Assembly (NCBI RefSeq): GCF_904846695.1
Contig: NZ_CAJHBR010000014.1
Span: 1-64,000 of the forward strand
Length of the DNA stretch: 64,000 nt
Source: Psychrobacter urativorans
GTDB lineage: Bacteria; Pseudomonadota; Gammaproteobacteria; Pseudomonadales; Moraxellaceae
Reading direction: 5' to 3'
Position 1 is the first letter of the stretch; every line of letters starts with the position of its first letter. Of this stretch, positions 1 to 64,000 are shown in pieces. The notes under the pieces are model-generated. The model saw only the letters and a list, made by a program, of their open reading frames with translations. It did not search any database and had not been told where the DNA came from. The translations under genes and the position numbers were made by a program.

Positions 1-61
1 AGGTCATACCCTCATCTAAGCTTTTCAGGACTTGTTTGCGATAATCTAGGGAGTAAGTCAT
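1..61 (-). CDS. IS630-type transposase, N-terminal fragment (cut by window edge)
   Basis: Reading leftwards from the ATG at 59-61, the 20 visible codons give MTYSLDYRKQVLKSLDEGMT. This resembles the start of IS630-family transposases, whose N-terminal helix-turn-helix binds the element ends. The rest lies outside the window. Family assignment rests on 20 residues only. It is supported by the broken methyltransferase start immediately behind it, which shows that something inserted here. Confidence 0.6.
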   Translation of the reverse strand, partial: MTYSLDYRKQVLKSLDEGMT

Positions 62-124
62 GGTCATTTATAGTAATAATCGTTTAGTTGACTCATTCTA
101 TAACATTTTTGAAGTCAGGTGACT
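1..124 (-). mobile_element. Insertion sequence end (IS630-like), partial
   Basis: The transposase start at 61 is followed by about 60 bases of leader. Then the coding frame of an unrelated methyltransferase start begins at 123-125. IS630 elements insert at TA dinucleotides, and the junction near 124-127 reads TATA on the + strand. The exact boundary cannot be fixed without the other end of the element. Confidence 0.5.
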
Positions 125-215
125 ATAACTCTTCTACGGGTTCTAATAAGCGAAATGGCACTTCTTTATGGTGCTTTTCTACTGCTTCTTTACCAATCCA
201 ATTGAGTGTTGGCAT
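123..215 (-). pseudogene. Truncated DNA methyltransferase start (type III modification subunit-like)
   Basis: The ATG at 213-215 opens a 30-codon frame beginning MPTLNWIGKEAVEKHHKEVP and ending in the stop at 123-125. This N-terminus resembles that of site-specific adenine methyltransferases associated with type III restriction-modification, where it precedes the catalytic SAM-binding domain. Here the frame stops abruptly where the insertion sequence begins. I read it as the 5' stub of a methyltransferase gene broken by the IS; the remainder should lie left of the window. Recognition is from memory of the family. Confidence 0.55.
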
Positions 216-438
216 TTATATCCCTTTAGTCGTCTAAGATTGTTTCTATTTGATATGGTTAGTATATGTCTCAGAACATTTTAATACTATCTTTGTCTAA
301 TTGCAGGAGTACTTTAGAGTTTTGAATAATCGCAAGCGAACGCAAATTTAATCTCCCAAAACTAGAAAAAAGCAGCACCCCAAAAGAAGTACTGCCATAG
401 TCTAAAAACCGTCTAAAAACCTAACTTTAAACTAAACC
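216..438. other. Intergenic region between broken methyltransferase and acuI-like gene
   Basis: This AT-rich stretch presumably holds the promoter of the interrupted methyltransferase (leftwards) and the 3' end of the acuI-like transcript. I see no RNA gene, repeat or convincing terminator in it. Confidence 0.4.
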
Positions 439-1443
439 CTACCCCCGTAAATTGACCACATAACGCCCAACCGTCTTACTCGCTATAAATCGATCTAAGT
501 ATTCAGGCGTTTGCTCAAGCGTAATCTCTTCACCATAATTCTCTAAATTAGGCAGTTTCATATCGGTGGCCACGCGCTGCCAGATAGCTTTTTTATCCGC
601 CAGTGGGATATAGACCGAATCGATACCGAGTAGGGACACTGCGCGTGTGATAAAAGGCAATACCGTCATCGAGAACTCAGCGCCGCTCGCCAAGCCGCAA
701 GAGGTAACTGCGCCGCCAGCTTTGGTTTGCTTAAGTAAATTGGCTAGATAATCACCGCCAATCGTATCAATGGCATTGGCCCATAGCTCGCGACCAGCAG
801 GTTTATTACCGACCTCATTGATGGTATCACGATGACGGACTTCACTCGCACCCAGCTCTTTGAGATAATCACTTTGCTCAGGCTTACCAGAGAAGGCGAT
901 AACCTCATAACCGAGCTGACTCAAAATTGCGATACTGATACTACCGACGCCGCCTGTTGCACCCGTTACCGCCACTGGACCGTCTTCAGGTTTTGCGCCC
1001 ATTTTCTCTAACTTTTGGATACTTAATGCTGCGGTTAAGCCGCCAGTACCGTAAATCATCGCTTCTTTTATCGTCAATGAAGACGGACATTCGACCGCCC
1101 AGTCCGCTGGGATAGAGATCATCTGACCCAAACCCCCATCCGTATCCATGCCAAGATCATAACCGAATACCACCACCTCTTGCCCTGCTTTAAAAGTGCC
1201 AGACTTGTCACTGACCACTATGCCTGCCGCATCAATACCGGGGGTGTGCGGATAGTGCTTGGTGATTCTTTTATTGCCTGCTGCTGACATAGCATCTTTA
1301 TAGTTTAGCGAAGAGTAATGCACCTCTATCAATAAGTCATTCTCAGGCAAGTCACTGACGTTGCGTTCGCGAATGCTTTTTTTAAATTCACCGTCGTCAG
1401 TTTCTTCGACTACTAAAGCTTTGAAAGTTTTATGGTTAGACAT
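439..1443 (-). CDS. acuI: Acrylyl-CoA reductase / YhdH-type zinc-free MDR oxidoreductase
   Basis: Medium-chain dehydrogenase/reductase of the YhdH/AcuI group. These enzymes reduce acryloyl-CoA to propionyl-CoA with NADPH in the cytoplasm, limiting a toxic electrophile. An N-terminal GroES-like domain carries the family motif SSLNYKDAM. The Rossmann nucleotide-binding loop reads VTGATGGVGS near residue 165. Zinc-ligand cysteines are absent, as expected for the group. An in-frame ATG also exists at 1449, but AGGA is better placed for the ATG at 1443 (334 residues). The neighbour behind it is another MDR enzyme, 100 bp away with its own terminator, so the two are probably separate transcripts. 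The substrate is inferred from the family. Confidence 0.85.
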   Translation of the reverse strand: MSNHKTFKALVVEETDDGEFKKSIRERNVSDLPENDLLIEVHYSSLNYKDAMSAAGNKRITKHYPHTPGIDAAGIVVSDKSGTFKAGQEVVVFGYDLGMDTDGGLGQMISIPADWAVECPSSLTIKEAMIYGTGGLTAALSIQKLEKMGAKPEDGPVAVTGATGGVGSISIAILSQLGYEVIAFSGKPEQSDYLKELGASEVRHRDTINEVGNKPAGRELWANAIDTIGGDYLANLLKQTKAGGAVTSCGLASGAEFSMTVLPFITRAVSLLGIDSVYIPLADKKAIWQRVATDMKLPNLENYGEEITLEQTPEYLDRFIASKTVGRYVVNLRG

Positions 1444-1504
1444 AATCATATTCCTAGTTTGCGGTGTTTTTTAGCTACTGCCAGTAACAGCTGGTTATAG
1501 AAAT

Positions 1505-1534
1505 AAAAAAGCCCATGCAATCATGAGCTTTTTT
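1505..1534 (-). terminator. Intrinsic terminator of the MDR gene at 1550
   Basis: Complementary arms AAAAAGCCCATG and CATGAGCTTTTT surround a four-base loop. On the minus strand the single mismatch becomes a G-U pair and the hairpin runs into a U tract. It lies just downstream of the leftward gene ending at 1550. Confidence 0.75.
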
Positions 1535-1549
1535 ATTCAATGGCAACAA

Positions 1550-2527
1550 CTAAGGCTTTAACAATATTTTGCCTTTTTTATCTGATTGTATTTTTCCATC
1601 AACCGCTTTGGTAATATCTGCCAAATCAAAAACCGCTTCAACAGGCAGTTGTAGCTTACCGCCAACCGCTCTATCAATCAGCTCATCGACTAAGCGCTGC
1701 TTGTTGTCTACGCTCATCTCTTGGCTAATTTTGCTACCCCAGAAGCCTTTTAGCGTCGCCTGCTTAAAGATTATATCAGTAGGGTTGAGCATCATCGGCT
1801 TACCTGACATCGCGCCAAATACCGCAAATGTACCGCCATGACCCAGTAGTGATAATAAAGCACCGCTGTCTTCGCCACCAACGGAATCAACTGCTGCGCT
1901 GATTTTATCCTCAGCAATCATTGATTTTACTTGGTCTTTCCAGTCTTCATCTTCACTATTGATATTATTCTCTATCCCAATGGCCTGTAGCTCTGCCACC
2001 GCCTCACTACTGCGTACTATATTGATGGTTTTTACCCCACGAGCTGCCGCTAGCATAGCTAGGGATTTACCGACCGCACCATTAGCAGCGTTATGGATCA
2101 GCCACTGACCACGCTCTACTTCTAGGAACTCAAGCAGCATCAAGGCACTGAGTGGCATAGCGATCAATTGCGCCGCCATTTCATCGTTTAAGCTCTCCGG
2201 TACCGGAAATACCATGTCTTCTGAGGCCACAAAATATTCTGCCCAAGTCGCTTGCACACTAGCGGCGGCAACGCGTTGACCGACTTTTAGATTTTTAACA
2301 TCGCTACCTACAGCATCGATAATGCCAACCGCCTCAGAACCACCAATAGCTGGCATTTCAGGTTTAAAGCCATATTTGCCACGAATAGTTAGTAAGTCAT
2401 GATTATGGATAGAAGCCAAGATAGTCTTCACTCGTACTTCGTTAGCTTTTGGCTCTGGAGTAGGGCGATCGCCTAGACTGAGGACTTCAGTAGGTCTGCC
2501 AAAATGATCATAAGTTGCGCTACGCAT
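1550..2527 (-). CDS. Zinc-independent MDR oxidoreductase (quinone/enoyl reductase-like)
   Basis: A 325-residue medium-chain dehydrogenase/reductase. Residues 1-120 form the GroES-like part, with the family start FGRPTEVLSLGDRPTPEP. A Rossmann fold follows with NAANGAVGKSLAMLAAARG around residues 146-164, matching NADPH-binding loops of quinone reductase and mitochondrial enoyl-reductase-like enzymes. No structural or catalytic zinc cysteines are visible. It probably reduces a quinone or enal/enoyl substrate with NADPH in the cytoplasm; the substrate cannot be told. It sits between its own terminator and a bidirectional-looking terminator upstream, so it is likely monocistronic. Confidence 0.8.
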   Translation of the reverse strand: MRSATYDHFGRPTEVLSLGDRPTPEPKANEVRVKTILASIHNHDLLTIRGKYGFKPEMPAIGGSEAVGIIDAVGSDVKNLKVGQRVAAASVQATWAEYFVASEDMVFPVPESLNDEMAAQLIAMPLSALMLLEFLEVERGQWLIHNAANGAVGKSLAMLAAARGVKTINIVRSSEAVAELQAIGIENNINSEDEDWKDQVKSMIAEDKISAAVDSVGGEDSGALLSLLGHGGTFAVFGAMSGKPMMLNPTDIIFKQATLKGFWGSKISQEMSVDNKQRLVDELIDRAVGGKLQLPVEAVFDLADITKAVDGKIQSDKKGKILLKP

Positions 2528-2646
2528 AGTATATTCCTTGAGTTATTATTAAATAATTATCACGGTTTACAGTAGCAAGTCGCGCCTAACTAGCGCAATA
2601 TCAGTTTAGTTAAGTATTTTGTCAGTATGGTTAATGATGGTTCAAT

Positions 2647-2701
2647 ACCCCTTAGCATAAAAACAGCGCTTTGATATCCTCAGAGCACTGTTTTTAGGGG
2701 T
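2647..2701. terminator. Terminator downstream of the GDYXXLXY gene
   Basis: A long hairpin with outer arms ACCCCT/AGGGGT and inner arms AAAACAGCGCT/AGCACTGTTTT (one G-U type difference). It has A-rich and T-rich flanks on both sides and lies between the leftward gene ending at 2759 and the promoter region of the MDR gene. Confidence 0.7.
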
Positions 2702-2758
2702 TTGGCCCATAGCCTAGAATCAGCCAAAGCTTATAAAATGCGCACAATTTTATTCTTA

Positions 2759-3478
2759 CTAATCTAAGGCAATAACTTTATAATTTTTGTCCACCATATC
2801 CGTTAATAAGGGTTCGCCCTTATCGTTAACTCGGAATAACCCATACTCTGCTGCCTCAAAGGCTTTGGCCTGACCTTCTTGAAAGAAGAAGGCATTGGTT
2901 GCTAGTTGGACGCTACCACGGCGGATACGGTAATGAATAGACCGCTCATTGGCTGCTAAGTCATGCTGATTATTACCATCAGCTAAGCGCACAAAATGCC
3001 CAACGTTATGCTTATCTACTGCGACAATTACATAACCTTGCATAGGGTCATATATACGAAAATCTGACCTTGATTCATTTGGCGCAGATTCCTGTAGCTC
3101 AGAACCTTCTAATTCAGAACCTTCTAATTCAGAATCTAGGGCTGGTGTTGGCGGCTGTAAGCTCTCGTATTGTGGTCGTAGGGCATCAAAGATATCACGC
3201 TCTATAGTATAACTGAGCGCCATATAATCACCTTGCATAAAGCCGCGCGGATCGACAGGGGCCAGCTGCAACAGTATTGGTTTACCAGTAGCTAGATGGT
3301 TTTCATGTTCAATCACTTTTATAGTGATCGCGACTAATACTGCTAGCAATCCTAGTAGCGCCATGGCGATAGTCACTGAGCGTTTCTGCCACCAAGGCAA
3401 CTTTGAAAGTGTTGGTTTGCGCTGATGGCTTAAAGTATCACCCTCAGCAGAGTGGGGGTTATTAATAGGCTGAGTCAT
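2759..3478 (-). CDS. GDYXXLXY domain-containing membrane-anchored protein
   Basis: A 239-residue protein with one predicted transmembrane helix near residues 33-53. The following domain carries the name-giving motif GDYMALSY shortly after FMQ. The domain family is defined by sequence only; its function is unknown. Residues around 115-130 contain a short acidic repeat (SELEG, SELEG, SELQE) encoded by a 15-bp direct repeat at 3105-3140. Its start overlaps the stop of the DUF4401 gene by four bases, implying translational coupling. It is the third gene of the 5.9-2.8 kb leftward operon, whose members are otherwise multi-pass membrane proteins. Confidence 0.85.
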   Translation of the reverse strand: MTQPINNPHSAEGDTLSHQRKPTLSKLPWWQKRSVTIAMALLGLLAVLVAITIKVIEHENHLATGKPILLQLAPVDPRGFMQGDYMALSYTIERDIFDALRPQYESLQPPTPALDSELEGSELEGSELQESAPNESRSDFRIYDPMQGYVIVAVDKHNVGHFVRLADGNNQHDLAANERSIHYRIRRGSVQLATNAFFFQEGQAKAFEAAEYGLFRVNDKGEPLLTDMVDKNYKVIALD

Positions 3479-4746
3479 GAGGGAAGCTCCTGATCATCAC
3501 TACCGCTGTCTTGGTTAGCCATGGTGCCAACAGAGGTTTTAGGAGGTAGCTTAGCAGTGGTTGTACGCAAGACTGTCAAAGGTAAGTCGCTAGCAATATA
3601 ACGACTCACCAGCAGCCAACGTATCAGCAATATACTGATAGCGATAAGAAGCATTGAGCCTGACTTTATTAATAAAGAGCTATCAAGCTGATAGTAATAC
3701 CAAAATATATAGCTCACTAAGGCAAGCAAGCCAACCCCCAATAGCAGCCTTTGGCTATTAGCAATGCCAATAATAATCACTATGCTGGCAGACAATAGCC
3801 CTGAAACATAGACCGATATGATGCCGATGATAATGATGACGCAGACGATAATAATGTCAGGTTGTGAGGGCGATTTAAAACACAGTAGCTTCATCTGGTA
3901 GCGCTGAAGAATAAGGTGAGCGCCATATAAGCTGACCATTACCAACAGCCCTTGCGCCATATAGTAATTATAGCTAAATTTATTACTGATAAATTGGACG
4001 TTGTAGTCGCCAGCGAAAATATAGATAGAAAAGATAAGTAGCACAAAGGCAGAAGCATAGCTCAGCGCTTTACTGATATCAAAAGCCCCTGCACGCCATC
4101 GAATCGGTAGGTAACTTATTAACCAATAGCGTTGCAAATTTGCCATAATAGTGACTAGAGCTAATAGTGCTAAGCTCAGTTCAGGCAGTTGGTAAAAGCT
4201 AAGCAAATAGACTATTACGCCCAATACCGCCGCACTACTGAGCAGTCGATAAATAAAATTAGGCATAACAAGAGTCATGATGACTTGGATCAGTAAAAAC
4301 AGCCAAAGGATCAGCGGTTGGATTATCTCACTGCCAAATAAGGCAAACATCAAATATAGCTGTCCTGCGCCACTCAAAGCAAAGGCCAAACTGTTCCAAA
4401 AAGTATTATCCGCAGATTTTTTATTTTTAAATAAAGTAAAAGCTATAGCACTCAGTATTATGCCGACCAGCCATTGTAGTAGTGAGCTGTCAAAGACCTC
4501 TGCTTGATACAGTATCAGGGATAAAAACCCAACCAAAAATATGCTCGATAACACCCCACTAAAGCCAAAAAATAAGTGGATAAACCAAGGCGTACTGTCA
4601 TTATCATCAGCTGGGTTAGCAAGGTTATCAGCCAAAACAGTGGCATCGCTATCCCTAGGGTTACGGCTATCTACAATAGGGTTAGGCGCAATCAGGCCTA
4701 GCTGTTGCAACTGCGCAAACGTCTGATCATAGTTATTCATAGTCAC
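3475..4746 (-). CDS. DUF4401 domain-containing membrane protein
   Basis: A 423-residue integral membrane protein with roughly a dozen hydrophobic segments from residue 55 on. A short cytoplasmic-looking N-terminus and a polar C-terminal tail flank them. It matches the DUF4401 family as I remember it, a partner of DUF2157 and GDYXXLXY proteins. No catalytic motif is visible and the function is unknown. It lies 22 bp downstream of the DUF2157 gene and overlaps the next gene by four bases, so the three are almost certainly co-transcribed and may form one membrane complex (inference). Confidence 0.8.
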   Translation of the reverse strand: MTMNNYDQTFAQLQQLGLIAPNPIVDSRNPRDSDATVLADNLANPADDNDSTPWFIHLFFGFSGVLSSIFLVGFLSLILYQAEVFDSSLLQWLVGIILSAIAFTLFKNKKSADNTFWNSLAFALSGAGQLYLMFALFGSEIIQPLILWLFLLIQVIMTLVMPNFIYRLLSSAAVLGVIVYLLSFYQLPELSLALLALVTIMANLQRYWLISYLPIRWRAGAFDISKALSYASAFVLLIFSIYIFAGDYNVQFISNKFSYNYYMAQGLLVMVSLYGAHLILQRYQMKLLCFKSPSQPDIIIVCVIIIIGIISVYVSGLLSASIVIIIGIANSQRLLLGVGLLALVSYIFWYYYQLDSSLLIKSGSMLLIAISILLIRWLLVSRYIASDLPLTVLRTTTAKLPPKTSVGTMANQDSGSDDQELPS

Positions 4747-4768
4747 CTCGCATAGTCACTTTATATTG

Positions 4769-5887
4769 TCACTTTACATCCTCACTTTGCATTTGTGCCA
4801 GCAGCTCAGACTGCTGACCCCTCTTATCTAAGCGGGCAAGGCGTCGTAGCCAAACTACCATCGCTGAACTCATTACAATCAATAATAGCGCTAGCAATAA
4901 AAAGCCACCAGCTTCCCAATCATCGAGCAGCAACTTGCCCGTCCAGAACATAACTACTGTAATCACAGAGCCGCATAGATAAGTCAGCATTAATAAGTCA
5001 CTGCGCTGCCGATAAAAACGCCAAAGCATAAAGCCACACCAGCTTGCCCATAGCGACAAAGTAAAGAGCAACGGTAGCGTTTTGATATCGTCAAAGATAG
5101 TGATAATGGCTAGATGAGTAATGAAATAAGTGCTTAGCAAGCCCACCACATAAGTACTCCAGTGCAAACTGGACTTAGTGGGCAGCGCTGTTTGAGAAAT
5201 AGCAGCTTTAGTAGCAGCGGTTGTTAATAGCGTTGGTTTATATAAGCTTAAATGAGAACTGGGTTTATTCTCTACAGTAGACAGCCATAGAATTAGGGCT
5301 ACTAAATTGAAGATAGCTAGGATACTCAGCTGCAAGATATCTTGATAAATATAATCTGCAAATACAATAGCTGCCACGTCCATATAGAGTATCAGGCTGG
5401 CATTTATGAGCCCAAGCCATAACAGCCAAAGTGCAGGCAGGCGAGCAATGAGCACCCAAGGAATAATCAATAGCGCCCAATTAAAGAACAGCTGCCAAGT
5501 ATCAGCGCCAGTTTGGTAAACCTGACCAAATAACGCCAATAAACTACCAGTGATGATACTAGCTATAAGCAGCAGTAATTGCCGTACGAGCTGAAATCGT
5601 TGTTTAAAACAGAGAATTATGTAGAGCGCTATAGTGACAACTAAAGCTCCTTCGACTAAAGCGAATTTGCCAGTATGGCTCATATTTTGCCAGTTATAGG
5701 CGATAAAGAATACTAGAGCTAATACTAGCGCTACTGAGCCAATAATCAATGCCGCTTTATCAAAGAACGCAAGCCAAGTGTGTTTAGGAGGATAAACTTC
5801 CAACTTTAGAGCTGCTGTATCAGCATGAGATAAGGGTAAGCTACCTTGCTTAAGCAGTTGCTCGATGCTACGCCGTGGTTGACTCAT
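4769..5887 (-). CDS. DUF2157 domain-containing membrane protein
   Basis: A 372-residue protein. A soluble N-terminal stretch (about residues 1-45) is followed by about ten membrane segments. The early hydrophobic hairpin with AYNWQNMSHTGKFALVEGA is characteristic of DUF2157. Its function is unknown. It is the first gene of the leftward operon with the DUF4401 and GDYXXLXY genes. The nearly 1-kb noncoding region upstream (5888-6874) should contain its promoter. Confidence 0.82.
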   Translation of the reverse strand: MSQPRRSIEQLLKQGSLPLSHADTAALKLEVYPPKHTWLAFFDKAALIIGSVALVLALVFFIAYNWQNMSHTGKFALVEGALVVTIALYIILCFKQRFQLVRQLLLLIASIITGSLLALFGQVYQTGADTWQLFFNWALLIIPWVLIARLPALWLLWLGLINASLILYMDVAAIVFADYIYQDILQLSILAIFNLVALILWLSTVENKPSSHLSLYKPTLLTTAATKAAISQTALPTKSSLHWSTYVVGLLSTYFITHLAIITIFDDIKTLPLLFTLSLWASWCGFMLWRFYRQRSDLLMLTYLCGSVITVVMFWTGKLLLDDWEAGGFLLLALLLIVMSSAMVVWLRRLARLDKRGQQSELLAQMQSEDVK

Positions 5888-6874
5888 AGCGCTCTCTAAA
5901 TAAAAGATTATTTAGCTTATCTTAGCTGTTTTTTATATTAATAGCATACTAAAGTTTATAAAGCCCTAGTTAATAGTGCAGTAGCATTTTGCAGTAGCGC
6001 TGATGATAATCTACCGCCAGAAGCTACAGCAATAAATACTACCAGTAGTAATAAATACTATTTGATTAATAGGGGTGCCATTGAGGTATTGAACAATACT
6101 ATTAGCTCTTTTAGAGCGCTAAAAATGAGTCGACAGCGCTTTTAGGCGCTATGATTGTTACAGATAGAATTTTCTATGCTTAATTTTTCAAATTTGTACA
6201 AAAATAAATAAGTTGAAAATAAGCAATAGGCTAACTTTTTGTGAGAGTGGATAACAGCTGTTTTTTACATTATAAAAGTATGATTATTAGAAGATGATAT
6301 TGGCTCAAATTTTATAGTAGACGACACTGTTTTAATTCTATTTTCTACTTTAATATCTAGTGCCTTGTCGAAAGTATTAACTTAATAGTCTTTATTTTCA
6401 ATAGCTTATATAGTAATTTATTGTATTTACTATCAAGCTAATAGCATAAGGGTAAGCTTTTTCTCAAAGAGAAAGGGGCTGTGTTACGAGCGGATAAAGG
6501 GGAGCGATGACTACTTTATTAATAGAGTTGTAGATGGTTTTTATCTGTTAATTGTGCGGCGCTTATAAGCTAATTTTAGGAGTGGCTAGCACAACAATAT
6601 TAAAATCTGTTGACATTTGCTTCGTTTTTTATTACTAATAGTTGTCCTATTTGTTACTAATAGTTACCTAAGATTATCTCAATTAGAATGGCTAACTTTT
6701 AATTATCAGCTTATTACTGATAGTTATAAATTAAGGCTTCAACACAGAACGGTAGCGCTGCCAGCTATACTGATGATACTTAGTTAATAAAGGCAATATA
6801 CGGATATATTAAACTTAAGAGGTTGACTACAACTTAGTCGATCTGCCCCAGCCACCTGCTAGCTAGGTCATTAC
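5888..6874. other. Long noncoding region between divergent DUF2157 operon and oppA
   Basis: This AT-rich stretch of about 990 bp holds no credible gene on either strand. It contains two copies of AATAAATACTA (6031-6041, 6050-6060) and a weak hairpin with AGAGCGCT/AGCGCTTT near 6113-6142. A TTGACA at about 6612 lacks a good -10 at the right distance. Promoters for the leftward operon and for oppA must lie here. No tRNA-like T-arm is visible. Its length suggests regulation or decay of former genes. Confidence 0.5.
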
Positions 6875-8548
6875 ATGATGCAAAATCCTAACCGCCTATT
6901 CAATACTTTTTTTCTGCCTACTGCTCTTGTGCTCGCCATGTCTATGACTGGCTGTAGCGATAAGTCTGCAACTGATAATAACGCCAGTAAATCAGCTGCT
7001 GTTGATCCTAGTGTACTTGCTGATACTCAAGAGCTAGTGGTTAACAATGCTGCGGAGCCAGAATCACTGGATCCACACAAGGTATCTGGGGTTCCTGAAG
7101 CCAATATTGACCGTCAGATATTTGAAGGCTTGACTAATACTGACGCTGAAGGCAAAACCATTCCCGGCATAGCGACCAGTTGGGAGAGCGAGGATAATAA
7201 AGTATGGACGTTTAAGCTACGTGATGCTAAATGGTCGAATGGGGATCCAGTAACGGCAGAGGACTTTGCCTATAGTATGCGCCGCTTAGTCGATCCTAAT
7301 ACTGCCTCACCGTATGCAAGTTATTTAGTCGATGCCAAAGTAGTCGGTGCCGATCAGATCGTAGATGGCAAAGCCGCACTTGATACCCTTGGAGTAAAGG
7401 CTATCGACGATAAGACTTTGCAGATTACTTTGTCACAGCCAGTACCTTATTTCCCAGACATGCTGATCCACAATTCGGTCAAGCCGGTTCATAAAAAGAC
7501 GGTTGAGGCCTTTGGTGATAAATGGACAGATCCTGCAAATATCGTAGTGAATGGTCCTTATAAGCCTAGCCAGTGGCAAGTCAATGACAAGATCGTCTTA
7601 ACCCGTAACCCCTCTTATTACGACGATGCCAACACTACTATTAATAAGATCACTATGCTAGCGATTCCTTCTAGCACCACGGATGTTGCACGCTATCAGG
7701 CCGGCGAGATCGACATTACTTACAATGACGTGCCGACTGAGCAATTTGCGTCTCTCAAAGAGCAGCTCGGCGATCAGCTTAGAGTAGCGCCTTATCTTTG
7801 TACTTATTATTATGAGTTTAATACCGTTAAGCCACCGTTTAATGATCCTAAAGTGCGCCGCGCCTTAGCTTTGGCGTTGGATCGTGACACTATTGTAGAT
7901 AAGGTAATCGGTCAAGGCCAGACTGCGGCGTATCAATTGACACCGCCTGCCACTAATGGTGATGTTAAAAACGCGCCAGAGTGGTCGACTTGGGATAAAG
8001 AAAAACGTATTGCTGAAGCCAAAAAACTGCTCAACGAAGCAGGCTACAGCGACAGCAAGCCGCTTAAATTCGAGCTGCTATATAATACTAACGATAACCA
8101 CAAAAAGACTGCGGTGGCCGCTACGTCATTATGGAAGCAAGCACTTGGTTTCGTTGATGTGACTTTGACTAATAAAGAATGGAAGACTTATTTGGATACC
8201 CGTCGTAATGGTGATTACCAAATTGCACGTGCGGGCTGGTGTGGCGATTATAATGAGCCGTCAGCATTCTTAAATATTCTCAAATCCGATAACAGTGGTA
8301 ACTATGGTAAATACAATAGCGCTAACTTTGATAGCTTAATGGCGAAAACCTTGCAAGCGGGTGTCACCCCTGAGCAGCGTGGCGGTATATACAAACAGGC
8401 CGAAGTGCAGCTTGATCAAGATATGCCTCTGTTGAACATGTACCATTATGTCAGCCCACGTTTAATTAAGCCTTATGTCGTTGGCTTCCCAAGCCAAGAT
8501 ATCTTAGGTAACTGGCAAGGCAAAGATCTATCCATCGCCAAACACTGA
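6875..8548 (+). CDS. oppA: Oligopeptide ABC transporter, substrate-binding lipoprotein OppA
   Basis: Periplasmic peptide-binding protein (SBP family 5) that hands peptides to OppBC. The signal peptide ends in a lipobox SMTGC with Cys27 as lipid anchor, so it is a lipoprotein, unlike the soluble OppA of E. coli. The mature part begins with the family block AEPESLDPHKVSG and contains VNGPYKPSQW and the conserved RRALALALDRDTIV region. Its length (557) is normal for the family. It is the first gene of oppABCDF. A 388-bp gap with an mRNA-stabilising-type hairpin separates it from oppB, consistent with higher expression of the binding protein than of the membrane subunits. An ATG at 6878 is an alternative start. 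Confidence 0.93.
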   Translation: MMQNPNRLFNTFFLPTALVLAMSMTGCSDKSATDNNASKSAAVDPSVLADTQELVVNNAAEPESLDPHKVSGVPEANIDRQIFEGLTNTDAEGKTIPGIATSWESEDNKVWTFKLRDAKWSNGDPVTAEDFAYSMRRLVDPNTASPYASYLVDAKVVGADQIVDGKAALDTLGVKAIDDKTLQITLSQPVPYFPDMLIHNSVKPVHKKTVEAFGDKWTDPANIVVNGPYKPSQWQVNDKIVLTRNPSYYDDANTTINKITMLAIPSSTTDVARYQAGEIDITYNDVPTEQFASLKEQLGDQLRVAPYLCTYYYEFNTVKPPFNDPKVRRALALALDRDTIVDKVIGQGQTAAYQLTPPATNGDVKNAPEWSTWDKEKRIAEAKKLLNEAGYSDSKPLKFELLYNTNDNHKKTAVAATSLWKQALGFVDVTLTNKEWKTYLDTRRNGDYQIARAGWCGDYNEPSAFLNILKSDNSGNYGKYNSANFDSLMAKTLQAGVTPEQRGGIYKQAEVQLDQDMPLLNMYHYVSPRLIKPYVVGFPSQDILGNWQGKDLSIAKH

Positions 8549-8587
8549 TCTCTTTAGGTATAGCAGTCATATGCCGATAGTAGCTAG

Positions 8588-8622
8588 GGGCTATGAAGAA
8601 GATTAAACCTGATTCATAGCCC
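8588..8622 (+). promoter_or_regulatory. Hairpin in the oppA-oppB intergenic region
   Basis: Perfect 10-bp arms GGGCTATGAA/TTCATAGCCC with a 15-base loop begin 40 bp after the oppA stop. There is no T tract, so it is not a standard intrinsic terminator. Such hairpins between a binding-protein gene and its permease genes often protect the 3' end of the first message after processing (inference). Confidence 0.5.
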
Positions 8623-8936
8623 TATCAGCGACTGCGAGTTGCAGCTGTTTATAGTTTTATAGTGCAAGATAGGCCATTGGATAGCTTATAAACAGTCACT
8701 GAATATTTTTAGTATTATTTCCTATTTCTCATTAGTTTCATTCTTCATTGCCGTTTTTTTTAGGCTTGATGGATGAAATTTTTGCAGTTTAAAAAGCTCT
8801 GATTTCAGGTAGTACAAGTAAGTTGAGTCCCTTGAAGTTGACTATTTGATAGCTAACTGGGCATTGGCTTTGCTGTCGTTATTTGTCTGCCGCTAAGCTT
8901 AGGAATGAGCACTATGATCATGATAAAAGAGGCCTT

Positions 8937-9857
8937 ATGCTAAAACTAATTTTCCGACGCATCTTAGAGGCAATCCCGACCTTATTTGTGCTGATAACCG
9001 TGTCCTTCTTTATGATGCGTTTAGCACCAGGCAGCCCTTTCACTGGTGAGCGTAATTTGCCGCCAGCGGTTATGGCTAATATTGAAGCGAAGTATCACCT
9101 CAACGATCCCATGTGGTTACAGTATATTAATTACCTAAAGCAGTTGGCAGTGGGCGATTTTGGACCATCTTTTAAGTATAAAGACCATACCGTCAATGAG
9201 CTACTGTCGCAGTCGTTTCCAGTATCTATGGAGCTAGGCTTATATGCTTTTATACTAGCATTAGTATTGGGGTTGGCCTTTGGCATTATTGCGGCACTAA
9301 AACAAAACTCTTGGCTAGACTACGTGCTCATGGCCTTTGCAATGACTGGGGTGGTGATTCCAAGCTTTGTAAAAGCGCCATTACTAGTACTTATTTTTGC
9401 CATTCTTTTGCAATGGTTACCAGCAGGGGGCTGGAATGATGGGGCGCTTCCTAATCTAGTATTACCAGTCACCGCTTTGGCGCTGGCTTACGTTGCCAGT
9501 ATCGCCCGCATCATGAGGGGCTCGATGATTGAGGTGATGAACAGTCAATATATTCGCACCGCAAAATCAAAAGGCCTACCGATGCGCCAAATCGTGATGA
9601 AGCATGCATTACGACCCGCTATGCTGCCGGTTATCTCCTATTTAGGCCCAGCCTTTGTCGGTATTATCACGGGCTCTATCGTGATTGAGACTATTTTTGG
9701 TCTGCCAGGTATCGGACAGTTATTCGTCAATGGTGCGCTTAATCGAGATTATGGTGTGGTGCTTAGTTTGACTATCTTGGTGGGCGTGTTGACTATTACT
9801 TTTAACGCTATCGTCGATATTCTGTACGCGGTAATTGATCCAAAAATTCAATACTAA
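8937..9857 (+). CDS. oppB: Oligopeptide ABC transporter permease OppB
   Basis: Inner-membrane permease subunit that pairs with OppC to form the peptide channel. From the ATG at 8937 the protein is 306 residues, the same as E. coli OppB, and its start MLKLIFRRILEAIPT aligns with that protein. A TTG 54 bp upstream would add a non-homologous leader and is rejected. Features include six membrane helices, the conserved RLAPGSPFTGER segment and the EAA loop near residues 205-220 that contacts the ATPases. AGAGG precedes the start. It is the second gene of the operon. Confidence 0.93.
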   Translation: MLKLIFRRILEAIPTLFVLITVSFFMMRLAPGSPFTGERNLPPAVMANIEAKYHLNDPMWLQYINYLKQLAVGDFGPSFKYKDHTVNELLSQSFPVSMELGLYAFILALVLGLAFGIIAALKQNSWLDYVLMAFAMTGVVIPSFVKAPLLVLIFAILLQWLPAGGWNDGALPNLVLPVTALALAYVASIARIMRGSMIEVMNSQYIRTAKSKGLPMRQIVMKHALRPAMLPVISYLGPAFVGIITGSIVIETIFGLPGIGQLFVNGALNRDYGVVLSLTILVGVLTITFNAIVDILYAVIDPKIQY

Positions 9858-9960
9858 GTGTGATATTGGACTAGGGCATGCAACAGTATGGCTAGTACTT
9901 CATTGCCGTTTTACACATTCTATTCATTGCTATGTTAAATAAATGATTACAAGGACGACT

Positions 9961-10866
9961 ATGAGCCTTACAGCAGATAAGCCAACCGCTCTACTAGACG
10001 AGCCGGCCAAGGAAATTAAAGGCCGCAGTCTTTTGCAAGATGCCAAGCGCCGTTTTTATCGTAATAAGGCCGCAGTCGCCAGCCTATTTATATTATTACT
10101 GATTGGGGCTTTTGTTATATTCGTGCCGATGCTAGCGCCTTTTGGCTATGCTGAGACCGACTGGAACTTTATGCAAGCTGCCCCTGCTATCGATAATAAG
10201 CATTACTTCGGTACCGATACACTCGGTCGCGACTTATTAGTGCGAACCGCGGTCGGTGGTCGTATCTCGTTATTAGTTGGGATAGCTGGCGCTACAGTGG
10301 CAGTGATTTTTGGGACCATATATGGAGCGACCTCAGGGTACTTAGGGGGCAAGGTTGACTCGGTGATGATGCGAGTATTAGAGATTCTAAGCGCCTTTCC
10401 TTTTATGTTCTTTGTGATCTTATTGGTTACCATCTTTGGACGTAACCTTATCTTAATCTTTGTGGCAATTGGGCTAGTCTCTTGGTTAGATGTTGCCCGT
10501 ATCGTCCGTGGACAGACCCTTAGTTTGAAGAGTAAAGAGTTTATTGAAGCGGCGCATGTCGGCGGGGTTTCAGGCTTCAATATTATCCTGCGTCATATCG
10601 TACCTAATGTACTGGGTGTGGTAGTGGTCTATGCCTCTTTATTAGTACCAACGATGATTTTGTTTGAGTCATTTTTAAGCTTCTTAGGTCTAGGGGTGCA
10701 AGAGCCGATGACCAGTTGGGGCGCGCTGTTGCAAGAAGGCTCTAAAACTATGCAAGTAGCGCCTTGGCAGATTTTGATTCCTTCAGTTTTTTTGGTTATT
10801 ACTTTATTTTGCTTTAACTTTATTGGCGATGGGCTGCGTGATGCGTTTGATCCCAAAGACCGTTAG
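9961..10866 (+). CDS. oppC: Oligopeptide ABC transporter permease OppC
   Basis: Second inner-membrane permease of the Opp importer. It carries the family blocks GTDTLGRDLLVR, YLGGKVDSVMMR and ARIVRGQTLSLKSKEF (EAA loop), and ends in DGLRDAFDPKDR as in E. coli OppC. I chose the ATG at 9961 because AAGGA sits seven bases before it. An in-frame ATG at 9943 has no such site. The resulting 301 residues match the family. About 100 bp separate it from oppB, and it is followed after 12 bp by oppD. Confidence 0.92.
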   Translation: MSLTADKPTALLDEPAKEIKGRSLLQDAKRRFYRNKAAVASLFILLLIGAFVIFVPMLAPFGYAETDWNFMQAAPAIDNKHYFGTDTLGRDLLVRTAVGGRISLLVGIAGATVAVIFGTIYGATSGYLGGKVDSVMMRVLEILSAFPFMFFVILLVTIFGRNLILIFVAIGLVSWLDVARIVRGQTLSLKSKEFIEAAHVGGVSGFNIILRHIVPNVLGVVVVYASLLVPTMILFESFLSFLGLGVQEPMTSWGALLQEGSKTMQVAPWQILIPSVFLVITLFCFNFIGDGLRDAFDPKDR

Positions 10867-10878
10867 GAGGCTGACATC

Positions 10879-11994
10879 ATGGCAACTCACAATGTTAATA
10901 GTACACCTATAAAAATAGACTCTACTATTATTAATACAGGCGCTGATTCGGTCTTTCACCATCAGCGTAACCCTGCAGATAGTCTATTAGCCGTTAAAGA
11001 TTTATCGGTTCAGTTCACTACTGAAGATGGACTAGTAACGGCCGTTAATGGCTTAAATTTCAACCTGCACCAAGGCGAGACCTTAGGTATCGTTGGTGAG
11101 TCCGGCTCAGGTAAATCGCAGACTGCGTTTGCCATTATGGGACTGCTTGCCAATAATGGTCACGCAAAAGGTTCGGTACTCTTTGAAGGCAATGAGCTGC
11201 TTGGCTTGTCACAAAAAGCACTGAATAAAATTCGCGCTGAACAAATCGCTATGATTTTTCAAGATCCAATGACTTCCTTGAATCCTTATATGAAGATAGG
11301 CAATCAGCTTGCTGAAGTATTGACCTTGCATAAAGGCATGAGCAAAAAAGAAGCGTGGGCTGAGTCAGTACGAATGTTGGATGCAGTTAAGATCCCAGAG
11401 GCCAAAAAGCGTATTAACATGTATCCGCATGAGTTCTCAGGTGGTATGCGCCAGCGAGTTATGATTGCGATGGCGCTGCTATGTCGGCCCAAGTTATTGG
11501 TTGCCGATGAGCCAACGACCGCCCTTGATGTCACAGTGCAAGCGCAGATTATGGTGCTGTTAAACGAGCTAAAACGTGATTTTGGCACGACCATTATTAT
11601 GATTACCCATGATTTAGGAGTGGTCGCTGGCATTTGTGATCGAGTGCTAGTGATGTATGCAGGTCGCACGATGGCCTATGGGCAAACCGATGAGATTTTT
11701 TATACGCCCACTCACCCTTATACTATAGGGCTGCTGAAGGCTATTCCACGTTTGGATGATAAAGGGGGCAAGCTTGAGACTATTCCGGGCAGTCCACCAA
11801 ACCTGTTAGACTTACCTGCCGGTTGTCCTTTTTATGAGCGCTGTGGGCATGCGATGGATATTTGCCGTGATACGCCGCCGCCGCTGGAGTTTTTACCACA
11901 TGAGCGTCAGCGCGCCTGTCACTGGCAACCTGAAATCCAAATTGACGACTCAGCGACTAGCACCACTAACACTGCTTCAGGGATAGAGGGGTAA
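10879..11994 (+). CDS. oppD: Oligopeptide ABC transporter ATPase OppD
   Basis: Cytoplasmic ATPase of the Opp importer. It shows Walker A GESGSGKS, the signature SGGMRQR, Walker B LLVADEPT and the H-loop ITHDLG. The C-terminal OppD/F domain carries conserved cysteines ([14 protein letters not shown]), a feature of this family. Its N-terminus has about 40 residues before the first ABC strand, a little longer than usual. A strong AGGAGG lies upstream of the start, and oppF follows after three bases. Confidence 0.94.
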
Positions 11995-11997
11995 GGT

Positions 11998-13032
11998 ATG
12001 ACTATCACCACACAAGATTCAATTAGCACTAATAGCACTCATCAAATCCCGTTGCTAAAAGTAAAGGACGTACATACGACTTTTAATATTAAACAGCAAG
12101 GGGCTTACTTTTGGCAAAAGCCTGCCACTCTAAAAGCAGTCAATGGCGTATCGTTTGAGTTGTTTGCTGGCGAGACCTTAGGCGTAGTAGGAGAGTCGGG
12201 CTGTGGTAAATCAACGCTTGCTCGGACTATTATCGGCTTGATCCAAGCTGATTCTGGCAGTATTAAGTTCTATGATGAAGAGATGGTCGGTGCTTCTAAA
12301 AAGACCATGAGAATCAAGCGTAAAGACATTCAAATGATCTTTCAAGACCCGTTAGCGTCGCTTAATCCGCGCATGACGGTAGGTGATATTATCGCTGAGC
12401 CACTACGCACTTATTATCCAAAAATGAAAAAGCCTGAAGTGCAAAGTGAAGTACGCGCTATTATGAAAAAGGTTGGTCTGCTATCTAATCAGATCAACCG
12501 CTATCCGCATGAGTTTTCAGGCGGTCAGTGTCAGCGTATTGGTATTGCGCGCGCCCTGATATTGAAACCCAAAATCATCATCTGTGATGAGCCAGTTTCC
12601 GCTTTGGATGTCTCCATTCAAGCGCAGGTCATTAACTTATTACAAGAAGTACAACAAGAGATGGGGCTGGCACTGATCTTTATCGCTCACGATTTATCAG
12701 TGGTCAAGCATATTGCTGATCGTGTACTAGTCATGTATTTAGGCCATGCAGTTGAGCTCGGCGTGGACAAAGCCGTGTATGGCAACCCAACCCATCCTTA
12801 TACCCAAGCGCTGATGTCGGCTGTGCCGTTACCTGATCCTATTGCTGAGCGTAATAAAACTATTCAGTTGTTAGAAGGTGATTTACCAAGTCCGATTAAT
12901 CCACCGTCAGGTTGTGTTTTTCGTACCCGCTGTCCAATAGCTGATGCAGAATGTGCTCAGATTAAACCGGTGTTAGAAGGCACTTTAGAACATCGTGTGG
13001 CTTGTTTAAAGAACAAGGTTGTAGCAGCTTAA
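11998..13032 (+). CDS. oppF: Oligopeptide ABC transporter ATPase OppF
   Basis: Second cytoplasmic ATPase, forming a heterodimer with OppD under OppBC. Motifs are Walker A GESGCGKS, signature SGGQCQRIGIARAL, Walker B IIICDEPVSALD and H-loop IAHDLS. The C-terminal extension contains CVFRTRCPIADAEC. Its length of 344 is normal. It is the last gene of oppABCDF; no strong intrinsic terminator is evident, and degenerate repeats follow. Confidence 0.94.
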   Translation: MTITTQDSISTNSTHQIPLLKVKDVHTTFNIKQQGAYFWQKPATLKAVNGVSFELFAGETLGVVGESGCGKSTLARTIIGLIQADSGSIKFYDEEMVGASKKTMRIKRKDIQMIFQDPLASLNPRMTVGDIIAEPLRTYYPKMKKPEVQSEVRAIMKKVGLLSNQINRYPHEFSGGQCQRIGIARALILKPKIIICDEPVSALDVSIQAQVINLLQEVQQEMGLALIFIAHDLSVVKHIADRVLVMYLGHAVELGVDKAVYGNPTHPYTQALMSAVPLPDPIAERNKTIQLLEGDLPSPINPPSGCVFRTRCPIADAECAQIKPVLEGTLEHRVACLKNKVVAA

Positions 13033-13120
13033 TCGGTTGATCCTAGTCCCTTAAACTTAGCCACTTAAACTTAACCACTTAAGCTCAATCAGTTGAGCTC
13101 AATCGGTTGAGCTTAGTCAT
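13031..13120. repeat. Degenerate short repeats downstream of oppF
   Basis: The stretch contains AATCGGTTGA (13031), AATCAGTTGAGC and AATCGGTTGAGC, mixed with three CTTAAACTTA/ACTTAAG-like units. It looks like a decayed tandem array; no function can be assigned. Confidence 0.5.
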
Positions 13121-13253
13121 ATGAGACCATTGAGTGCTTTGCAACAGCGAGAGTATGGCGGGTAGATTAATAGATTAGTGGTTTTGTTTTAATTATATAG
13201 GGTGTATCGACTGCAGCCTATATGATTATTCACTCATAACAATAATTAAAATC

Positions 13254-13281
13254 AACAATCAACAATCAACAATCAACAATC
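13254..13281. repeat. 7-bp tandem repeat (AACAATC x4)
   Basis: Four perfect AACAATC units run up to the stop codon of the DinB-like gene, with further imperfect units beyond inside its last codons. The repeat lies in the 3' region of that gene, so length change would mainly affect its 3' untranslated part. Confidence 0.75.
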
Positions 13282-13831
13282 AAACATCAGCAATCAACAT
13301 CAATAAATCTGTCTCACCAATATCAATACCAGCTTGATTTAGTAGCGTCGTTACTTGCCCACGATGATGAGTTTGGTGGTTAAAAAAGTGCTGAAGTAGC
13401 ATCGAAAAGGGTTTGTTATACACTAAGTTTTTAGTATTAATATAAGTTAATACTTTTGCATAATCTCTTTCTAGGGTTTGTTCAATGAACTCAATGATGA
13501 GCTTATCTAGCGCTTGTCTATTATTAATAAACTCTGATTTACTAAGATATAAGGTTTGGGTAAGTGTGGTTATGGAAGGGAAGTCTGCTAAAGATTGCGA
13601 GGTTTGAGTGGAGTGACTGACATCGATATCTACAAGGTTAGCATCGGCAGTAAAACGTCTTAACCACAGTAAGTCGCCAGCCATTAGATGGTTTAGCGTC
13701 CCTAATATGGAGTGAAAAAATGCCTGGTTATCCTTCCATAGAGCATCCTCAGAAAGGTCAGCAAGACTATCATTGATCTTTTGATTCATAACGGCATTGT
13801 AATTTGCCAGTAGTGAAAAGTGTAATTTCAT
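13280..13831 (-). CDS. DinB family protein
   Basis: A 183-residue four-helix-bundle protein of the DinB/YfiT superfamily. The metal-binding histidines are visible: His in LGTLNHLMAGD near residue 48 and the pair in FFNHQTHHRGQ near residues 150-155. Family members are cytoplasmic metal-dependent enzymes (for example thiol transferases) or of unknown role; the substrate cannot be told. The ATG at 13831 is preferred over an adjacent GTG. Transcription runs away from the DUF2798 gene upstream. Confidence 0.8.
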   Translation of the reverse strand: MKLHFSLLANYNAVMNQKINDSLADLSEDALWKDNQAFFHSILGTLNHLMAGDLLWLRRFTADANLVDIDVSHSTQTSQSLADFPSITTLTQTLYLSKSEFINNRQALDKLIIEFIEQTLERDYAKVLTYINTKNLVYNKPFSMLLQHFFNHQTHHRGQVTTLLNQAGIDIGETDLLMLIADV

Positions 13832-13872
13832 CACCGTTGCTTCCTAAAGTTTCTGCTTAGTATGGAACCCAT

Positions 13873-14127
13873 TCAATAAAACTCAATCCGACTCAGGACG
13901 TGCTCCTGCACAAAGTAGGCGCAGACATAAGCGCTTGGCCAAGCAAAGACAAAGGCCAATCCCCACGACTGCAATAAGATCATAAAAAACCCATCATGAA
14001 TGCCCGTTTTTACGGTAATAAGGGCCGCTGAGATAATCAGTGACATCATCATTGCCATCAGGCCAGTGAAGATTAGTCGATAATACTTACGGCGGGTACG
14101 TATTCTAAAGGTAGGGGATGCGGACAT
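13873..14127 (-). CDS. DUF2798 domain-containing small membrane protein
   Basis: A small protein with two transmembrane helices and the family blocks KYYRLIFTGLMAMMMS and WGLAFVFAWPSAY typical of DUF2798. The function is unknown. An ATG at 14127 (84 residues) has a purine-rich GAG ahead of it. The upstream ATG at 14166 would add 13 residues without a ribosome-binding site. It lies 40 bp upstream of the DinB-like gene in the same direction, so the two may share a transcript. Confidence 0.72.
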   Translation of the reverse strand: MSASPTFRIRTRRKYYRLIFTGLMAMMMSLIISAALITVKTGIHDGFFMILLQSWGLAFVFAWPSAYVCAYFVQEHVLSRIEFY

Positions 14128-14218
14128 AATTGCGCTCAATTTGATATTTTGATAGTTAGTTACCATGGTTTTAATCTACTAAAGATTAAGATTATAGTGC
14201 TATTGGATACTTAGTTCA

Positions 14219-14492
14219 CTATGACTGAGATGCATCGTATTATCTATGCAAAACTATGCCAAGAGCAAATATTAGCTAACTCACATGACTGTTATATTGC
14301 GGCTACATTGCAGCGCTTAAGCAGCGGGCTACGCAAGTTGCTGAGGGCGTAATATTAGGCTGCACTGAGATTGGACTGCTAATCAAACCAGCAGACCGCC
14401 CAATCCCCATATTTGATACTACTGCTATCCATGCGCCAGCAGTAGAATTTTTATTGAAAAGTACCAATATGGACTACGCTACTAGCGTTTAG
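14219..14492 (+). pseudogene. Aspartate/glutamate racemase family, decayed C-terminal fragment
   Basis: Two frames together give the C-terminal third of an Asp/Glu racemase. First comes MHRIIYAKLCQEQIL up to about 14330. After a frameshift comes EGVILGCTEIGLLI, the motif around the second catalytic cysteine of YgeA-type racemases, followed by IPIFDTTAIHA and a stop at 14490-14492. The N-terminal two thirds, including the first catalytic cysteine, are missing. The fragment overlaps the 3' end of the opposite-strand MATE gene by 11 bp. It cannot encode an active enzyme. Confidence 0.75.
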
Positions 14493-16044
14493 ATTTATTG
14501 AGTTGATGGATTCTATGAATTCTATGAATTCTGCGATGCAAGTTCACCACACGACGTAGAGGGGAGCGCTTCCACGAAGTGGTCGGTAAAATATCGCGAC
14601 ACGACGCGCTAGTGCCGGTATTAGCACGAAACGCTTCAGACCTTTGCGCCGCTTCTTCTGCAGATAGATTTTTGCCTTGGCGCCAGCCACCGTGCATATA
14701 TAGTCCTAACCCCATTAGGGCAGTGGCTACCATACCTGCTGGAAACGACCACCAAAGCGCATCCGTTCCCAGTAGGGGAGAAAGCCCGAAAGCGAATCCA
14801 AGACGCACGGGGTACATTGAAATGACCATAACGATCAGCGGCCAAATCACGTAGCCGTTCGCCCGCATGGTACCGAACAGCACCTGTGCTACGCCAAAGA
14901 ACAGATAGCCCCATGTCGCCACTATTTGGATATGGCGCCCGATCGGTATGGCTTTACTGTCACTGCCAAGAAAAAACCCAAGAAGGTTTTCATCAAAAAT
15001 AGTCAGCAGCACAATAATAAAACCTGTCAGTACTAAGTTAAAAATAAGCCCCCAGCGGGTGATGCCCGAAATCCTATTCCATTGATTAGCACCGATGTTC
15101 TGGGCAGCCATGGCACTAGCCGCGGCACTTAACGCCATAGCGGGCATCTGCACGTAGGTCCAAAGCTGTTGGGTGGCGCTATAAGCGGCTGTCGTCTGTA
15201 CACCTTCACGGTTTATCAACGACAGCATAGTCAACGCCGCTGAAGAGATGACGATCATCTGCAGGCCCATTGGCAAGCCTTTTGACACCATTGATTTCAT
15301 GATGTTTCGGTTAGCGCGCAAAAAGCGAAGCTCCGGCATCTTAAGTGCCAGTATAGAGCCACGAAAGTACATGGTGATGACCATGCCAATAAGCGCTAGG
15401 GTGTTTGCGACAGCGGTGGCAAAGGCTGCGCCAAATATGCCCCATTCGGGAAAGGGGCCTAATCCCAAAATGAGCGTTGGGGTCAAAATCAGGTCAATAA
15501 TGACCGATATAATGATAAACCAAAGCGGCGTCGTGGAATCGCCAGTACCACGCAATGCCATCATTATTAACGTAAACGTTAAAGTAGTAGGCATCGCAAT
15601 AAAGATCATCCGCATATAAGTCAGAGCAAGATCTACAGCACTAGGAGGCGTACCCAGCAGATCAAGTAGCATCGGCGCAAATATCCAGCCGCCAGCCGCC
15701 ACTATTATACTTATTGGAATAATACTACCTAGCGCTGTCCCCATGGTTCTCTTGACCATAGTATCGTCGCGGCTGCCCATTGCTTGACCAATCAAGATAG
15801 TGGATGCCATACCGAAACCAAAAACGAAGGAGATCAGTATAAACATCAATATATTGCCATTCGCCGTTGCCGCCAACGCTTCTTCACCTAAAAATCGACC
15901 TACCCAAATGGCATTGATCGATCCGTTTAACGACTGTAGGGCCGACGATCCCAGTGTTGGCAGTGCGAACAACAGCATGGTTTTAGGGATTGATCCTTTG
16001 GTAAGGTCACGCCGTTTGTCAGTGGGAGTACTAGGGTTACTCAA
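14482..16044 (-). CDS. MATE family multidrug/Na+ antiporter
   Basis: Inner-membrane exporter of the MATE family (NorM-like), expected to expel cationic drugs or metabolites in exchange for Na+ or H+. There are twelve hydrophobic segments in two similar halves. The N-terminal block ALPTLGSSALQSLNGSINAIWVGR is typical. At 520 residues it is about 50 longer than usual. The last ~25 residues are basic and include HRI repeated three times, encoded by a 9-bp tandem repeat, and look like read-through into noncoding DNA. The gene appears richer in GC than its neighbours and is bordered by a racemase relic, hinting at transfer or rearrangement. Confidence 0.88.
   Translation of the reverse strand: MSNPSTPTDKRRDLTKGSIPKTMLLFALPTLGSSALQSLNGSINAIWVGRFLGEEALAATANGNILMFILISFVFGFGMASTILIGQAMGSRDDTMVKRTMGTALGSIIPISIIVAAGGWIFAPMLLDLLGTPPSAVDLALTYMRMIFIAMPTTLTFTLIMMALRGTGDSTTPLWFIIISVIIDLILTPTLILGLGPFPEWGIFGAAFATAVANTLALIGMVITMYFRGSILALKMPELRFLRANRNIMKSMVSKGLPMGLQMIVISSAALTMLSLINREGVQTTAAYSATQQLWTYVQMPAMALSAAASAMAAQNIGANQWNRISGITRWGLIFNLVLTGFIIVLLTIFDENLLGFFLGSDSKAIPIGRHIQIVATWGYLFFGVAQVLFGTMRANGYVIWPLIVMVISMYPVRLGFAFGLSPLLGTDALWWSFPAGMVATALMGLGLYMHGGWRQGKNLSAEEAAQRSEAFRANTGTSASCRDILPTTSWKRSPLRRVVNLHRRIHRIHRIHQLNKSKR
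14508..14532. repeat. 9-bp tandem repeat in the MATE gene 3' end
   Basis: TTCTATGAA-type units repeat almost three times and encode the (HRI)3 tail of the MATE protein. Gain or loss of a unit keeps the reading frame. Confidence 0.7.
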
Positions 16045-16283
16045 GGTGCATCCTTTTATGCCATTCCAGTTGTTTTCGGTTGGCTTTTCAATTTACGATA
16101 AAAACGCTTATTATAAATGACATCATTCATTCTATCTTGATTAAAAAGGTAATCAGTTCAGCGGTAGTGTTGTTTATTAATACAGAGGAATAATGTTTTG
16201 ACTACGAAGTTATAAATTAAAAAGTCTAAGCAGGAGTTTACCTTTAAGATTGTCATTAAAATTCATTTGTAGGAAGATTTTTA

Positions 16284-17231
16284 ATGCTATTAACACGTTT
16301 AGCTCTCGCCACTATCTTTAGTGTGTCAGTCGTAGGTTGTACGACTGCTCCTAATACCCTCGCTGTTTCTACTACTCAAAAGCTCGTGCAGTACGAACGT
16401 AATAAATCAGATCTTGATATAAAGACCTTTACTTTAGCCTCAGGTGATAAATTAACTTACGCTGAGAATGTCAATGTGACTGGCGAGCCTTTACTACTGA
16501 TTCATGGCTTTGGCGGTAATAAAGACAACTTTACGCGCATAGCGAATCAATTAGACAGCTATCACCTTATTATTCCTGATTTACTCGGTTTTGGTAATTC
16601 TAGTAAGCCAATGGCGGCCGATTATCGCGCTGATGCTCAAGCTGAGCGTTTGCATGAGCTGTTGCAAGCCAAAGGTGTGGCTTCTAACATTCACGTCGCT
16701 GGTAACTCGATGGGCGGCGCGATCAGTGTGGCTTATGCTGCCAAGTATCCGCAAGATGTCAAGAGTCTATGGCTGATAGACAGCGCAGGGTTTTGGTCAG
16801 CAGGATTGCCAAAATCGCTTGAGGGCGCGACGCTTGAGAATAATCCGCTACTGATCACTAAGACAGAAGATATTTATGGCTTATATAATTTTGTTATGTA
16901 TAAGCCGCCCTATATACCAAAGTCGGTAAAAGCGGTGTTTGCACAAGAGAGAATCGCTAATAAAGAGCTAGATGCCAAAATCCTTGAGCAAATCGTCATG
17001 GATAATGTAGAGGAGCGCGCCAAAGTCATCGCTGAGTATGATATTCCAACGTTGGTGGTTTGGGGAGATAAGGATCGGGTTATCAAGCCTGAAACGACTG
17101 AGCTCATTAAAGATATTATCCCGCAAGCAGAGGTTATCATGATGCCAAATATTGGTCATGTGCCGATGATTGAGGCGGTAAAACAGACAGCTAGTGATTA
17201 TAAGAAGTTTCGGACGGGGTTAAATGAGTAG
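16284..17231 (+). CDS. Lipase-like alpha/beta hydrolase lipoprotein
   Basis: A 315-residue alpha/beta-fold hydrolase with a signal peptide ending in lipobox VVGC (Cys19), so probably an outer-membrane or periplasmic lipoprotein. The oxyanion region HGFGGNKDNF, nucleophile elbow GNSMGG (Ser142), acid in VVWGDKD and catalytic His in NIGHVP (His292) are all present. It resembles the Lip3-type lipases/esterases described from cold-adapted Moraxella and Psychrobacter, so short- or medium-chain ester hydrolysis is likely; the substrate is inferred. AGGAAG stands eight bases before the ATG. It is transcribed alone. Confidence 0.88.
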   Translation: MLLTRLALATIFSVSVVGCTTAPNTLAVSTTQKLVQYERNKSDLDIKTFTLASGDKLTYAENVNVTGEPLLLIHGFGGNKDNFTRIANQLDSYHLIIPDLLGFGNSSKPMAADYRADAQAERLHELLQAKGVASNIHVAGNSMGGAISVAYAAKYPQDVKSLWLIDSAGFWSAGLPKSLEGATLENNPLLITKTEDIYGLYNFVMYKPPYIPKSVKAVFAQERIANKELDAKILEQIVMDNVEERAKVIAEYDIPTLVVWGDKDRVIKPETTELIKDIIPQAEVIMMPNIGHVPMIEAVKQTASDYKKFRTGLNE

Positions 17232-17263
17232 CTATTCCCGCTTTACGCTACTATCTTAGCTGC

Positions 17264-17380
17264 CACTGTGGCGGTGACTAATAGGCAGTCGTGCTCCTGT
17301 TGCCTCGATATCCCGCCTGCCTAAGTCCCCGCAACACAGTGTCGAGCTAAGTATATCCGCTACAATCAGGGCTAAACCGC
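17264..17380. ncRNA. Structured hairpin element, copy 1
   Basis: Outer arms CACTGTG/CACAGTG (17264-17270, 17335-17341) enclose inner arms TAGGCAG/CTGCCTA (17282-17288, 17317-17323). The joints are of equal length (11 bases each), and the loop is 28 bases. GCGG and CCGC in the joints can pair as well. A related element at 53581-53698 keeps the same lengths and pairing although both stems differ in sequence. Conserved parts are GCGGT-ACTA, TCCTGT, CTCGATA, CCGCAA and a 24-base 3' block (17357-17380, 20 of 24 identical). This covariation indicates selection on a fold, as RNA or as single-stranded DNA. Strand and family are unknown. Confidence 0.55.
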
Positions 17381-17413
17381 ATCCCAAGTAACCCTTTGCT
17401 GTTTTCAACAGAG

Positions 17414-17489
17414 TTAACTACAGATTTGTAGTTAAAAGTTTTGACTATGGATTTGTAGTTAAGTATTATGACTATAACTTTGTAGTCAA
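17414..17489. promoter_or_regulatory. Three 22-bp palindromes at 27-bp spacing (operator or iteron array)
   Basis: Sites at 17414-17435, 17441-17462 and 17468-17489 share the approximate consensus TTgACTAyrgaTTTGTAGTtAA. Arms such as TTAACTAC/GTAGTTAA are separated by six bases. Starts are exactly 27 bp apart, and the last site ends 14 bp before the ATG of the first ATPase gene. A dimeric regulator binding cooperatively across the promoter is the simplest reading; replication-type iterons are the alternative. Confidence 0.7.
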
Positions 17490-17503
17490 CTAGGAATAGG
17501 AAG

Positions 17504-18694
17504 ATGAGCGCAGGGAATATAGCATATGGAAAGAATTATTTTCCTAGATTAGATGACGAAAGAAAAATTTGGCGAAAAATCGTTCAGGGTGACAACCTCC
17601 TACTGCTTGCTCCAAGACGTGTTGGTAAGTCCTCGCTTCTACATCATTTAAAGGATAATCCTATAGAGGGCTATGCCCTCATATATAACTATGCTCAGAC
17701 AAGCACAAGCGAAATAGAGTTTTATCAGAACTTACTGAAAGATGTTGTTGAATCAGATTTTGTTAAAAGATCTGCTAAATTATCTGCTAAATTTAAATCG
17801 TGGCTTCATAAACTTAAGTTAAATTTCTCTTTTGAGGCAAAGGGAGCCAAAGTAGAAGCTGGCATTAAAGAAGTTGAAATTAGTCATTCTGTAGAAAATG
17901 AAATAATAAGAAAAGTACTGCTTGATGGTCTAAGTGAAACTAATACAACACTAATTATTGCGATTGATGAGTTTCCTGATGCCTTGATTAATATCAATAA
18001 AATACATGGTGAGATAGCAGCGACTCAATTTTTATCAGGCATTAGGAGACTTTGCCAAAATGCTGAGCTTAACAAAAAGGTAAGATTTATTTTCACGGGT
18101 TCAATCGGTTTAGATACGGTGGTGAAAAAGCTTCAATTAAGTAATTTAATTAATGATCTAGTACATACGACTATAGAACCTTTATCAGATATAGAAGCTC
18201 AAAAGTTTATTGATTTTTACTTTGAGCAAAGCTCAAGTAGAGTCATAGACGTCTCATTAAAAAATATTATCATTGAGCAAGTAGGATGGAATATGCCTTA
18301 TTATCTTGCTTTAGTATGTGAAGAAATACTTGATAATTACGATGATGATCAATCGATAGTAGCTTCTGATGTTCTTAAGTGTATTGATCAGTTGTTTGCG
18401 CATGAAGCCAAAACAAATTTTTCTCATTGGCGAGAGCGATTAAAGAGACTGGAAAAAGAAGAAAGAAACTATGCAGAAGCTCTACTAACCTTAGTCTGTG
18501 ATAATGAGGAACCTTTATCTTATTCGAAAATAATGAACCTGAGTCAAAAAGAAGAGTATAGAGAGCTTGTGAATACAAACTATGTCTTGGACTGTCTTAA
18601 ACATGAAGGTTATCTATTTCATATAAGACCAGATGATACTTACTGGTTTACCTCTCCATTTTTAAAGCGTTGGTGGAATCTCTATGGACGATAA
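17504..18694 (+). CDS. P-loop ATPase (archaeal-ATPase/STAND-like), first gene of a two-ATPase pair
   Basis: A 396-residue cytoplasmic NTPase. Walker A is APRRVGKSS (residues 36-44), Walker B is LIIAIDEFP (Asp155-Glu156), and FTGSIGL near residue 200 fits the sensor-1 strand of archaeal-type STAND ATPases. Lys-rich residues 88-125 form an insertion after the second strand. The C-terminal 80 residues look like a winged helix ending in YWFTSPFLKRWW, as in that group. There is no recognisable effector domain. Its 3' end overlaps the next ATPase gene by 11 bases. The pair is AT-rich against its surroundings and sits behind an operator-like palindrome array. Function is unknown; anti-phage defence is possible by architecture only. 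Confidence 0.75.
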   Translation: MSAGNIAYGKNYFPRLDDERKIWRKIVQGDNLLLLAPRRVGKSSLLHHLKDNPIEGYALIYNYAQTSTSEIEFYQNLLKDVVESDFVKRSAKLSAKFKSWLHKLKLNFSFEAKGAKVEAGIKEVEISHSVENEIIRKVLLDGLSETNTTLIIAIDEFPDALININKIHGEIAATQFLSGIRRLCQNAELNKKVRFIFTGSIGLDTVVKKLQLSNLINDLVHTTIEPLSDIEAQKFIDFYFEQSSSRVIDVSLKNIIIEQVGWNMPYYLALVCEEILDNYDDDQSIVASDVLKCIDQLFAHEAKTNFSHWRERLKRLEKEERNYAEALLTLVCDNEEPLSYSKIMNLSQKEEYRELVNTNYVLDCLKHEGYLFHIRPDDTYWFTSPFLKRWWNLYGR

Positions 18695-20720
18695 TAAACA
18701 CAATACATCAGATAATTCAGTACTACTCTACAACACTCAGAATATAGATGCTGAAGTGCTTAAATCAGGATTCAGCATTCGTAAGAGAGAGTACGATCGC
18801 ATTTGGAAAGATATTCAGAATAGTGATATGACTCATCCAGAAACTCACTATCTTATTCAAGGTGTGCGCGGAGCAGGAAAGACCACCTTATTATCTCGCC
18901 TTGCTTACGAAGTGGCAGCAGATGAAAAGCTAAGTGAATGGTTAGTACCTATTCTACTTAATGAAGAAGAGTATGGCATATTATCACTATTTACTTTTTG
19001 GTTGCGTATTGCTGAAAAGTTAGCAGAGCAGAATCCTAATCTATACGCAGATCTATTTGAGCAAATCTCTAACTTAGACGATAGTGCTGAGGCAGCATGG
19101 GATTTGATACAAAATAGTTTAGACGAGAACAAGCAGAAAATTATTGTCTTCGTTGATAATTTAGGAGAGTTATTCAAAGATTTTGACGAGATTGAACATG
19201 CACAATTAAGAAAAGTATTAAGTCTACATTCTCAGATTCGTTTGGTTGGCGGTTCCAGTCAATTGCTTGAAGCGCATTTCGATGTTTCAGAACCTTTCTA
19301 TCAATTCTTTAAATTGGTTAATTTAAGACCAATTAATGAAATGGAAATGCATGAGCTATTACGCTCTTTAGCAAAGCAAACTAGTGAAGACGCCGTAAAT
19401 ACTATAGAAGAGGTTATTACTGAGCATCCTGAACGTATTGAAGCGGTTAGACGGCTCACTGATGGCGTACCTCGTACTATAGTATTACTTTTTCAGATTA
19501 TTATAGAAGGCGCGAAAGAGAGTAGCTATGCTTATCTAGAAGAAACTATTGATAAAACTACGCCTTTGTATAAACATCGAATGGATGATTTATCACGCCA
19601 ACAAAAAGCTATCGTACATGTGATAGCGATGAACTGGGATGCGATGAGTACTAAAGAAATCGCGGAACAAACTCGCTTGCCAAGTAAGACGGTATCAGCG
19701 CAGTTGGTTAAGCTACAACAGCAATGGATAGTGGATAAAATAGAAACCAATACCAAAAATCATCTGTATATTGTCAAAGAAAGGTTTTTTAATATTTGGT
19801 ATCTCATGCGCTATGGTAATCAAAAGGATAAGCGTCGTGTTTTGTGGCTGACAAGGTTTTTAGAGAGTTGGTATGATTATTACGAAATAAATAGCAACTT
19901 TTTTGAGCTAATGAAATCTATTGTTTTAAAGAAAAATATTCCACTCGACTATATTAATGCTCATTTAAGTAGCAGAAATATACCTAATTCTAGCAAAGAC
20001 ATGATTGTTAGTCTGCTAAAAGAAGAGGATATAGAAGAAGAAAATATTATAAAAGACTATTTAAGTATTTATCAAGAAGATAATCTAACGAAAGATTTTT
20101 TTGAGCTTTATGAAAACAAAAGAATTTTTCATTATATAGATTTACTAATGTCACAGAAAAAAAGTGAAAACATAAATAGTATTGTGATGGCTGCTCGTTT
20201 AAGCAAAGAGTTCAATATAGATAGTGCATTATACAACGACCTAATAATGCGAGCTAAAATTTTATCAGAAAAAGAAGATAGGCTTGTAGAATTGGGCTTT
20301 TTACTTTTCGTAAACGAAATTAACGATAAAAAATATATAATAGAAGATATTATTTCTCACTACGGAACAGAGGATAGTATAGAAAGTGTATTTGAAAAGT
20401 CTATATTGAAATTATTGCTACTTTGGTGTAACAAATTTGAGAAAGCTAAATTAAAAGAAGCTGATTTGTCTAGTTTAAAGCATATGGGTTTAATACAAGA
20501 CTATGTAATTTTACTTTTAGCTAAAGGACAAGTGGAAACAGCATATAATATTTTTTCAAATAGTGATTTCAGAAAAGAGTTCAAACCTATCTACTACGCT
20601 ACTGTATCTCTATTAAAAGACGAACGACAACAAGAGTATCTACGCATGGGATCAGAGCTACAAGGCACAGTAGATGAAATACTTCAGAAAGTTGAAGAAT
20701 ATCGTATTAAATATGATTAA
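18684..20720 (+). CDS. P-loop ATPase with winged helix and helical C-terminal region, second gene of the pair
   Basis: A 678-residue protein. Walker A is GVRGAGKT (residues 60-67), Walker B is IIVFVDNLGEL (Asp158), and a helical lid follows. A winged helix around residues 315-350 (MSTKEIAEQTRLPSKTVSAQL) is typical of DNA-binding or regulatory STAND-like ATPases. The remaining ~300 residues are predicted all-helical, rich in Lys/Glu/Ile, and could be TPR-like sensor repeats. Its start lies inside the 3' end of the first ATPase gene, so the two products are probably made together and may interact. I do not recognise a named system. The last kilobase is very AT-rich, a sign of transfer. Confidence 0.75.
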   Translation: MDDNKHNTSDNSVLLYNTQNIDAEVLKSGFSIRKREYDRIWKDIQNSDMTHPETHYLIQGVRGAGKTTLLSRLAYEVAADEKLSEWLVPILLNEEEYGILSLFTFWLRIAEKLAEQNPNLYADLFEQISNLDDSAEAAWDLIQNSLDENKQKIIVFVDNLGELFKDFDEIEHAQLRKVLSLHSQIRLVGGSSQLLEAHFDVSEPFYQFFKLVNLRPINEMEMHELLRSLAKQTSEDAVNTIEEVITEHPERIEAVRRLTDGVPRTIVLLFQIIIEGAKESSYAYLEETIDKTTPLYKHRMDDLSRQQKAIVHVIAMNWDAMSTKEIAEQTRLPSKTVSAQLVKLQQQWIVDKIETNTKNHLYIVKERFFNIWYLMRYGNQKDKRRVLWLTRFLESWYDYYEINSNFFELMKSIVLKKNIPLDYINAHLSSRNIPNSSKDMIVSLLKEEDIEEENIIKDYLSIYQEDNLTKDFFELYENKRIFHYIDLLMSQKKSENINSIVMAARLSKEFNIDSALYNDLIMRAKILSEKEDRLVELGFLLFVNEINDKKYIIEDIISHYGTEDSIESVFEKSILKLLLLWCNKFEKAKLKEADLSSLKHMGLIQDYVILLLAKGQVETAYNIFSNSDFRKEFKPIYYATVSLLKDERQQEYLRMGSELQGTVDEILQKVEEYRIKYD

Positions 20721-20727
20721 GACGAAC

Positions 20728-20766
20728 TTAGAGCCACACTTCAGCATAACTATATTGTGGCTCTAA
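20728..20766. terminator. Bidirectional terminator between the ATPase pair and the thioesterase gene
   Basis: Perfect 11-bp arms TTAGAGCCACA/TGTGGCTCTAA with a 17-base loop lie between convergent genes. T-rich tails are short, so efficiency is uncertain. Confidence 0.6.
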
Positions 20767-20768
20767 TC

Positions 20769-21326
20769 CTAACCCATAGGCGGCCAACGATGAGTCTTAT
20801 CGCCATCTATCCAATCTTGTACCCACGGCTCAGGTTGTTTATCCCAATCTGATCTACCTAAAGCTGCCAGCACACGCTCAGTGGCAATTACCTTACCGCC
20901 TTCTGTAACACCCGTTCGTAATAGCGCCGATGAGCAAGGTTGGCCCTTGACCCACATAGACTGCTCTACATAGATCCAACGCGCATCGAAGCCAACGATT
21001 TTGGTCTTCATAGTTACCTTTTGAAAGGCACGGATGCGCTTACGATATTGGATAGTACTGCCAGCCACTACTAAACCCCAACGCTGCTTGAGCAGCTGCT
21101 TACCAAGTCCAGTACGTACCGCAAAGTCAGTACGGCCCAGGTCATAAAGGGTCAACACTCGGCCGTTATTCATCTCTAAAAAATTATCGATATCGGTCAA
21201 ACGACAGCGTAGAGTAATCTCGCTAACGTCATCGAAGCTTAGGGTATTGCCTTTTTTGACTTGTACTATAGCGTTGATGATAGTGGAGGTATAACGAATA
21301 AAAGGATACATAACAGATCTCAACAA
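20769..21326 (-). CDS. Acyl-CoA thioesterase-like hot-dog protein (THEM6-like)
   Basis: A 185-residue hot-dog-fold protein of the 4HBT_2 type. The sequence RCRLTDIDNFLEMNNGRVLTLYDLGR matches the helix and first strands, where the catalytic acid of 4-hydroxybenzoyl-CoA-type thioesterases lies. WGLVVAGSTIQYRKRIRAF gives the following strands. It likely hydrolyses acyl-CoA or a related thioester in the cytoplasm; the substrate is unknown. It ends close to the ATPase pair on the opposite strand, with the YheT gene 65 bp upstream in the same direction. Confidence 0.78.
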   Translation of the reverse strand: MLRSVMYPFIRYTSTIINAIVQVKKGNTLSFDDVSEITLRCRLTDIDNFLEMNNGRVLTLYDLGRTDFAVRTGLGKQLLKQRWGLVVAGSTIQYRKRIRAFQKVTMKTKIVGFDARWIYVEQSMWVKGQPCSSALLRTGVTEGGKVIATERVLAALGRSDWDKQPEPWVQDWIDGDKTHRWPPMG

Positions 21327-21391
21327 ACATAAAGGTATTAGATTTTTGGGAGTAGAGCGGTAGCAAGTAGGCGTCTATTGCCTATTACTTG

Positions 21392-22420
21392 CTACTTAAT
21401 AGAGGCCACGCCAATATAATTAAAATAAGCACTGACGGTTTCGGGTACCCAATTGATATCGAATCTTGATTTTTTATAGAGGTGAGGGGACTTGTCTTTA
21501 TCAGAGCGATAACGCAAATAACCGATATGGCCGCCGTGCGCAGTTTCGATAATAGTGACGCTGTCAGAGACATCATTTGCGGTAGCCGTAAAGCCAATAA
21601 AGGGATCGTCTTTGGCGCTGATAAGCAGTAAGGGACGAGTCACATTCCGCAAGTGAGGCAGGGCAGAGGATGAATAATAATAGTCATTATTAGAGCGATA
21701 GCCATGCCTAGGGGCGGTGAAGATATCGTCAAAGTCACTAATGCGATTGACGGCTTTTATAGAAGCTATCTCTTCTGCGCTAATTTCATTTGCTAGTGCT
21801 TTTTTGATAATAGGATTGAGCAGATAAGGCGTATAAATGCGGTGACTCAAGAAGCTATGCATAGTGATAGCCGCTGATGACATATCTACCGGAGCGGAGA
21901 TTACTGCTGCACCTAAGCACAAAGCCTTATCGCCATACTCTCCCATATATTTAGCCAGCGCATTACCGCCTAGCGAGACGCCAACGGCATAGATGTTGCC
22001 ATAATTTTGAGCTAAGCTCTGTAAGGTGTGATGCACTTCGGCAGTATCGCCAGCATTATAAAATACTCGACCGCTGGCAGGAATACCACCACAGCTACGA
22101 AAGTGGGCGACTACGAAATGCCAGCCTTGGGCATGCATCTGATGAGCCAATGCGCGCGCATAATGGCTGTCGCTACTGCCTTCCATACCGTGGAACAATA
22201 CGATCAGAGGCGTCTGCTCAAGTATTTCACTAGTGCTGCTAGCTACTGGATGAGCATCATAAAAATCATAAGCAATATCGCTCTCAGCCAGCGAGTCTTT
22301 TTTGACAATACGTCTGTAGGTCGGCGTTTTTGGCGCAAAAAACTTAGGCAAAATGCTTTGTAGATGTGGATTAGTTAGCCAAAACGGGGGCTTGAATTCA
22401 TTGTAGATAAAGTTATTCAT
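21392..22420 (-). CDS. yheT: YheT family alpha/beta hydrolase
   Basis: A 342-residue hydrolase with the family opening FKPPFWLTNPHLQSILP. The oxyanion region is VLFHGMEGSSDSHYAR and the nucleophile elbow GVSLGGNAL. The late catalytic residues are in SAKDDPF (Asp) and AHGGHIGY (His). The substrate of YheT is not established; lipid or ester hydrolysis is the general expectation. It is transcribed leftwards towards the thioesterase gene, perhaps with it. A parS-like site lies about 85 bp upstream of the start. Confidence 0.88.
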   Translation of the reverse strand: MNNFIYNEFKPPFWLTNPHLQSILPKFFAPKTPTYRRIVKKDSLAESDIAYDFYDAHPVASSTSEILEQTPLIVLFHGMEGSSDSHYARALAHQMHAQGWHFVVAHFRSCGGIPASGRVFYNAGDTAEVHHTLQSLAQNYGNIYAVGVSLGGNALAKYMGEYGDKALCLGAAVISAPVDMSSAAITMHSFLSHRIYTPYLLNPIIKKALANEISAEEIASIKAVNRISDFDDIFTAPRHGYRSNNDYYYSSSALPHLRNVTRPLLLISAKDDPFIGFTATANDVSDSVTIIETAHGGHIGYLRYRSDKDKSPHLYKKSRFDINWVPETVSAYFNYIGVASIK

Positions 22421-22505
22421 AGAAGGGCATCGAAAATGGTGGAGTGAAAATAAGAGGGAGCGAGCTGATTACTATATGAATTTATTCAAATGGATTTATA
22501 TATAA

Positions 22506-22521
22506 GGTTTCACGTGAAACA
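22506..22521. promoter_or_regulatory. parS-like ParB binding site 1
   Basis: GGTTTCACGTGAAACA matches the bacterial parS consensus TGTTTCACGTGAAACA at 15 of 16 positions. It is intergenic, upstream of yheT. ParB spreading from such sites directs origin segregation in most bacteria. Confidence 0.75.
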
Positions 22522-22634
22522 ATAATAGCGAATCAATTAAATTTTAAAATAAACAACATCAAGGTGCTAGCGCTTTTGTTACTCACTATCATACTAATCT
22601 ATGAGCAAGGTTCCAATATTTTTTGGTGAACGCC

Positions 22635-23234
22635 CTACTCAGCACTTGTTAAAACCTGCCCATCCATAGCAAGGCGTTGTTTAAGGGCTTCAATATCAGC
22701 CTCAGCGATGGTTACTGATAACCGTACCTCTTTACTATAATCCACCGAGTCGATAGTGCCGTTTAAGCTCTCAACTATATAACGACATTGGCCTTCAGTA
22801 GCGAACTGCGCTAGGATTTGTAGTTGCGTCATAGGCACATAGGGACAGAGTTGCATAGCATCGACTGCCGCTTGTGCAGAGCCAGCATAGGCTCGCGTCA
22901 GTCCGCCTGCGCCTAACTTGATACCACCGAAATAGCGCACCACAATGACAATAATATTACCAATAGACTTATGCTGTAGAACATTGAGTATCGGTCGCCC
23001 AGCAGTACCACTCGGTTCGCCATCATCATCGAAGCCAGCACTAGTAGTATTATCAGGATCACCAATAATATAAGCCCAGCAGTGATGACGCGCATCAGCA
23101 TATTGCTCACGCAGCTGTTCCACGTGAAACATAGCTTGCTCACGTGAAGTCACTGGATAAGCATAAGTGATGAATTCAGATTTTTTGATTTCAAGGCGAG
23201 CAGTAACCGCGCTTTGTAAGGTTTGATAACTCAT
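22635..23234 (-). CDS. yigZ: YigZ / IMPACT family protein
   Basis: A 199-residue protein. The N-terminal IMPACT domain has KSEFITYAYPVTSREQA, DARHHCWAYIIG and DDGEPSGTAGRPIL. The ferredoxin-like DUF1949 domain follows from about residue 137. Family members bind nucleic acid or ribosomes in the eukaryotic homologue; the bacterial role is unclear. It is monocistronic and transcribed divergently from rsuA. The coding sequence of MFHVEQL contains a near-perfect parS palindrome. Confidence 0.9.
   Translation of the reverse strand: MSYQTLQSAVTARLEIKKSEFITYAYPVTSREQAMFHVEQLREQYADARHHCWAYIIGDPDNTTSAGFDDDGEPSGTAGRPILNVLQHKSIGNIIVIVVRYFGGIKLGAGGLTRAYAGSAQAAVDAMQLCPYVPMTQLQILAQFATEGQCRYIVESLNGTIDSVDYSKEVRLSVTIAEADIEALKQRLAMDGQVLTSAE
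23116..23131. promoter_or_regulatory. parS-like ParB binding site 2 (inside yigZ)
   Basis: TGTTCCACGTGAAACA matches the parS consensus at 15 of 16 positions. It lies inside yigZ, in the codons for the conserved MFHVEQL stretch. Confidence 0.65.
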
Positions 23235-23401
23235 AGTTCAATAACTTAGTGTTTTATAACTAGTAATCTTTTAGGTGATATACCTAGGTTTAGGTTGAAT
23301 ATGCTAAACTTGTTTTATTATCGCTGTTGCCAATATTCGGCGCGGGATCAATTTATTCTCCACTATAACAAAACATTATGATATCCAAGGTAGCAAATAG
23401 C

Positions 23402-24106
23402 ATGCGTTTAGATAAATTTATTAGTAAAGCCACTGAGCTGTCACGCAAAGAATCAAAAAGAATCTTGCACGCCGGCGAAGTCACTGTCAATGACCAAGTC
23501 ATCAAAGATGTCGGCTTGCATGTCGATATTGTCAATGACGAAATCATGTGGGCCAATGAGCCACTATCAGTAGCTACTGGCAATCGCTACATTCTATTGC
23601 ATAAGCCTGAAGGCTTTGAATGTACCCTAAAAGTGAAAGATCATCCTATCGTGACTGAGTTGATTGCAGTGCCAGAAAGCGGCAGCTTGCGCATGGCTGG
23701 TCGTCTAGATGTGGATACTACTGGGGCGTTGCTAATTAGTGATGACGGTAAATGGTTACACCGTGTCACTAGTCCAAAACGTGAACATGCCAAGGTCTAT
23801 GAGCTTACGTTAGCCGATGCTATGGACAGTGAAGCGCAAGCGAATGCAGTAGCTGAGGTTGCCGAAGGTATCTTACTAGAGGGTGATCATGAAGAGACTA
23901 AGCCAGCTGTACTTGAATTCATCGATGAGACTCATGCCCGTCTGACGTTAGAGCAAGGTAAGTATCATCAAGTCAAACGCATGATGGGCTACTTTGGCAA
24001 CAGAGTAGTGGCGCTACATCGCTCTAGTGTCGGTCATATCACTTTAGACGGTCTAGAAAAAGGCGATAGTCGCTTTTTGACAGCAGAAGAAGTTGCTAAA
24101 TTTTAA
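23402..24106 (+). CDS. rsuA: 16S rRNA pseudouridine(516) synthase RsuA
   Basis: Converts U516 of 16S rRNA to pseudouridine during small-subunit assembly. The S4-like RNA-binding domain occupies the first 60 residues (MRLDKFISKATELSRKESKR). The catalytic motif is AGRLDVDTTGALLIS, with the essential Asp in RLDVDT. QGKYHQVKRMMGYFGN is the family's C-terminal block. I chose the ATG at 23402, which matches E. coli RsuA. The in-frame ATG at 23378 would add eight residues. A strong terminator follows. Confidence 0.92.
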   Translation: MRLDKFISKATELSRKESKRILHAGEVTVNDQVIKDVGLHVDIVNDEIMWANEPLSVATGNRYILLHKPEGFECTLKVKDHPIVTELIAVPESGSLRMAGRLDVDTTGALLISDDGKWLHRVTSPKREHAKVYELTLADAMDSEAQANAVAEVAEGILLEGDHEETKPAVLEFIDETHARLTLEQGKYHQVKRMMGYFGNRVVALHRSSVGHITLDGLEKGDSRFLTAEEVAKF

Positions 24107-24132
24107 TAAGTTTTACTAGATTTCTCTAAAAC

Positions 24133-24180
24133 TAACGGCAGCCGTTCTCTAATGATGTGAACGAGCTGCCGTTATTGTTT
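24133..24180 (+). terminator. Intrinsic terminator of rsuA
   Basis: Arms TAACGGCAGC-CGTTC and GAACG-A-GCTGCCGTTA form a long stem with one bulge around an 11-base loop, followed by TTGTTT. It starts about 27 bp after the rsuA stop. Confidence 0.85.
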
Positions 24181-24493
24181 GTCAGTCACTATTAGCTAGG
24201 AACGATTAGCCAAAGATTATTAAACATAAACTACTATTAGTTGTACATCATCAGCCGTTAGTTATCCTAAATTCTTAGCATCTGTTACTTGTCTCTTAAG
24301 CTCAAGTAGCATATTTGCAAACTAAGCCATCTATCCTAGGCTCAGCCCTTATAAAAATAAACTACTGTGCTACAGTCTTATCATCTATTTATTCTACTTT
24401 TTTATATACTATTTATAGCTGTTAATAGTTGACGCTTATCTCAATGCTGATTAAAAAAGTTGTTATTTATTAAAATTTGATAGGACCTTTTCT
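24181..24493. other. Intergenic region upstream of the DsbC-like gene
   Basis: AT-rich, with no gene, repeat or hairpin of note. It presumably contains the promoter of the rightward gene starting at 24494. Confidence 0.4.
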
Positions 24494-25549
24494 GTGAAAC
24501 TACCTGCATTCAAATCCCTCGCCATTGTTAGCGCTATACTATTATCAACTAGTGCTTGTGCTCAACCCACACCGACTAGCAGCAGTAGCCAAAACTTGCA
24601 AACTGCGTCTAAGGTAATTACTAGTGTGAGCAGTACTGTTGATGCGCATTTGCGTAAAGTACTGACTGAAGTCGGTATCAAAACCCAGATTATGGCTATC
24701 ACTCCCTCAAAGTTACCGAATATGTATCAAATCGATTTAGTAGGGCAGCCCCCACTGCACCTTACTGCTGATGGCAAATACGTGATCCAAGGCGAGCTAC
24801 AAAAAAATCCTAGCAAGCGTCTGGTTAATACTATCCCTGTGCGTAGCAATAGTACCCAAACAGGTAAGCCTATTAGCGCTGCTACTAAAAATTCTATGCT
24901 GGCTAATATGAGTGCGCTGAAGAATATGAGTGCCAAGACGCCATTCTTCTACACCGCAGTACCTGGTGTGATTTGGGGTGCAACGCTAGAGGGTGTGCCG
25001 TTTTTAATATCGGATGATGGACAATATGTGACTGATGGTGAGATATCGGTGATAGATAAAGGTCAGTTCACTGGCTTAGATGATAATTTTGAAAAGTTAA
25101 AAAACCAGTCGGTGTTTAGCAGCTTAGATCAAGCGCAACTGATTACTTATCCAGCTACTAGCGCTGAAAAAGCCGTAATCTACGTAGCCACTGATGTCAA
25201 TTGTCCGTACTGCCGTTTGCTCCACAAGCAGATGCAGAGTCTCAATAAAAAAGGGGTGACGGTAAAAACTATTGGCTATCCTATCTATGAGCAGTCGCCT
25301 AAGCAAATGCGTGGAATTTGGTGTCAGGCAGATGATAGCAGTCGCCGCATTGCCTTAGATAAAGCTATGTTAACCGGAAAAATGACCCCAGCACCAGCCA
25401 GCTGTAGTACTGATTATGTCAGCCCTAATCGTGAAAAAGCTGCTGGCTTAGCTGTGATCGCGACCCCAGCTATCTATCGTGATGATGGGGTATTATTCCA
25501 AGCTAGCTTTGAGAGTCCGGAGTTCTTAGAATTCTTGGGTGTAGACTGA
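24494..25549 (+). CDS. DsbC-like disulfide isomerase lipoprotein with duplicated N-terminal domain
   Basis: A 351-residue exported thiol-disulfide protein. The signal peptide ends in a lipobox-like STSAC, so lipid anchoring is likely. The thioredoxin-fold domain carries the active site CPYC (Cys237, Cys240) and a cis-Pro in ATPAIYRDDG. Ahead of it two similar segments, ending in HLTADGKYVIQGEL and FLISDDGQYVTDGEI, each resemble the DsbC N-terminal dimerisation domain. That explains the excess over ordinary DsbC (about 235). A second disulfide pair lies at GIWCQAD and PASCSTD. It starts with GTG and is monocistronic with a strong terminator. DsbB is encoded about 10 kb away. Confidence 0.85.
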   Translation: MKLPAFKSLAIVSAILLSTSACAQPTPTSSSSQNLQTASKVITSVSSTVDAHLRKVLTEVGIKTQIMAITPSKLPNMYQIDLVGQPPLHLTADGKYVIQGELQKNPSKRLVNTIPVRSNSTQTGKPISAATKNSMLANMSALKNMSAKTPFFYTAVPGVIWGATLEGVPFLISDDGQYVTDGEISVIDKGQFTGLDDNFEKLKNQSVFSSLDQAQLITYPATSAEKAVIYVATDVNCPYCRLLHKQMQSLNKKGVTVKTIGYPIYEQSPKQMRGIWCQADDSSRRIALDKAMLTGKMTPAPASCSTDYVSPNREKAAGLAVIATPAIYRDDGVLFQASFESPEFLEFLGVD

Positions 25550-25581
25550 TCAGCTGATCTTCTAGCTACCTCAATAAGCGA

Positions 25582-25620
25582 CAGCGCCGCATAAACCTTT
25601 ATTTATGCGGCGCTGTTTTT
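25582..25620. terminator. Intrinsic terminator of the DsbC-like gene
   Basis: Perfect 14-bp arms CAGCGCCGCATAAA/TTTATGCGGCGCTG with a six-base loop are followed by TTTTTA, 33 bp after the stop. Confidence 0.92.
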
Positions 25621-25699
25621 ATAGTGTTGCTAATACCAATGAATAGCTGTTAACCAGCATTAATCAATTAGCAGTGATGAATAGGTTTTTACCAGCAAT

Positions 25700-26359
25700 T
25701 TACGGCAATACTACATTAACGATTTTCCAATTAATAAAGCCTTCACGTTGCATCTCAATGGTGAGTGGATAACCTTTGACTTGACCACTAATAGTAAAAC
25801 AATTGATACCACAATAGCTTAAGCTTGGCTTATTACTATCTTCGCCTTGCGCCACTTGTTGCTCAAGCTCGTCCGCTTGCTTTTCCATGATCTGCTGCAT
25901 TTGATTCTTAACTACAGCATCAACATCACCACGTTGGATAATCAAATCACGAATTAGGTTCTTTAAATCAACCTGATTACTAGCAATGGCCCAAGCAGCG
26001 GCAAGCTCCTTAGTAGCAGTATTGGCTTGGCCCTGAGTATTAATAAGTTTTTCTATATTTTCTGCGTTGATAGCCCCGTCTACTGCTTGAGTAATAAAGG
26101 TATTACCAGCTTGAGTAAGAGGCTCGCCACCCAGCTCTGCAACTAGCGGATAATAAGTCATAGTATTAGCAAACTTGCTAGTCAACTGCGTTTGCATACT
26201 AGGGCGCAGTTGCTCATAATCAATCGCCGCAGCGATAGTGGCACCGTCTTTAGCATCGTAAGCTTTTTTTAATTGATAAGCGCTATAGTAAGGTGATCCC
26301 GCATATACAGCTACAACGATGACTATCAGTAACATAATCAATGCAATCAGCTTTTTCAT
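25700..26359 (-). CDS. DUF2939 domain-containing protein
   Basis: A 219-residue protein with an N-terminal membrane anchor or signal segment (residues 3-20). The DUF2939 core follows: YSAYQLKKAYDAKDGATIAAAIDYEQLRPSM. The function is unknown; topology suggests a periplasmic domain. Two cysteines in SYCGINCFTISG near the C-terminus could form a disulfide. It stands alone, convergent with the DsbC-like gene. Confidence 0.8.
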   Translation of the reverse strand: MKKLIALIMLLIVIVVAVYAGSPYYSAYQLKKAYDAKDGATIAAAIDYEQLRPSMQTQLTSKFANTMTYYPLVAELGGEPLTQAGNTFITQAVDGAINAENIEKLINTQGQANTATKELAAAWAIASNQVDLKNLIRDLIIQRGDVDAVVKNQMQQIMEKQADELEQQVAQGEDSNKPSLSYCGINCFTISGQVKGYPLTIEMQREGFINWKIVNVVLP

Positions 26360-26478
26360 AAATAGTGCTCTCTTATACAGGTGTCTATAGTTTTTTGTGC
26401 AGCAATAGGGCGATAAATATTAGCACGACTAGAGGTGTTACAGCTACGAATAGCTGAGGTGAGCTGGCAATTATAAAG

Positions 26479-26550
26479 ATGCCTGTCATGTTAATTATCA
26501 CAATGCCTTTCATGTCAACTATCACGATGCCCATCATGTTGACTGTCAGG
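26479..26550. repeat. 24-bp tandem repeat, three copies
   Basis: Units at 26479-26502, 26503-26526 and 26527-26550 share ATGCC..TCATGT..A.T.TCA. They are diverged from one another, so this is an old array. It lies between the divergent DUF2939 gene and dnaJ. Confidence 0.75.
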
Positions 26551-26898
26551 AACTATTGTTTTTTAAGTTTGATACAGTTAAGCCTGAATAAAAACAGTAT
26601 CCTGACAAAAATGTTTTCTACATCGATGAGAATAGTAAAGATATACCTCGCTCACTTAGGCCTATCTTTAGGAGGTTTTTGATAGATTTGAATGGCTACT
26701 AATGAGGTTATAGCGGTTTAATATAAAAATTCATCAGCCGAGCGCTTGATAAATCAGTGCAGCATCTCCATTAAGAGCGCAAACTTTTATTAATTGATTT
26801 GATTAATCATTATCCCATCAATCAGCTATCAGCATTCATAAAACAAACCCTATTTTATACTGTAATTAAAGTATCAACAGTTATAGCCTCTATAACTA

Positions 26899-26914
26899 CG
26901 TTTCATGTGAAACA
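26899..26914. promoter_or_regulatory. parS-like ParB binding site 3 (weaker)
   Basis: CGTTTCATGTGAAACA matches parS at 14 of 16 positions. It is intergenic, upstream of dnaJ. Confidence 0.5.
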
Positions 26915-27018
26915 TTAGTGAGCATAGTGCTGTATAAATAGGGACGTTGATGACATGACTGAGGTTATGGTCAATAAATAGGCCAGTCGGTGGCTCGATA
27001 ATGACAAGAGGAGAACCC

Positions 27019-28155
27019 ATGAGTAAGCGCGATTTTTATGAGGTATTAGGCGTCAGCAAGACTGCAGACAGTAAAGAGATCAAACGCTCTTATCGTAAAC
27101 TGGCGATGAAATATCATCCAGATCGCAACTCTGATGACCCTGATGCAGAAGAAAAATTTAAAGAAGCCTCTATGGCTTATGAAGTCCTGAGTGATAGCGA
27201 TAAGCGCTCAGCATATGATCGTATGGGCCATGCTGCTTTTGAAAACGGTATGGGTGGTGGCGGATTTGGCGGTGCAGGTGCCGGCAACTTCCAAGACATC
27301 TTTGGTGATATCTTTGGGAACTTTGGCGATATCTTTGGCCAATCTCGTGGCGGCGGCGGTAGTCGTTCACGCCGAGGTTCGGACTTGCGCTATGTGCTTG
27401 AGCTGACTCTTGAAGAAGCGGTACGTGGCTGCAAAAAAGAAGTTAGCTTTACGGCACCAGCGCCTTGTGGCACTTGTGATGGTAAAGGCGCTAAAAATGC
27501 CTCAGATGTAGTCACTTGCCAAACTTGTCATGGCCAAGGTCAAGTCCGTATGCAACAGGGCTTTTTTGCGGTACAGCAAGCTTGCCCTCAGTGTGGCGGC
27601 TCTGGTAAACAAATCAAAAACCCATGCCCTGACTGTCATGGTAATGGTGTTAAAGACAAGTCTCGCAATCTAGAAGTTTCTATTCCAGCAGGCGTAGATG
27701 ATGGTGATCGCGTCCGTCTAGCAGGCGAAGGCGAAGCAGGCGGTGCAGGAGTACAAAACGGTGATCTATACGTTGAAGTACGGGTTAAGCCGCACAATGT
27801 ATTCACTCGCCAAGGCGCCGATCTATATATGGATGTGCCAGTGAGTATCACTGATGCCGCACTTGGCAAAGAAGTCGAAATTCCTACCTTAGATGGCAAA
27901 GTAAATATCAAAATCGCTGAAGGTACTCAAAGTGGCAAATTGCTGCGGGTTCGTGGCAAAGGCGTAACGCCAGTGCGTACGACTATGAAAGGCGACTTGA
28001 TCTGCCGAGTAATCATTGAGACCCCAGTTAATCTAAATCGCGAGCAAAAAGATTTACTGCGTCAGTTCCAAGATACTTTAGATGGCGATAGTCATCATAA
28101 GCAGTCACCGCACAAGAAGTCTTTCTTTAAAAAGATTGGTGACTTGTTCGACTAG
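27019..28155 (+). CDS. dnaJ: Molecular chaperone DnaJ (Hsp40)
   Basis: Type I Hsp40 that delivers unfolded proteins to DnaK and stimulates its ATPase. Domains in order: J domain with YHPDRN; Gly/Phe-rich linker; zinc finger with four CxxCxGxG units ([32 protein letters not shown]); C-terminal substrate domains. The ATG at 27019, preceded by AAGAGGAG, gives the classic start [12 protein letters not shown]. An in-frame ATG at 27001 is rejected. DnaK is not in the window. The terminator after the gene contains a parS-like palindrome, and dapB follows. Confidence 0.95.
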
Positions 28156-28182
28156 CCAGCAGACTGCAAAAAGCTCTTATCT

Positions 28183-28223
28183 TAAGCCCCATGGTTTCAC
28201 GTGAAACTATGGGGCTTTCTGTT
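28183..28223. terminator. dnaJ terminator embedding parS-like site 4
   Basis: Arms AAGCCCCATGGTTTCAC and GTGAAACTATGGGGCTT pair except for one position, with no loop beyond the dyad centre. CTGTTTTC follows. The centre at 28193-28208, GGTTTCACGTGAAACT, matches parS at 14 of 16. One palindrome may thus serve both purposes. Confidence 0.7.
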
Positions 28224-28377
28224 TTCACTGAGATAAAAACAGACGACTGATAGGCTTATAAGCCAAGTTCTTCTAATAAGCATTTTTGCTAAAGGCAGTA
28301 AAATCAATTCATGCTATGATATTCAGCAATATTATCAACAATAATTATTTTCCAAAATTAGAATTTAAGGAATAAAA

Positions 28378-29220
28378 ATGAGTAAAAAATTAAATAAAAG
28401 AATGGCTGGCGAGCTCATAAATATCGGTGTTATCGGAGCTGGGGGCCGTATGGGTCGCATGTTGATTGAGGCAGTACAAGACAATCCGCACACCACTCTT
28501 AGCGCTGCTATAGAACGCCAAGGCTCAAGTCTGGTTGGTGCTGATGCTGGTGAAGTGGCATCGATAGGTCGCATTGAAGTAAAAATTGTTGATGACTTAG
28601 TCGCTGTCATTAATGACATTGACGTGTTGATTGATTTTAGCTTGCCGGAAGCTACCGAGCAAAATATGCAGATTTGTGCTGAGCATAAAGTCGCTATGGT
28701 GATTGGTACTACTGGCTTTAACGAGCAGCAAGAGCAAGTATTGACCGAGGCTAGTAAGCATATCGCTATTGTTTATGCTGGTAACTATTCTACTGGCGTT
28801 AACTTATCGCTAAAGCTACTAGGATTAGCCGCTAAAGCGTTTGGTACTAATGCTGATGTAGAAATCATCGAAGCCCATCACAAGCATAAGATTGATGCGC
28901 CATCCGGTACAGCATATATGATGGCCGAAGCTGTGGCTGAAGCACGTGGTCAGGATTTAAAAGAAGTGGCGGTGTACGGACGAGAAGGGCAGACAGGCGC
29001 ACGCAAACCAGGAACTATTGGTATCCATGCTATTCGTGGTGGCGAAATCATCGGCGATCATACGGTGATGTTTATCGCTGATGGCGAAGTGGTGGAAATC
29101 ACTCACCGAGCACGAGCACGCATGACTTTTGCTGCTGGTGCTGTTCGGGCTACTACTTGGATCGTTCAACAAAAAGCCGGTCAATATAACATGCAAGATG
29201 TGTTGGGTCTTAATGACTAG
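28378..29220 (+). CDS. dapB: 4-hydroxy-tetrahydrodipicolinate reductase DapB
   Basis: Reduces 4-hydroxy-tetrahydrodipicolinate with NAD(P)H in lysine and diaminopimelate synthesis. The Rossmann start is [17 protein letters not shown]. The active-site segment [15 protein letters not shown] holds the catalytic His pair and Lys. [13 protein letters not shown] is the family's C-terminal block. About 12 residues precede the first strand, a small N-terminal extension; AAGGAATAAAA before the ATG supports this start. It is convergent with the ornithine decarboxylase gene, separated by a bidirectional terminator. Its product ultimately supplies the meso-diaminopimelate used in the peptidoglycan recycled by Mpl (encoded about 4 kb away). 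Confidence 0.95.
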
Positions 29221-29253
29221 TGCTTGACTTAATACTGCTAAATTTTTCAAATA

Positions 29254-29292
29254 AAAAAGCGCGATGCTATTAAGAACAGCACCGCGCTTTTT
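29254..29292. terminator. Bidirectional terminator between dapB and speC
   Basis: Arms AAAAAGCGCGATGCT and AGCACCGCGCTTTTT pair with one mismatch; A and T tracts lie on opposite sides. It serves both convergent genes. Confidence 0.88.
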
Positions 29293-29314
29293 ATCGACCA
29301 CGATTTATCAGAGA

Positions 29315-30490
29315 TTAATCAACGTAGACTACTTCTAATGGCGGAAAGCCATTAAACTCAATAGAAGAATAAGAGTTAGTATAAGCACCAGTAGTAAGCC
29401 AGTAGATCTTATCGCCAATCTCTAGCTCTTGCGGCAATTGATAGCCAGTTTCTTCATACATAATATCAGCAGAATCACAAGTTGGACCTGCTAATACCAC
29501 AGTGCCTACATTAGTAGAAGTTTCCATTTTAGGCGTATAGAGCGGATATTTGATCGCTTCGCCTAAAGTCTCAATCAAGCCTTGGAACAGACCGACATCG
29601 GTATAGACCCAACGCACCAAATCGGTATGTGACTTGCGAGATATCAGTACCACATCACTCACTAATACCCCTGAACCGCCCACTAATGAGCGACCAGGCT
29701 CAAGAATGATTTCTGGCATATCTTGCTCATTATAATCATCAGTCAGATAGCGCTTTACTTCTTGCGCATAAACTTGGATCGGATTGACTTCACTTAGATA
29801 GTTAGCAGGAAAACCGCCACCCAGATTAATCATCTGTAGCTTGATGCCTTCTTCGTTGCTCATCCAGTCAAACATATATTTAACTTTAGCAAGCGCATCA
29901 TCCCATGCGGCGACGTCTTTTTGCTGACTGCCGACATGGAAAGAAATACCATAAGGTACTAAACCAAGATCACGTGCTTGAATCAGTAAATCAATTGCCA
30001 TATCAGGGTGACAGCCGAATTTACGTGATAGTGGCCATTCAGCAGTATCTGAACCTTGTACTAGAATACGTACGAATACCTTGGAGCCTGGGGCATATTC
30101 AGCGATGTTTTTTAGGTCAGCCTCAGAGTCAGTGGCATACAAGCGTACCCCTTTTTCATAGGAGTATTTGACATCTTTAGCTTTTTTGATAGTGTTGCCA
30201 TAAGAAATTCGGCTGGCATCAACATCACAATTAAGTACCCGATCCAGCTCATAAACAGAAGCACAGTCAAAGTTCGAGCCTAAATCAGCAAGTAGATTAA
30301 TCACTTCAACCGCAGGGCTAGCTTTCATCGCATAATGAATCTTAGCTTTCGGAAATAGCCCAACCATCTCATTGTATTGAGTTTTGATACGGCTTAAATC
30401 AACCACCAAAAACGGAGTTTCACGGCCTTGAGCAGCTTTAGTGAATTTTTGCCAACTGGCAGGGTCAAAATATTGGTCAATTTTGATCAT
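29315..30490 (-). CDS. speC: Ornithine decarboxylase-type (fold III) PLP enzyme
   Basis: Decarboxylates ornithine (possibly also lysine) to putrescine for polyamine supply. It belongs to the eukaryotic-like alanine-racemase-fold group rather than the large fold-I SpeC of E. coli. The PLP lysine lies in IHYAMKASPAVEV near residue 50. FDCASVYELDRVL, ISYGNTIKK and LNLGGGFPA-like (MINLGGGFPANY) blocks follow. The active-site Cys is in GPTCDSADIM. Length 391 is usual for the Pseudomonas-type enzymes. Substrate preference cannot be settled by eye. It is monocistronic. Confidence 0.88.
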   Translation of the reverse strand: MIKIDQYFDPASWQKFTKAAQGRETPFLVVDLSRIKTQYNEMVGLFPKAKIHYAMKASPAVEVINLLADLGSNFDCASVYELDRVLNCDVDASRISYGNTIKKAKDVKYSYEKGVRLYATDSEADLKNIAEYAPGSKVFVRILVQGSDTAEWPLSRKFGCHPDMAIDLLIQARDLGLVPYGISFHVGSQQKDVAAWDDALAKVKYMFDWMSNEEGIKLQMINLGGGFPANYLSEVNPIQVYAQEVKRYLTDDYNEQDMPEIILEPGRSLVGGSGVLVSDVVLISRKSHTDLVRWVYTDVGLFQGLIETLGEAIKYPLYTPKMETSTNVGTVVLAGPTCDSADIMYEETGYQLPQELEIGDKIYWLTTGAYTNSYSSIEFNGFPPLEVVYVD

Positions 30491-30675
30491 ATAGCAAGAC
30501 CTTTAATAAAAGATGAAATTACGCAGATAGTCAATGAAGTGCATGGCTGGCCAGCGCTATTTTTTGACAACCCTAAGCCGCATTAGGCACCAGACGTAAG
30601 CCTTAAATACAGCTGCTAGACTCATTGTCAGAAACAAACGCTAATTTTACTAAAGATAAATAACCTTACAGGTCG

Positions 30676-31218
30676 TTAGACATTGCTAGGCTGTGCCTGA
30701 TTTTCTAACTGCTTTTCACGAATCTTAAGTACTTTACGCACTTTGTCACGGGCACGATTCTGCTTAAGATTAGACAAGTAATCAACAAAGATAACCCCAT
30801 TTAGGTGATCCATTTCATGTTGAATACAAACTGCTAGCAGGCCTTCAGCTTCTATATCTACAGCTTGACCGTTTTCATCCAAAGCTTCGATACGTACTTT
30901 AATAGGACGCTCAACCTTATCGTAAACATCAGGCACAGATAGACAGCCTTCTTCGTATGGCTGCTTTTCTTCTACTAAAGGGGTCACTTTTGGATTGATA
31001 AACACCATTGGAGTGTCTTTGTTTTCAGACAAATCCATGACGATCAGTTGAATATGCTGATCAACTTGTGATGCTGCAAGACCAATGCCTTCAGCGTCAT
31101 ACATAGTCTCAATCATATCAGTGATTAAGGTTTTTATTTTATCATTGACTTCTTTGACCGGCTTAGCAAGAGTGCGTAGGCGTGGGTCAGGATAGTTTAA
31201 GATCGGGAGTAATGCCAT
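30676..31218 (-). CDS. def: Peptide deformylase
   Basis: Removes the formyl group from nascent N-terminal methionine. All three family motifs are present: [16 protein letters not shown] (metal Cys) and QHEMDHLNG (two metal His and catalytic Glu). The ATG at 31218 has GAGGTG seven bases upstream and gives the expected [14 protein letters not shown] start. A GTG nine bases earlier is less likely. No fmt gene follows in the window, unlike the common def-fmt pair. Confidence 0.95.
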
Positions 31219-31370
31219 ACGGCTCACCTCAAAAATACGGACAGACGGGAATACTAATAAAACGGGGGGTTTATTATAAAGTAAATGGGGACAAAAGTAA
31301 TATTTATCAACATCTGCTAGCAGTAACTGATGATATAGGTCTAATTAGCTAACACAAGTTGCTAAAAGCA

Positions 31371-31400
31371 AAAAGGACCTTATAGAGATAAGGTCCTTTT
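31371..31400. terminator. Bidirectional terminator downstream of glsB
   Basis: Perfect 12-bp arms AAAAGGACCTTA/TAAGGTCCTTTT with a six-base loop lie between the leftward GlsB gene and def. Confidence 0.9.
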
Positions 31401-31497
31401 ATTAAACGAATAACTATTTAATTAAGACTAATTACTGAGAGCTTAATATTTTTAATTAATGGTATATCGTAGTCAAAACTAATACAACAGCAGCCAA

Positions 31498-31752
31498 TTA
31501 TATACGGCGTCTGTTCATAATCATCTCATACAAGAATAACAATAGAATTGCACCGATTACTGAGAAGATCAGACCTGTGAAGCCACCATCAGCATTGATA
31601 CCGATAAGGCTGGCAACAAAACCACCTAGCATTGCACCAACGATACCTAAAATGATGGTCATAATCCAACCCATAGCGTCGTTACCAGGTTTAATGGCAC
31701 GTGCTAATAGACCGGCAACTAACCCTACAATAATCATCCAAATAAAGCTCAT
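31498..31752 (-). CDS. GlsB/YeaQ/YmgE family stress-response membrane protein
   Basis: An 84-residue protein with three membrane helices of the transglycosylase-associated (GlsB/YeaQ) family. It shows the start IWMIIVGLVAGLLARAIKPG, then IMTIILGIVGAMLGGFV, and a final helix with a basic tail (MNRRRI). Members are often general-stress induced; the molecular function is unknown. It is monocistronic with a strong terminator. Confidence 0.9.
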   Translation of the reverse strand: MSFIWMIIVGLVAGLLARAIKPGNDAMGWIMTIILGIVGAMLGGFVASLIGINADGGFTGLIFSVIGAILLLFLYEMIMNRRRI

Positions 31753-32194
31753 TATTATTCTCCTAATATTTAATATTATTAACTAAAAATTCAATTAATT
31801 TTCTATTACTTTTAGTGTGGTTTACTTTAAGACTAAGTTTCTAAATAAGTTTATAAATTTGATAAAGCTATTGTAAACACTCGGCAAGATCAATAGTAAG
31901 TGCAAAATGTTACCTGTGTAGGGGCTATGTGAGAAAAACTAAGTATTTGCTATTTTTCAAGTAAAGTACGTAAATGGCGAGTAACAGAAGCAGTAAAAAG
32001 GTTAATAGGGGTAAGGATTGTATTTTGCTATAAGTCAGCACTAGTATCATAAGCCGATTGCAAAACAGCGCCATCCTTATAAAAGAATGACGCTGTTGGT
32101 AGTGGTCAAATATTTACAACTACTGCTATTTCAGTAGCAATCTTATAAGAAATTAGCCGCTAATCCTTCACTAGTAAGTCTCAAGCTATTGAAT
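31753..32194. other. Intergenic region between mpl and the GlsB gene
   Basis: AT-rich and without a gene. A hairpin-like pair AACAGCGCCATCCT/AGAATGACGCTGTT (about 32073-32105) has two non-Watson-Crick positions and lacks a clear T tract, so I do not call it a terminator with confidence. Confidence 0.4.
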
Positions 32195-33799
32195 TTAGGC
32201 AGATGGTGACTGTAACGCGGTTAATAGACGCTGATGAATCCCTTCAAAACCACCGTTCGACATAATGACGATAGCATCATTTGCCTGCGCATGAGTGCAA
32301 AGGTATTCAATAATGGCTTCTACGCTGCTTAGGACTTGTTGCTTAGGTTGGCGACAATCTGTATTTTCACTGATACTTTCATCGACGTTATTAGCAGTAG
32401 TATTTAAGTTAGCTTGCTCGATAACCTCTCTAAGCCCCCATTCAAGACCAGCCGGTTCATACCATAAAGTGTGATCTGCAAGCACTGCTGACTGCGCTAA
32501 GCTATCCTGATGAATACCCATTTTCATAGTATTACTACGCGGCTCAATGATGGCCCAAACTCGTCTGCCGGTCAGCTTCTTTTTAGCACCATCTAAAGTA
32601 GTATTAATAGCCGTTGGGTGATGAGCGAAATCATCAAACACTAAAATATCGTTAACTTCACCAATCAGCTCCATACGACGCTTAATACCAGCGAAGGCCG
32701 ACAAAGCAGCACAAGCAGTAGTAATATCGACACCGACATTATAAGCGGCGGCTATCGCTACTAAAGCATTATTAACATTATGAATACCACTCATTGACCA
32801 GTCGACGCTAGCAGATAGTTGAGCATCGCTACTAGTATCAGAGCGGTTATTGCTATTGCTGCTGCTGCTACTGGAGTTTTGATTAAAGCTAACTTTAAAC
32901 TGACTGCCATCTTCGTTGATCAGCTCTGCTTGCCAATCGATATTTTCAGCTTCTTTAAGGTTTTCACCTTGCTTATACTGATTAGCGCTGGCCTGTTGTT
33001 CGGTTATCGCCGTACGCCAAACAGGCGTCCAAACGCCTTTAGCTAGAGTATCTTCTAAACTAGCCGTCTGCGCTGGCATGATGATTCTACCAGTACTAGG
33101 AATCATACGTAGCATATGATGGAACTGGGTTTGAATAGCATTTAAATCAGCGAAAATATCAGCATGATCAAATTCTAGGTTGTTTAAGATAACGGTACGT
33201 GGACGATAATGAACGAATTTAGAACGCTTATCAAAGAACGCACAATCATATTCATCGGCTTCAATGACAAAGTAGCCGTCAAACGCTGACTGAGTATCGG
33301 CCGTCTCTAAAGACTCTGCTCCTAAGTAGCTACTATGAGCGAATACTTGTTGTAAATGCTCATCAGTAGTATTGACTAGAGGCACGCCACCGATCAAGAA
33401 CCCAGCATCTATACCTGCATAATGGAGTATCCACGCTAGCATCGTCGTCGTCGTGGTCTTACCGTGAGTACCAGCGACTGCTATCACATGACGCGACTGC
33501 AATACTTGCTCAGACAAAAACTGTGGGCCTGAAGTGTAGCGCAGACCTGTATCTAACATATACTCAATCACATCCATGCCGCGTTTCATTGCATTACCCA
33601 CTACTACTAAATCTGGGGCTGGTTGTAAATGTTGCACCAAGTAGCCTTCGTTAATGATCACACCAGCACGTTCAAGCTGGGTGGACATAGGAGGATAGAC
33701 ATTGGCATCTGAGCCAGTCACTGTATGACCAAGGCCACGTGCTAGTAGGGCCAATGACCCCATAAAAGTGCCACAAATACCAAGAATATGAATATGCAT
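32195..33799 (-). CDS. mpl: UDP-N-acetylmuramate:L-Ala-gamma-D-Glu-meso-DAP ligase Mpl
   Basis: Murein-peptide ligase for cell-wall recycling: it attaches recovered tripeptide to UDP-MurNAc in the cytoplasm. The N-terminal block is HIHILGICGTFMGSLALLAR, ATP loop GTHGKTTTT, and later VFDDFAHHPTAI. At 534 residues it is some 75 longer than E. coli Mpl. A Ser/Asn-rich insert (residues ~310-335, including a run of serines) and a second polar insert near residues 470-490 account for this. Neither disturbs the recognised motifs. It is monocistronic. Confidence 0.93.
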   Translation of the reverse strand: MHIHILGICGTFMGSLALLARGLGHTVTGSDANVYPPMSTQLERAGVIINEGYLVQHLQPAPDLVVVGNAMKRGMDVIEYMLDTGLRYTSGPQFLSEQVLQSRHVIAVAGTHGKTTTTTMLAWILHYAGIDAGFLIGGVPLVNTTDEHLQQVFAHSSYLGAESLETADTQSAFDGYFVIEADEYDCAFFDKRSKFVHYRPRTVILNNLEFDHADIFADLNAIQTQFHHMLRMIPSTGRIIMPAQTASLEDTLAKGVWTPVWRTAITEQQASANQYKQGENLKEAENIDWQAELINEDGSQFKVSFNQNSSSSSSNSNNRSDTSSDAQLSASVDWSMSGIHNVNNALVAIAAAYNVGVDITTACAALSAFAGIKRRMELIGEVNDILVFDDFAHHPTAINTTLDGAKKKLTGRRVWAIIEPRSNTMKMGIHQDSLAQSAVLADHTLWYEPAGLEWGLREVIEQANLNTTANNVDESISENTDCRQPKQQVLSSVEAIIEYLCTHAQANDAIVIMSNGGFEGIHQRLLTALQSPSA

Positions 33800-34117
33800 T
33801 GATGTACCGCGCTAAATGAAATGGATGTATGGGATAAGGGTATAGCAATGAGATTGTAGTACGATAAAATATTTTAGGGCGTGTTGAATAGTCACTAGTA
33901 CACACTGCTCTAATCGACACGGCAACACCGCCGAGTTATTGTAACTCATTAATAACTTCTCTAATAGCTAGCCAATAAAAAACGCCTAGTAACAAAGCGT
34001 CAGTAAGGCGTTAATGAGAATAGAGTTTTTTTGAACCCTAGCAGCAAAACCAGTAAAAATTATTATAAAACATAATTTAAATAAAAGTGCTAACTAGCGA
34101 GCGCTTAAGGTAGCTTA
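33800..34117. other. Intergenic region between the NlpE-like gene and mpl
   Basis: It holds the presumed mpl promoter. There is a loose inverted repeat with ACGCCTAGTAA/CAGTAAGGCGT near 33970-34011. I see no gene. Confidence 0.35.
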
Positions 34118-34741
34118 TTATTTACGCGATAAAGTATAATCAGGATCAGGTTGCTTATCAGCATCTAATAGCACTAGATGATTATCTTGAATAACATAAT
34201 TCTCAACGTTCTCTTCATCATAGACCACAGTAATCATATTATCATCTTGGCGATAGATACCAGACTCAACCACCGGTGGCCTGATCTGCTGAGGACTTCT
34301 ATAAAAGCTGGTCTTTTGCATAGTTCCATCTGCACGCAGATTAAGCGTTAAACTAATCCCTTCACAATTTCTACAAGATAACATCCCCATGTAATCACCG
34401 ATTAATACCGCTTGCAAGGCACTGTCAGCGCGTTTTTCTGAAATCATCGGCGCGCTTCTTTTTACAGGTTTTCTATCATTGCTAGCGGCATCTAAAAGCG
34501 AAGTACCTTCGTGGTCATCAGTTTGGCTAGTAGATATTGGGGCTTGAGTGGTTATTTCTGCAGTAATTTCCTGATTGGCCTTAGCCGCTATTTTGTCTTC
34601 TGCAGCAGCCGTAGAGGTCGATTGACTATCGCAGCCAAACAGCACTACACAAAAAGATAGAGATAACGCTAGGCGACCAAAGCTCTTATTAATAGGAGCA
34701 AGCCTAGTCGTGACCCTTTGAGAACAATAATAATGTTTCAT
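34118..34741 (-). CDS. NlpE N-terminal domain lipoprotein
   Basis: Lipoprotein with a lipobox VLFGC near residue 37 of the ATG-34741 product. A low-complexity linker rich in Ala, Thr and Glu follows. The NlpE N-terminal domain contains GMLSCRNCEGISLTLNLRAD, including the CxxC that senses copper or folding stress in E. coli NlpE. The C-terminal OB-fold domain of full NlpE is absent. A role in envelope stress or copper handling is inferred. Longer TTG/GTG starts exist in frame. It stands alone. Confidence 0.82.
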   Translation of the reverse strand: MKHYYCSQRVTTRLAPINKSFGRLALSLSFCVVLFGCDSQSTSTAAAEDKIAAKANQEITAEITTQAPISTSQTDDHEGTSLLDAASNDRKPVKRSAPMISEKRADSALQAVLIGDYMGMLSCRNCEGISLTLNLRADGTMQKTSFYRSPQQIRPPVVESGIYRQDDNMITVVYDEENVENYVIQDNHLVLLDADKQPDPDYTLSRK

Positions 34742-35198
34742 TATCACACCAGTAGTAGGCAATTAGCAGTCCATACTTTGCAGTTATTAGCTGAGTATTA
34801 CCGCATAATTCTAGTAATCAACATCACTATATCGAGTTAAAATCGCTCAAATTCATATCACTTTATAATTACAAAGTAGATGAACAACAGACGTTTTTAT
34901 TTAAGCATTTTAGACAATAATAAATCATTATAAGGTAACAAATACCACTGCGGTTTCTGTGTTGTTTTTGTTGTCTCTATTGCCGCTCAATCTTGCTATG
35001 TAATCTAATTTGGCTAAGCAAAAATACTCGCTAAGCAAAAATATTCGCCAGCGAGCTCTAACGTAGCTGCTAATTGGATGGATAGTTGTCTTTAACAGAG
35101 GTTTAGATAGAAAGCTTATGAATAAGTGCCCATTAACGAGCGCTTATTGATGAATGGTTAGTTATTGCTATCAATAACAGCTAACGCCATAACTATTA
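34742..35198. other. Intergenic region between dsbB and the NlpE-like gene
   Basis: AT-rich; a short direct repeat GCTAAGCAAAAATA occurs near 35013-35044. No gene, RNA or terminator is recognised. Confidence 0.4.
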
Positions 35199-35708
35199 CT
35201 AACGAGGTTTAATAATGCGCCAAAAAATCAGTATATGAGCGATTAACAAAAAGCTGAATAAAATTAAAGACAGTTCAGGAATACTCAGCCCTAAGAACGA
35301 CCAGTCAACTAAAGCACACTCGCCAGAACCAGCTAGAACCTCATTAAGCACTTGCTTCATAGGCAAAGTATCAAGCCAGTAATCAAGACCAGGACCACAA
35401 GAGGGCACTTGATCAGGTGGCAGATGTTGTAGCCAAACATGACGCCCCGCTATCATTGTTGCCCACACAATACCCGCTAAACTTCCCAGCCATAATAGCA
35501 ATCTAATCGCTTTAGACTTAGGATTAAATAGGGCGGCAATCAATGCAAAACCACCCATTACCATCAGACCAATACGCTGAAAAATACACAGCGGACAAGG
35601 GGTCAGACCTAAGTGACTTTGTAAAAAAAACAGCGCAAAGCTCATGCTTACTATCGTCATTAACACTAAAAATACTTGCAAACTGCGATAAGTGGTCAGA
35701 CGATGCAT
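35199..35708 (-). CDS. dsbB: Disulfide bond formation protein DsbB
   Basis: Inner-membrane quinone reductase that reoxidises DsbA. Four membrane helices are seen. The first periplasmic loop carries CPLC (Cys38, Cys41). The second has Cys104 and Cys131, close to the positions in E. coli DsbB. Length 169 is normal. It sits between the NlpE-like gene and gshA, all leftwards but with wide spacing, so it is probably separate. DsbA is not in this window. Confidence 0.94.
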   Translation of the reverse strand: MHRLTTYRSLQVFLVLMTIVSMSFALFFLQSHLGLTPCPLCIFQRIGLMVMGGFALIAALFNPKSKAIRLLLWLGSLAGIVWATMIAGRHVWLQHLPPDQVPSCGPGLDYWLDTLPMKQVLNEVLAGSGECALVDWSFLGLSIPELSLILFSFLLIAHILIFWRIIKPR

Positions 35709-35816
35709 TTAGTCAATACTCTTATAAAATAAAGTGGGTTTTGAGCTTTAAGTATTAGTAGGTTAACTAGTATTAATAGTCTAGTCATTACTAATAATCT
35801 AGCAACTATTCATAGT

Positions 35817-37400
35817 CTAGCGATACTGCTGCAAAAATTCCATAAAGTCTTCGCTCTCAGAGGACTCAAGCTCAGCTTGTTGCAGTACTGATTTTTCGGC
35901 TAGGACTTCGTACTTAGCTTGGGTATGCGGGCTAAGCGTTTGCTGCAATAGAGAGTCACGATGCTGATTGGCTAAAGTAAAGCCTAGTTGCCATAGGCTA
36001 CCTAAGCGTTTGCTATCAGCATTCACTTGTGCGGAGATAGTCGACTCAGAATTACCAGCTTTGCCTTGCATTAGGGCTACAGCAGCACGGTAATCGTTAC
36101 CACCATAATGAGCATCAAGTAATGCTGCTAGCGGTTGCATATTAGTTAAATGCGTCAACATCCAACTTTGTAGTAACTGCTCTGAGCCATTATTTAGCAC
36201 ATGCAAACCTTCAAGACGACCTTCATTGACCACTCGTTCAAGGTTGATTGCTAGCTCTTCTTCCTCTGCAGGCATAAGATCAGGAGAGTCATTTAGTAAG
36301 CAATACAGGGCCATTACTTCTAAGAAACATGCACTCGAGAGGCGAATACCGACATCACTATAAGGATCTAAATCGATTGCCCGGAACTCAACATACGCAA
36401 TGCCACGACGTTCTAGTGCTTCAGTAGGCGTCTCGCCGCGATCAGTGATTTGTTTGGGGCGAATAGGACTGTAGTATTCATTCTCTATTTGTAGAATATG
36501 ATCATTGATCTGAATAGGATTACCATCAGCATCATTTAAGCCCAATTTTTTAAAGCTATCATGCGGAGTTTGAATGGCACGGCGTAAGCCTTCGACATAC
36601 TCAGGTAAATGGTTATAACGAATATCTAGATGTTCCTGCACACTATTGGTATAGCCAAGCTTGCCCATACGTAAGCTAGTAGCCGTGGGCTTATAGTAAG
36701 TGGAGTCATTGAGCAATTCTAAATCGTGTTCGCGGCCAGCAATAAAACACGGACAGACGCTAGGGCTAGCACCTAATAAGTATAACAATAAGCTAGTTAG
36801 ACGCTTAAAATTGCGAATTAGGCCTAAATACTTATCGTTTTTGAACTCTAAAAATGACTGAGAGGGTTGTTCCTGAGTGTGTTCTTGCCAGTATTTAAAC
36901 AGCCCATCACCAAAAGATAAATTGTAATGCAGGCCAGCAATAGTCTGCATGCGGCGACCATAACGAATACCTAGTCCGCTGCGATACAAAGTCTTTAGCT
37001 TGCCAGTATTCGAGCTACCGTAGTCTGCTAACGGGATATCTTCATCGTTAGAGGACAGCATGCAAGGCATAGATAACGGCCACATCAGCTCACCTTCAGG
37101 TAGCGCTTGATAGACCAAAACGTGGAGCTGACGTAACATCGCTAAAGTATCTTTTGGCGTATCTTTGGGGTCAGTAATTAGCTCAAGTAAACTTTCTGAG
37201 TAATCAGTAGTAATGAATGGGTGAGTTAATTTTGAGCCAAGTTTGGCTGGGTGAGGAGTCTGTGCCAAATAACCATCAGGCCTAACTCGTAACCCTTCTT
37301 TCTCGATACCACGCAGCATACCTACTAAGTGCTCGCTATCGAACCAATCAGGGATTTTGAAATCAACAAAAGTACTTGCGAAATTACTCATAGTATTCAT
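35817..37400 (-). CDS. gshA: Glutamate-cysteine ligase GshA
   Basis: First enzyme of glutathione synthesis; joins Glu and Cys with ATP in the cytoplasm. It is a proteobacterial type 1 enzyme. The blocks GIEKEGLRV, FITTDYSESLLELIT, IAGLHYNLSF and the metal-binding IAYVEFRAIDLDPYS are all present. Length 527 matches E. coli (518). A second in-frame ATG lies three codons downstream. It starts about 390 bp downstream of erpA and appears monocistronic. Confidence 0.95.
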   Translation of the reverse strand: MNTMSNFASTFVDFKIPDWFDSEHLVGMLRGIEKEGLRVRPDGYLAQTPHPAKLGSKLTHPFITTDYSESLLELITDPKDTPKDTLAMLRQLHVLVYQALPEGELMWPLSMPCMLSSNDEDIPLADYGSSNTGKLKTLYRSGLGIRYGRRMQTIAGLHYNLSFGDGLFKYWQEHTQEQPSQSFLEFKNDKYLGLIRNFKRLTSLLLYLLGASPSVCPCFIAGREHDLELLNDSTYYKPTATSLRMGKLGYTNSVQEHLDIRYNHLPEYVEGLRRAIQTPHDSFKKLGLNDADGNPIQINDHILQIENEYYSPIRPKQITDRGETPTEALERRGIAYVEFRAIDLDPYSDVGIRLSSACFLEVMALYCLLNDSPDLMPAEEEELAINLERVVNEGRLEGLHVLNNGSEQLLQSWMLTHLTNMQPLAALLDAHYGGNDYRAAVALMQGKAGNSESTISAQVNADSKRLGSLWQLGFTLANQHRDSLLQQTLSPHTQAKYEVLAEKSVLQQAELESSESEDFMEFLQQYR

Positions 37401-37785
37401 CTATTGTTATAGGTTATATCAGCGTAAAGGCTAATAAAAAGTTACTCAAAAAGAGGAGTTATTAAGGTGAAATAATGCAGTCAGTTTAGCCCAAAGCACA
37501 ACTAAACACTATGCGAAATTACAAATCCAGTAAGCTTTAGTTATGCTATGTTGACTGTATTTATATCATAAATAATGGTTATTCAATCAGCCAATAGCCG
37601 AGGTATATAAGCCAGTAGCTAGCAATTAAAAGCTATGCTAATAAGAGTTATAAAAAAAGCATCTACTTGCTAAGCAAATACCTAAAATAGATGCTAAAAG
37701 TAGATGCTTAAAGGTTATAGCAACTAGGCTGATTATTTATCACAGTATATGACCAGTTTCTCAAAGCTAATCAGTAATCATCGCT
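37401..37785. other. Intergenic region between erpA and gshA
   Basis: It contains the erpA terminator (37657-37709) and the presumed gshA promoter. Nothing else is recognised. Confidence 0.45.
37657..37709 (-). terminator. erpA terminator
   Basis: Perfect 11-bp arms AAGCATCTACT/AGTAGATGCTT, with a further AGATGCT half inside the loop. On the minus strand the stem runs into seven Ts, 77 bp after erpA. Confidence 0.75.
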
Positions 37786-38166
37786 CTATATAGAGAATGA
37801 AGAGCCACAGCCACAAGTAGTAGTAGCATTAGGGTTTTGCACTACAAATCGTGCCCCCTCTAAGCCTTCGGTATAATCTACCGTGGAGCCTTGTAAATAC
37901 TGATAGCTTAGCGAGTCCACCACTAAAGTCACGTCACCATTATCAAAATTAGCGTCGTCTTCATTAACATCATTGGCAAAGTTAAAGCCATATGAGAAGC
38001 CCGAACAGCCACCACCGGTAACATAGACTCGTAGCATCAGGTCAGCATCGCCTTCTTCTTCACGCAAACGACGCACTTTTTGGGCAGCACTATTGGTCAA
38101 GCTTAATATGGTCGGATCGATAGGCTGATTTGAGCTTGGGTCGTACTGGCTGATTGTTTCGGTCAT
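37786..38166 (-). CDS. erpA: Iron-sulfur cluster insertion protein ErpA
   Basis: A-type carrier that delivers Fe-S clusters to target enzymes. The three ligand cysteines are Cys54 ([12 protein letters not shown]), Cys118 and Cys120 (CGCGSSFSI at the C-terminus). It has an N-terminal extension of about 20 residues over E. coli ErpA. Monocistronic, with a terminator downstream and a long noncoding region upstream. Confidence 0.93.
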
Positions 38167-39016
38167 GATTACCTCAGTAGCTACCGTAAAAGACGCTTAG
38201 GAAACTATAGTATGTATTTAGCCATTATCAATAAATAACAGCTATTGGTACCTAGTAGATCCTAACGGCGCAAATAATTCGGTTAGATAGTATTTGATGG
38301 AGCAATAAAATTTAGTAAAGCAGATCTAATCAATAATATATTGCTATTAATAAACTCTTATTAGGCATATTGAACACTCGACTAGGGTACTTAGACCTTT
38401 TTAGTACAGAGTGTTTCTAAGATGCTGATTCTACAATAGCTGCAAGTTAGAACTCTCTATGCGAGTCTTCTAAGGGCACCTTTAATAAAGTTGCGGCAAC
38501 AAATAGTCCTGCCCCTATTTTTATCTGATAATAGCTGGCTAAAGCATCTGCCTTATCTATAATTTTTATTTAGACTACAGCACAGCTTTGATAAATCAAT
38601 AGCTATTAGTAGTGCCTTGCTATGATTATTCAACATCGCCTAGTATATCATAATTGGGGCTGTGGTTAATTTGTCAAGTCTATTAGACATAGTTAATAGT
38701 GGTTAATAACGGTTACGAGTAGCTAGAGCTAACAATGATTGCTAATCACTAGATCTAATAACGGTCGTTAATAGGCAGTATTAGCAACCAATTATCAGTC
38801 ATTAGCGTTGAAAACCGTCTAGTTCGCCTTCATTAATGGCTTAAAATTGAAATAGTTGTTTAATTGTTTGCCTATAGGGCGGGCGTTTGAAATAATAGTC
38901 AGTAATTATCTGATTTTATGTCTTTTACCTTTAAGAGCTGCTTAGTAAAGAGGCTCTTAAACCTGCTTTTACCTTTAGTAACTGCTTTTTCTAATACCCT
39001 TGAGATAAAAACCCCT
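38167..39016. other. Long noncoding region between erpA and yheS
   Basis: About 850 bp, AT-rich, with many loose repeats of GTTAATA/ACGGTTA type around 38690-38790 but no clean array. An in-frame extension of yheS back to 38918 is not supported by homology. It holds divergent promoters for erpA and yheS. No RNA gene is seen. Confidence 0.45.
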
Positions 39017-41086
39017 ATGATCGAATTTAAAGACGTTAGTGTTCGCCGTGATGGCCGTGAATTATTTTCAGGTGCCAGTTTTCAGCTGCACCCCAATCAC
39101 AAAATTGGTTTAACCGGCAATAACGGTACTGGCAAATCAACCTTGTTTGCCTTATTACTAACGCAGATGGGCACTGGCGATACAGAAGTGACGCTTGATA
39201 AGGGTGAAGTTAGTATTCCTGATAGCTGGCATGTGGCACATATGGCGCAGGAAGTAGGCGCTAGTAGCCAAACCGCGATCGATTACGTACTAGGTGGTGA
39301 TGAGCAGTGGTATACGCTCAACGAAGCTTTGAGTGACTTGAGTAGTGTTAGTGATGATCAAATTGGGGTGTTGCATCAGCAGTTTGATGAGATTGATGGC
39401 TATCGCACTCCTACTAAAGCGGCACAAATTATGGCGGGGCTTGGCTTTAATACGGCTCAGCATGATTTGCCAGTAGAAGGCTTCTCTGGGGGCTGGCGTA
39501 TGCGCTTAAACCTAGCGAAAACCCTAATGAGTCGTGCTGACTTGATGTTACTCGATGAGCCAACTAACCATTTGGACTTAGATGCGATTTTATGGCTTGA
39601 GACTTGGATCAATTCGTTTACCGGTTTGGTCATCGTAATCTCACATGATCAGGCATTCTTGGATGCTACAGTTGGTCACATCCTGCATGTAGAACAACAG
39701 CAGATCACTCTGTATACCGGTAACTATCAGCAGTTTATTCGTACTCGTCATGAGCGTATGGCGCAGCAGCAGCAAGCCTTTGAGAAGCAAGAAGCGACTA
39801 AAGCACATTTGGATGACTTTATTCGCCGTTTCCGTGCCAAAGCTAGTAAAGCCAAACAAGCACAGAGCCGTATTAAGCAGCTGGAGCGTATGGCTGAGCT
39901 ATCACCTATGATGGCCGATAACCCATTCTCTTTTCAATTCTACGAGCCTGCTCACATGAGTTCGCCGTTGATTGAATTAAGCAAAGCAGACATTGGCTAT
40001 AGCACAACGCCACTATTGTATAACGCTAATGTGCAAGTGACTCCTGATACTCGTCTGGGCTTGCTGGGGATGAACGGTGCTGGTAAGTCAACATTGATTA
40101 AAGCTTTGGTTGGTGAGTTAGGGGTGTTGACAGGGACGTATCAAGTTTCTGATACTCTAAAGCTCGGCTACTTCAATCAGCATCAAATGGATGCTCTAGA
40201 TGCTGAAGCTACGCCTATAGAAATGTTACGCCGTCTGGCTGGCAAGACCTCTGATGCCCAATTGCGCTCATTCTTAGGCAGCTTTGATTTTCGCGGTGAA
40301 CGTATTGACACCCCTAGCAAGCTATTCTCAGGAGGTGAACGCGCCCGTCTAACTTTGGCATTGATTGTCTGGCAACGTCCTAACGTCCTAGTTCTCGATG
40401 AGCCAACCAACCATTTAGATTTACAAATGCGTCAGGCACTAACGGTAGCTTTGCAAGGTTTTCAAGGGGCAGTAGTATTAGTCTCGCATGATCGTGAGCT
40501 AATCGCTAATGTCTGCGATGAGTTATATCTAGTGCATGACGGTCAGATCGATGAATTTGATGGCGATATCAGCGACTACGGCAAGTGGCTGTCTGAAAAG
40601 CGCAAGCAAGAGAACTCTTCAGATAAAGGCGCTAATAAAAAAGGCAAAAACAAAAAAGCTAACAAAAAATTCATCGATAAAGATAGTGTTTCACGTGAAA
40701 CAGATAATGAATCGGGCAATGGCAACCCTGATAAATCTAAATCGTCTAAAAAAAAATTCGCGAATTCTAAATTAGCTGAAAATACCGCAGTTTCGTCGTT
40801 GACTAAAGAGGAGCAGCGCAAATTGGCTGCTGATCAGCGCAAACTTACTGCCCCTATTCGTCGTAATATTGAGGATACTGAAAAGTCGCTAGCTAAGATT
40901 GAGCAAAAGCTGGTTAATTTGGAGACGCAACTGGCTAATACTGAGCTGTATGAAGAAGGTCGCAAAGCAGATTTATTAAAATTGCTTGATGAGCAGACAG
41001 CATTGCAACAGCAGCATAGTGATCATGAAGAGAGCTTACTAATGGCGATGACTACTCTTGAAGAAATGGAAGCTGAATTTGAGTAA
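39017..41086 (+). CDS. yheS: ABC-F family ATPase YheS
   Basis: Soluble duplicated ABC ATPase (ABC-F) thought to act on the ribosome. Two nucleotide domains: GNNGTGKS, FSGGWRMRLN and LLDEPTNHLDL in the first; GMNGAGKS, FSGGERARL and VLDEPTNHLDL in the second. The linker RFRAKASKAKQAQSRIKQLERM (two parts) is diagnostic of YheS. The start at 39017 (MIEFKDVSVRRDG) matches homologues. The C-terminal region after residue 525 has a long Lys/Asn/Ser-rich linker before the coiled coil, and a perfect parS palindrome lies within it. A strong terminator follows. Confidence 0.93.
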   Translation: MIEFKDVSVRRDGRELFSGASFQLHPNHKIGLTGNNGTGKSTLFALLLTQMGTGDTEVTLDKGEVSIPDSWHVAHMAQEVGASSQTAIDYVLGGDEQWYTLNEALSDLSSVSDDQIGVLHQQFDEIDGYRTPTKAAQIMAGLGFNTAQHDLPVEGFSGGWRMRLNLAKTLMSRADLMLLDEPTNHLDLDAILWLETWINSFTGLVIVISHDQAFLDATVGHILHVEQQQITLYTGNYQQFIRTRHERMAQQQQAFEKQEATKAHLDDFIRRFRAKASKAKQAQSRIKQLERMAELSPMMADNPFSFQFYEPAHMSSPLIELSKADIGYSTTPLLYNANVQVTPDTRLGLLGMNGAGKSTLIKALVGELGVLTGTYQVSDTLKLGYFNQHQMDALDAEATPIEMLRRLAGKTSDAQLRSFLGSFDFRGERIDTPSKLFSGGERARLTLALIVWQRPNVLVLDEPTNHLDLQMRQALTVALQGFQGAVVLVSHDRELIANVCDELYLVHDGQIDEFDGDISDYGKWLSEKRKQENSSDKGANKKGKNKKANKKFIDKDSVSRETDNESGNGNPDKSKSSKKKFANSKLAENTAVSSLTKEEQRKLAADQRKLTAPIRRNIEDTEKSLAKIEQKLVNLETQLANTELYEEGRKADLLKLLDEQTALQQQHSDHEESLLMAMTTLEEMEAEFE
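40687..40702. promoter_or_regulatory. parS site 5, perfect match, inside yheS
   Basis: TGTTTCACGTGAAACA is identical to the parS consensus. It lies in the low-complexity linker of yheS, encoding VSRET. Its position in a tolerant linker is what one expects if selection for the DNA site shapes the coding sequence. Confidence 0.85.
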
Positions 41087-41107
41087 GGGTTTTTTGCTTA
41101 ATAAATA

Positions 41108-41139
41108 AAAAGGGGGAGAGCGTCAGCTCTCCCCCTTTT
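41108..41139. terminator. Bidirectional terminator between yheS and rlpA-like gene
   Basis: Perfect 14-bp arms AAAAGGGGGAGAGC/GCTCTCCCCCTTTT with a GTCA loop lie between convergent genes. Confidence 0.93.
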
Positions 41140-41144
41140 CTACG

Positions 41145-41507
41145 TTATTGCCTACGGTATTTACCATCACCGTAAGATAGTATCTTCATACTAGTCGTAC
41201 AAAGCTCGCAGTTTATTTTACCAGCAGCCGCTTTAGACAAATCGAGAATTCGTCCCCGAGCATAAGGGCCTCTATCAGTGATTTTTACTATCACGCTCTG
41301 CTTCGTCTTGTTATTAGTTACTTGTACCTTCGTACCAAACGGCAGCGTTTTGTGCGCAGCCGTTAAAGAGTTCATATTGAAGATACTACCACTAGCTGTG
41401 CGTTTACCATGGAACTTTTTACCGTAATAACTAGTATTAGCGGCAAAAACAGTAGTCGTTAACAACAGTGATAAAGTAATAACTAGAGACTTGATTAAAT
41501 AAGACAT
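41145..41507 (-). CDS. RlpA-like septal lytic transglycosylase domain protein
   Basis: A 120-residue exported protein: signal peptide with cleavage near VFAANT, then a double-psi beta-barrel of the RlpA type. YYGKKFHGKRTASGSIFN, TLPFGTKVQVTN and VKITDRGPYARGRILDLS are the family blocks, the last carrying the catalytic-type Asp. There is no lipobox and no SPOR domain, so it is a short free periplasmic form. Cleavage of denuded glycan strands is the family activity; here it is inferred. Confidence 0.88.
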   Translation of the reverse strand: MSYLIKSLVITLSLLLTTTVFAANTSYYGKKFHGKRTASGSIFNMNSLTAAHKTLPFGTKVQVTNNKTKQSVIVKITDRGPYARGRILDLSKAAAGKINCELCTTSMKILSYGDGKYRRQ

Positions 41508-41984
41508 TTAATACCTTTTTACAATTAACGAAATAGACAGATGTTCTTGCCTACAATATTCACACTCCCTATGAGCCTGAATAATATAACTATTTTACTA
41601 GAAAAAGCCTGCTATATCCTTACGAGTTTGTAAAATGCATTTAAAGATAAATATTTTATAAAAATAGTTTTGAGATATAAGGTATTTGCTAATATTATTT
41701 CTCTATAAATAGAGGATTGGCAATTGAATTAGCTATTTATAGAGAGTTTTTTAGTCATGCTGATTGTAAAATTAGATAGAGTGCCAAATATAATTACTAT
41801 TATTTATATAGCGGCCATACTTAAAATTAATTTTTAGCGTTTAATTTTTATCAACATAAACTAAGGGTGCATTGCGGTATGCTATAGATATAAACATAGC
41901 CCATGCCAAACATGAGAGTCATCACCCTAAAAACGCTCAACTCAAAACTATCGACATAAGCATAAAAATAAAAGGAAAATCATC
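41508..41984. other. Intergenic region between the RlpA-like gene and cbpA
   Basis: Divergent promoter region, AT-rich, with no gene or clear repeat. Two stretches near 41717 and 41745 share TTAGCTATTTATAGAGA-like sequence, possibly a weak inverted or direct repeat. Confidence 0.35.
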
Positions 41985-42986
41985 ATGGCAGAAAAGAATT
42001 ATTATGAGATCTTAGGGGTCAAAAAAGATGCTACAGATGCTGATATTAAGAAAAGATATCGCAAGCTAGTGCGTGAGTACCACCCTGATGTCAGCAAAGA
42101 TCCAGATGCTGATAGTAAGATTGCGGTTATTAATAACGCTTATGAAACCATCCGAGATAAAGATAAGCGGGCTGAATATGACGCCATGCTAAATAATCCA
42201 TTTGCAGGCCAAGGCGGTGGATTCGGTGGTCAGTCAGGTGCTGGACAACCGGGCGGTTTCCGTTGGGACGATATGAAAGGTCAGTTCGGTGAAGGGCAAG
42301 CTTTTGGCGAAGGCAGCTTTCGCTTTGATGATATCTTTTCAGCGTTTGGTCATGGTGCGCGTGGTCAAACAGGGGGGCAGCAGCGCGGCGGCTTTGATCA
42401 GTTCGGTGCGGGCTTTGGTAGCCAAGATAGCAAAGGCCAAGACCAACATGCGGAGATCAATGTTGACTTGGCTTCAGTTTATAATGGTGACGACTATAGT
42501 ATTAAACTAAATGTGCCAGTACGCCAACCTGATGGCAGCGTAAATTACGATAACAAAACCCTAAAGATTAAAATACCTAAAGGCATTACTGATGGTAAGC
42601 AAATCCGTTTAGGCGGGCAAGGGGCCGCAGGTAGTGGAAAAGGCAAAAACGGTGATTTATTCTTAAAGGTAAAAATCACTCATGCGGATAATATTCGCTT
42701 AGAAGGCGCTAATGTCTATCAAACGGTCAATATTACTCCGTGGGAAGCTGCGCTTGGTGAAAAGATAAACCTCACTACTCCGAGCGGAACTCTAGGTGTC
42801 ACTATCCCTAGCAACAGCAAGTCAGGTAGCAATCTGCGCCTAAAAGGCAAAGGTATTCCTGCTAAACAAGCTGGTGATCTATTTTTAACCTTGAATATTG
42901 TTAATCCAGAAGTCAGTAGCGATGCTGATAAACAGGCTTATGAGCAGTTAAAACAAGCCTTTTCTGAGACTAGCATCAGCCGTTAG
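41985..42986 (+). CDS. cbpA: Curved DNA-binding protein CbpA (DnaJ-like co-chaperone)
   Basis: Type II Hsp40 of 333 residues. J domain with YHPDVSKD at residues 1-70, Gly/Phe-rich linker to about 140, then the two substrate-binding beta domains; no zinc finger. It acts as a DnaK co-chaperone and, in E. coli, a nucleoid-associated protein of stationary phase. AAAGGAAAA precedes the ATG. The next gene is its inhibitor cbpM, as in E. coli. Confidence 0.92.
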   Translation: MAEKNYYEILGVKKDATDADIKKRYRKLVREYHPDVSKDPDADSKIAVINNAYETIRDKDKRAEYDAMLNNPFAGQGGGFGGQSGAGQPGGFRWDDMKGQFGEGQAFGEGSFRFDDIFSAFGHGARGQTGGQQRGGFDQFGAGFGSQDSKGQDQHAEINVDLASVYNGDDYSIKLNVPVRQPDGSVNYDNKTLKIKIPKGITDGKQIRLGGQGAAGSGKGKNGDLFLKVKITHADNIRLEGANVYQTVNITPWEAALGEKINLTTPSGTLGVTIPSNSKSGSNLRLKGKGIPAKQAGDLFLTLNIVNPEVSSDADKQAYEQLKQAFSETSISR

Positions 42987-43066
42987 AAGTCGCTGGCAGT
43001 GACTATAACGAGCATACAATAAAATTAGTGCAAAACGTTAATATCAAAAGCAACGAGGATAATAAT

Positions 43067-43390
43067 ATGAAACACTCGCCTGAATTAACCGACATTATTA
43101 TGAGCTTTGATGAGCTAGTATCTGCTTGTGGTCAAGAGCCACAGTGGGTAGTCGCTCTAATCGAAGAAAGCATCATTGAATATGACATTCCTGAAAGTCA
43201 GCAGTTTAGCGGTTATCAGCTCAGTACTGTGCGCCGTGCTTCACGACTTAGTCGCGACTTTGAAGCTAGCGTACCAGCGATTGGTTTGATACTAGAGCTG
43301 TTAGAGGAAGTCGAGCAGCTGCGTCAGTATAAGCGCCAATGGAATAACGATACGACGATGATTGAAATAGAAGTGACTAGTTTAAAGTAA
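43067..43390 (+). CDS. cbpM: Chaperone modulator CbpM
   Basis: A small MerR-HTH-like protein that binds the J domain of CbpA and blocks its co-chaperone and DNA-binding activity. ELVSACGQEPQWVVALIEESIIEY and the late QLRQYKRQW region match the family. The ATG at 43067, preceded by GAGGATAAT, gives 107 residues. A GTG at 43028 is less likely. Co-transcribed with cbpA after an 80-bp gap and followed by a terminator. Confidence 0.88.
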   Translation: MKHSPELTDIIMSFDELVSACGQEPQWVVALIEESIIEYDIPESQQFSGYQLSTVRRASRLSRDFEASVPAIGLILELLEEVEQLRQYKRQWNNDTTMIEIEVTSLK

Positions 43391-43436
43391 GCCAGCGGCT
43401 AAGCTTGCCCTAGGTTTATTATTTTTACCCAAAGCA

Positions 43437-43460
43437 AAAGGGCCTTATTGGCCCTTTCTT
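43437..43460 (+). terminator. cbpAM terminator
   Basis: Arms AAAGGGCC/GGCCCTTT with a five-base loop and CTT tail lie about 45 bp after the cbpM stop. Confidence 0.8.
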
Positions 43461-43540
43461 ATTTTATAAATAACGGCTTTGAATAGCTATGAAACTCAAG
43501 CTAGCTATGCAATTACAGCAAAACTACCCTGCCTGTATGA

Positions 43541-44728
43541 CTACTTAGCTCGAAAGCCATTCACTCTAGCGCTCCATACTATGCACAAGCCTATCAAGGC
43601 GAGAGCAAGCACTGCCCAAGGGAAGGATACGGCGCCAATATGTTGCAATAGTAAGGCCCCAGCGATACCACCACCAGCAACTGCTAAATTAAATATAGTC
43701 ACAAACATAGACTGTGCCACATCTGCATTCTTACCCGCTGCGCCTGCTAGTGCGGTTTGTAGCATTATCGGTGCGCCGCCAAAAGTAATGCCCCATAGCG
43801 CTATACCTATTAGTACGATTGCCGCCGAGCCGCCAGAGAAGCCTAATATTAGTGCAGCTACTGCAAACCCGCTCAGACCTATCAATGCCATAGCACGTAG
43901 CCAGTGATCGACCAGCAATCCAGTGAGCCAAATACCCAGCATGGCAGTGATGCCAAATAGCAATAGAACAGCGTCAACTCTCTGTTCTAGCCCGACTGAA
44001 GCCAAGAAAGGCTCGATGTAAGTGTAGAGTAGATTATGGGCCGATATCCATACAAACACCGTAACTAATACAGGACGGATACCTGGCATCAAAAAAATCT
44101 GCTTAATAGGCAAGCGCTGTTTAACCGATTGACCAGCAAAGTCTGGTATCGCTAAGCGTATCCACAATAATAATAACAAGGTGAGCGCTGACATGATCCA
44201 GAACACACCACGCCAGTCAAATAACATACCCAACCAAGTGCCTAATGGAATGCCGAGGGCTAGTGCAATAGGTTGACCTACACCAGTAATGGCTAAGGCA
44301 CGGCCACGCATATCACTTGCCACCATACGTAATACGTAACCGGGTAATAGACCCCATATCACCCCAGCTGCCATACCTGCAGCGAAGCGGGCCACTATGA
44401 TAATGATATAGTTGCTAGATAACGTAGTGACAATATTAAATATTAATAAAGCACCAACAGCCAACATAAACAGCCGTCTGCGGTTCCAGCTGCGAGTAGC
44501 AGCGATAACCGGAATAGCCGCTAGCACTGAGCCCAAGGCATAGAAAGTTATCAGCTGACCCGCTAGCGCTTTAGACACGCCTAACGACTCACTTATTTGT
44601 GGTAGTAGGCCTGCTGGCATAGTTTCGGTCATGATAGCGAGGAAGCCTGCCAAAGTGAAAGCCAGTAGCTTCCATATAGGTAAGCCTGAGACTACAGGGT
44701 CGGGTAGAGTATGATCGTTGATACTCAT
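43541..44728 (-). CDS. MFS transporter, DHA1 type
   Basis: A 395-residue secondary transporter with twelve membrane segments. The block MTETMPAGLLPQISESLGVS at residues 37-56 is the sugar-efflux/drug-H+ antiporter (AraJ/YdhP-like) signature; GLLPGYVLRM and DMRGRALAITGVG follow. It likely exports a drug, sugar or arabinose-like metabolite using the proton gradient; the substrate is unknown. It is monocistronic and convergent with cbpM. Confidence 0.85.
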   Translation of the reverse strand: MSINDHTLPDPVVSGLPIWKLLAFTLAGFLAIMTETMPAGLLPQISESLGVSKALAGQLITFYALGSVLAAIPVIAATRSWNRRRLFMLAVGALLIFNIVTTLSSNYIIIIVARFAAGMAAGVIWGLLPGYVLRMVASDMRGRALAITGVGQPIALALGIPLGTWLGMLFDWRGVFWIMSALTLLLLLWIRLAIPDFAGQSVKQRLPIKQIFLMPGIRPVLVTVFVWISAHNLLYTYIEPFLASVGLEQRVDAVLLLFGITAMLGIWLTGLLVDHWLRAMALIGLSGFAVAALILGFSGGSAAIVLIGIALWGITFGGAPIMLQTALAGAAGKNADVAQSMFVTIFNLAVAGGGIAGALLLQHIGAVSFPWAVLALALIGLCIVWSARVNGFRAK

Positions 44729-45197
44729 ATAATCAGCCCTCCTATCGCTACGGCAGTTATATGAGTAATTGGAGTAGTACGAGTAATATAAGATATAGCT
44801 AAGGTGAAGCTGGCAATGTTCATTTTTCTAGTAATGCTCATGTTAACTTCTTTTAATAATAGGTAAAACCCCTTTCCACAACTGGTTAGGGTAGCAAGAC
44901 ATTATGGTCTCTTATAAATAAGCGCTATAAGTAAGTGCTATTAACAGGCTTAGAAAATCTAAGATGTAGAGCTAAGCAGCTGCAGTATAACTGCGTTTTT
45001 ACCACTCACCCATTCTGCCATGTACCGTTTTGTTAAGTGTAAAACCCTTACTGCATATGATGTTTTTTATTTATAACAACAGTATTAAGCTGGACGATAG
45101 AAAGCGTTGTACAAAATTTAGATAAAAAAAAGAGCATCAAATGCTCTTTTATTATTACCATAACTTTCGCAATCTAGTTACTATCTTTTAACAGGGA
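44729..45197. other. Intergenic region between sstT and the MFS gene
   Basis: It contains the sstT terminator (45128-45150) and presumably the MFS promoter. Several short TAATGAGTA/CGAGTAATA-like fragments occur near 44760-44840. No gene or RNA is recognised. Confidence 0.45.
45128..45150. terminator. sstT terminator
   Basis: Perfect 10-bp arms AAAAGAGCAT/ATGCTCTTTT with a three-base loop and T/A tracts on both sides, 48 bp downstream of the leftward sstT gene. Confidence 0.88.
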
Positions 45198-46403
45198 TCA
45201 GCGCGCATATTTTGGATCAGCAGCAGCAGTAAATAACACGTCTGTTGATGAGTTCAATGCGGTCTCAGCTGAGTCTTGTACTACGCCGATGATAAAGCCT
45301 ATAGCAACCACTTGGATGGCAATATCATTTGGGATACTAAATAAGCTAGCAGCAAGCGGAATTAGAAGTAGCGAACCACCGGGCACACCAGAGGCACCAC
45401 AAGCACTAATCGTTGCCACTAAGCTTAATAATAAAGCGGAGGCAAAGCTAACTTCAATACCTAAAGTATGAGCCGCTGCTAGGGTGAGCACATTAATAGT
45501 AATCGCTGCACCGGCCATATTAATAGTGGCACCAAGTGGAATCGTCACCGAATAAGTTTCTTCGTGCAGGCCTAGCTTATGAGCAAGGTTCATGTTTACA
45601 GGGATATTAGCCGCAGAGCTGCGAGTAAAGAAGGCCGTAATTCCAGACTCACTTAAGCAAGTAAACACCAAGGGGTAAGGGTTTTTGCCCGTTTTTACGA
45701 ATACGATAATGGGGTTGACCACTAAAGCTATAAATAGCATACAACCAATCATTACTAGTAAAATTCGCCCATAACCAGCTAATGCAGCAAAGCCAGTTTC
45801 TGCTACAGTATTAGCGACTAAGCCTAAGATACCGAAAGGTGCTAGAGCAATGACCCATTTTACAACTTGTGAAATAGCTTCAGAGAAATCAACCACTGCC
45901 GTACGGGTGGTTTCGCTGGCCTGACGTAAGGCAAAGCCTATAATGATTGCCCAAGCTAAGATGCCGATGTAGTTGGCATTGGCGATGGCATTAACAGGAT
46001 TGGCTACGAGGCTAAGTAATAAGTTGCCTAACACTTCCTTTAGGTTGGCTGGTGGAATTTGCTCAACAGCATCCCCACTGATAAACACCAATTCTGTGGG
46101 GAATAAGAAGCTTGCACCTACAGCGATTAGAGCTGCCAAAAAAGTGCCGAAAAGATACATCACTAGCACTGGTTTGACGTAGACTTCGCTCTCACTGCGA
46201 TGCTGACAGATAGCTGCCATCACTAAGATAAATACCAATATCGGTGCAACTGCTTTTAGCGCACCCACGAACAGTGTACCTAATATTCCTAAGGCAATAC
46301 CAGCACTAGGTGCCAACCAACCAATTAAAACACCTAATATTAAGCCAATAACAATTAGTGGTACTAGCCCTATTCGCTGGTACATCGCAATCAATGAACG
46401 CAT
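45198..46403 (-). CDS. sstT: Serine/threonine:Na+ symporter SstT
   Basis: Inner-membrane Na+-coupled importer of serine and threonine (DAACS family). The hairpin loop regions are visible: [19 protein letters not shown] (substrate site), then [16 protein letters not shown] and [17 protein letters not shown], all typical of SstT. Length 401 is close to E. coli (414). Monocistronic with its own terminator. Confidence 0.93.
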
Positions 46404-46743
46404 TTTTACCCCTATAACTCAGTTAATAACAGACATTAGTAATAAGCGGAAGATATTAGCATTTTTTATGATATTAGCCTAACGTTAGACTCCATGACTA
46501 TAACAATAGGAAAGTAGAAAAATAAAGAAATCAATTCTGTGACTGATAAAGGCTGATCGACTGCATTGCGTAAGTTAGGTTTAAGCGATAAAAATTTCTA
46601 ATCACTATCGCCGCTTTAACTAAAAACAATTATTTGATCGTTTAATATTTGGGTAAATAAAAGCGCTAGCGAGGTTTTATTCAGCCATAAAAAAACGCCA
46701 TGACTGGCGTTTTATAATTAACATTAAAAATAAAAGCTAAAAA
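46404..46743. other. Intergenic region between holC and sstT
   Basis: It contains the holC terminator (46692-46713) and the sstT promoter region. Nothing else is recognised. Confidence 0.45.
46692..46713. terminator. pepA-holC terminator
   Basis: Arms AAAACGCCA/TGGCGTTTT with a TGAC loop, flanked by A and T tracts, lie 30 bp downstream of holC. Confidence 0.88.
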
Positions 46744-47250
46744 TCAAACTTTAAAGTGAGTAAGCTCATAGCCCAACTGTTGATAGCGCTTATACTTTTC
46801 TCGACCTTGTTGCATGCTGGTAGTATCAGGTTTGATAATCTCCAAAATACGAGTCGGTAAAGTGTTGCTAGTAGTGCTCATAAAGTCGTTCACCGCACGA
46901 GTAGTCGTATTAAGGACAATGCCCTTAAACTGACTCGGCAAGTAATCGCCTAAGAGCACTGGCGCCAGCAAATCATCAGTAGCAGGTGCAGTAGCGCTAG
47001 CTACTAATAACTGATGCGGAATAAAGCTAACGGCTTGTTGCGACCATAACGCCTCATCAAGCTCATTAAGCAAAGAATCGTTATCGATTAGTAACAATAA
47101 GGACTGATTGCTTTTATTCAGCGCTGTTTGGACCAGCTGACTGATAAAGCCTAAAAAATCTTCTGCCTTATGGTCGCTCAGGACATAAAAGCTAACCGGT
47201 AGCTTATTGCCATTAGTCGCATTATTTACAGTAGTTTGATGGGTCGACAT
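46744..47250 (-). CDS. holC: DNA polymerase III subunit chi HolC
   Basis: Chi links the clamp loader to single-strand-binding protein at the replication fork. The fold start VSFYVLSDHKAEDFLGFISQLV and the mid block LLLLIDNDSLLNELDEALWS match the family. Its length (168) exceeds E. coli chi (147). It begins six bases after pepA ends, the same pepA-holC order found in many gamma-proteobacteria, so they form an operon. Confidence 0.88.
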   Translation of the reverse strand: MSTHQTTVNNATNGNKLPVSFYVLSDHKAEDFLGFISQLVQTALNKSNQSLLLLIDNDSLLNELDEALWSQQAVSFIPHQLLVASATAPATDDLLAPVLLGDYLPSQFKGIVLNTTTRAVNDFMSTTSNTLPTRILEIIKPDTTSMQQGREKYKRYQQLGYELTHFKV

Positions 47251-47256
47251 AAACCG

Positions 47257-48903
47257 TTATGCCATATCCGCAGCGTTCTTTAGATACTGCATAAATAGTG
47301 GCACTGGACGCCCAGTAGCTGCTTTTTGTGCACCAGAAATCCAAGCAGTACCAGCGATGTCTAAATGCGCCCATGCTTGACCTTCTTCAATGAAACGCAA
47401 TAAGAAGCAAGCAGCTGTTGTTGCCCCAGCACTTTTGCCACCGATGTTTTGCACATCAGCGATAGGCGAGTCAATTAGCGACTGATAAGCGTCATCCATC
47501 GGCATATGCCAGACCAAATCACCAGACTGATTGCTAGCGTTTTCTAATGCAAACAGCACATCTTCATCGTTACTGAATACGGCTGAACGCACATGACCAA
47601 GCGCCACTACACAAGCCCCAGTCAAAGTGGCCACATCGATAATAGCTTTTGGCTGATAGCGTTGTACATAGCATAAAGTATCCGCTAGTACTAAACGGCC
47701 TTCAGCGTCAGTATTAAGGATTTCGACTGTTTTGCCATTCATGGCTGTGACGATATCACCAGGACGGGTGGCATCACCTGAAGGCATGTTCTCAGCACAA
47801 GCTAGGGCGCCGACAACGTTGATAGGCAGACGAGATTCACACAAGGCTTTTAGAGTACCTAATACTGCAGCAGAACCGCCCATATCGAATTTCATCTCAT
47901 CCATAGCCGCACCTGGCTTGATGGAGATACCACCTGAGTCAAATGTGACGCCTTTACCGACTAGAACGATCGGGGCATCATCGTTGACCACTTGGCTATC
48001 TTGGCTGGCAGCTTTATTAGCTTTTTTGCCAGCGCCTTTAAGTGGTAGCTTATCAGCAATAGCTTTGAGGCTACCGCTAACTTTTGCGGCACTGTTAGGA
48101 GTAGCTTTTGCACTGAATTTTGACTTGCCTTGATACTCCATGATGACCAGCTGGCCCTCTTTAGTAGAGCCTCGTGACACTGACAAAAAGCAGCCCATAC
48201 CTAAGGCTTCCATCTCAGCTTCACCTAATACCGTCACCTTTAACACATCAGAATGCTCTTTGGCTAAGGCTTGTGCTTGCTCTGCCATATAAGCTGGGAA
48301 ACAAATATTACCCGGCTCATTAGCCAAATCACGAGTCAAAGTTTGACCGGCGAATACGGCTTGTGCAAAGTCTAGCGCAGGCTGCAAATTAGCATCAGCC
48401 AATAGATAGATATCGGTTAATACGGGCATTGCTTTTTCTGACTTGTACTTATCAAAACGGTAAGTAGCAGCTAATAGATTAAGAGCAAATTGACCGAACT
48501 CACTATCTTGTAAGCTATCAGCCAAAGCCACAGTAATAGAAGTTACTCGCTTTTGCGTGCTTTGATAGATAGTGTTAGCGATTTTTTGTAGCGCCGCGTT
48601 GTCAAGCTTATCAACATTACCTACGCCTACTAATAGCAACTGTAATGGGTTTTGTTTAGTGGTTTTTTTATCACCAGCTAAAGCATAATCAGCGACTGTT
48701 TCACAAGCTTTACCAGTGAAATGAGACACTTCGATCAGTTGCTCAATACGTTGTTGATAGTCACTTAGCGCAGATTGGGCTAAGATATTTTTCTTATCGT
48801 CAACTAATACTACTAAGCAAGCTGAGTCTTTATCATTGGCTTCTTTTTTTAGTATTTTTTGGGTATGAGTTTTTGGTAAATAATCAGTTAGTTTAATATT
48901 CAT
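47257..48903 (-). CDS. pepA: Leucyl aminopeptidase PepA
   Basis: Cytoplasmic hexameric M17 aminopeptidase with two metals. Signature NTDAEGRLVLAD, metal-site blocks VGKGVTFDSGGISIKPG and MKFDMGGSAAV, and later GATTAACFLLRF are all present. In E. coli PepA also binds DNA and helps Xer recombination at plasmid sites. At 548 residues it is about 45 longer; a Lys/Ser/Ala-rich insert near residues 268-300 explains most of this. First gene of the pepA-holC operon. Confidence 0.94.
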   Translation of the reverse strand: MNIKLTDYLPKTHTQKILKKEANDKDSACLVVLVDDKKNILAQSALSDYQQRIEQLIEVSHFTGKACETVADYALAGDKKTTKQNPLQLLLVGVGNVDKLDNAALQKIANTIYQSTQKRVTSITVALADSLQDSEFGQFALNLLAATYRFDKYKSEKAMPVLTDIYLLADANLQPALDFAQAVFAGQTLTRDLANEPGNICFPAYMAEQAQALAKEHSDVLKVTVLGEAEMEALGMGCFLSVSRGSTKEGQLVIMEYQGKSKFSAKATPNSAAKVSGSLKAIADKLPLKGAGKKANKAASQDSQVVNDDAPIVLVGKGVTFDSGGISIKPGAAMDEMKFDMGGSAAVLGTLKALCESRLPINVVGALACAENMPSGDATRPGDIVTAMNGKTVEILNTDAEGRLVLADTLCYVQRYQPKAIIDVATLTGACVVALGHVRSAVFSNDEDVLFALENASNQSGDLVWHMPMDDAYQSLIDSPIADVQNIGGKSAGATTAACFLLRFIEEGQAWAHLDIAGTAWISGAQKAATGRPVPLFMQYLKNAADMA

Positions 48904-49057
48904 CTATTATTGTCCTTATTAGAATGTTTGGTTTTTATACTAATTAAGCAATTACGGCAGTGTAGCATATCAAAACAGCAGTGCGCAGTCAGCAAGGGTT
49001 AGGTAATAATTTTAAGCATCTCTGTTGCACACTGCGACCATTATAGTGAGTCAAACC

Positions 49058-49669
49058 CTAGCTATTAACTAAATCATCAGTCGCTAATAACTCTGCAAAT
49101 CGGTCATGTAGCGCCGCCATGGCGGTATCGTGGACAATATTGGCAGCGATGGTTTTTCCTGTAACATTAGGCAAGTCACGAGTAGCACAAGCATCATGAC
49201 AAACAAAACTTTCAAAACCTAAGTCAAAAGCGGCTCTTACACTAGAGCTAATGCACATATGACTCATAAAGCCGGCAAAGATAAGCTGTTGCTTACCCGT
49301 AGCTTTAATAAGGCTCTGTAGCGCAGTATCATAAAAAGCATTAGGGTGCTGCTTAGTAATAGTTTTTTCGCTATCTAGTGGCTGCAAACTATCAACAATA
49401 GCTACGTTAGCTGATAAGGGGTCAAAGACATTGCCATTAGCTGCGCCGTGATGGGCAATATGAAAAACAGGCACAGCACGCTCTCTAGCTTTGTCTAGTA
49501 GCAAACGTGCATTAGCAGTAGCGACAGCGCCTAGCTCCCCTAGAGGCATAGCACCGTCAACATATTCATTCTGAAAATCGATCAATACTACAGCACAGTT
49601 TGACCAGTCTAGTTTATTAAACTGACCGCCAGCCAATTCGAGTAGGGTGGCAGGGGCGAGGTTAGACAT
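49058..49669 (-). CDS. Isochorismatase-like cysteine hydrolase
   Basis: A 203-residue cytoplasmic hydrolase with the family catalytic triad: Asp in VVLIDFQNEYVDG, Lys in EKTITKQHPNAFYDT and Cys in GFMSHMCISSSVRAAFDLG. Family members hydrolyse amides such as nicotinamide, N-carbamoyl compounds or isochorismate. The cis-peptide region is normal. The substrate cannot be decided, as no pathway neighbour is present. Confidence 0.85.
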   Translation of the reverse strand: MSNLAPATLLELAGGQFNKLDWSNCAVVLIDFQNEYVDGAMPLGELGAVATANARLLLDKARERAVPVFHIAHHGAANGNVFDPLSANVAIVDSLQPLDSEKTITKQHPNAFYDTALQSLIKATGKQQLIFAGFMSHMCISSSVRAAFDLGFESFVCHDACATRDLPNVTGKTIAANIVHDTAMAALHDRFAELLATDDLVNS

Positions 49670-50085
49670 AAGGTTCTCCAGCAGTTGATAAGGGTTATGA
49701 AGCTAAATTCTAACAACTATTTATCAGCTTATCAGAGCTAGATACTAAGCATACACAAACCTTTTAAATGAACTACAGTACAAGCATTAGTAATGTTATC
49801 GAACATCTTTTAGCGTCATATTTTTATAAAAATATGCTAGCATTAGCAGTCGCCGCTATCACTTATAATGGAAACGGTTTAATTTATACAAAATTTATTC
49901 TTGCTAGCTCTAAAATAGGTATCCATAACACTCAATATCTATCCTATTGCATATAGGTATGCTTTCTTATAATGGCATGATTGGTGCTATCCGTTTATAT
50001 TTTCTGAGCCTAAATCTGTGTTTATTCCTATTATTGATAGATAAGCAATTCACCGTACCACTGCCCACTATTAAGAGTAACTATT
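49670..50085. other. Divergent promoter region of the hydrolase and lptFG
   Basis: It contains a perfect 20-bp palindrome at 49817-49836. The frame across 49768-49956 has no homology I can see and is not called. Confidence 0.45.
49817..49836. promoter_or_regulatory. Perfect 20-bp palindrome between divergent genes
   Basis: CATATTTTTATAAAAATATG is its own reverse complement. Located between the isochorismatase-like gene and lptF, it could be an operator, though it is AT-rich and may also be chance. Confidence 0.4.
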
Positions 50086-51384
50086 GTGATATTACGCCGC
50101 TACATGACTAATCAGGTTGCCTCAACCACCGCTTTAGTATTGGGGTTTTTGATAGTGATGATGCTGGGTGGACGTTTGATACGTTATTTCGGTATTGCTG
50201 CTGAAGGTCGCTTAGATATCAGTTTGTTATTTAGCATTATTGGCTATAATCTACCTTATTTCTTAGAGCTTATCCTACCCTTAGCCTTTTTTATCGCTTT
50301 GATGTTAGTATTCGGCCGACTCTATGTTGATCAAGAGATGGCGGTTATCAATGGTAGTGGTGTCTCACGTGGTAAATTAGCACGCTTGATAACCCCACTT
50401 ATTTTGGCATTATTTGTTGTCGAAGCTGGCTTATCCGTAGTAGGTAAGCCTTGGGGCGTGCGCTCCTCTGAGAGTGTCTGGCAGCAGCAAGCATTGACTA
50501 GTGCCTTTGACTTGGTCCGCCCTAAAGAGTTTATCAGCAGCGGTAACTATCATCTGTATGTAGGCAGTCTTAGCGATGATAAAAAACAGTTGCAAGATGT
50601 GGTGCTAATTCAAAGTAAAGACGATGCTGAAACTAGTGGCAAAACGGCTATAGATGATAGTGCTCAGTTGGCAGATTCGCTTACTACTGAGGGGTCAGCG
50701 CAAGCGGCTGTCAGAGCGGTTAACAGCAACCAAGCTATCAGCAAGGATACGATCACCCTCGCCAAACGTGCTGAACAAGTTGATAATGGGGCTGGCGGCA
50801 TTACCCAATTGGACTTGTTCCAAGGGCGACGTTACGAAGTAGGTGCTGGCAGTCTCAAGTATAACCAAATTGGTTTTGATCGTTATCGCATTACTTTGAC
50901 TGAGTCATCAAAAGAAATAGTCACTGAAAAAAACATTGAGACTCAAACATTGCGCCCGTTATGGCAAGCAGCAACAGGTAGTGCGCAGGTTAACAGTACT
51001 AGCGCTATGTACGCTGCACAAGGCGAGTTGGGCTATCGATTTGCCCTACCTTGGCTGATGATCATTGCCCCGATGCTAGCAGTACCTCTAGCGCAAGTAC
51101 GGCCGCGACAAGGGCGCTGGCTACGCTTATTTCCCGCAGTACTATTGTTTGTCAGCTGTGCTCTAGGTATCATCTCGCTAAAGAATCCGGTGAGTCAGGG
51201 TACTATCACTGTATGGTCTTATGCGTGGCTGATAGTAGGATTTATAGCACTAGCGCTGTATATGAATTGGGGTAGTCGTATTCAACACCGATTGCGGGTT
51301 CGCCGAGAAGACAGTGATTCGATATCCAATAATCCTAATCAACAGGCCAATAGTAGTAATGGCTCAAATAGAGGGCAGTACTAA
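50086..51384 (+). CDS. lptF: LPS export permease LptF
   Basis: Inner-membrane subunit of LptB2FG, which lifts lipopolysaccharide out of the inner membrane. Three N-terminal helices, a beta-jellyroll periplasmic domain (about residues 130-320) and three C-terminal helices. The start LRRYMTNQVASTTALV and the LILPLAFFIALMLVFGRLY segment match YjgP. It starts with GTG. At 432 residues it is longer than E. coli (366); the excess lies in polar inserts of the periplasmic domain (residues ~175-225) and the Asn/Ser-rich C-terminal tail. It overlaps lptG by one base. Confidence 0.92.
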   Translation: MILRRYMTNQVASTTALVLGFLIVMMLGGRLIRYFGIAAEGRLDISLLFSIIGYNLPYFLELILPLAFFIALMLVFGRLYVDQEMAVINGSGVSRGKLARLITPLILALFVVEAGLSVVGKPWGVRSSESVWQQQALTSAFDLVRPKEFISSGNYHLYVGSLSDDKKQLQDVVLIQSKDDAETSGKTAIDDSAQLADSLTTEGSAQAAVRAVNSNQAISKDTITLAKRAEQVDNGAGGITQLDLFQGRRYEVGAGSLKYNQIGFDRYRITLTESSKEIVTEKNIETQTLRPLWQAATGSAQVNSTSAMYAAQGELGYRFALPWLMIIAPMLAVPLAQVRPRQGRWLRLFPAVLLFVSCALGIISLKNPVSQGTITVWSYAWLIVGFIALALYMNWGSRIQHRLRVRREDSDSISNNPNQQANSSNGSNRGQY

Positions 51385-52619
51385 TGCGCTCTTTGTTTAG
51401 CAACAGCGCCGCTGACGCGAATAAGTCTAACGGCTCGTCTAGTAATCTAAAAGTGCTAAGTCGTTACGTCAAGCTCAATGCCTTATTAGCCATCATTGCC
51501 GCTATCATAGGATTGTGGGCACTACAAATAGTCTTCTCCTATTTATCTGAGCTGGACTCACTAGATGACAGCTATACGATGGCGGAGGCGCTCAAGTATA
51601 TTCTGTATCGCTCGCCTTATTTCTTAGAACAGTTTATCCCGACTGGAGCGCTGCTAGGAGCCGTAGTAGGTTTAGGACTGCTAGCTAATAAAAGTGAGCT
51701 GGTGGTGATGCGCGCCTCAGGCGTCAGCGTCTATCGTATCGTTAGTTGGGTATTGCAGCCTGCCTTATTATTTGTGCTGTTAGCCTTAATGATCAATCAG
51801 TTTATATTGCCTACTAGTAATCAGTTGGCACACGAGATTAACAACACAGATCGCGATGTGTCGATTACTACGGTGCGTGGCTATTGGACAGTGCAGCCTC
51901 GATTTGCCACTAGTGACAGCAGCAGCGAAGACCGTAATTCGGACACTACAGACGCTCAGCCAGATGGCAGCGATATTCTATATATTGACTATGCTGATGC
52001 AAAAGGTAACATCGGTGAGGTCAAGCGTTGGCATCTAGATAATAATGGCAACCTACAAACTGCTATTCGTGCTGAAGATGGCAAATATATTGGTCGTAAG
52101 CCTATCGATTCGAACAGCGACTCTGCTAAGAAATACAATTATGAGTGGCAGCTGAATAATATGACTAAGCTGAATATCAGCCAAGGATTTGAGGCTAGTC
52201 AAGCTAAGTCACCTTCAGATACTCTAAGCTTGCCTTTTGCCCCAGAGTCGGTTTATTTACTGACTCGTGAGGCTGAAGATTTATCATTGACTCAGCTATA
52301 TGAGCATAAGCAATTTATGCGTGGGCAAGGGCAGCGCTCATTAAATCATGAGTTAGCATTTTGGCAAAAGCTGCTATCACCGTTATCTATCTTATCTTTA
52401 GTGATTGTCGCTTGCTCATTTGTATTCGGTTCGCTACGTACTCATAGCTTAGGCTTGCGGATTGTTGTGGCCTTATTATTTGGCTTATTATTTAGCTACC
52501 TGCAAGACTTAGTAGGCTTTGTGTCTTTGGCTACTGGTTTCTCACCACTATTAATGGTGCTGTCACCGATCATCGCTAGTGCCTTGTTAGGGCTTTATTT
52601 GCTTAAACGCCAGATGTAG
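51384..52619 (+). CDS. lptG: LPS export permease LptG
   Basis: Partner of LptF in the LptB2FG extractor. Blocks LQIVFSYLSELDSL and YFLEQFIPTGALLGAVVGLGLL with NKSELVVMRASGVS (the coupling helix region) are typical of YjgQ. The periplasmic jellyroll is residues ~165-300, with a polar insert near 170-195 and three helices after it. A TAATG overlap joins it to lptF. A terminator follows. Confidence 0.93.
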   Translation: MRSLFSNSAADANKSNGSSSNLKVLSRYVKLNALLAIIAAIIGLWALQIVFSYLSELDSLDDSYTMAEALKYILYRSPYFLEQFIPTGALLGAVVGLGLLANKSELVVMRASGVSVYRIVSWVLQPALLFVLLALMINQFILPTSNQLAHEINNTDRDVSITTVRGYWTVQPRFATSDSSSEDRNSDTTDAQPDGSDILYIDYADAKGNIGEVKRWHLDNNGNLQTAIRAEDGKYIGRKPIDSNSDSAKKYNYEWQLNNMTKLNISQGFEASQAKSPSDTLSLPFAPESVYLLTREAEDLSLTQLYEHKQFMRGQGQRSLNHELAFWQKLLSPLSILSLVIVACSFVFGSLRTHSLGLRIVVALLFGLLFSYLQDLVGFVSLATGFSPLLMVLSPIIASALLGLYLLKRQM

Positions 52620-52649
52620 AGAGTTAGGTTGCACTAGAGCTAGACATAG

Positions 52650-52690
52650 AAAAGCACGCTAAGACTGAATTGTTTTAGCGTGCTTTTTTC
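52650..52690. terminator. Bidirectional terminator after lptG
   Basis: Perfect 13-bp arms AAAAGCACGCTAA/TTAGCGTGCTTTT with a 12-base loop, then further Ts, between convergent genes. Confidence 0.92.
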
Positions 52691-52727
52691 ACTTAGCATT
52701 ATTCTTTTACTATTTTATGGTTAGCAA

Positions 52728-53336
52728 TTAGTCTTTGGTCGCCATAGTAATAGTATAAGTTTTGCCTTGCTTAATCTTTTCGCTATTCCCAAATACTTCT
52801 GTGAATGAACGCTTCATAAATTGACGCAAGCCATTGATAGTTACTACATAAAAACGGCCGCCTTTACGCATGCGTGCATGGGCATCGAGAAAATACAGAT
52901 AATGCTGCTCTTTGCCTACTTTGGCCGGCAAGTTCGACATCACTAAGCTGAAGTTTTTATCTTTAGCCACATGATTAAAACCATTAGATAAATGTACATC
53001 GACGTTGTCTAAACCATTTTTCTCACAGTTAAGACGAGCGTATTCTACCGCCATAAAGTCTTTATCGATTAGCGTATGCTGACCATTCGGACACTCGCGC
53101 GCTGCTGCCATGCCTAGTACGCCATAACCACAGCCTAGATCTATCGAGTCATCATCGGCTTCAAAATCAATATAATCCAGCAGCATTAAGCTACCATCAT
53201 CAATCTTTTGCGGTGAAAAAATACCCCAAGTAGTGGCAAAGTCAAAAGGCTTACCCAATACGTCTTGGCGAAAGTTAATATCTTCGCGCCAGTGTTTGGC
53301 TTTTTCTAACAGTTCAGCAGGAGGTCTATGGCTCAT
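52728..53336 (-). CDS. Class I SAM-dependent methyltransferase (RsmC-like)
   Basis: A 202-residue methyltransferase. SAM-binding loop IDLGCGYGVLGMAAA near residues 66-80 and catalytic-type motif VMSNLPAKVG near 132-141 (an N-L-P variant of the N-P-P-[FYW] motif of amino-methylating enzymes). TTWGIFSPQKIDDGS upstream resembles the RsmC family, which makes m2G1207 in 16S rRNA. The N-terminal pseudo-domain of RsmC is absent, so it may be a single-domain RsmC-like enzyme. The substrate is inferred. Confidence 0.8.
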   Translation of the reverse strand: MSHRPPAELLEKAKHWREDINFRQDVLGKPFDFATTWGIFSPQKIDDGSLMLLDYIDFEADDDSIDLGCGYGVLGMAAARECPNGQHTLIDKDFMAVEYARLNCEKNGLDNVDVHLSNGFNHVAKDKNFSLVMSNLPAKVGKEQHYLYFLDAHARMRKGGRFYVVTINGLRQFMKRSFTEVFGNSEKIKQGKTYTITMATKD

Positions 53337-53580
53337 GATTTTCTCAGATATTGGCTATAAAAAAGGAGGCGTGCTGAGCTCATTATCGTTAATAAACAAC
53401 CAGCTCACAAGTTATGACCGCTATTGTAACGATAAAAAGGCAATTTTGCAGCTACGTATTGAGAGAATTGCGTGGATAGAAGTTAATCTCGTCTAGCAGT
53501 GAGGTGAGTTAAACGCTGGCAGTATGCTTAGTTATAAGTTATGTAGCAGCTAATCGCGCCTTTTGCTTATATCTGCACCC
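53337..53580. other. Intergenic region right of the RsmC-like gene
   Basis: No gene or clean repeat. The last ~25 bases before 53581 weakly resemble the bases preceding hairpin element copy 1. Confidence 0.35.
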
Positions 53581-53698
53581 CTAGGCAGGGCGGTCACTAG
53601 TGGCTGATGGCATTCCTGTATTCTCGATACTACCCTCAGCCAAGGGTCCGCAACCTGCCTAGAGGCACAGGATACCGCTGCAGTCACGGCTAAAACGC
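53581..53698. ncRNA. Structured hairpin element, copy 2
   Basis: Outer arms CTAGGCAGG/CCTGCCTAG (53581-53589, 53654-53662) and inner arms TGGCTGA/TCAGCCA (53601-53607, 53636-53642). Joints are 11 bases and the loop 28 bases, exactly as in copy 1 at 17264. Over the 64-base core the two copies are about 59% identical, yet only 2 of 7 positions agree in each inner arm while all pairs are kept. The 24-base 3' block is 53675-53698. A further stem ACCGCTGC/GCAGCGGT (53674-53681, 53707-53714), followed by a T-rich stretch, could terminate a rightward transcript. Confidence 0.55.
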
Positions 53699-53759
53699 TC
53701 TTTAAGGCAGCGGTTATTTTATTTGCTTAAGCTTTGAATCTATAACTAAATATTCTGTT

Positions 53760-53812
53760 AGTGCTATAACCACGCTACCTACTGCATATCAAGTTAATTT
53801 TGCTGTGGGCTG
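53760..53812. repeat. 53-bp direct repeat, left copy flanking kptA
   Basis: Begins AGTGCTATAACCACGCTACC and abuts the kptA stop codon (53813-53815). It matches 54439-54491 at 51 of 53 positions, in the same orientation. Confidence 0.9.
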
Positions 53813-54355
53813 CTAAAACTTAATATATTCAGGCGGTACATTAGAAGTCAGCCAAACCTTATTGTCAGCTTGAAAAAAAACTAAGCCAGCTCGATACATC
53901 GCCAAGCTATCGATAGTGAGAACGATAGGTTTGCCATATCTAAGTCCTGTGGCTTTAGCAGTATCATCATTTTCAGTTAAATGTACATGTTGTCTAGCGC
54001 CAGCGATTAACCCTTGTTGTTTGATAGCATCAATATTTCTTATCGCTGTACCGTGCAATAAAATAGCAGGTGGCTGTTGCTCTTGAAAGCTGATATGTAC
54101 TGTCCTTAACGAGTGGCCTTGTGCTGCTCTGATGCTAATGTTGTTTTCAGATAAGGTAAATCTTTTTTTATCGCTCGATTCAACGACTTGTAAAATTTGT
54201 TCACGAGAAAGCTGCTGACCAGCAGCATTAGCTAGGGTAATAAGCTGGTCAATATTAGCCCAGCCTTCAGTATCAAGCGTTAGATTAATAGACTGTGGCT
54301 CATGACGTAGGATATAGCTTAGGAATTTACTGATTTTATTAGTTTCTGCGCTCAT
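53813..54355 (-). CDS. kptA: RNA 2'-phosphotransferase KptA/Tpt1
   Basis: Transfers an internal RNA 2'-phosphate to NAD+, giving ADP-ribose 1''-2'' cyclic phosphate and nicotinamide. The N-terminal winged-helix part shows ISKFLSYILRHEPQSINLTL, with the family R-H-x-P, and EGWANIDQLI. The NAD-binding half has HGTAIRNIDAIKQQGL, RQHVHLTENDDTA and TGLRYGKPIVLTID. Length 180 is normal, so it appears intact. Bacteria lack the tRNA splicing that yields the substrate; the gene is patchy across bacteria. Here it sits between 53-bp direct repeats next to a MITE-like element, consistent with horizontal gain. Confidence 0.92.
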   Translation of the reverse strand: MSAETNKISKFLSYILRHEPQSINLTLDTEGWANIDQLITLANAAGQQLSREQILQVVESSDKKRFTLSENNISIRAAQGHSLRTVHISFQEQQPPAILLHGTAIRNIDAIKQQGLIAGARQHVHLTENDDTAKATGLRYGKPIVLTIDSLAMYRAGLVFFQADNKVWLTSNVPPEYIKF

Positions 54356-54438
54356 AGTAGCTTATCTCGATTAACAGTTATTAGCTTTAGAGTAGTTATA
54401 GATACTATCTTTCCAGATTATAATCAATAGCGAAATAC

Positions 54439-54491
54439 AGTGCTATAACTACGCTACCTACTGCATATCAAGTTAATTTTGCTGTAGGCTG
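54439..54491. repeat. 53-bp direct repeat, right copy flanking kptA
   Basis: Same orientation as 53760-53812, two differences. Its last eight bases (GTAGGCTG) coincide with the first bases of the MITE-like element's left inverted end. Confidence 0.9.
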
Positions 54492-54620
54492 GGTTTTTAA
54501 CCCAGCAAGATGTACGGATCGAACTTAAAGTCTGGATTAAAGCAGAATTTCCGCTCAGTGTAGTATGGGGTGATTTTTTTAGCTTAATTATTAATTCGCT
54601 GGGTTAAAAACCCAGCCTAC
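54484..54620. mobile_element. MITE-like element with 23-bp terminal inverted repeats
   Basis: The left end 54484-54506 is the exact reverse complement of the right end 54598-54620; each contains the inner hairpin GCTGGGTT-AACCCAGC. The 91 bases between have no coding frame. The size (137 bp), perfect ends and absence of a gene fit a miniature inverted-repeat element moved by a transposase encoded elsewhere. No clear target duplication is visible. Its right end lies three bases beyond the ancestral stop of the SEL1-repeat gene. Confidence 0.75.
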
Positions 54621-54623
54621 GCG

Positions 54624-55624
54624 CTAATTCAATTCTCGGTAAGCCTCGCACCCGCGCTCTTCTTGATTCTCACAAGCTTTACCAAATCACTTTATAGCCT
54701 TGGTCTTATCCTGGTCTAAACCCTTGCCATCATAGTACATTTTACCAAGCCTAAATTGCGCAATTCCTTCTTGCATACCAGCTGCTTCTGTATACCATTC
54801 AAACGCCTTCTTATAATTCTGCTTAACACCTCGACCCTCTTCATACATAGACCCGACAGTATATTGCGAAAATGTATTGCCTTGCTCGGCTGCCTTTTCG
54901 TACCATTGAAATGCTTTTTTGTCGTCTTTAAGCACACCTTTTCCTTCATCATAAATTATACCAAGAGCTTTTTGAGAATTAAGGTCGCCTTGCTCAGCAG
55001 CTTTTCGATACCATTCAACTGCTTGATTGAAATCTTGAGAAACGCCTAAACCGCTAGCGTACATCCAACCAACAAAATATTGAGAATTTTCATTACCTTG
55101 ATAACCTGCTCTCTTGAACCATATAAGTGCATTGGTATAACTTTGAGTGACACCTTCACCAAAATAATAAGCTAAACCGACGCTTTTTTGTGCATCACTA
55201 AAACCTTGGTTAGCTGCGCTCTGATACCATTTAAATGCTTTAGCCTTATCCTTAGATACACCTATACCTTTATCATATGCTTCTGCAAGTTTGTACTGAG
55301 CCTCTACAAGCCCCTGATTAGCTGCTTTCTCAAACCACTCAAATGCCTTTTTATCATCCCTAGGAATACCTTCATTATCAAAATCGTCTCCAACATAGTT
55401 GTCTAACCCTTCAAGCCTGTTAGCCATTCTAATCATATCTCGTCTATTACCCTGACCTTCATAATACATAGTTGCAAGACCAAGTTGAGCATAAGCATTA
55501 CCTTGCTTTGCTTTGCTAAAGATTCAACTGTTTGAAAGTATGTTGCCATAGAAGGAAGTGCAACTCCCAATGAGAACACTATGACTACAATTCTGTAAAA
55601 GGAAATATTTTTTAAAATTTTCAT
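54624..55624 (-). pseudogene. SEL1-repeat (TPR-like) exported protein, broken by frameshift and nonsense change
   Basis: The ATG at 55622-55624 starts a signal peptide (cleavage near LPSMA) and VESLAKQ. The frame is then lost in a repeated TTTGC tract (55502-55516). The continuing frame (55469 to 54687) holds about six SEL1 repeats of 36 residues, for example QGLVEAQYKLAEAYDKGIGV. It ends at a TGA (54687-54689) where homologues have Trp. Beyond it the frame continues FGKACENQEERGCEAYRELN, the usual SEL1 tail, to a TAG at 54624-54626. Removing one 5-base unit restores the first join exactly. SEL1 proteins are periplasmic or cytoplasmic scaffolds; this one is probably inactive or phase-off. Confidence 0.85.
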
Positions 55625-55682
55625 TATAGTTTCTCGTCCTTAGAAGCATTATTATGATGAAATATTTAATAAAATAAGAACC

Positions 55683-56621
55683 TTAACCACGTGGATGATG
55701 TTCAGCATGAAGCCTTTGCAATCTAGCAGTCGCCACATGAGTATAAATTTGGGTAGTCGATAAATCACTATGCCCTAGTAATAACTGTACGCTACGCAGA
55801 TCTGCACCATGATTGAGTAGATGGGTGGCAAAGGCGTGGCGTAAAGTATGCGGAGACAAATCTTTATCGATACTGGCAATTTTGGCGTACTTCTTAATCA
55901 AATACCAAAAGTTTTGCCGGGTCATATAGCCCCCTTGCGCCGTCAAAAACACTGCTTGGCAATTACCTGCTTTTAAATGAGCGATTAGGTCGCTACGACC
56001 ATGAGTTAAATAATCCTCAAGGGCATCAGCGGCATATTCACCTAACGGTACTAAACGGGTTTTATTACCTTTACCAGTGATTTGTAGCCAGCCGGCATTT
56101 AAGTTGACTTGTTCTATTGATAAATTGACCAGTTCGCTGACTCGTAGACCACAAGCATAGAGCACCTCTAACATAGCCTTATCGCGCAGTCCCAGTGAAG
56201 TGCTGCTATCAGGCGCAGCTAGTAAGTTGTCGACATTAGCTTCCGACAAGTCTTTGGGTAGGGGACGGCCAATCTTCGGGGTTTTTATACGCTCGCAGGG
56301 ATTATCTTCACGTAAGTTACTAGCGATCATCCATAGATAGAACTGACGTAGGCTGGAGAGCATACGGGCTTGAGTGCGTGGGGTTTTGCCCTCGACGGCC
56401 AGCACAGATAAGCAATGCAGCACGTCATCAGACAGCCAGCGAGTCAGGGCGCTATGACTAGTTTGTTCACAAGAGCGCAGATCACGGACATAAGCATTAC
56501 GGGTGCGTGTCGCTAAACCACGCGCCAGCATCGCTTGACGAAATTCAGTGATATAAGTCGGTTCATCATCTACGGCTAGCGCTTTTGGTTGGCGCTGCTG
56601 TACAGCGCGATCACGGCTCAT
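55683..56621 (-). CDS. xerD: Site-specific tyrosine recombinase XerD
   Basis: With XerC it resolves chromosome dimers at dif under FtsK control. The N-terminal SAM-like domain covers residues 20-105 and the catalytic domain the rest. It has the R in YACGLRVSELVNL, Lys in ITGKGNKTRLVPLG, the HTLRHAFATHLLNHGADLR box, His in LLGHSDLSTTQ and the nucleophile Tyr in IYTHV. The C-terminal part (MTRQNFWYLIKKYA, EHHPRG end) is XerD- rather than XerC-like. At 312 residues it is slightly longer than E. coli XerD, with an extra 15 or so residues at the N-terminus. Monocistronic. Confidence 0.92.
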   Translation of the reverse strand: MSRDRAVQQRQPKALAVDDEPTYITEFRQAMLARGLATRTRNAYVRDLRSCEQTSHSALTRWLSDDVLHCLSVLAVEGKTPRTQARMLSSLRQFYLWMIASNLREDNPCERIKTPKIGRPLPKDLSEANVDNLLAAPDSSTSLGLRDKAMLEVLYACGLRVSELVNLSIEQVNLNAGWLQITGKGNKTRLVPLGEYAADALEDYLTHGRSDLIAHLKAGNCQAVFLTAQGGYMTRQNFWYLIKKYAKIASIDKDLSPHTLRHAFATHLLNHGADLRSVQLLLGHSDLSTTQIYTHVATARLQRLHAEHHPRG

Positions 56622-56830
56622 AAGACAATACTCAGTGGGTGTAAAGACAAAATAGCATAGCTAAGGGCTTTAGAAGATTATCACTTAGCTATACTAATAA
56701 CACTAATGATGCATCGATGCTCAGCATGTTAATAGAGAATCGATAGCGTATTTATCCTACTTTAGGAAAATTTTGTTAGATAGTATTTGCTAGATAGTAT
56801 TTATGTTTTTTATAGTTTGTCACTGAGACT

Positions 56831-58084
56831 CTACGCAGGTTGCAAGCACCATAGTGAAGTAACTTCGCTACTGCGTGCAGCAAATAATGGATCAGTGTCG
56901 TCTTGACTACGGCCATGCTTAGGACGAGTATCGAGACGATACTTCACTGCTAAACCGGCAGCTACAAACCAGCCTAATAACTCATCACGTGTTCGCAATT
57001 GCAAATGCTCCGCTAAGTCCGACAGAATCAGCCACACCTCTCCTTGCGCAGCTAAGTGCTGTTTTGCACCCTGCAAAAACCCACGCAACATCGCACTATT
57101 AGCATCATAGACTGCATATTCTAATGGTGAGCTTGGCTTAGCGGGTAACCAAGGGGGATTACAGACAATCAGATTGGCCAAAGGTGCCGCAGTAGGGAAC
57201 AAATCTGCTTGTTGCAATTGCACATTAGATAATCCTAAGCGCGTAAAGTTGTCACTGGCACAAGCCATAGCGCGCGGATTTAAGTCCGTCGCAATCACTT
57301 GCTTTAATCCGCGCTGCGCTAAGATAATAGCTAGTAAGCCTGTGCCGCTACCAATGTCAAAGGCCACATCACAACTAGCTGGCAGTGGGGCGTCGAGTAA
57401 TAGCTGCACATACTCATGACGGGTTGGAGCAAAGACCCCATAATGCGGAAAAATCGATAAGTCCAAGCCCTTAATTGGGACTCCTTTGGCCCGCCACTGT
57501 GCTGCCCCTAAAGCACCTTGCAGGTCACGAAACGATAATAAGCAAGGTTCATCTAGCTCACCAAAAGCAGCGGTACAAGCAGCTGTCATATCAGGGGCCC
57601 GACGTAGCTGGCTGCTATAACCTGGAGCAAGCTCTAATAGCAAACGGCTTAATATTCGTGAGCGCTGGGCTTGGGCTTGGCGTTGCTGATGAAACAAGTT
57701 GGGTATCTGTTTTGCTGTTGCTAAGGATTGGTTTGTAGTGTCATCAGCATTATCAGCCGCAGTAGCGGCTTTGCTGGTTTTGCGCTGTTCAGAACGCTTA
57801 TTAGTGCGCTCAATACGCCGAGTGAGCGCTTGTAGTAATTGTCGGGCATTATGAAAGTCACCATTCCATAGCAGTGAAGTGCCTTCGCAAGCTAAACGGT
57901 AAGCCTGATCTGCGGTAGTCTTATCATCAACCAACACAATACGTGCAGGCGGTAGCTGATTGCTCTCAGATAACCAGCGAGCACTGCGTGAGTTTTGGTT
58001 TTGTTGCCAATGCACATACTGCTTTTCTGTTGCTAACACGCGGCCTACCTTTAACTGGTGAATGATGTATTGTCTATAGCGCAC
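56831..58084 (-). CDS. SAM-dependent methyltransferase, 417 residues
   Basis: The C-terminal half is a class I methyltransferase: DIGSGTGLLAIILAQRG near residue 242 binds SAM, and LIVCNPPWLPAKPSSPLEYA near 308 is the N-P-P-W catalytic motif of N5-glutamine or nucleic-acid amino methylases. The N-terminal ~200 residues contain a Gln/Arg-rich charged stretch and resemble no domain I can name. The substrate is unknown; rRNA or a protein glutamine is plausible. It stands upstream of xerD in the same direction but separated by 200 bp. Confidence 0.78.
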   Translation of the reverse strand: MRYRQYIIHQLKVGRVLATEKQYVHWQQNQNSRSARWLSESNQLPPARIVLVDDKTTADQAYRLACEGTSLLWNGDFHNARQLLQALTRRIERTNKRSEQRKTSKAATAADNADDTTNQSLATAKQIPNLFHQQRQAQAQRSRILSRLLLELAPGYSSQLRRAPDMTAACTAAFGELDEPCLLSFRDLQGALGAAQWRAKGVPIKGLDLSIFPHYGVFAPTRHEYVQLLLDAPLPASCDVAFDIGSGTGLLAIILAQRGLKQVIATDLNPRAMACASDNFTRLGLSNVQLQQADLFPTAAPLANLIVCNPPWLPAKPSSPLEYAVYDANSAMLRGFLQGAKQHLAAQGEVWLILSDLAEHLQLRTRDELLGWFVAAGLAVKYRLDTRPKHGRSQDDTDPLFAARSSEVTSLWCLQPA

Positions 58085-58185
58085 AGCTAGCTTACTTCTA
58101 TATGTGACGCCCTAATTTAAGTGCGCCATAGCTAGCATTTATTACCTTAAATATCGGCAAGTTAATAAGCGCTAAATAGTAACTA

Positions 58186-58446
58186 TTAAGCGCTCTTTTT
58201 CTTTACTAGATAGCGATAAGTTGGTGTGGTATCTAAGGTTTCTTTATGCACAAGCGTATGACCCAAATGGCGACAAAAATTAGGAATATCGCGAGTGGTT
58301 GCCGGATCAGTGGCGAGTATTTCGATAATATCACCAGCATCAGCTTTACGGATAGTTTTATGTAGCAGCATCACCGGCTCAGGGCATATCAGCCCTTTAG
58401 TGTCCAAATGATGGTCAATAGCAGTGTCGGGGCTTAGAGTTGTCAT
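58186..58446 (-). CDS. tusA: Sulfur carrier protein TusA
   Basis: An 86-residue sulfurtransferase that takes persulfide from IscS and passes it on for tRNA thiouridine. The active Cys21 lies in GLICPEPVMLLHKTIRK, with the CPxP pattern. The C-terminal RDIPNFCRHLGHTLV strand-helix is typical. It is about 100 bp downstream of the small membrane protein gene, possibly co-transcribed. Confidence 0.9.
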   Translation of the reverse strand: MTTLSPDTAIDHHLDTKGLICPEPVMLLHKTIRKADAGDIIEILATDPATTRDIPNFCRHLGHTLVHKETLDTTPTYRYLVKKKSA

Positions 58447-58554
58447 AGTTTTAGTATTACAAATTAATTAGAGTAAATAAGTTTAGAAACTATTGTATAG
58501 CTGAATTTTTTCAACTAATAGCATTATTGACTAATAGTATTGTTAGCTAGTATT

Positions 58555-59025
58555 TTATAGCCCTTCTTCAGTATCTTCGAGCTCATCTTGCAAGGCTAAA
58601 AAATCAAAAAATCGCTTAAAGTTAGACTTGAATAAAAACGCAACGCCAAGCCAGCAAGACAGTCCTAACCAGGCGGTATCTGCAAAGATCAAGCCACCGA
58701 TAAGTATGATAGTAGATACCCCGATGCTCATAATAACCATCGACGCTTGACTAAGTCGATAGCGATAGATAACCAACGCATCATAAAGGGTGATGGGGAT
58801 AGTAAGGGCGATCAGCGCATAAGGTAGATTAAAAAATAGCCGATATAGCAGGGCGCTGTCATGGAACATCTTGATGCTAGCAATAGTGCCAAACACCATA
58901 AAAGCGATAATCGCTGTGTACAGCAAATAGATCGCTATTTGATTGGCCCGTTGTGCGCCTTTGATGCGAGCTATGGCAAGTGGGGCAAAGCCATGCTGGG
59001 TTGCTTGCTCTGAAACAGTAGGCAT
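58555..59025 (-). CDS. Hypothetical four-helix membrane protein
   Basis: A 156-residue protein that I do not recognise. After ~28 polar residues there are four hydrophobic segments (about 30-52, 62-84, 95-117, 120-140), and an acidic C-terminal tail (ELEDTEEGL). No conserved catalytic residues can be picked out. It lies between ruvX and tusA in a run of leftward genes and may be co-transcribed with them. Confidence 0.65.
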   Translation of the reverse strand: MPTVSEQATQHGFAPLAIARIKGAQRANQIAIYLLYTAIIAFMVFGTIASIKMFHDSALLYRLFFNLPYALIALTIPITLYDALVIYRYRLSQASMVIMSIGVSTIILIGGLIFADTAWLGLSCWLGVAFLFKSNFKRFFDFLALQDELEDTEEGL

Positions 59026-59109
59026 AATTATTAGCAGTTTATCCGGTTAAGTAATGAGGCTTTAAAAGCTAGCTTGTCGTTCTATTAATCGGCGTTATTG
59101 GTCGCTCTA

Positions 59110-59628
59110 TTACTCAGCCTTAATAGTATCAATCGCCAGCGCACTATCAGGATCAGTGAAGTAAGTAGATAGCAGGATACAAGCAGAAATGTCGTCAATA
59201 GGATCGCGCTCATGCTTAATCCAGCCTTGTTCCCAAGCTATCTCACGTGCTCCTACTGAGGTCAAGCGCTCGTCACACATTTTTACCGTCACTGGCAAAT
59301 GTTGCTCGACTAACCGATGCGCCAAGCGCCGGGCAAACTTATTCGCACGCTTGGACAGCATAGAGCTACTGCCATCCATATTTAATGGCAAACCAACAAT
59401 GACTTGGGTCACGCCCCAAACTTTTATAATTCCTAATAGGTTATCCCAATCAGGTTGGCCATTGTTCATCACTAAAATATCAAAAGCTCTGGCGGTCTCA
59501 GTAATAGTATTACCAAGCGCCATACCCATCTTTTTGACTCCATAATCCAAGCCTAAAACCAAATGGGGCTTAATAGCAGAGACATCTACACGTTGATCGA
59601 TTGTTTCGGCGAGCACATTACTATCCAA
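59110..59628 (-). CDS. ruvX: Holliday junction resolvase-like RuvX/YqgF
   Basis: A 172-residue RNase H-fold nuclease. It starts with VLGLDYGVKKMGMALGN (catalytic Asp), has VIVGLPLNMDGSSSMLSKRA, CDERLTSV (catalytic Glu) and DDISACILLSTYF (third acid). YqgF trims the 5' end of pre-16S rRNA in E. coli and was named as a junction resolvase. It follows yqgE after about 125 bp in the same direction; yqgE-ruvX is a common pair. Confidence 0.92.
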   Translation of the reverse strand: MDSNVLAETIDQRVDVSAIKPHLVLGLDYGVKKMGMALGNTITETARAFDILVMNNGQPDWDNLLGIIKVWGVTQVIVGLPLNMDGSSSMLSKRANKFARRLAHRLVEQHLPVTVKMCDERLTSVGAREIAWEQGWIKHERDPIDDISACILLSTYFTDPDSALAIDTIKAE

Positions 59629-59754
59629 AGGGCAGTCCTACGTTTCTATTCTTACTATTATTAGTTGAATGCAAGTCAGTTTAACTTACTTTTGCTAGCT
59701 GACATCAGCTATTTGGCAGTATCAATGGCGGCAATAGCTATTTTTATTGTTACC

Positions 59755-60318
59755 TCAGGCATGACCGATATCACTACTGAGGTAGTCAAAGTTAACGCCG
59801 ATCTTATCAGCAGCTAAATGCCAACGCTCATCAAAGGGGGTATCGAATAATAGGGTTAAATCAGCAGGGCAGACTAACCAGTCGCCATTGTTTAGCTCTT
59901 GCTCTAATTGCTTTCTGCCCCAGCTGGCATGACCTAAGCACAGCTGATAATGCCCGACCCCTTGACCAGCAGCAATACGCTTGAGAATATCTTGACTAGT
60001 AGTAATGCAGACATTCTCTGATATAGCGAATGAAGAGGCCCAATCAGGTTGACCAGTATGCAGTACAAAACCAATCTCAGGATACATAGGGCCACCTTCT
60101 AAGGCCAAGTCATCCATCACCTGTAAGTCAGTGACTTCAATATCTAAGTCTTCCAGCAGTTTACCCACACGAGACTGCTCAAGCGGACGATTGACCATCA
60201 AACCTAAGGCTCCATGCTTGTCATGACGACAAATATAGATCAGCGCTTGTTCAAACCTGGGGTCTGACAATTCTGGTGCTGCAATTAAGAAGTGATGAGT
60301 CAAATTGGCTTTAGACAT
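59755..60318 (-). CDS. yqgE: YqgE/AlgH family protein
   Basis: A 187-residue cytoplasmic protein of unknown biochemical role. The family blocks [27 protein letters not shown] (start), [11 protein letters not shown] and the late [16 protein letters not shown] are present. The ATG at 60318 gives the expected [10 protein letters not shown] start; a GTG four codons earlier is possible. First of a leftward run with ruvX. Confidence 0.9.
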
Positions 60319-60480
60319 AAGGACAGGCACAACGTAAGTAAGAGAAGGGAGACACTACTATATGGCGATAGTAACTAATAAATCAACATATGAAATGCTT
60401 GCTCAGCAGTAATCAACCGGCAAGCCGTAGCTTAGCTCAATGCTATTTAGCTAAAGTGAGCCATCTTGGTTATCAGCTAG

Positions 60481-62157
60481 TTATTTAACATCAGTGAGCA
60501 GACTACGAGCGTGATCACGAGTAACATCAGTAATGATCACCCCACCTGACATACGTGCCAGCTCATTCACTTGCGCTTCTTCAGTCAGGATCACCAGCTC
60601 GCTTTGGGTCTGCTCATGATGATGCTTTTGTACTAAAATATGCTGGTGCGCTTGGGCGGCTACTTGCGCTTGATGGGTGATGGCTAGTAGCTGTTGAGTT
60701 TGCCCCAAAGTGCGCAGTAACTCGCCAACCACTTGCGCAGTACCACCACTGATACCGACATCGACTTCATCGAATACTAGCATAGGTTTAGCGGCATTAT
60801 TGTCAGCATTAGTCACTTGTAGTACTTGCATCACTAGCGCCATGCGTGACAGCTCACCACCCGAGGCGATCTTATGCAGCGGTTGCATAGGCATGCCAAC
60901 GTTAGCACTAAACAGCAAATCGATATCATAACAGCCTTGGGCGTTGTACTGAGCTGGGTCTCTAGCAGTGAATACAAACTCACAGCGCGCATTCGGTAAG
61001 GCTAGAGGTTGTAGCTGCGCTACCAACCGATCGCAAACAGTAGGCGCCGCTTTAGTACGCTTAGCATTGAGCTTCTTCGCCAACTGCATATATTGTTGCC
61101 AAGCCTCTTCAATCTGTGCGGCAAGCACATCGCTACTAGGCTCATTTTCTAATAGCTCTAACTGTTGCTGCCAAGCTTTTGCTTCAACAATTAAGTCGTT
61201 CGCTGGCAAGTTGTGCTTACGTGACAAGCGATGACCAAGACTAATCAGGCTATCTAGCTCTTGCAAGCGTTCAGGATCAGGTAGTTGCTGCTCAGCATAG
61301 TCAGAAAGTAATGCAGTCACCTCAGTGATCTGTTGCTGGGCTAAATGCAGCTGCTCTGAGACTTGTCCAAAAGTTTGACTAACACCTATCTGATGATCGC
61401 AAAGCTTGATCGCTTGCCCAAGCAGAGTCATGACGTCAGGCTCATCGGTATCGTTATCGAGCAAGTACAAACCATGACTGGCCTCTTGCATCAAAGCCTC
61501 AATATTAGACAACTCTTCATGCTCTGACTCAATATCATGGTAATCGACACTTAATAGTGGGGCGATATCATTCAATTGGCTGTGCAGCAGTTGGATACGA
61601 TCTTGGCGTTGGGCTTGGCGATTAGCGATATCTTCAGCGCGGCGTTTTAATTGTTGATACTGTTGATAGCTGCTGGCAGTTTGTAATGCTAAATCAGTTA
61701 TCTGCGCCATTTCATCAAGCCACTGCACCACAAATTGCGGCTTAAGTAAGGCTTGTTGGGCGTGTTGACTATGAATATTTACTAGCAAAGCGCCTAAGCT
61801 CTTTAGCTCTGCTAAGCTAACGGGTGTACCGTTAAGCCAAGCTTTTGAGCGACCATTATTACTAAGCTGACGCCGTATTAATATCTCTTGATCATCCAAA
61901 GCCCGCTCATGATCTTTGAACCACTCAGCGACTACGCTATTAGCCGTGACGTCGAATTGGGCATAGATATCAGCATGATCAGCTCCGTGCCTAACCATAG
62001 CACTATCGGCACGTTCGCCTATACACAGTGATAAAGCATCAAGTAATAGCGACTTGCCTGCACCTGTTTCACCAGTGATGACATTGAAGCCTTCGGCAAC
62101 GCTTAACTCATGCTTAGCAATTAGCGCAAACTGGTATAAGGTTAATGATAAAAGCAT
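60481..62157 (-). CDS. recN: DNA repair protein RecN
   Basis: SMC-like ATPase that acts at double-strand breaks. Walker A GETGAGKS (residues 29-36), long coiled coils from about 150 to 370, signature ASGGELSRM, Walker B MLVFDEVDVGISGG and an ITHQAQVAAQA switch. Length 558 is normal. The ATG at 62157 follows a TTG alternative. No LexA-type operator with the E. coli CTGT-N8-ACAG spacing was found upstream by eye. A 760-bp noncoding region separates it from ppnP. Confidence 0.94.
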   Translation of the reverse strand: MLLSLTLYQFALIAKHELSVAEGFNVITGETGAGKSLLLDALSLCIGERADSAMVRHGADHADIYAQFDVTANSVVAEWFKDHERALDDQEILIRRQLSNNGRSKAWLNGTPVSLAELKSLGALLVNIHSQHAQQALLKPQFVVQWLDEMAQITDLALQTASSYQQYQQLKRRAEDIANRQAQRQDRIQLLHSQLNDIAPLLSVDYHDIESEHEELSNIEALMQEASHGLYLLDNDTDEPDVMTLLGQAIKLCDHQIGVSQTFGQVSEQLHLAQQQITEVTALLSDYAEQQLPDPERLQELDSLISLGHRLSRKHNLPANDLIVEAKAWQQQLELLENEPSSDVLAAQIEEAWQQYMQLAKKLNAKRTKAAPTVCDRLVAQLQPLALPNARCEFVFTARDPAQYNAQGCYDIDLLFSANVGMPMQPLHKIASGGELSRMALVMQVLQVTNADNNAAKPMLVFDEVDVGISGGTAQVVGELLRTLGQTQQLLAITHQAQVAAQAHQHILVQKHHHEQTQSELVILTEEAQVNELARMSGGVIITDVTRDHARSLLTDVK

Positions 62158-62923
62158 CAAAGCCTCTCATGATGAGTTACTAATGTCTAATTAGTAGCTA
62201 AAATATTTAGGGTGTTATGCAAAATAATATTACTAAAAAACTTAAGAAAAGATCAGTGCTTTATGGTGTCAAAGCGTGCTAAATACAAATAGGTTTTCTG
62301 TCAGAGTTACTGTAAATTAAGGCAAGAATAAATTTTGCATTAATATACCGTCTACCTTATAAAACATACCGTTCAACCTATATGTTTAGTATCAACCACT
62401 ATAGTCATTAGCCAGTATTCTATAGCTATAAACTAGAAATAGACAGTCATCTAATGGCAACATATAAGCCTTACTATGGTCGATTAGTCCTTGCTAAATC
62501 TACTAAGAAAACTATATTTTTAGTCACACAATAACAAACTTTACAGACGTAATGTGGTAGCATAATCTCACTTAAGCGCAAAATAGTCACATAAATACTT
62601 CAGGTAACCTGTAGTTTAGTAAGCTCTATAAAGCTTATGTAGGTTAACCCTAAAGTCATATTAAGTATATAAAACAGTAACTTAGTTTTGAAAGATAAGA
62701 TATCTAAGTAGCAAATTATATAGACTCTATAACTTAAGCAGTTGCTATATAAAGTTTATTATTACAAACCAGTTGTTATTTTGGAAATAGCCACTCAAGA
62801 TATTTTTTGATTGTAAGAATGATCAGTAGCTACAACTTATTACCAAAGCTGAGTATTAAAACTAAGCATCAAAGCAAGACTTATTTTTTAGTTTAGCATT
62901 AATTATTTGATAAGGAAGCCACT
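62158..62923. other. Long noncoding region between recN and ppnP
   Basis: AT-rich, about 765 bp, holding divergent promoters. No gene, RNA gene, clear operator or array is seen. AAGGAAGCC at 62911-62920 is the ppnP ribosome-binding site. Confidence 0.45.
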
Positions 62924-63259
62924 ATGACAGCGGCACAATTTACTAATGTAACCGTAAACACTCAGGCAAGCATATCGTATGATGGGCGTTGTTCAAGCCA
63001 TACTGTTATGTTCGAAGATGGTCGTCACAAGACTTTAGGCGTTATTCTGCCGTCAGATACCACTGTCGAGCAATATCAATTTAGTACTAATACCTCAGAG
63101 CGTATTGAGATTATCAGCGGAGAGTGTGAAGTCAAAATCAATGGCGACGAAGAGTTTTCTTATTATCGCGCCGGCCAGTCTTTCGTAGTTGAGGGCAACA
63201 GTAGCTTCAATTTACGTACCGAAGAAATCGTACAATATGTCTGCCATTTAGAAGGCTAA
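62924..63259 (+). CDS. ppnP: Pyrimidine/purine nucleoside phosphorylase PpnP (DUF1255, YaiE)
   Basis: A small cupin-fold enzyme that phosphorolyses various nucleosides. The family blocks GRCSSHTVMFEDGRHKTLGVILP, SERIEIISGECEVKI, YRAGQSFVVEGNSSFNLR and the final VQYVCHLEG are seen. It is 111 residues; E. coli PpnP has 94, and the excess is at the N-terminus. Preceded by a good AAGGAAG. Monocistronic. Confidence 0.9.
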   Translation: MTAAQFTNVTVNTQASISYDGRCSSHTVMFEDGRHKTLGVILPSDTTVEQYQFSTNTSERIEIISGECEVKINGDEEFSYYRAGQSFVVEGNSSFNLRTEEIVQYVCHLEG

Positions 63260-63562
63260 CTTTGAGCTTGATTGCTTAAAGGGCCTAGCTACTCTTACTG
63301 GGCTAGCTTAATGGCAAATAATTTTAGTCAAAATAATAAATTAACCAGAAACAAATAGGATTATCATGATCTTGTTTGTTTCTTTTTGATTGGTCTAGAC
63401 TAATAGTCTTAGATTAAGCTATTAAGCTATTAAGCTATTAAGCTATTAAGCTATTAAGCTATTAAGCAGCGCAGCAACTGCAACTTCTAATAGCAGTCGC
63501 AAATTTTTAGCCTCTAGCTTGTGCTACCCTCAATTATAATTTAATCAATCGGCAGAACTATT
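63260..63562. other. Intergenic region between ppnP and rlmB
   Basis: It contains a weak hairpin (AAACAAATAGGA/TCTTGTTTGTTTCT, 63349-63386) that may end ppnP transcription, and the 8-bp array. The rlmB promoter must lie near or after the array. Confidence 0.45.
63413..63467. repeat. 8-bp tandem repeat ATTAAGCT, 6.9 copies
   Basis: Six perfect ATTAAGCT units and a seventh partial unit (ATTAAGC) lie about 95 bp upstream of the rlmB start. A change in copy number alters promoter-region spacing, not a protein. Confidence 0.95.
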
Positions 63563-64000
63563 ATGGCAAAACCCAGCTATTTCTACGGTATTCACGCTAT
63601 CGATGCCTTACTTGACCATCGTCCTCTAGATGCCCTCAGCCTGTTTGTGCAGCAAGGTCGTGAGAGCGACAGTAGTGTGCAAGCTATTATCGAGCAAGCC
63701 AAAAGCAATGGAGTGAGTATCCAGCCGACCCAAAAAGATAACTTGACTCAGCTGTGTGGCAGTCCTCAGCATCAAGGGGTAGTTCTGCATGCACGCCCTT
63801 TGGGTTTTGCTGACGAAGGATTACTGGATACTTTGTCCGAGCGTGATGACTGTTTATTATTAGTACTCGATCAAATCACTGATGCCCATAATTTTGGTGC
63901 TTGCTTAAGAACTGCAGTGGCAATGGGTGTAGACGCAGTAGTTTGTCCTAAGCATCATGCTGCCAGCTTAACCCCAACAGTAGCTAAAGTGTCAGTAGGG
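63563..64000 (+). CDS. rlmB: 23S rRNA (guanosine-2'-O-)-methyltransferase RlmB, 5' part (cut by window end)
   Basis: The first 146 codons are in the window and the frame is open to the last base. Residues 1-75 are the L30e-like substrate-binding domain, starting YFYGIHAIDALLDHRPLDAL. The SpoU/TrmH knot domain begins with LVLDQITDAHNFGACLRTA, whose N-F-G-A-x-x-R is the family motif 1 with the catalytic Arg, followed by AVVCPKHHAASLTPTV as in RlmB. The product makes Gm2251 in the peptidyl-transferase loop. Confidence 0.93.
   Translation, partial: MAKPSYFYGIHAIDALLDHRPLDALSLFVQQGRESDSSVQAIIEQAKSNGVSIQPTQKDNLTQLCGSPQHQGVVLHARPLGFADEGLLDTLSERDDCLLLVLDQITDAHNFGACLRTAVAMGVDAVVCPKHHAASLTPTVAKVSVG

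Follow-up and report, generated by a model that had tools for sequence, protein, structure and literature searches.

What are two hairpins with diverged arms and one common geometry doing at distant places of a single Psychrobacter urativorans contig? Both lie in the window, which here means the whole stretch of 64,000 nucleotides that was analyzed. On reading the two copies, the identical spacing described in the original prediction was confirmed. Copy 1 is ordered CACTGTG, 11 bases, TAGGCAG, a 28-base loop, CTGCCTA, 11 bases, and CACAGTG. Copy 2 keeps these distances with arms that differ yet still pair, i.e., the copies covary, and the motifs TCCTGT, CTCGATA, and CCGCAA are common to both. 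Folding z-scores of copies 1 and 2 were -3.6 and -4.5 for the minus strand and -3.7 and -2.2 for the plus strand, respectively. Other parts of the first description had to be revised. The 11-base joints, taken to be unpaired, pair together across the family as helix 6 (alignment columns 45-53 with 103-111), with 91.3% of cells paired. The hairpin had also been drawn too short, its outer stem being cut off from an element of about 168-175 bp. The complete copy 1 occupies 17228 to about 17396 and copy 2 occupies 53546 to about 53713, both with minus as the folded strand.

The element was assigned to a family with published and newly built models. The original prediction matched the hairpins to no known RNA class and named a match to a described family as evidence against itself; copy 1 proved to score above the Rfam gathering score of Flavo-1 (RF01705, 44.8 versus 42 bits), a motif without known function. 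This match covers 17230-17377 on the minus strand, and our covariance model R1, built from eight copies of the P. urativorans genome (G000), matches 17228-17394 with 167 bits. Copy 2 matches RF01705 at 53548-53695 (minus strand) with 31.1 bits, below the cut-off of 42, and R1 with 168 bits. Altogether, 4 of 12 regions searched exceeded the 42-bit gathering score. The RF01705 matches of both copies span 148 nt, of which about 72-80 nt at the apex lie outside the 76-position model. The element thus consists of the Flavo-1 outer stem and a second module holding the stems and loops first described. In copy 1, the left half of the outer stem (17230-17260) pairs with 17346-17373 according to the Rfam alignment, the columns of helices 1-4 having been mapped onto copy 1 by hand. 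Family boundaries agree with this extent. Conservation has a sharp onset at G[T/G]AGC and extends to about 25 bases past the start of GCTAAA. The two ends, G[TG]AGCYAATCC and GGCTAAACCGC, are alike in direct, not inverted, order.

Selection on a fold, as originally proposed, was strongly supported by covariation across the family. A structure-naive alignment was built from 69 of 74 elements of distinct loci, with copy 1 replacing its orthologue L089. In this alignment, 90.9% of 3430 cells pair, compared with 30.6-40.0% when the partners are slid, and both sides change in 33 of 50 pairs. The covariation score was 0.424, above every one of 500 shuffles (mean 0.145). Among the five measures, that of further pair types was unremarkable, with 206 of 500 shuffles reaching the observed value. 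Wobble pairs were used to compare the strands. For the minus-predicted structure, 32 plus-strand G-T cells stand against 142 A-C cells, which are wobble pairs on the minus strand; the plus-predicted structure gave 44 versus 130, and the 49 pairs that the two predictions share gave 32 versus 122. Counted by column on the minus-predicted structure, the ratio is 8 to 22 (p=0.016). The minus strand was also more stable in 67 of 69 elements with RNA parameters and in 69 of 69 with DNA parameters. Wobble and energies both point to the bottom strand as the folded strand.

Whether RNA or single-stranded DNA is folded had been left undecided. DNA is the better bet because of the low wobble content, the strand data, and published transcription data. 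Wobble is scarce, with 142 cells against 3087 Watson-Crick cells, and wobble this rare is unusual for RNA, which favors pairing in DNA. A free structured RNA gene with a minus-strand transcript would agree with the strand bias, with the Rfam entry, which types Flavo-1 as sRNA, and with minus-strand promoter-like sites to the right of the copies (17489-17462 and 53851-53822, 9 of 12 letters). Such sites are little above shuffled expectation, two being found where 0.6 and 1.1 in all are expected. In a F. psychrophilum transcriptome study (PMC9723704), Flavo-1 hits are reported to lie sense or antisense to transcribed regions, with many falling outside them. This inconsistent transcription, together with the scarcity of wobble, makes an RNA gene very improbable.

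Copy number and distribution place these two hairpins in a large family. Instead of the two copies first noted, the P. urativorans genome holds 16 matches at E<=1, one of them an opposite-strand echo, and 12 at >=58 bits. An Rfam family search of this whole genome missed both window copies and is unusable as a count. The further copies that were to be sought in related genomes were found with R1: at E<=0.001, 98 of 105 genus genomes were positive, with at least 458 matches when at most 27 candidates were scored per genome. A 26-base pattern taken from the 3' arm occurred in 52 stretches among 84,980 species, all in Psychrobacter or Flavobacteriales, the latter comprising Flavobacterium, Flavobacteriaceae MAGs, and one Chryseobacterium. 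Viral contigs gave no match to the exact 26-base pattern, and plasmids gave no blastn match to the element. Twenty Flavobacteriales stretches carry the same arms around an inner hairpin ranging from a few bases to longer, amid neighbors that look ordinary by inspection rather than by family search. Five Flavobacterium versions (L344, L342, L351, L379, and L380) have another conserved apex, roughly GAGCTYC...GTCGCT.

Several individual copies are modified. At L078:4042-4271, a palindromic insert of about 75 bp sits inside the apical loop, and a sequence resembling it precedes a truncated copy at G000:C1:197254. Directly past the elements of L246 and L225, an insert of about 58 bp ends in a second copy of the last ~26 element bases. 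In the sister genome G077, the place of own-genome copy C10 retains only the element's final ~40 bp, behind a terminator, which we read as a deletion.

The gene context of the element was evaluated for 97 of 116 model matches, after removal of weak matches, opposite-strand echoes, and one duplicate; L092 was left out as a repeat of L082. A co-directional gene precedes the element in 76 of these 97 cases and does not in 21 (p=1.7e-8, orthologous places unmerged). Copy 1 belongs to the larger group. An alpha/beta-hydrolase gene (named from sequence; 16284-17231, plus strand) lies directly before it, forming the conserved side of a hotspot, and its stop codon is overlapped by the plus-strand 5' end of the element. 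Two cargo genes on the plus strand follow. The first (17504-18694) encodes a weakly assigned AAA-type ATPase (Pfam AAA_22, E=2.6e-4, below cut-off) and gave no PADLOC match. The second (18684-20720) encodes a STAND/NACHT-like NTPase, with NPHP3_N at 30.6 bits (cut-off 24.8), NACHT at 25.8 bits (cut-off 26.7), and PADLOC mad8 at E=3.8e-6. A thioesterase-like gene on the minus strand (named from sequence; 20769-21326) forms the conserved right side, and homology with other genomes resumes at or near its stop codon. At the same hotspot, other genomes carry a RelA/SpoT-domain protein (L095), GmrSD (L084), a 591-aa protein with no PADLOC match (L129), or a remnant that we take to resemble the AbiJ N-terminus (L078).

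A promoter-like TTGACT-17-TATTAT lies between copy 1 and its cargo at 17441-17469 (plus strand), inside operator-like palindromes. Three palindromes of the form ACTAC-N6-GTAGT overlap it within 17414-17490 and are kept at the hydrolase hotspot in several species. The palindromic operator was considered as a part of the element and rejected: any hit within 300 bp was found downstream of 20 of 97 elements and upstream of 5 of 97. Repeated nearby hits were confined to the six hydrolase-locus elements, where the motif persists without the element. Promoter-like site and palindromes are a property of the locus, being also present in the elementless orthologues L234 and L236.

The position after a gene raises the question of transcription termination. 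According to this explanation, the element would insulate the core gene: transcripts entering from the cargo would fold the minus-strand hairpin and then expose a C/A-rich, G-poor, rut-like stretch for Rho. The prevalence of co-directional preceding genes is in line with this, as are an upstream tract poor in C (10% over its final 20 bases versus 20.8% in the window) and an intrinsic terminator at the element's place in 8 of 24 elementless hydrolase orthologues (L226, L228, L229, L234, L236, L237, L241, and L249). However, neither copy 1 nor copy 2 has an intrinsic terminator (hairpin and T run), 22 of 72 elements already have one before them in a simple scan, and sequence conservation of the internal loops exceeds the needs of a terminator. 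We regard an insulator or terminator as quite improbable.

Cargo beyond the 3' end of the element is variable and in many cases related to defense. Clustering sorted the 97 genes flanking the 5' end into 61 groups and the 150 genes flanking the 3' end, at most two per element, into 122. Proteins of 59 of the 61 5'-side clusters, two having run off the locus end, matched 23 PADLOC models, 17 of which were Cas1 models. From the 122 cluster representatives of the 3' side, 74 proteins were taken, almost exclusively first ORFs, and these matched 434 models. These totals are not counts of defense genes because one protein can match many models (one protein of L080 matches 111). Sampling the 3'-side proteins at fixed steps gave a PADLOC match for 6 of 10, and two hand-picked cargo sets gave 4 of 10 (two weak) and 9 of 10. 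Cargo families include CBASS cyclases, Gabija (GajA), Hachiman (HamB), Lamassu (LmuB), RT_VI, PD-T7-3, and type IIG, III, and IV restriction.

Element and cargo co-occur at the two hotspots where orthologous places were compared. Among the 30 best orthologues of the hydrolase locus, six have the element, all six with cargo or a remnant, whereas 3 of 23 loci without the element have cargo. A nitronate monooxygenase gene (named from sequence) lies within 250 bp in 20 of the 24 elementless orthologues. At glpK-patB, six of the 30 best loci have the element; all six carry cargo, and none has patB within 1.5 kb. Cargo was present in 1 of 23 glpK loci without the element, L388 being the one that differs, and in 22 of 24 elementless loci patB is adjacent or behind one 165-aa gene. 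Weak model matches lie beyond patB in two of the elementless loci (L390, 27.5 bits; L395, 21.2 bits). Fisher tests, which omit one contig end per hotspot (L230 and L384), gave p=0.0002 for the hydrolase locus and 0.000015 for glpK-patB, with kinship uncorrected.

The association does not extend to defense genes at large. An element lies near 1 of 40 GmrSD regions, with 0.56 expected, so the element as a general carrier of defense genes is unsupported. Two cases fell outside this control: the GmrSD gene of G097 (L084), flanked by elements in both directions, and, by eye among the matches listed, two paired GmrSD genes of G078 within 5 kb of elements. A search for CBASS cyclases found loci in four genomes, one of which (P. 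urativorans, G000) adjoins an element. Copies without evident cargo also occur, among others in genomes rich in copies, namely at leuA-ilvD in G032, in G075, and at ahpF in the own genome and G077. At leuA-ilvD, the exact insertion site was not found, as the flanks are too diverged.

Two loci have unusual arrangements. Along L086:1853-9827, Rhs-like (YD-repeat) modules and small following genes alternate with directly oriented elements, in the manner of a cassette array. At L068:5732-11341, two inverted elements surround proteins of 1244 and 412 aa, for which PADLOC gave no match and Pfam none above threshold; we consider them candidates for unknown defense genes.

Comparison between species at the same hotspot located the junctions. 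In 12 pairs from six hotspots (uvrA, glpK, PEPC, avtA-like, patB, and guaA), homology spans the preceding gene and the element and stops at offset 153-178, the end of the element. It resumes right at, or close to, the stop of the convergent gene that comes next, at uvrA about 50-60 bp beyond. Other pairs run past the element: the hydrolase locus to 237 (160-168 with L129), PEPC to 198-238, the patB side with L134 to 192-218, L080/L139 to 272-286, and copy 2 against its G077 orthologue to 267. No shared motif at the right end was seen by eye.

One cargo lies behind two dissimilar elements. Two cargo genes are shared by L117 (between glpK and patB) and L138 (between the patB side and an enoyl-CoA hydratase-like gene). 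The first 300 bp past the element are 85% identical, the upstream DNA is unrelated (53%), and the elements themselves are 72% alike, no more than background (71%). The L117 element instead resembles those of L079 and L085 at glpK (88-89%), and that of L138 resembles its patB-side counterparts in L134 and L067 (91-92%). From these alignments, L117/L138 would be the best evidence of cargo moving and joining at the element end, as a single clean case; the pattern could equally have arisen if two elements recombined through their conserved 3' ends. L141/L067 is a weaker similar case (downstream 91%, element 82%, upstream 58%). The element of L127 at glpK is 90% like L106 of the neighboring patB site and 72-81% like three others at glpK; element types are not strictly tied to place.

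The main rival explanation sees a mobile repeat that happens to occupy such places. A selfish REP/MITE-like repeat, moved by an unlinked single-strand transposase, would land after gene ends; cargo hotspots would offer room, and its retention there would be a by-product. The high copy number, the cargo-free copies in G032 and G075, the ordinary surroundings in Flavobacteriales, and the differing element types at the place of L127 speak for it. So does the 5' foot G[T/G]AG, as in REP elements, with column counts of G 67, T 33 or G 32, A 74, and G 72 of 74, taken per column and not jointly. The co-occurrence of element and cargo in orthologues and the same cargo behind dissimilar elements argue against it. 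A Y1 (RAYT/IS200) transposase as the mover was rejected, as no model match falls in any of 45 regions with a Y1-transposase gene, which comprise 25 out of 30 collected loci and 20 further stretches. A target duplication was not found either, few close empty sites being available. On balance, we rate the mobile repeat as rather unlikely.

Copy 2 is one of the 21 elements without a co-directional preceding gene, and the methyltransferase-like gene on its 5' side has its start turned toward the element. On its 3' side lie the minus-strand genes for KptA (RNA 2'-phosphotransferase, PF01885; 53813-54355) and a Sel1-repeat protein (PF08238, 7 stretches; 54687-55469). The sister genome G077 lacks the stretch with the KptA gene at the corresponding site. 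In L086, too, an element (at 15126) has a KptA-like gene (by sequence) behind it. Judged from gene content, the cargo of the window itself, behind copies 1 and 2, is only weakly defense-like.

Herein, we tentatively favor, as a quite possible role, a DNA-level hairpin that bounds, and perhaps docks, exchangeable cargo. The ~170 bp repeated DNA hairpin, related to Flavo-1 and folding on its bottom strand, would form the left border of a place of cargo exchange, mostly just after the stop codon of a gene. Short segments, often with anti-phage genes, would be exchanged there, joining at or near the 3' end of the element and extending as far as, or close to, the stop codon of the convergent gene that follows. 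The folded single strand may be recognized by a trans-acting enzyme and thereby serve as a docking or exchange site. No recombinase or transposase was found linked to the element: none of the 45 Y1 regions contains an element, and integron integrase occurs in 2 of 105 genomes, P. urativorans not being one of them. A more specific version, which we consider unlikely, is a non-integron cassette exchange system in which a trans enzyme would dock anti-phage cassettes at the folded bottom strand, the short Bacteroidota relatives being the cargo-free site. The counter-example of L127 lowers the weight of both the favored role and this more specific version; the mobile repeat gains weight, and the other two rivals gain slightly. 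If the element is a DNA hairpin bounding defense genes, the question of Flavo-1 function becomes testable, and the element could be used as a tag for defense genes that current models miss. Cargo proteins without a PADLOC or Pfam match are available at L068 (412 aa), L077 (1268 aa), and L145 (745 aa). For integrase-free exchange of defense genes, borders can be named here to within tens of bases.

Known systems share parts of these features. Integron attC sites are variable-stem hairpins that fold on the bottom strand and carry RYYYAAC/GTTRRRY core sites. The element shares with them the imperfect hairpin, variable stems, better folding of the bottom strand (69 of 69 elements with DNA parameters), and the position after a gene. 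Unlike attC, its ends lack an inverted RYYYAAC/GTTRRRY core pair, and elements are mostly single rather than parts of gene-plus-site cassettes. An integron was rejected as an explanation, the integrase TIGR02249 (E<=1e-30) being found in 2 of 105 genomes and not in G000. REP sequences of RAYT systems have a GTAG/GGAG tetranucleotide at the hairpin foot. They share with the element the multicopy intergenic hairpin and G[T/G]AG at the 5' foot, whereas the element is several times longer than a typical REP. ERIC-type long imperfect palindromes resemble it in size class, intergenic location, and covarying arms, a likeness by description and not by sequence; we know of no defense-cargo border as an ERIC feature. 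Flavo-1 has been on record as a function-less RNA motif since 2010, and to our knowledge no function has been assigned to it. The Psychrobacter element is homologous to Flavo-1: it lies on the same strand, and the outer arms match across the whole 76-position model. It differs in carrying, at the apex, a further module of 70-80 nt that has conserved loops of its own. Flavo-1 was described for Bacteroidetes and the present element belongs to Gammaproteobacteria, with the 26-base pattern in both groups, and the present element is tied to variable cargo.
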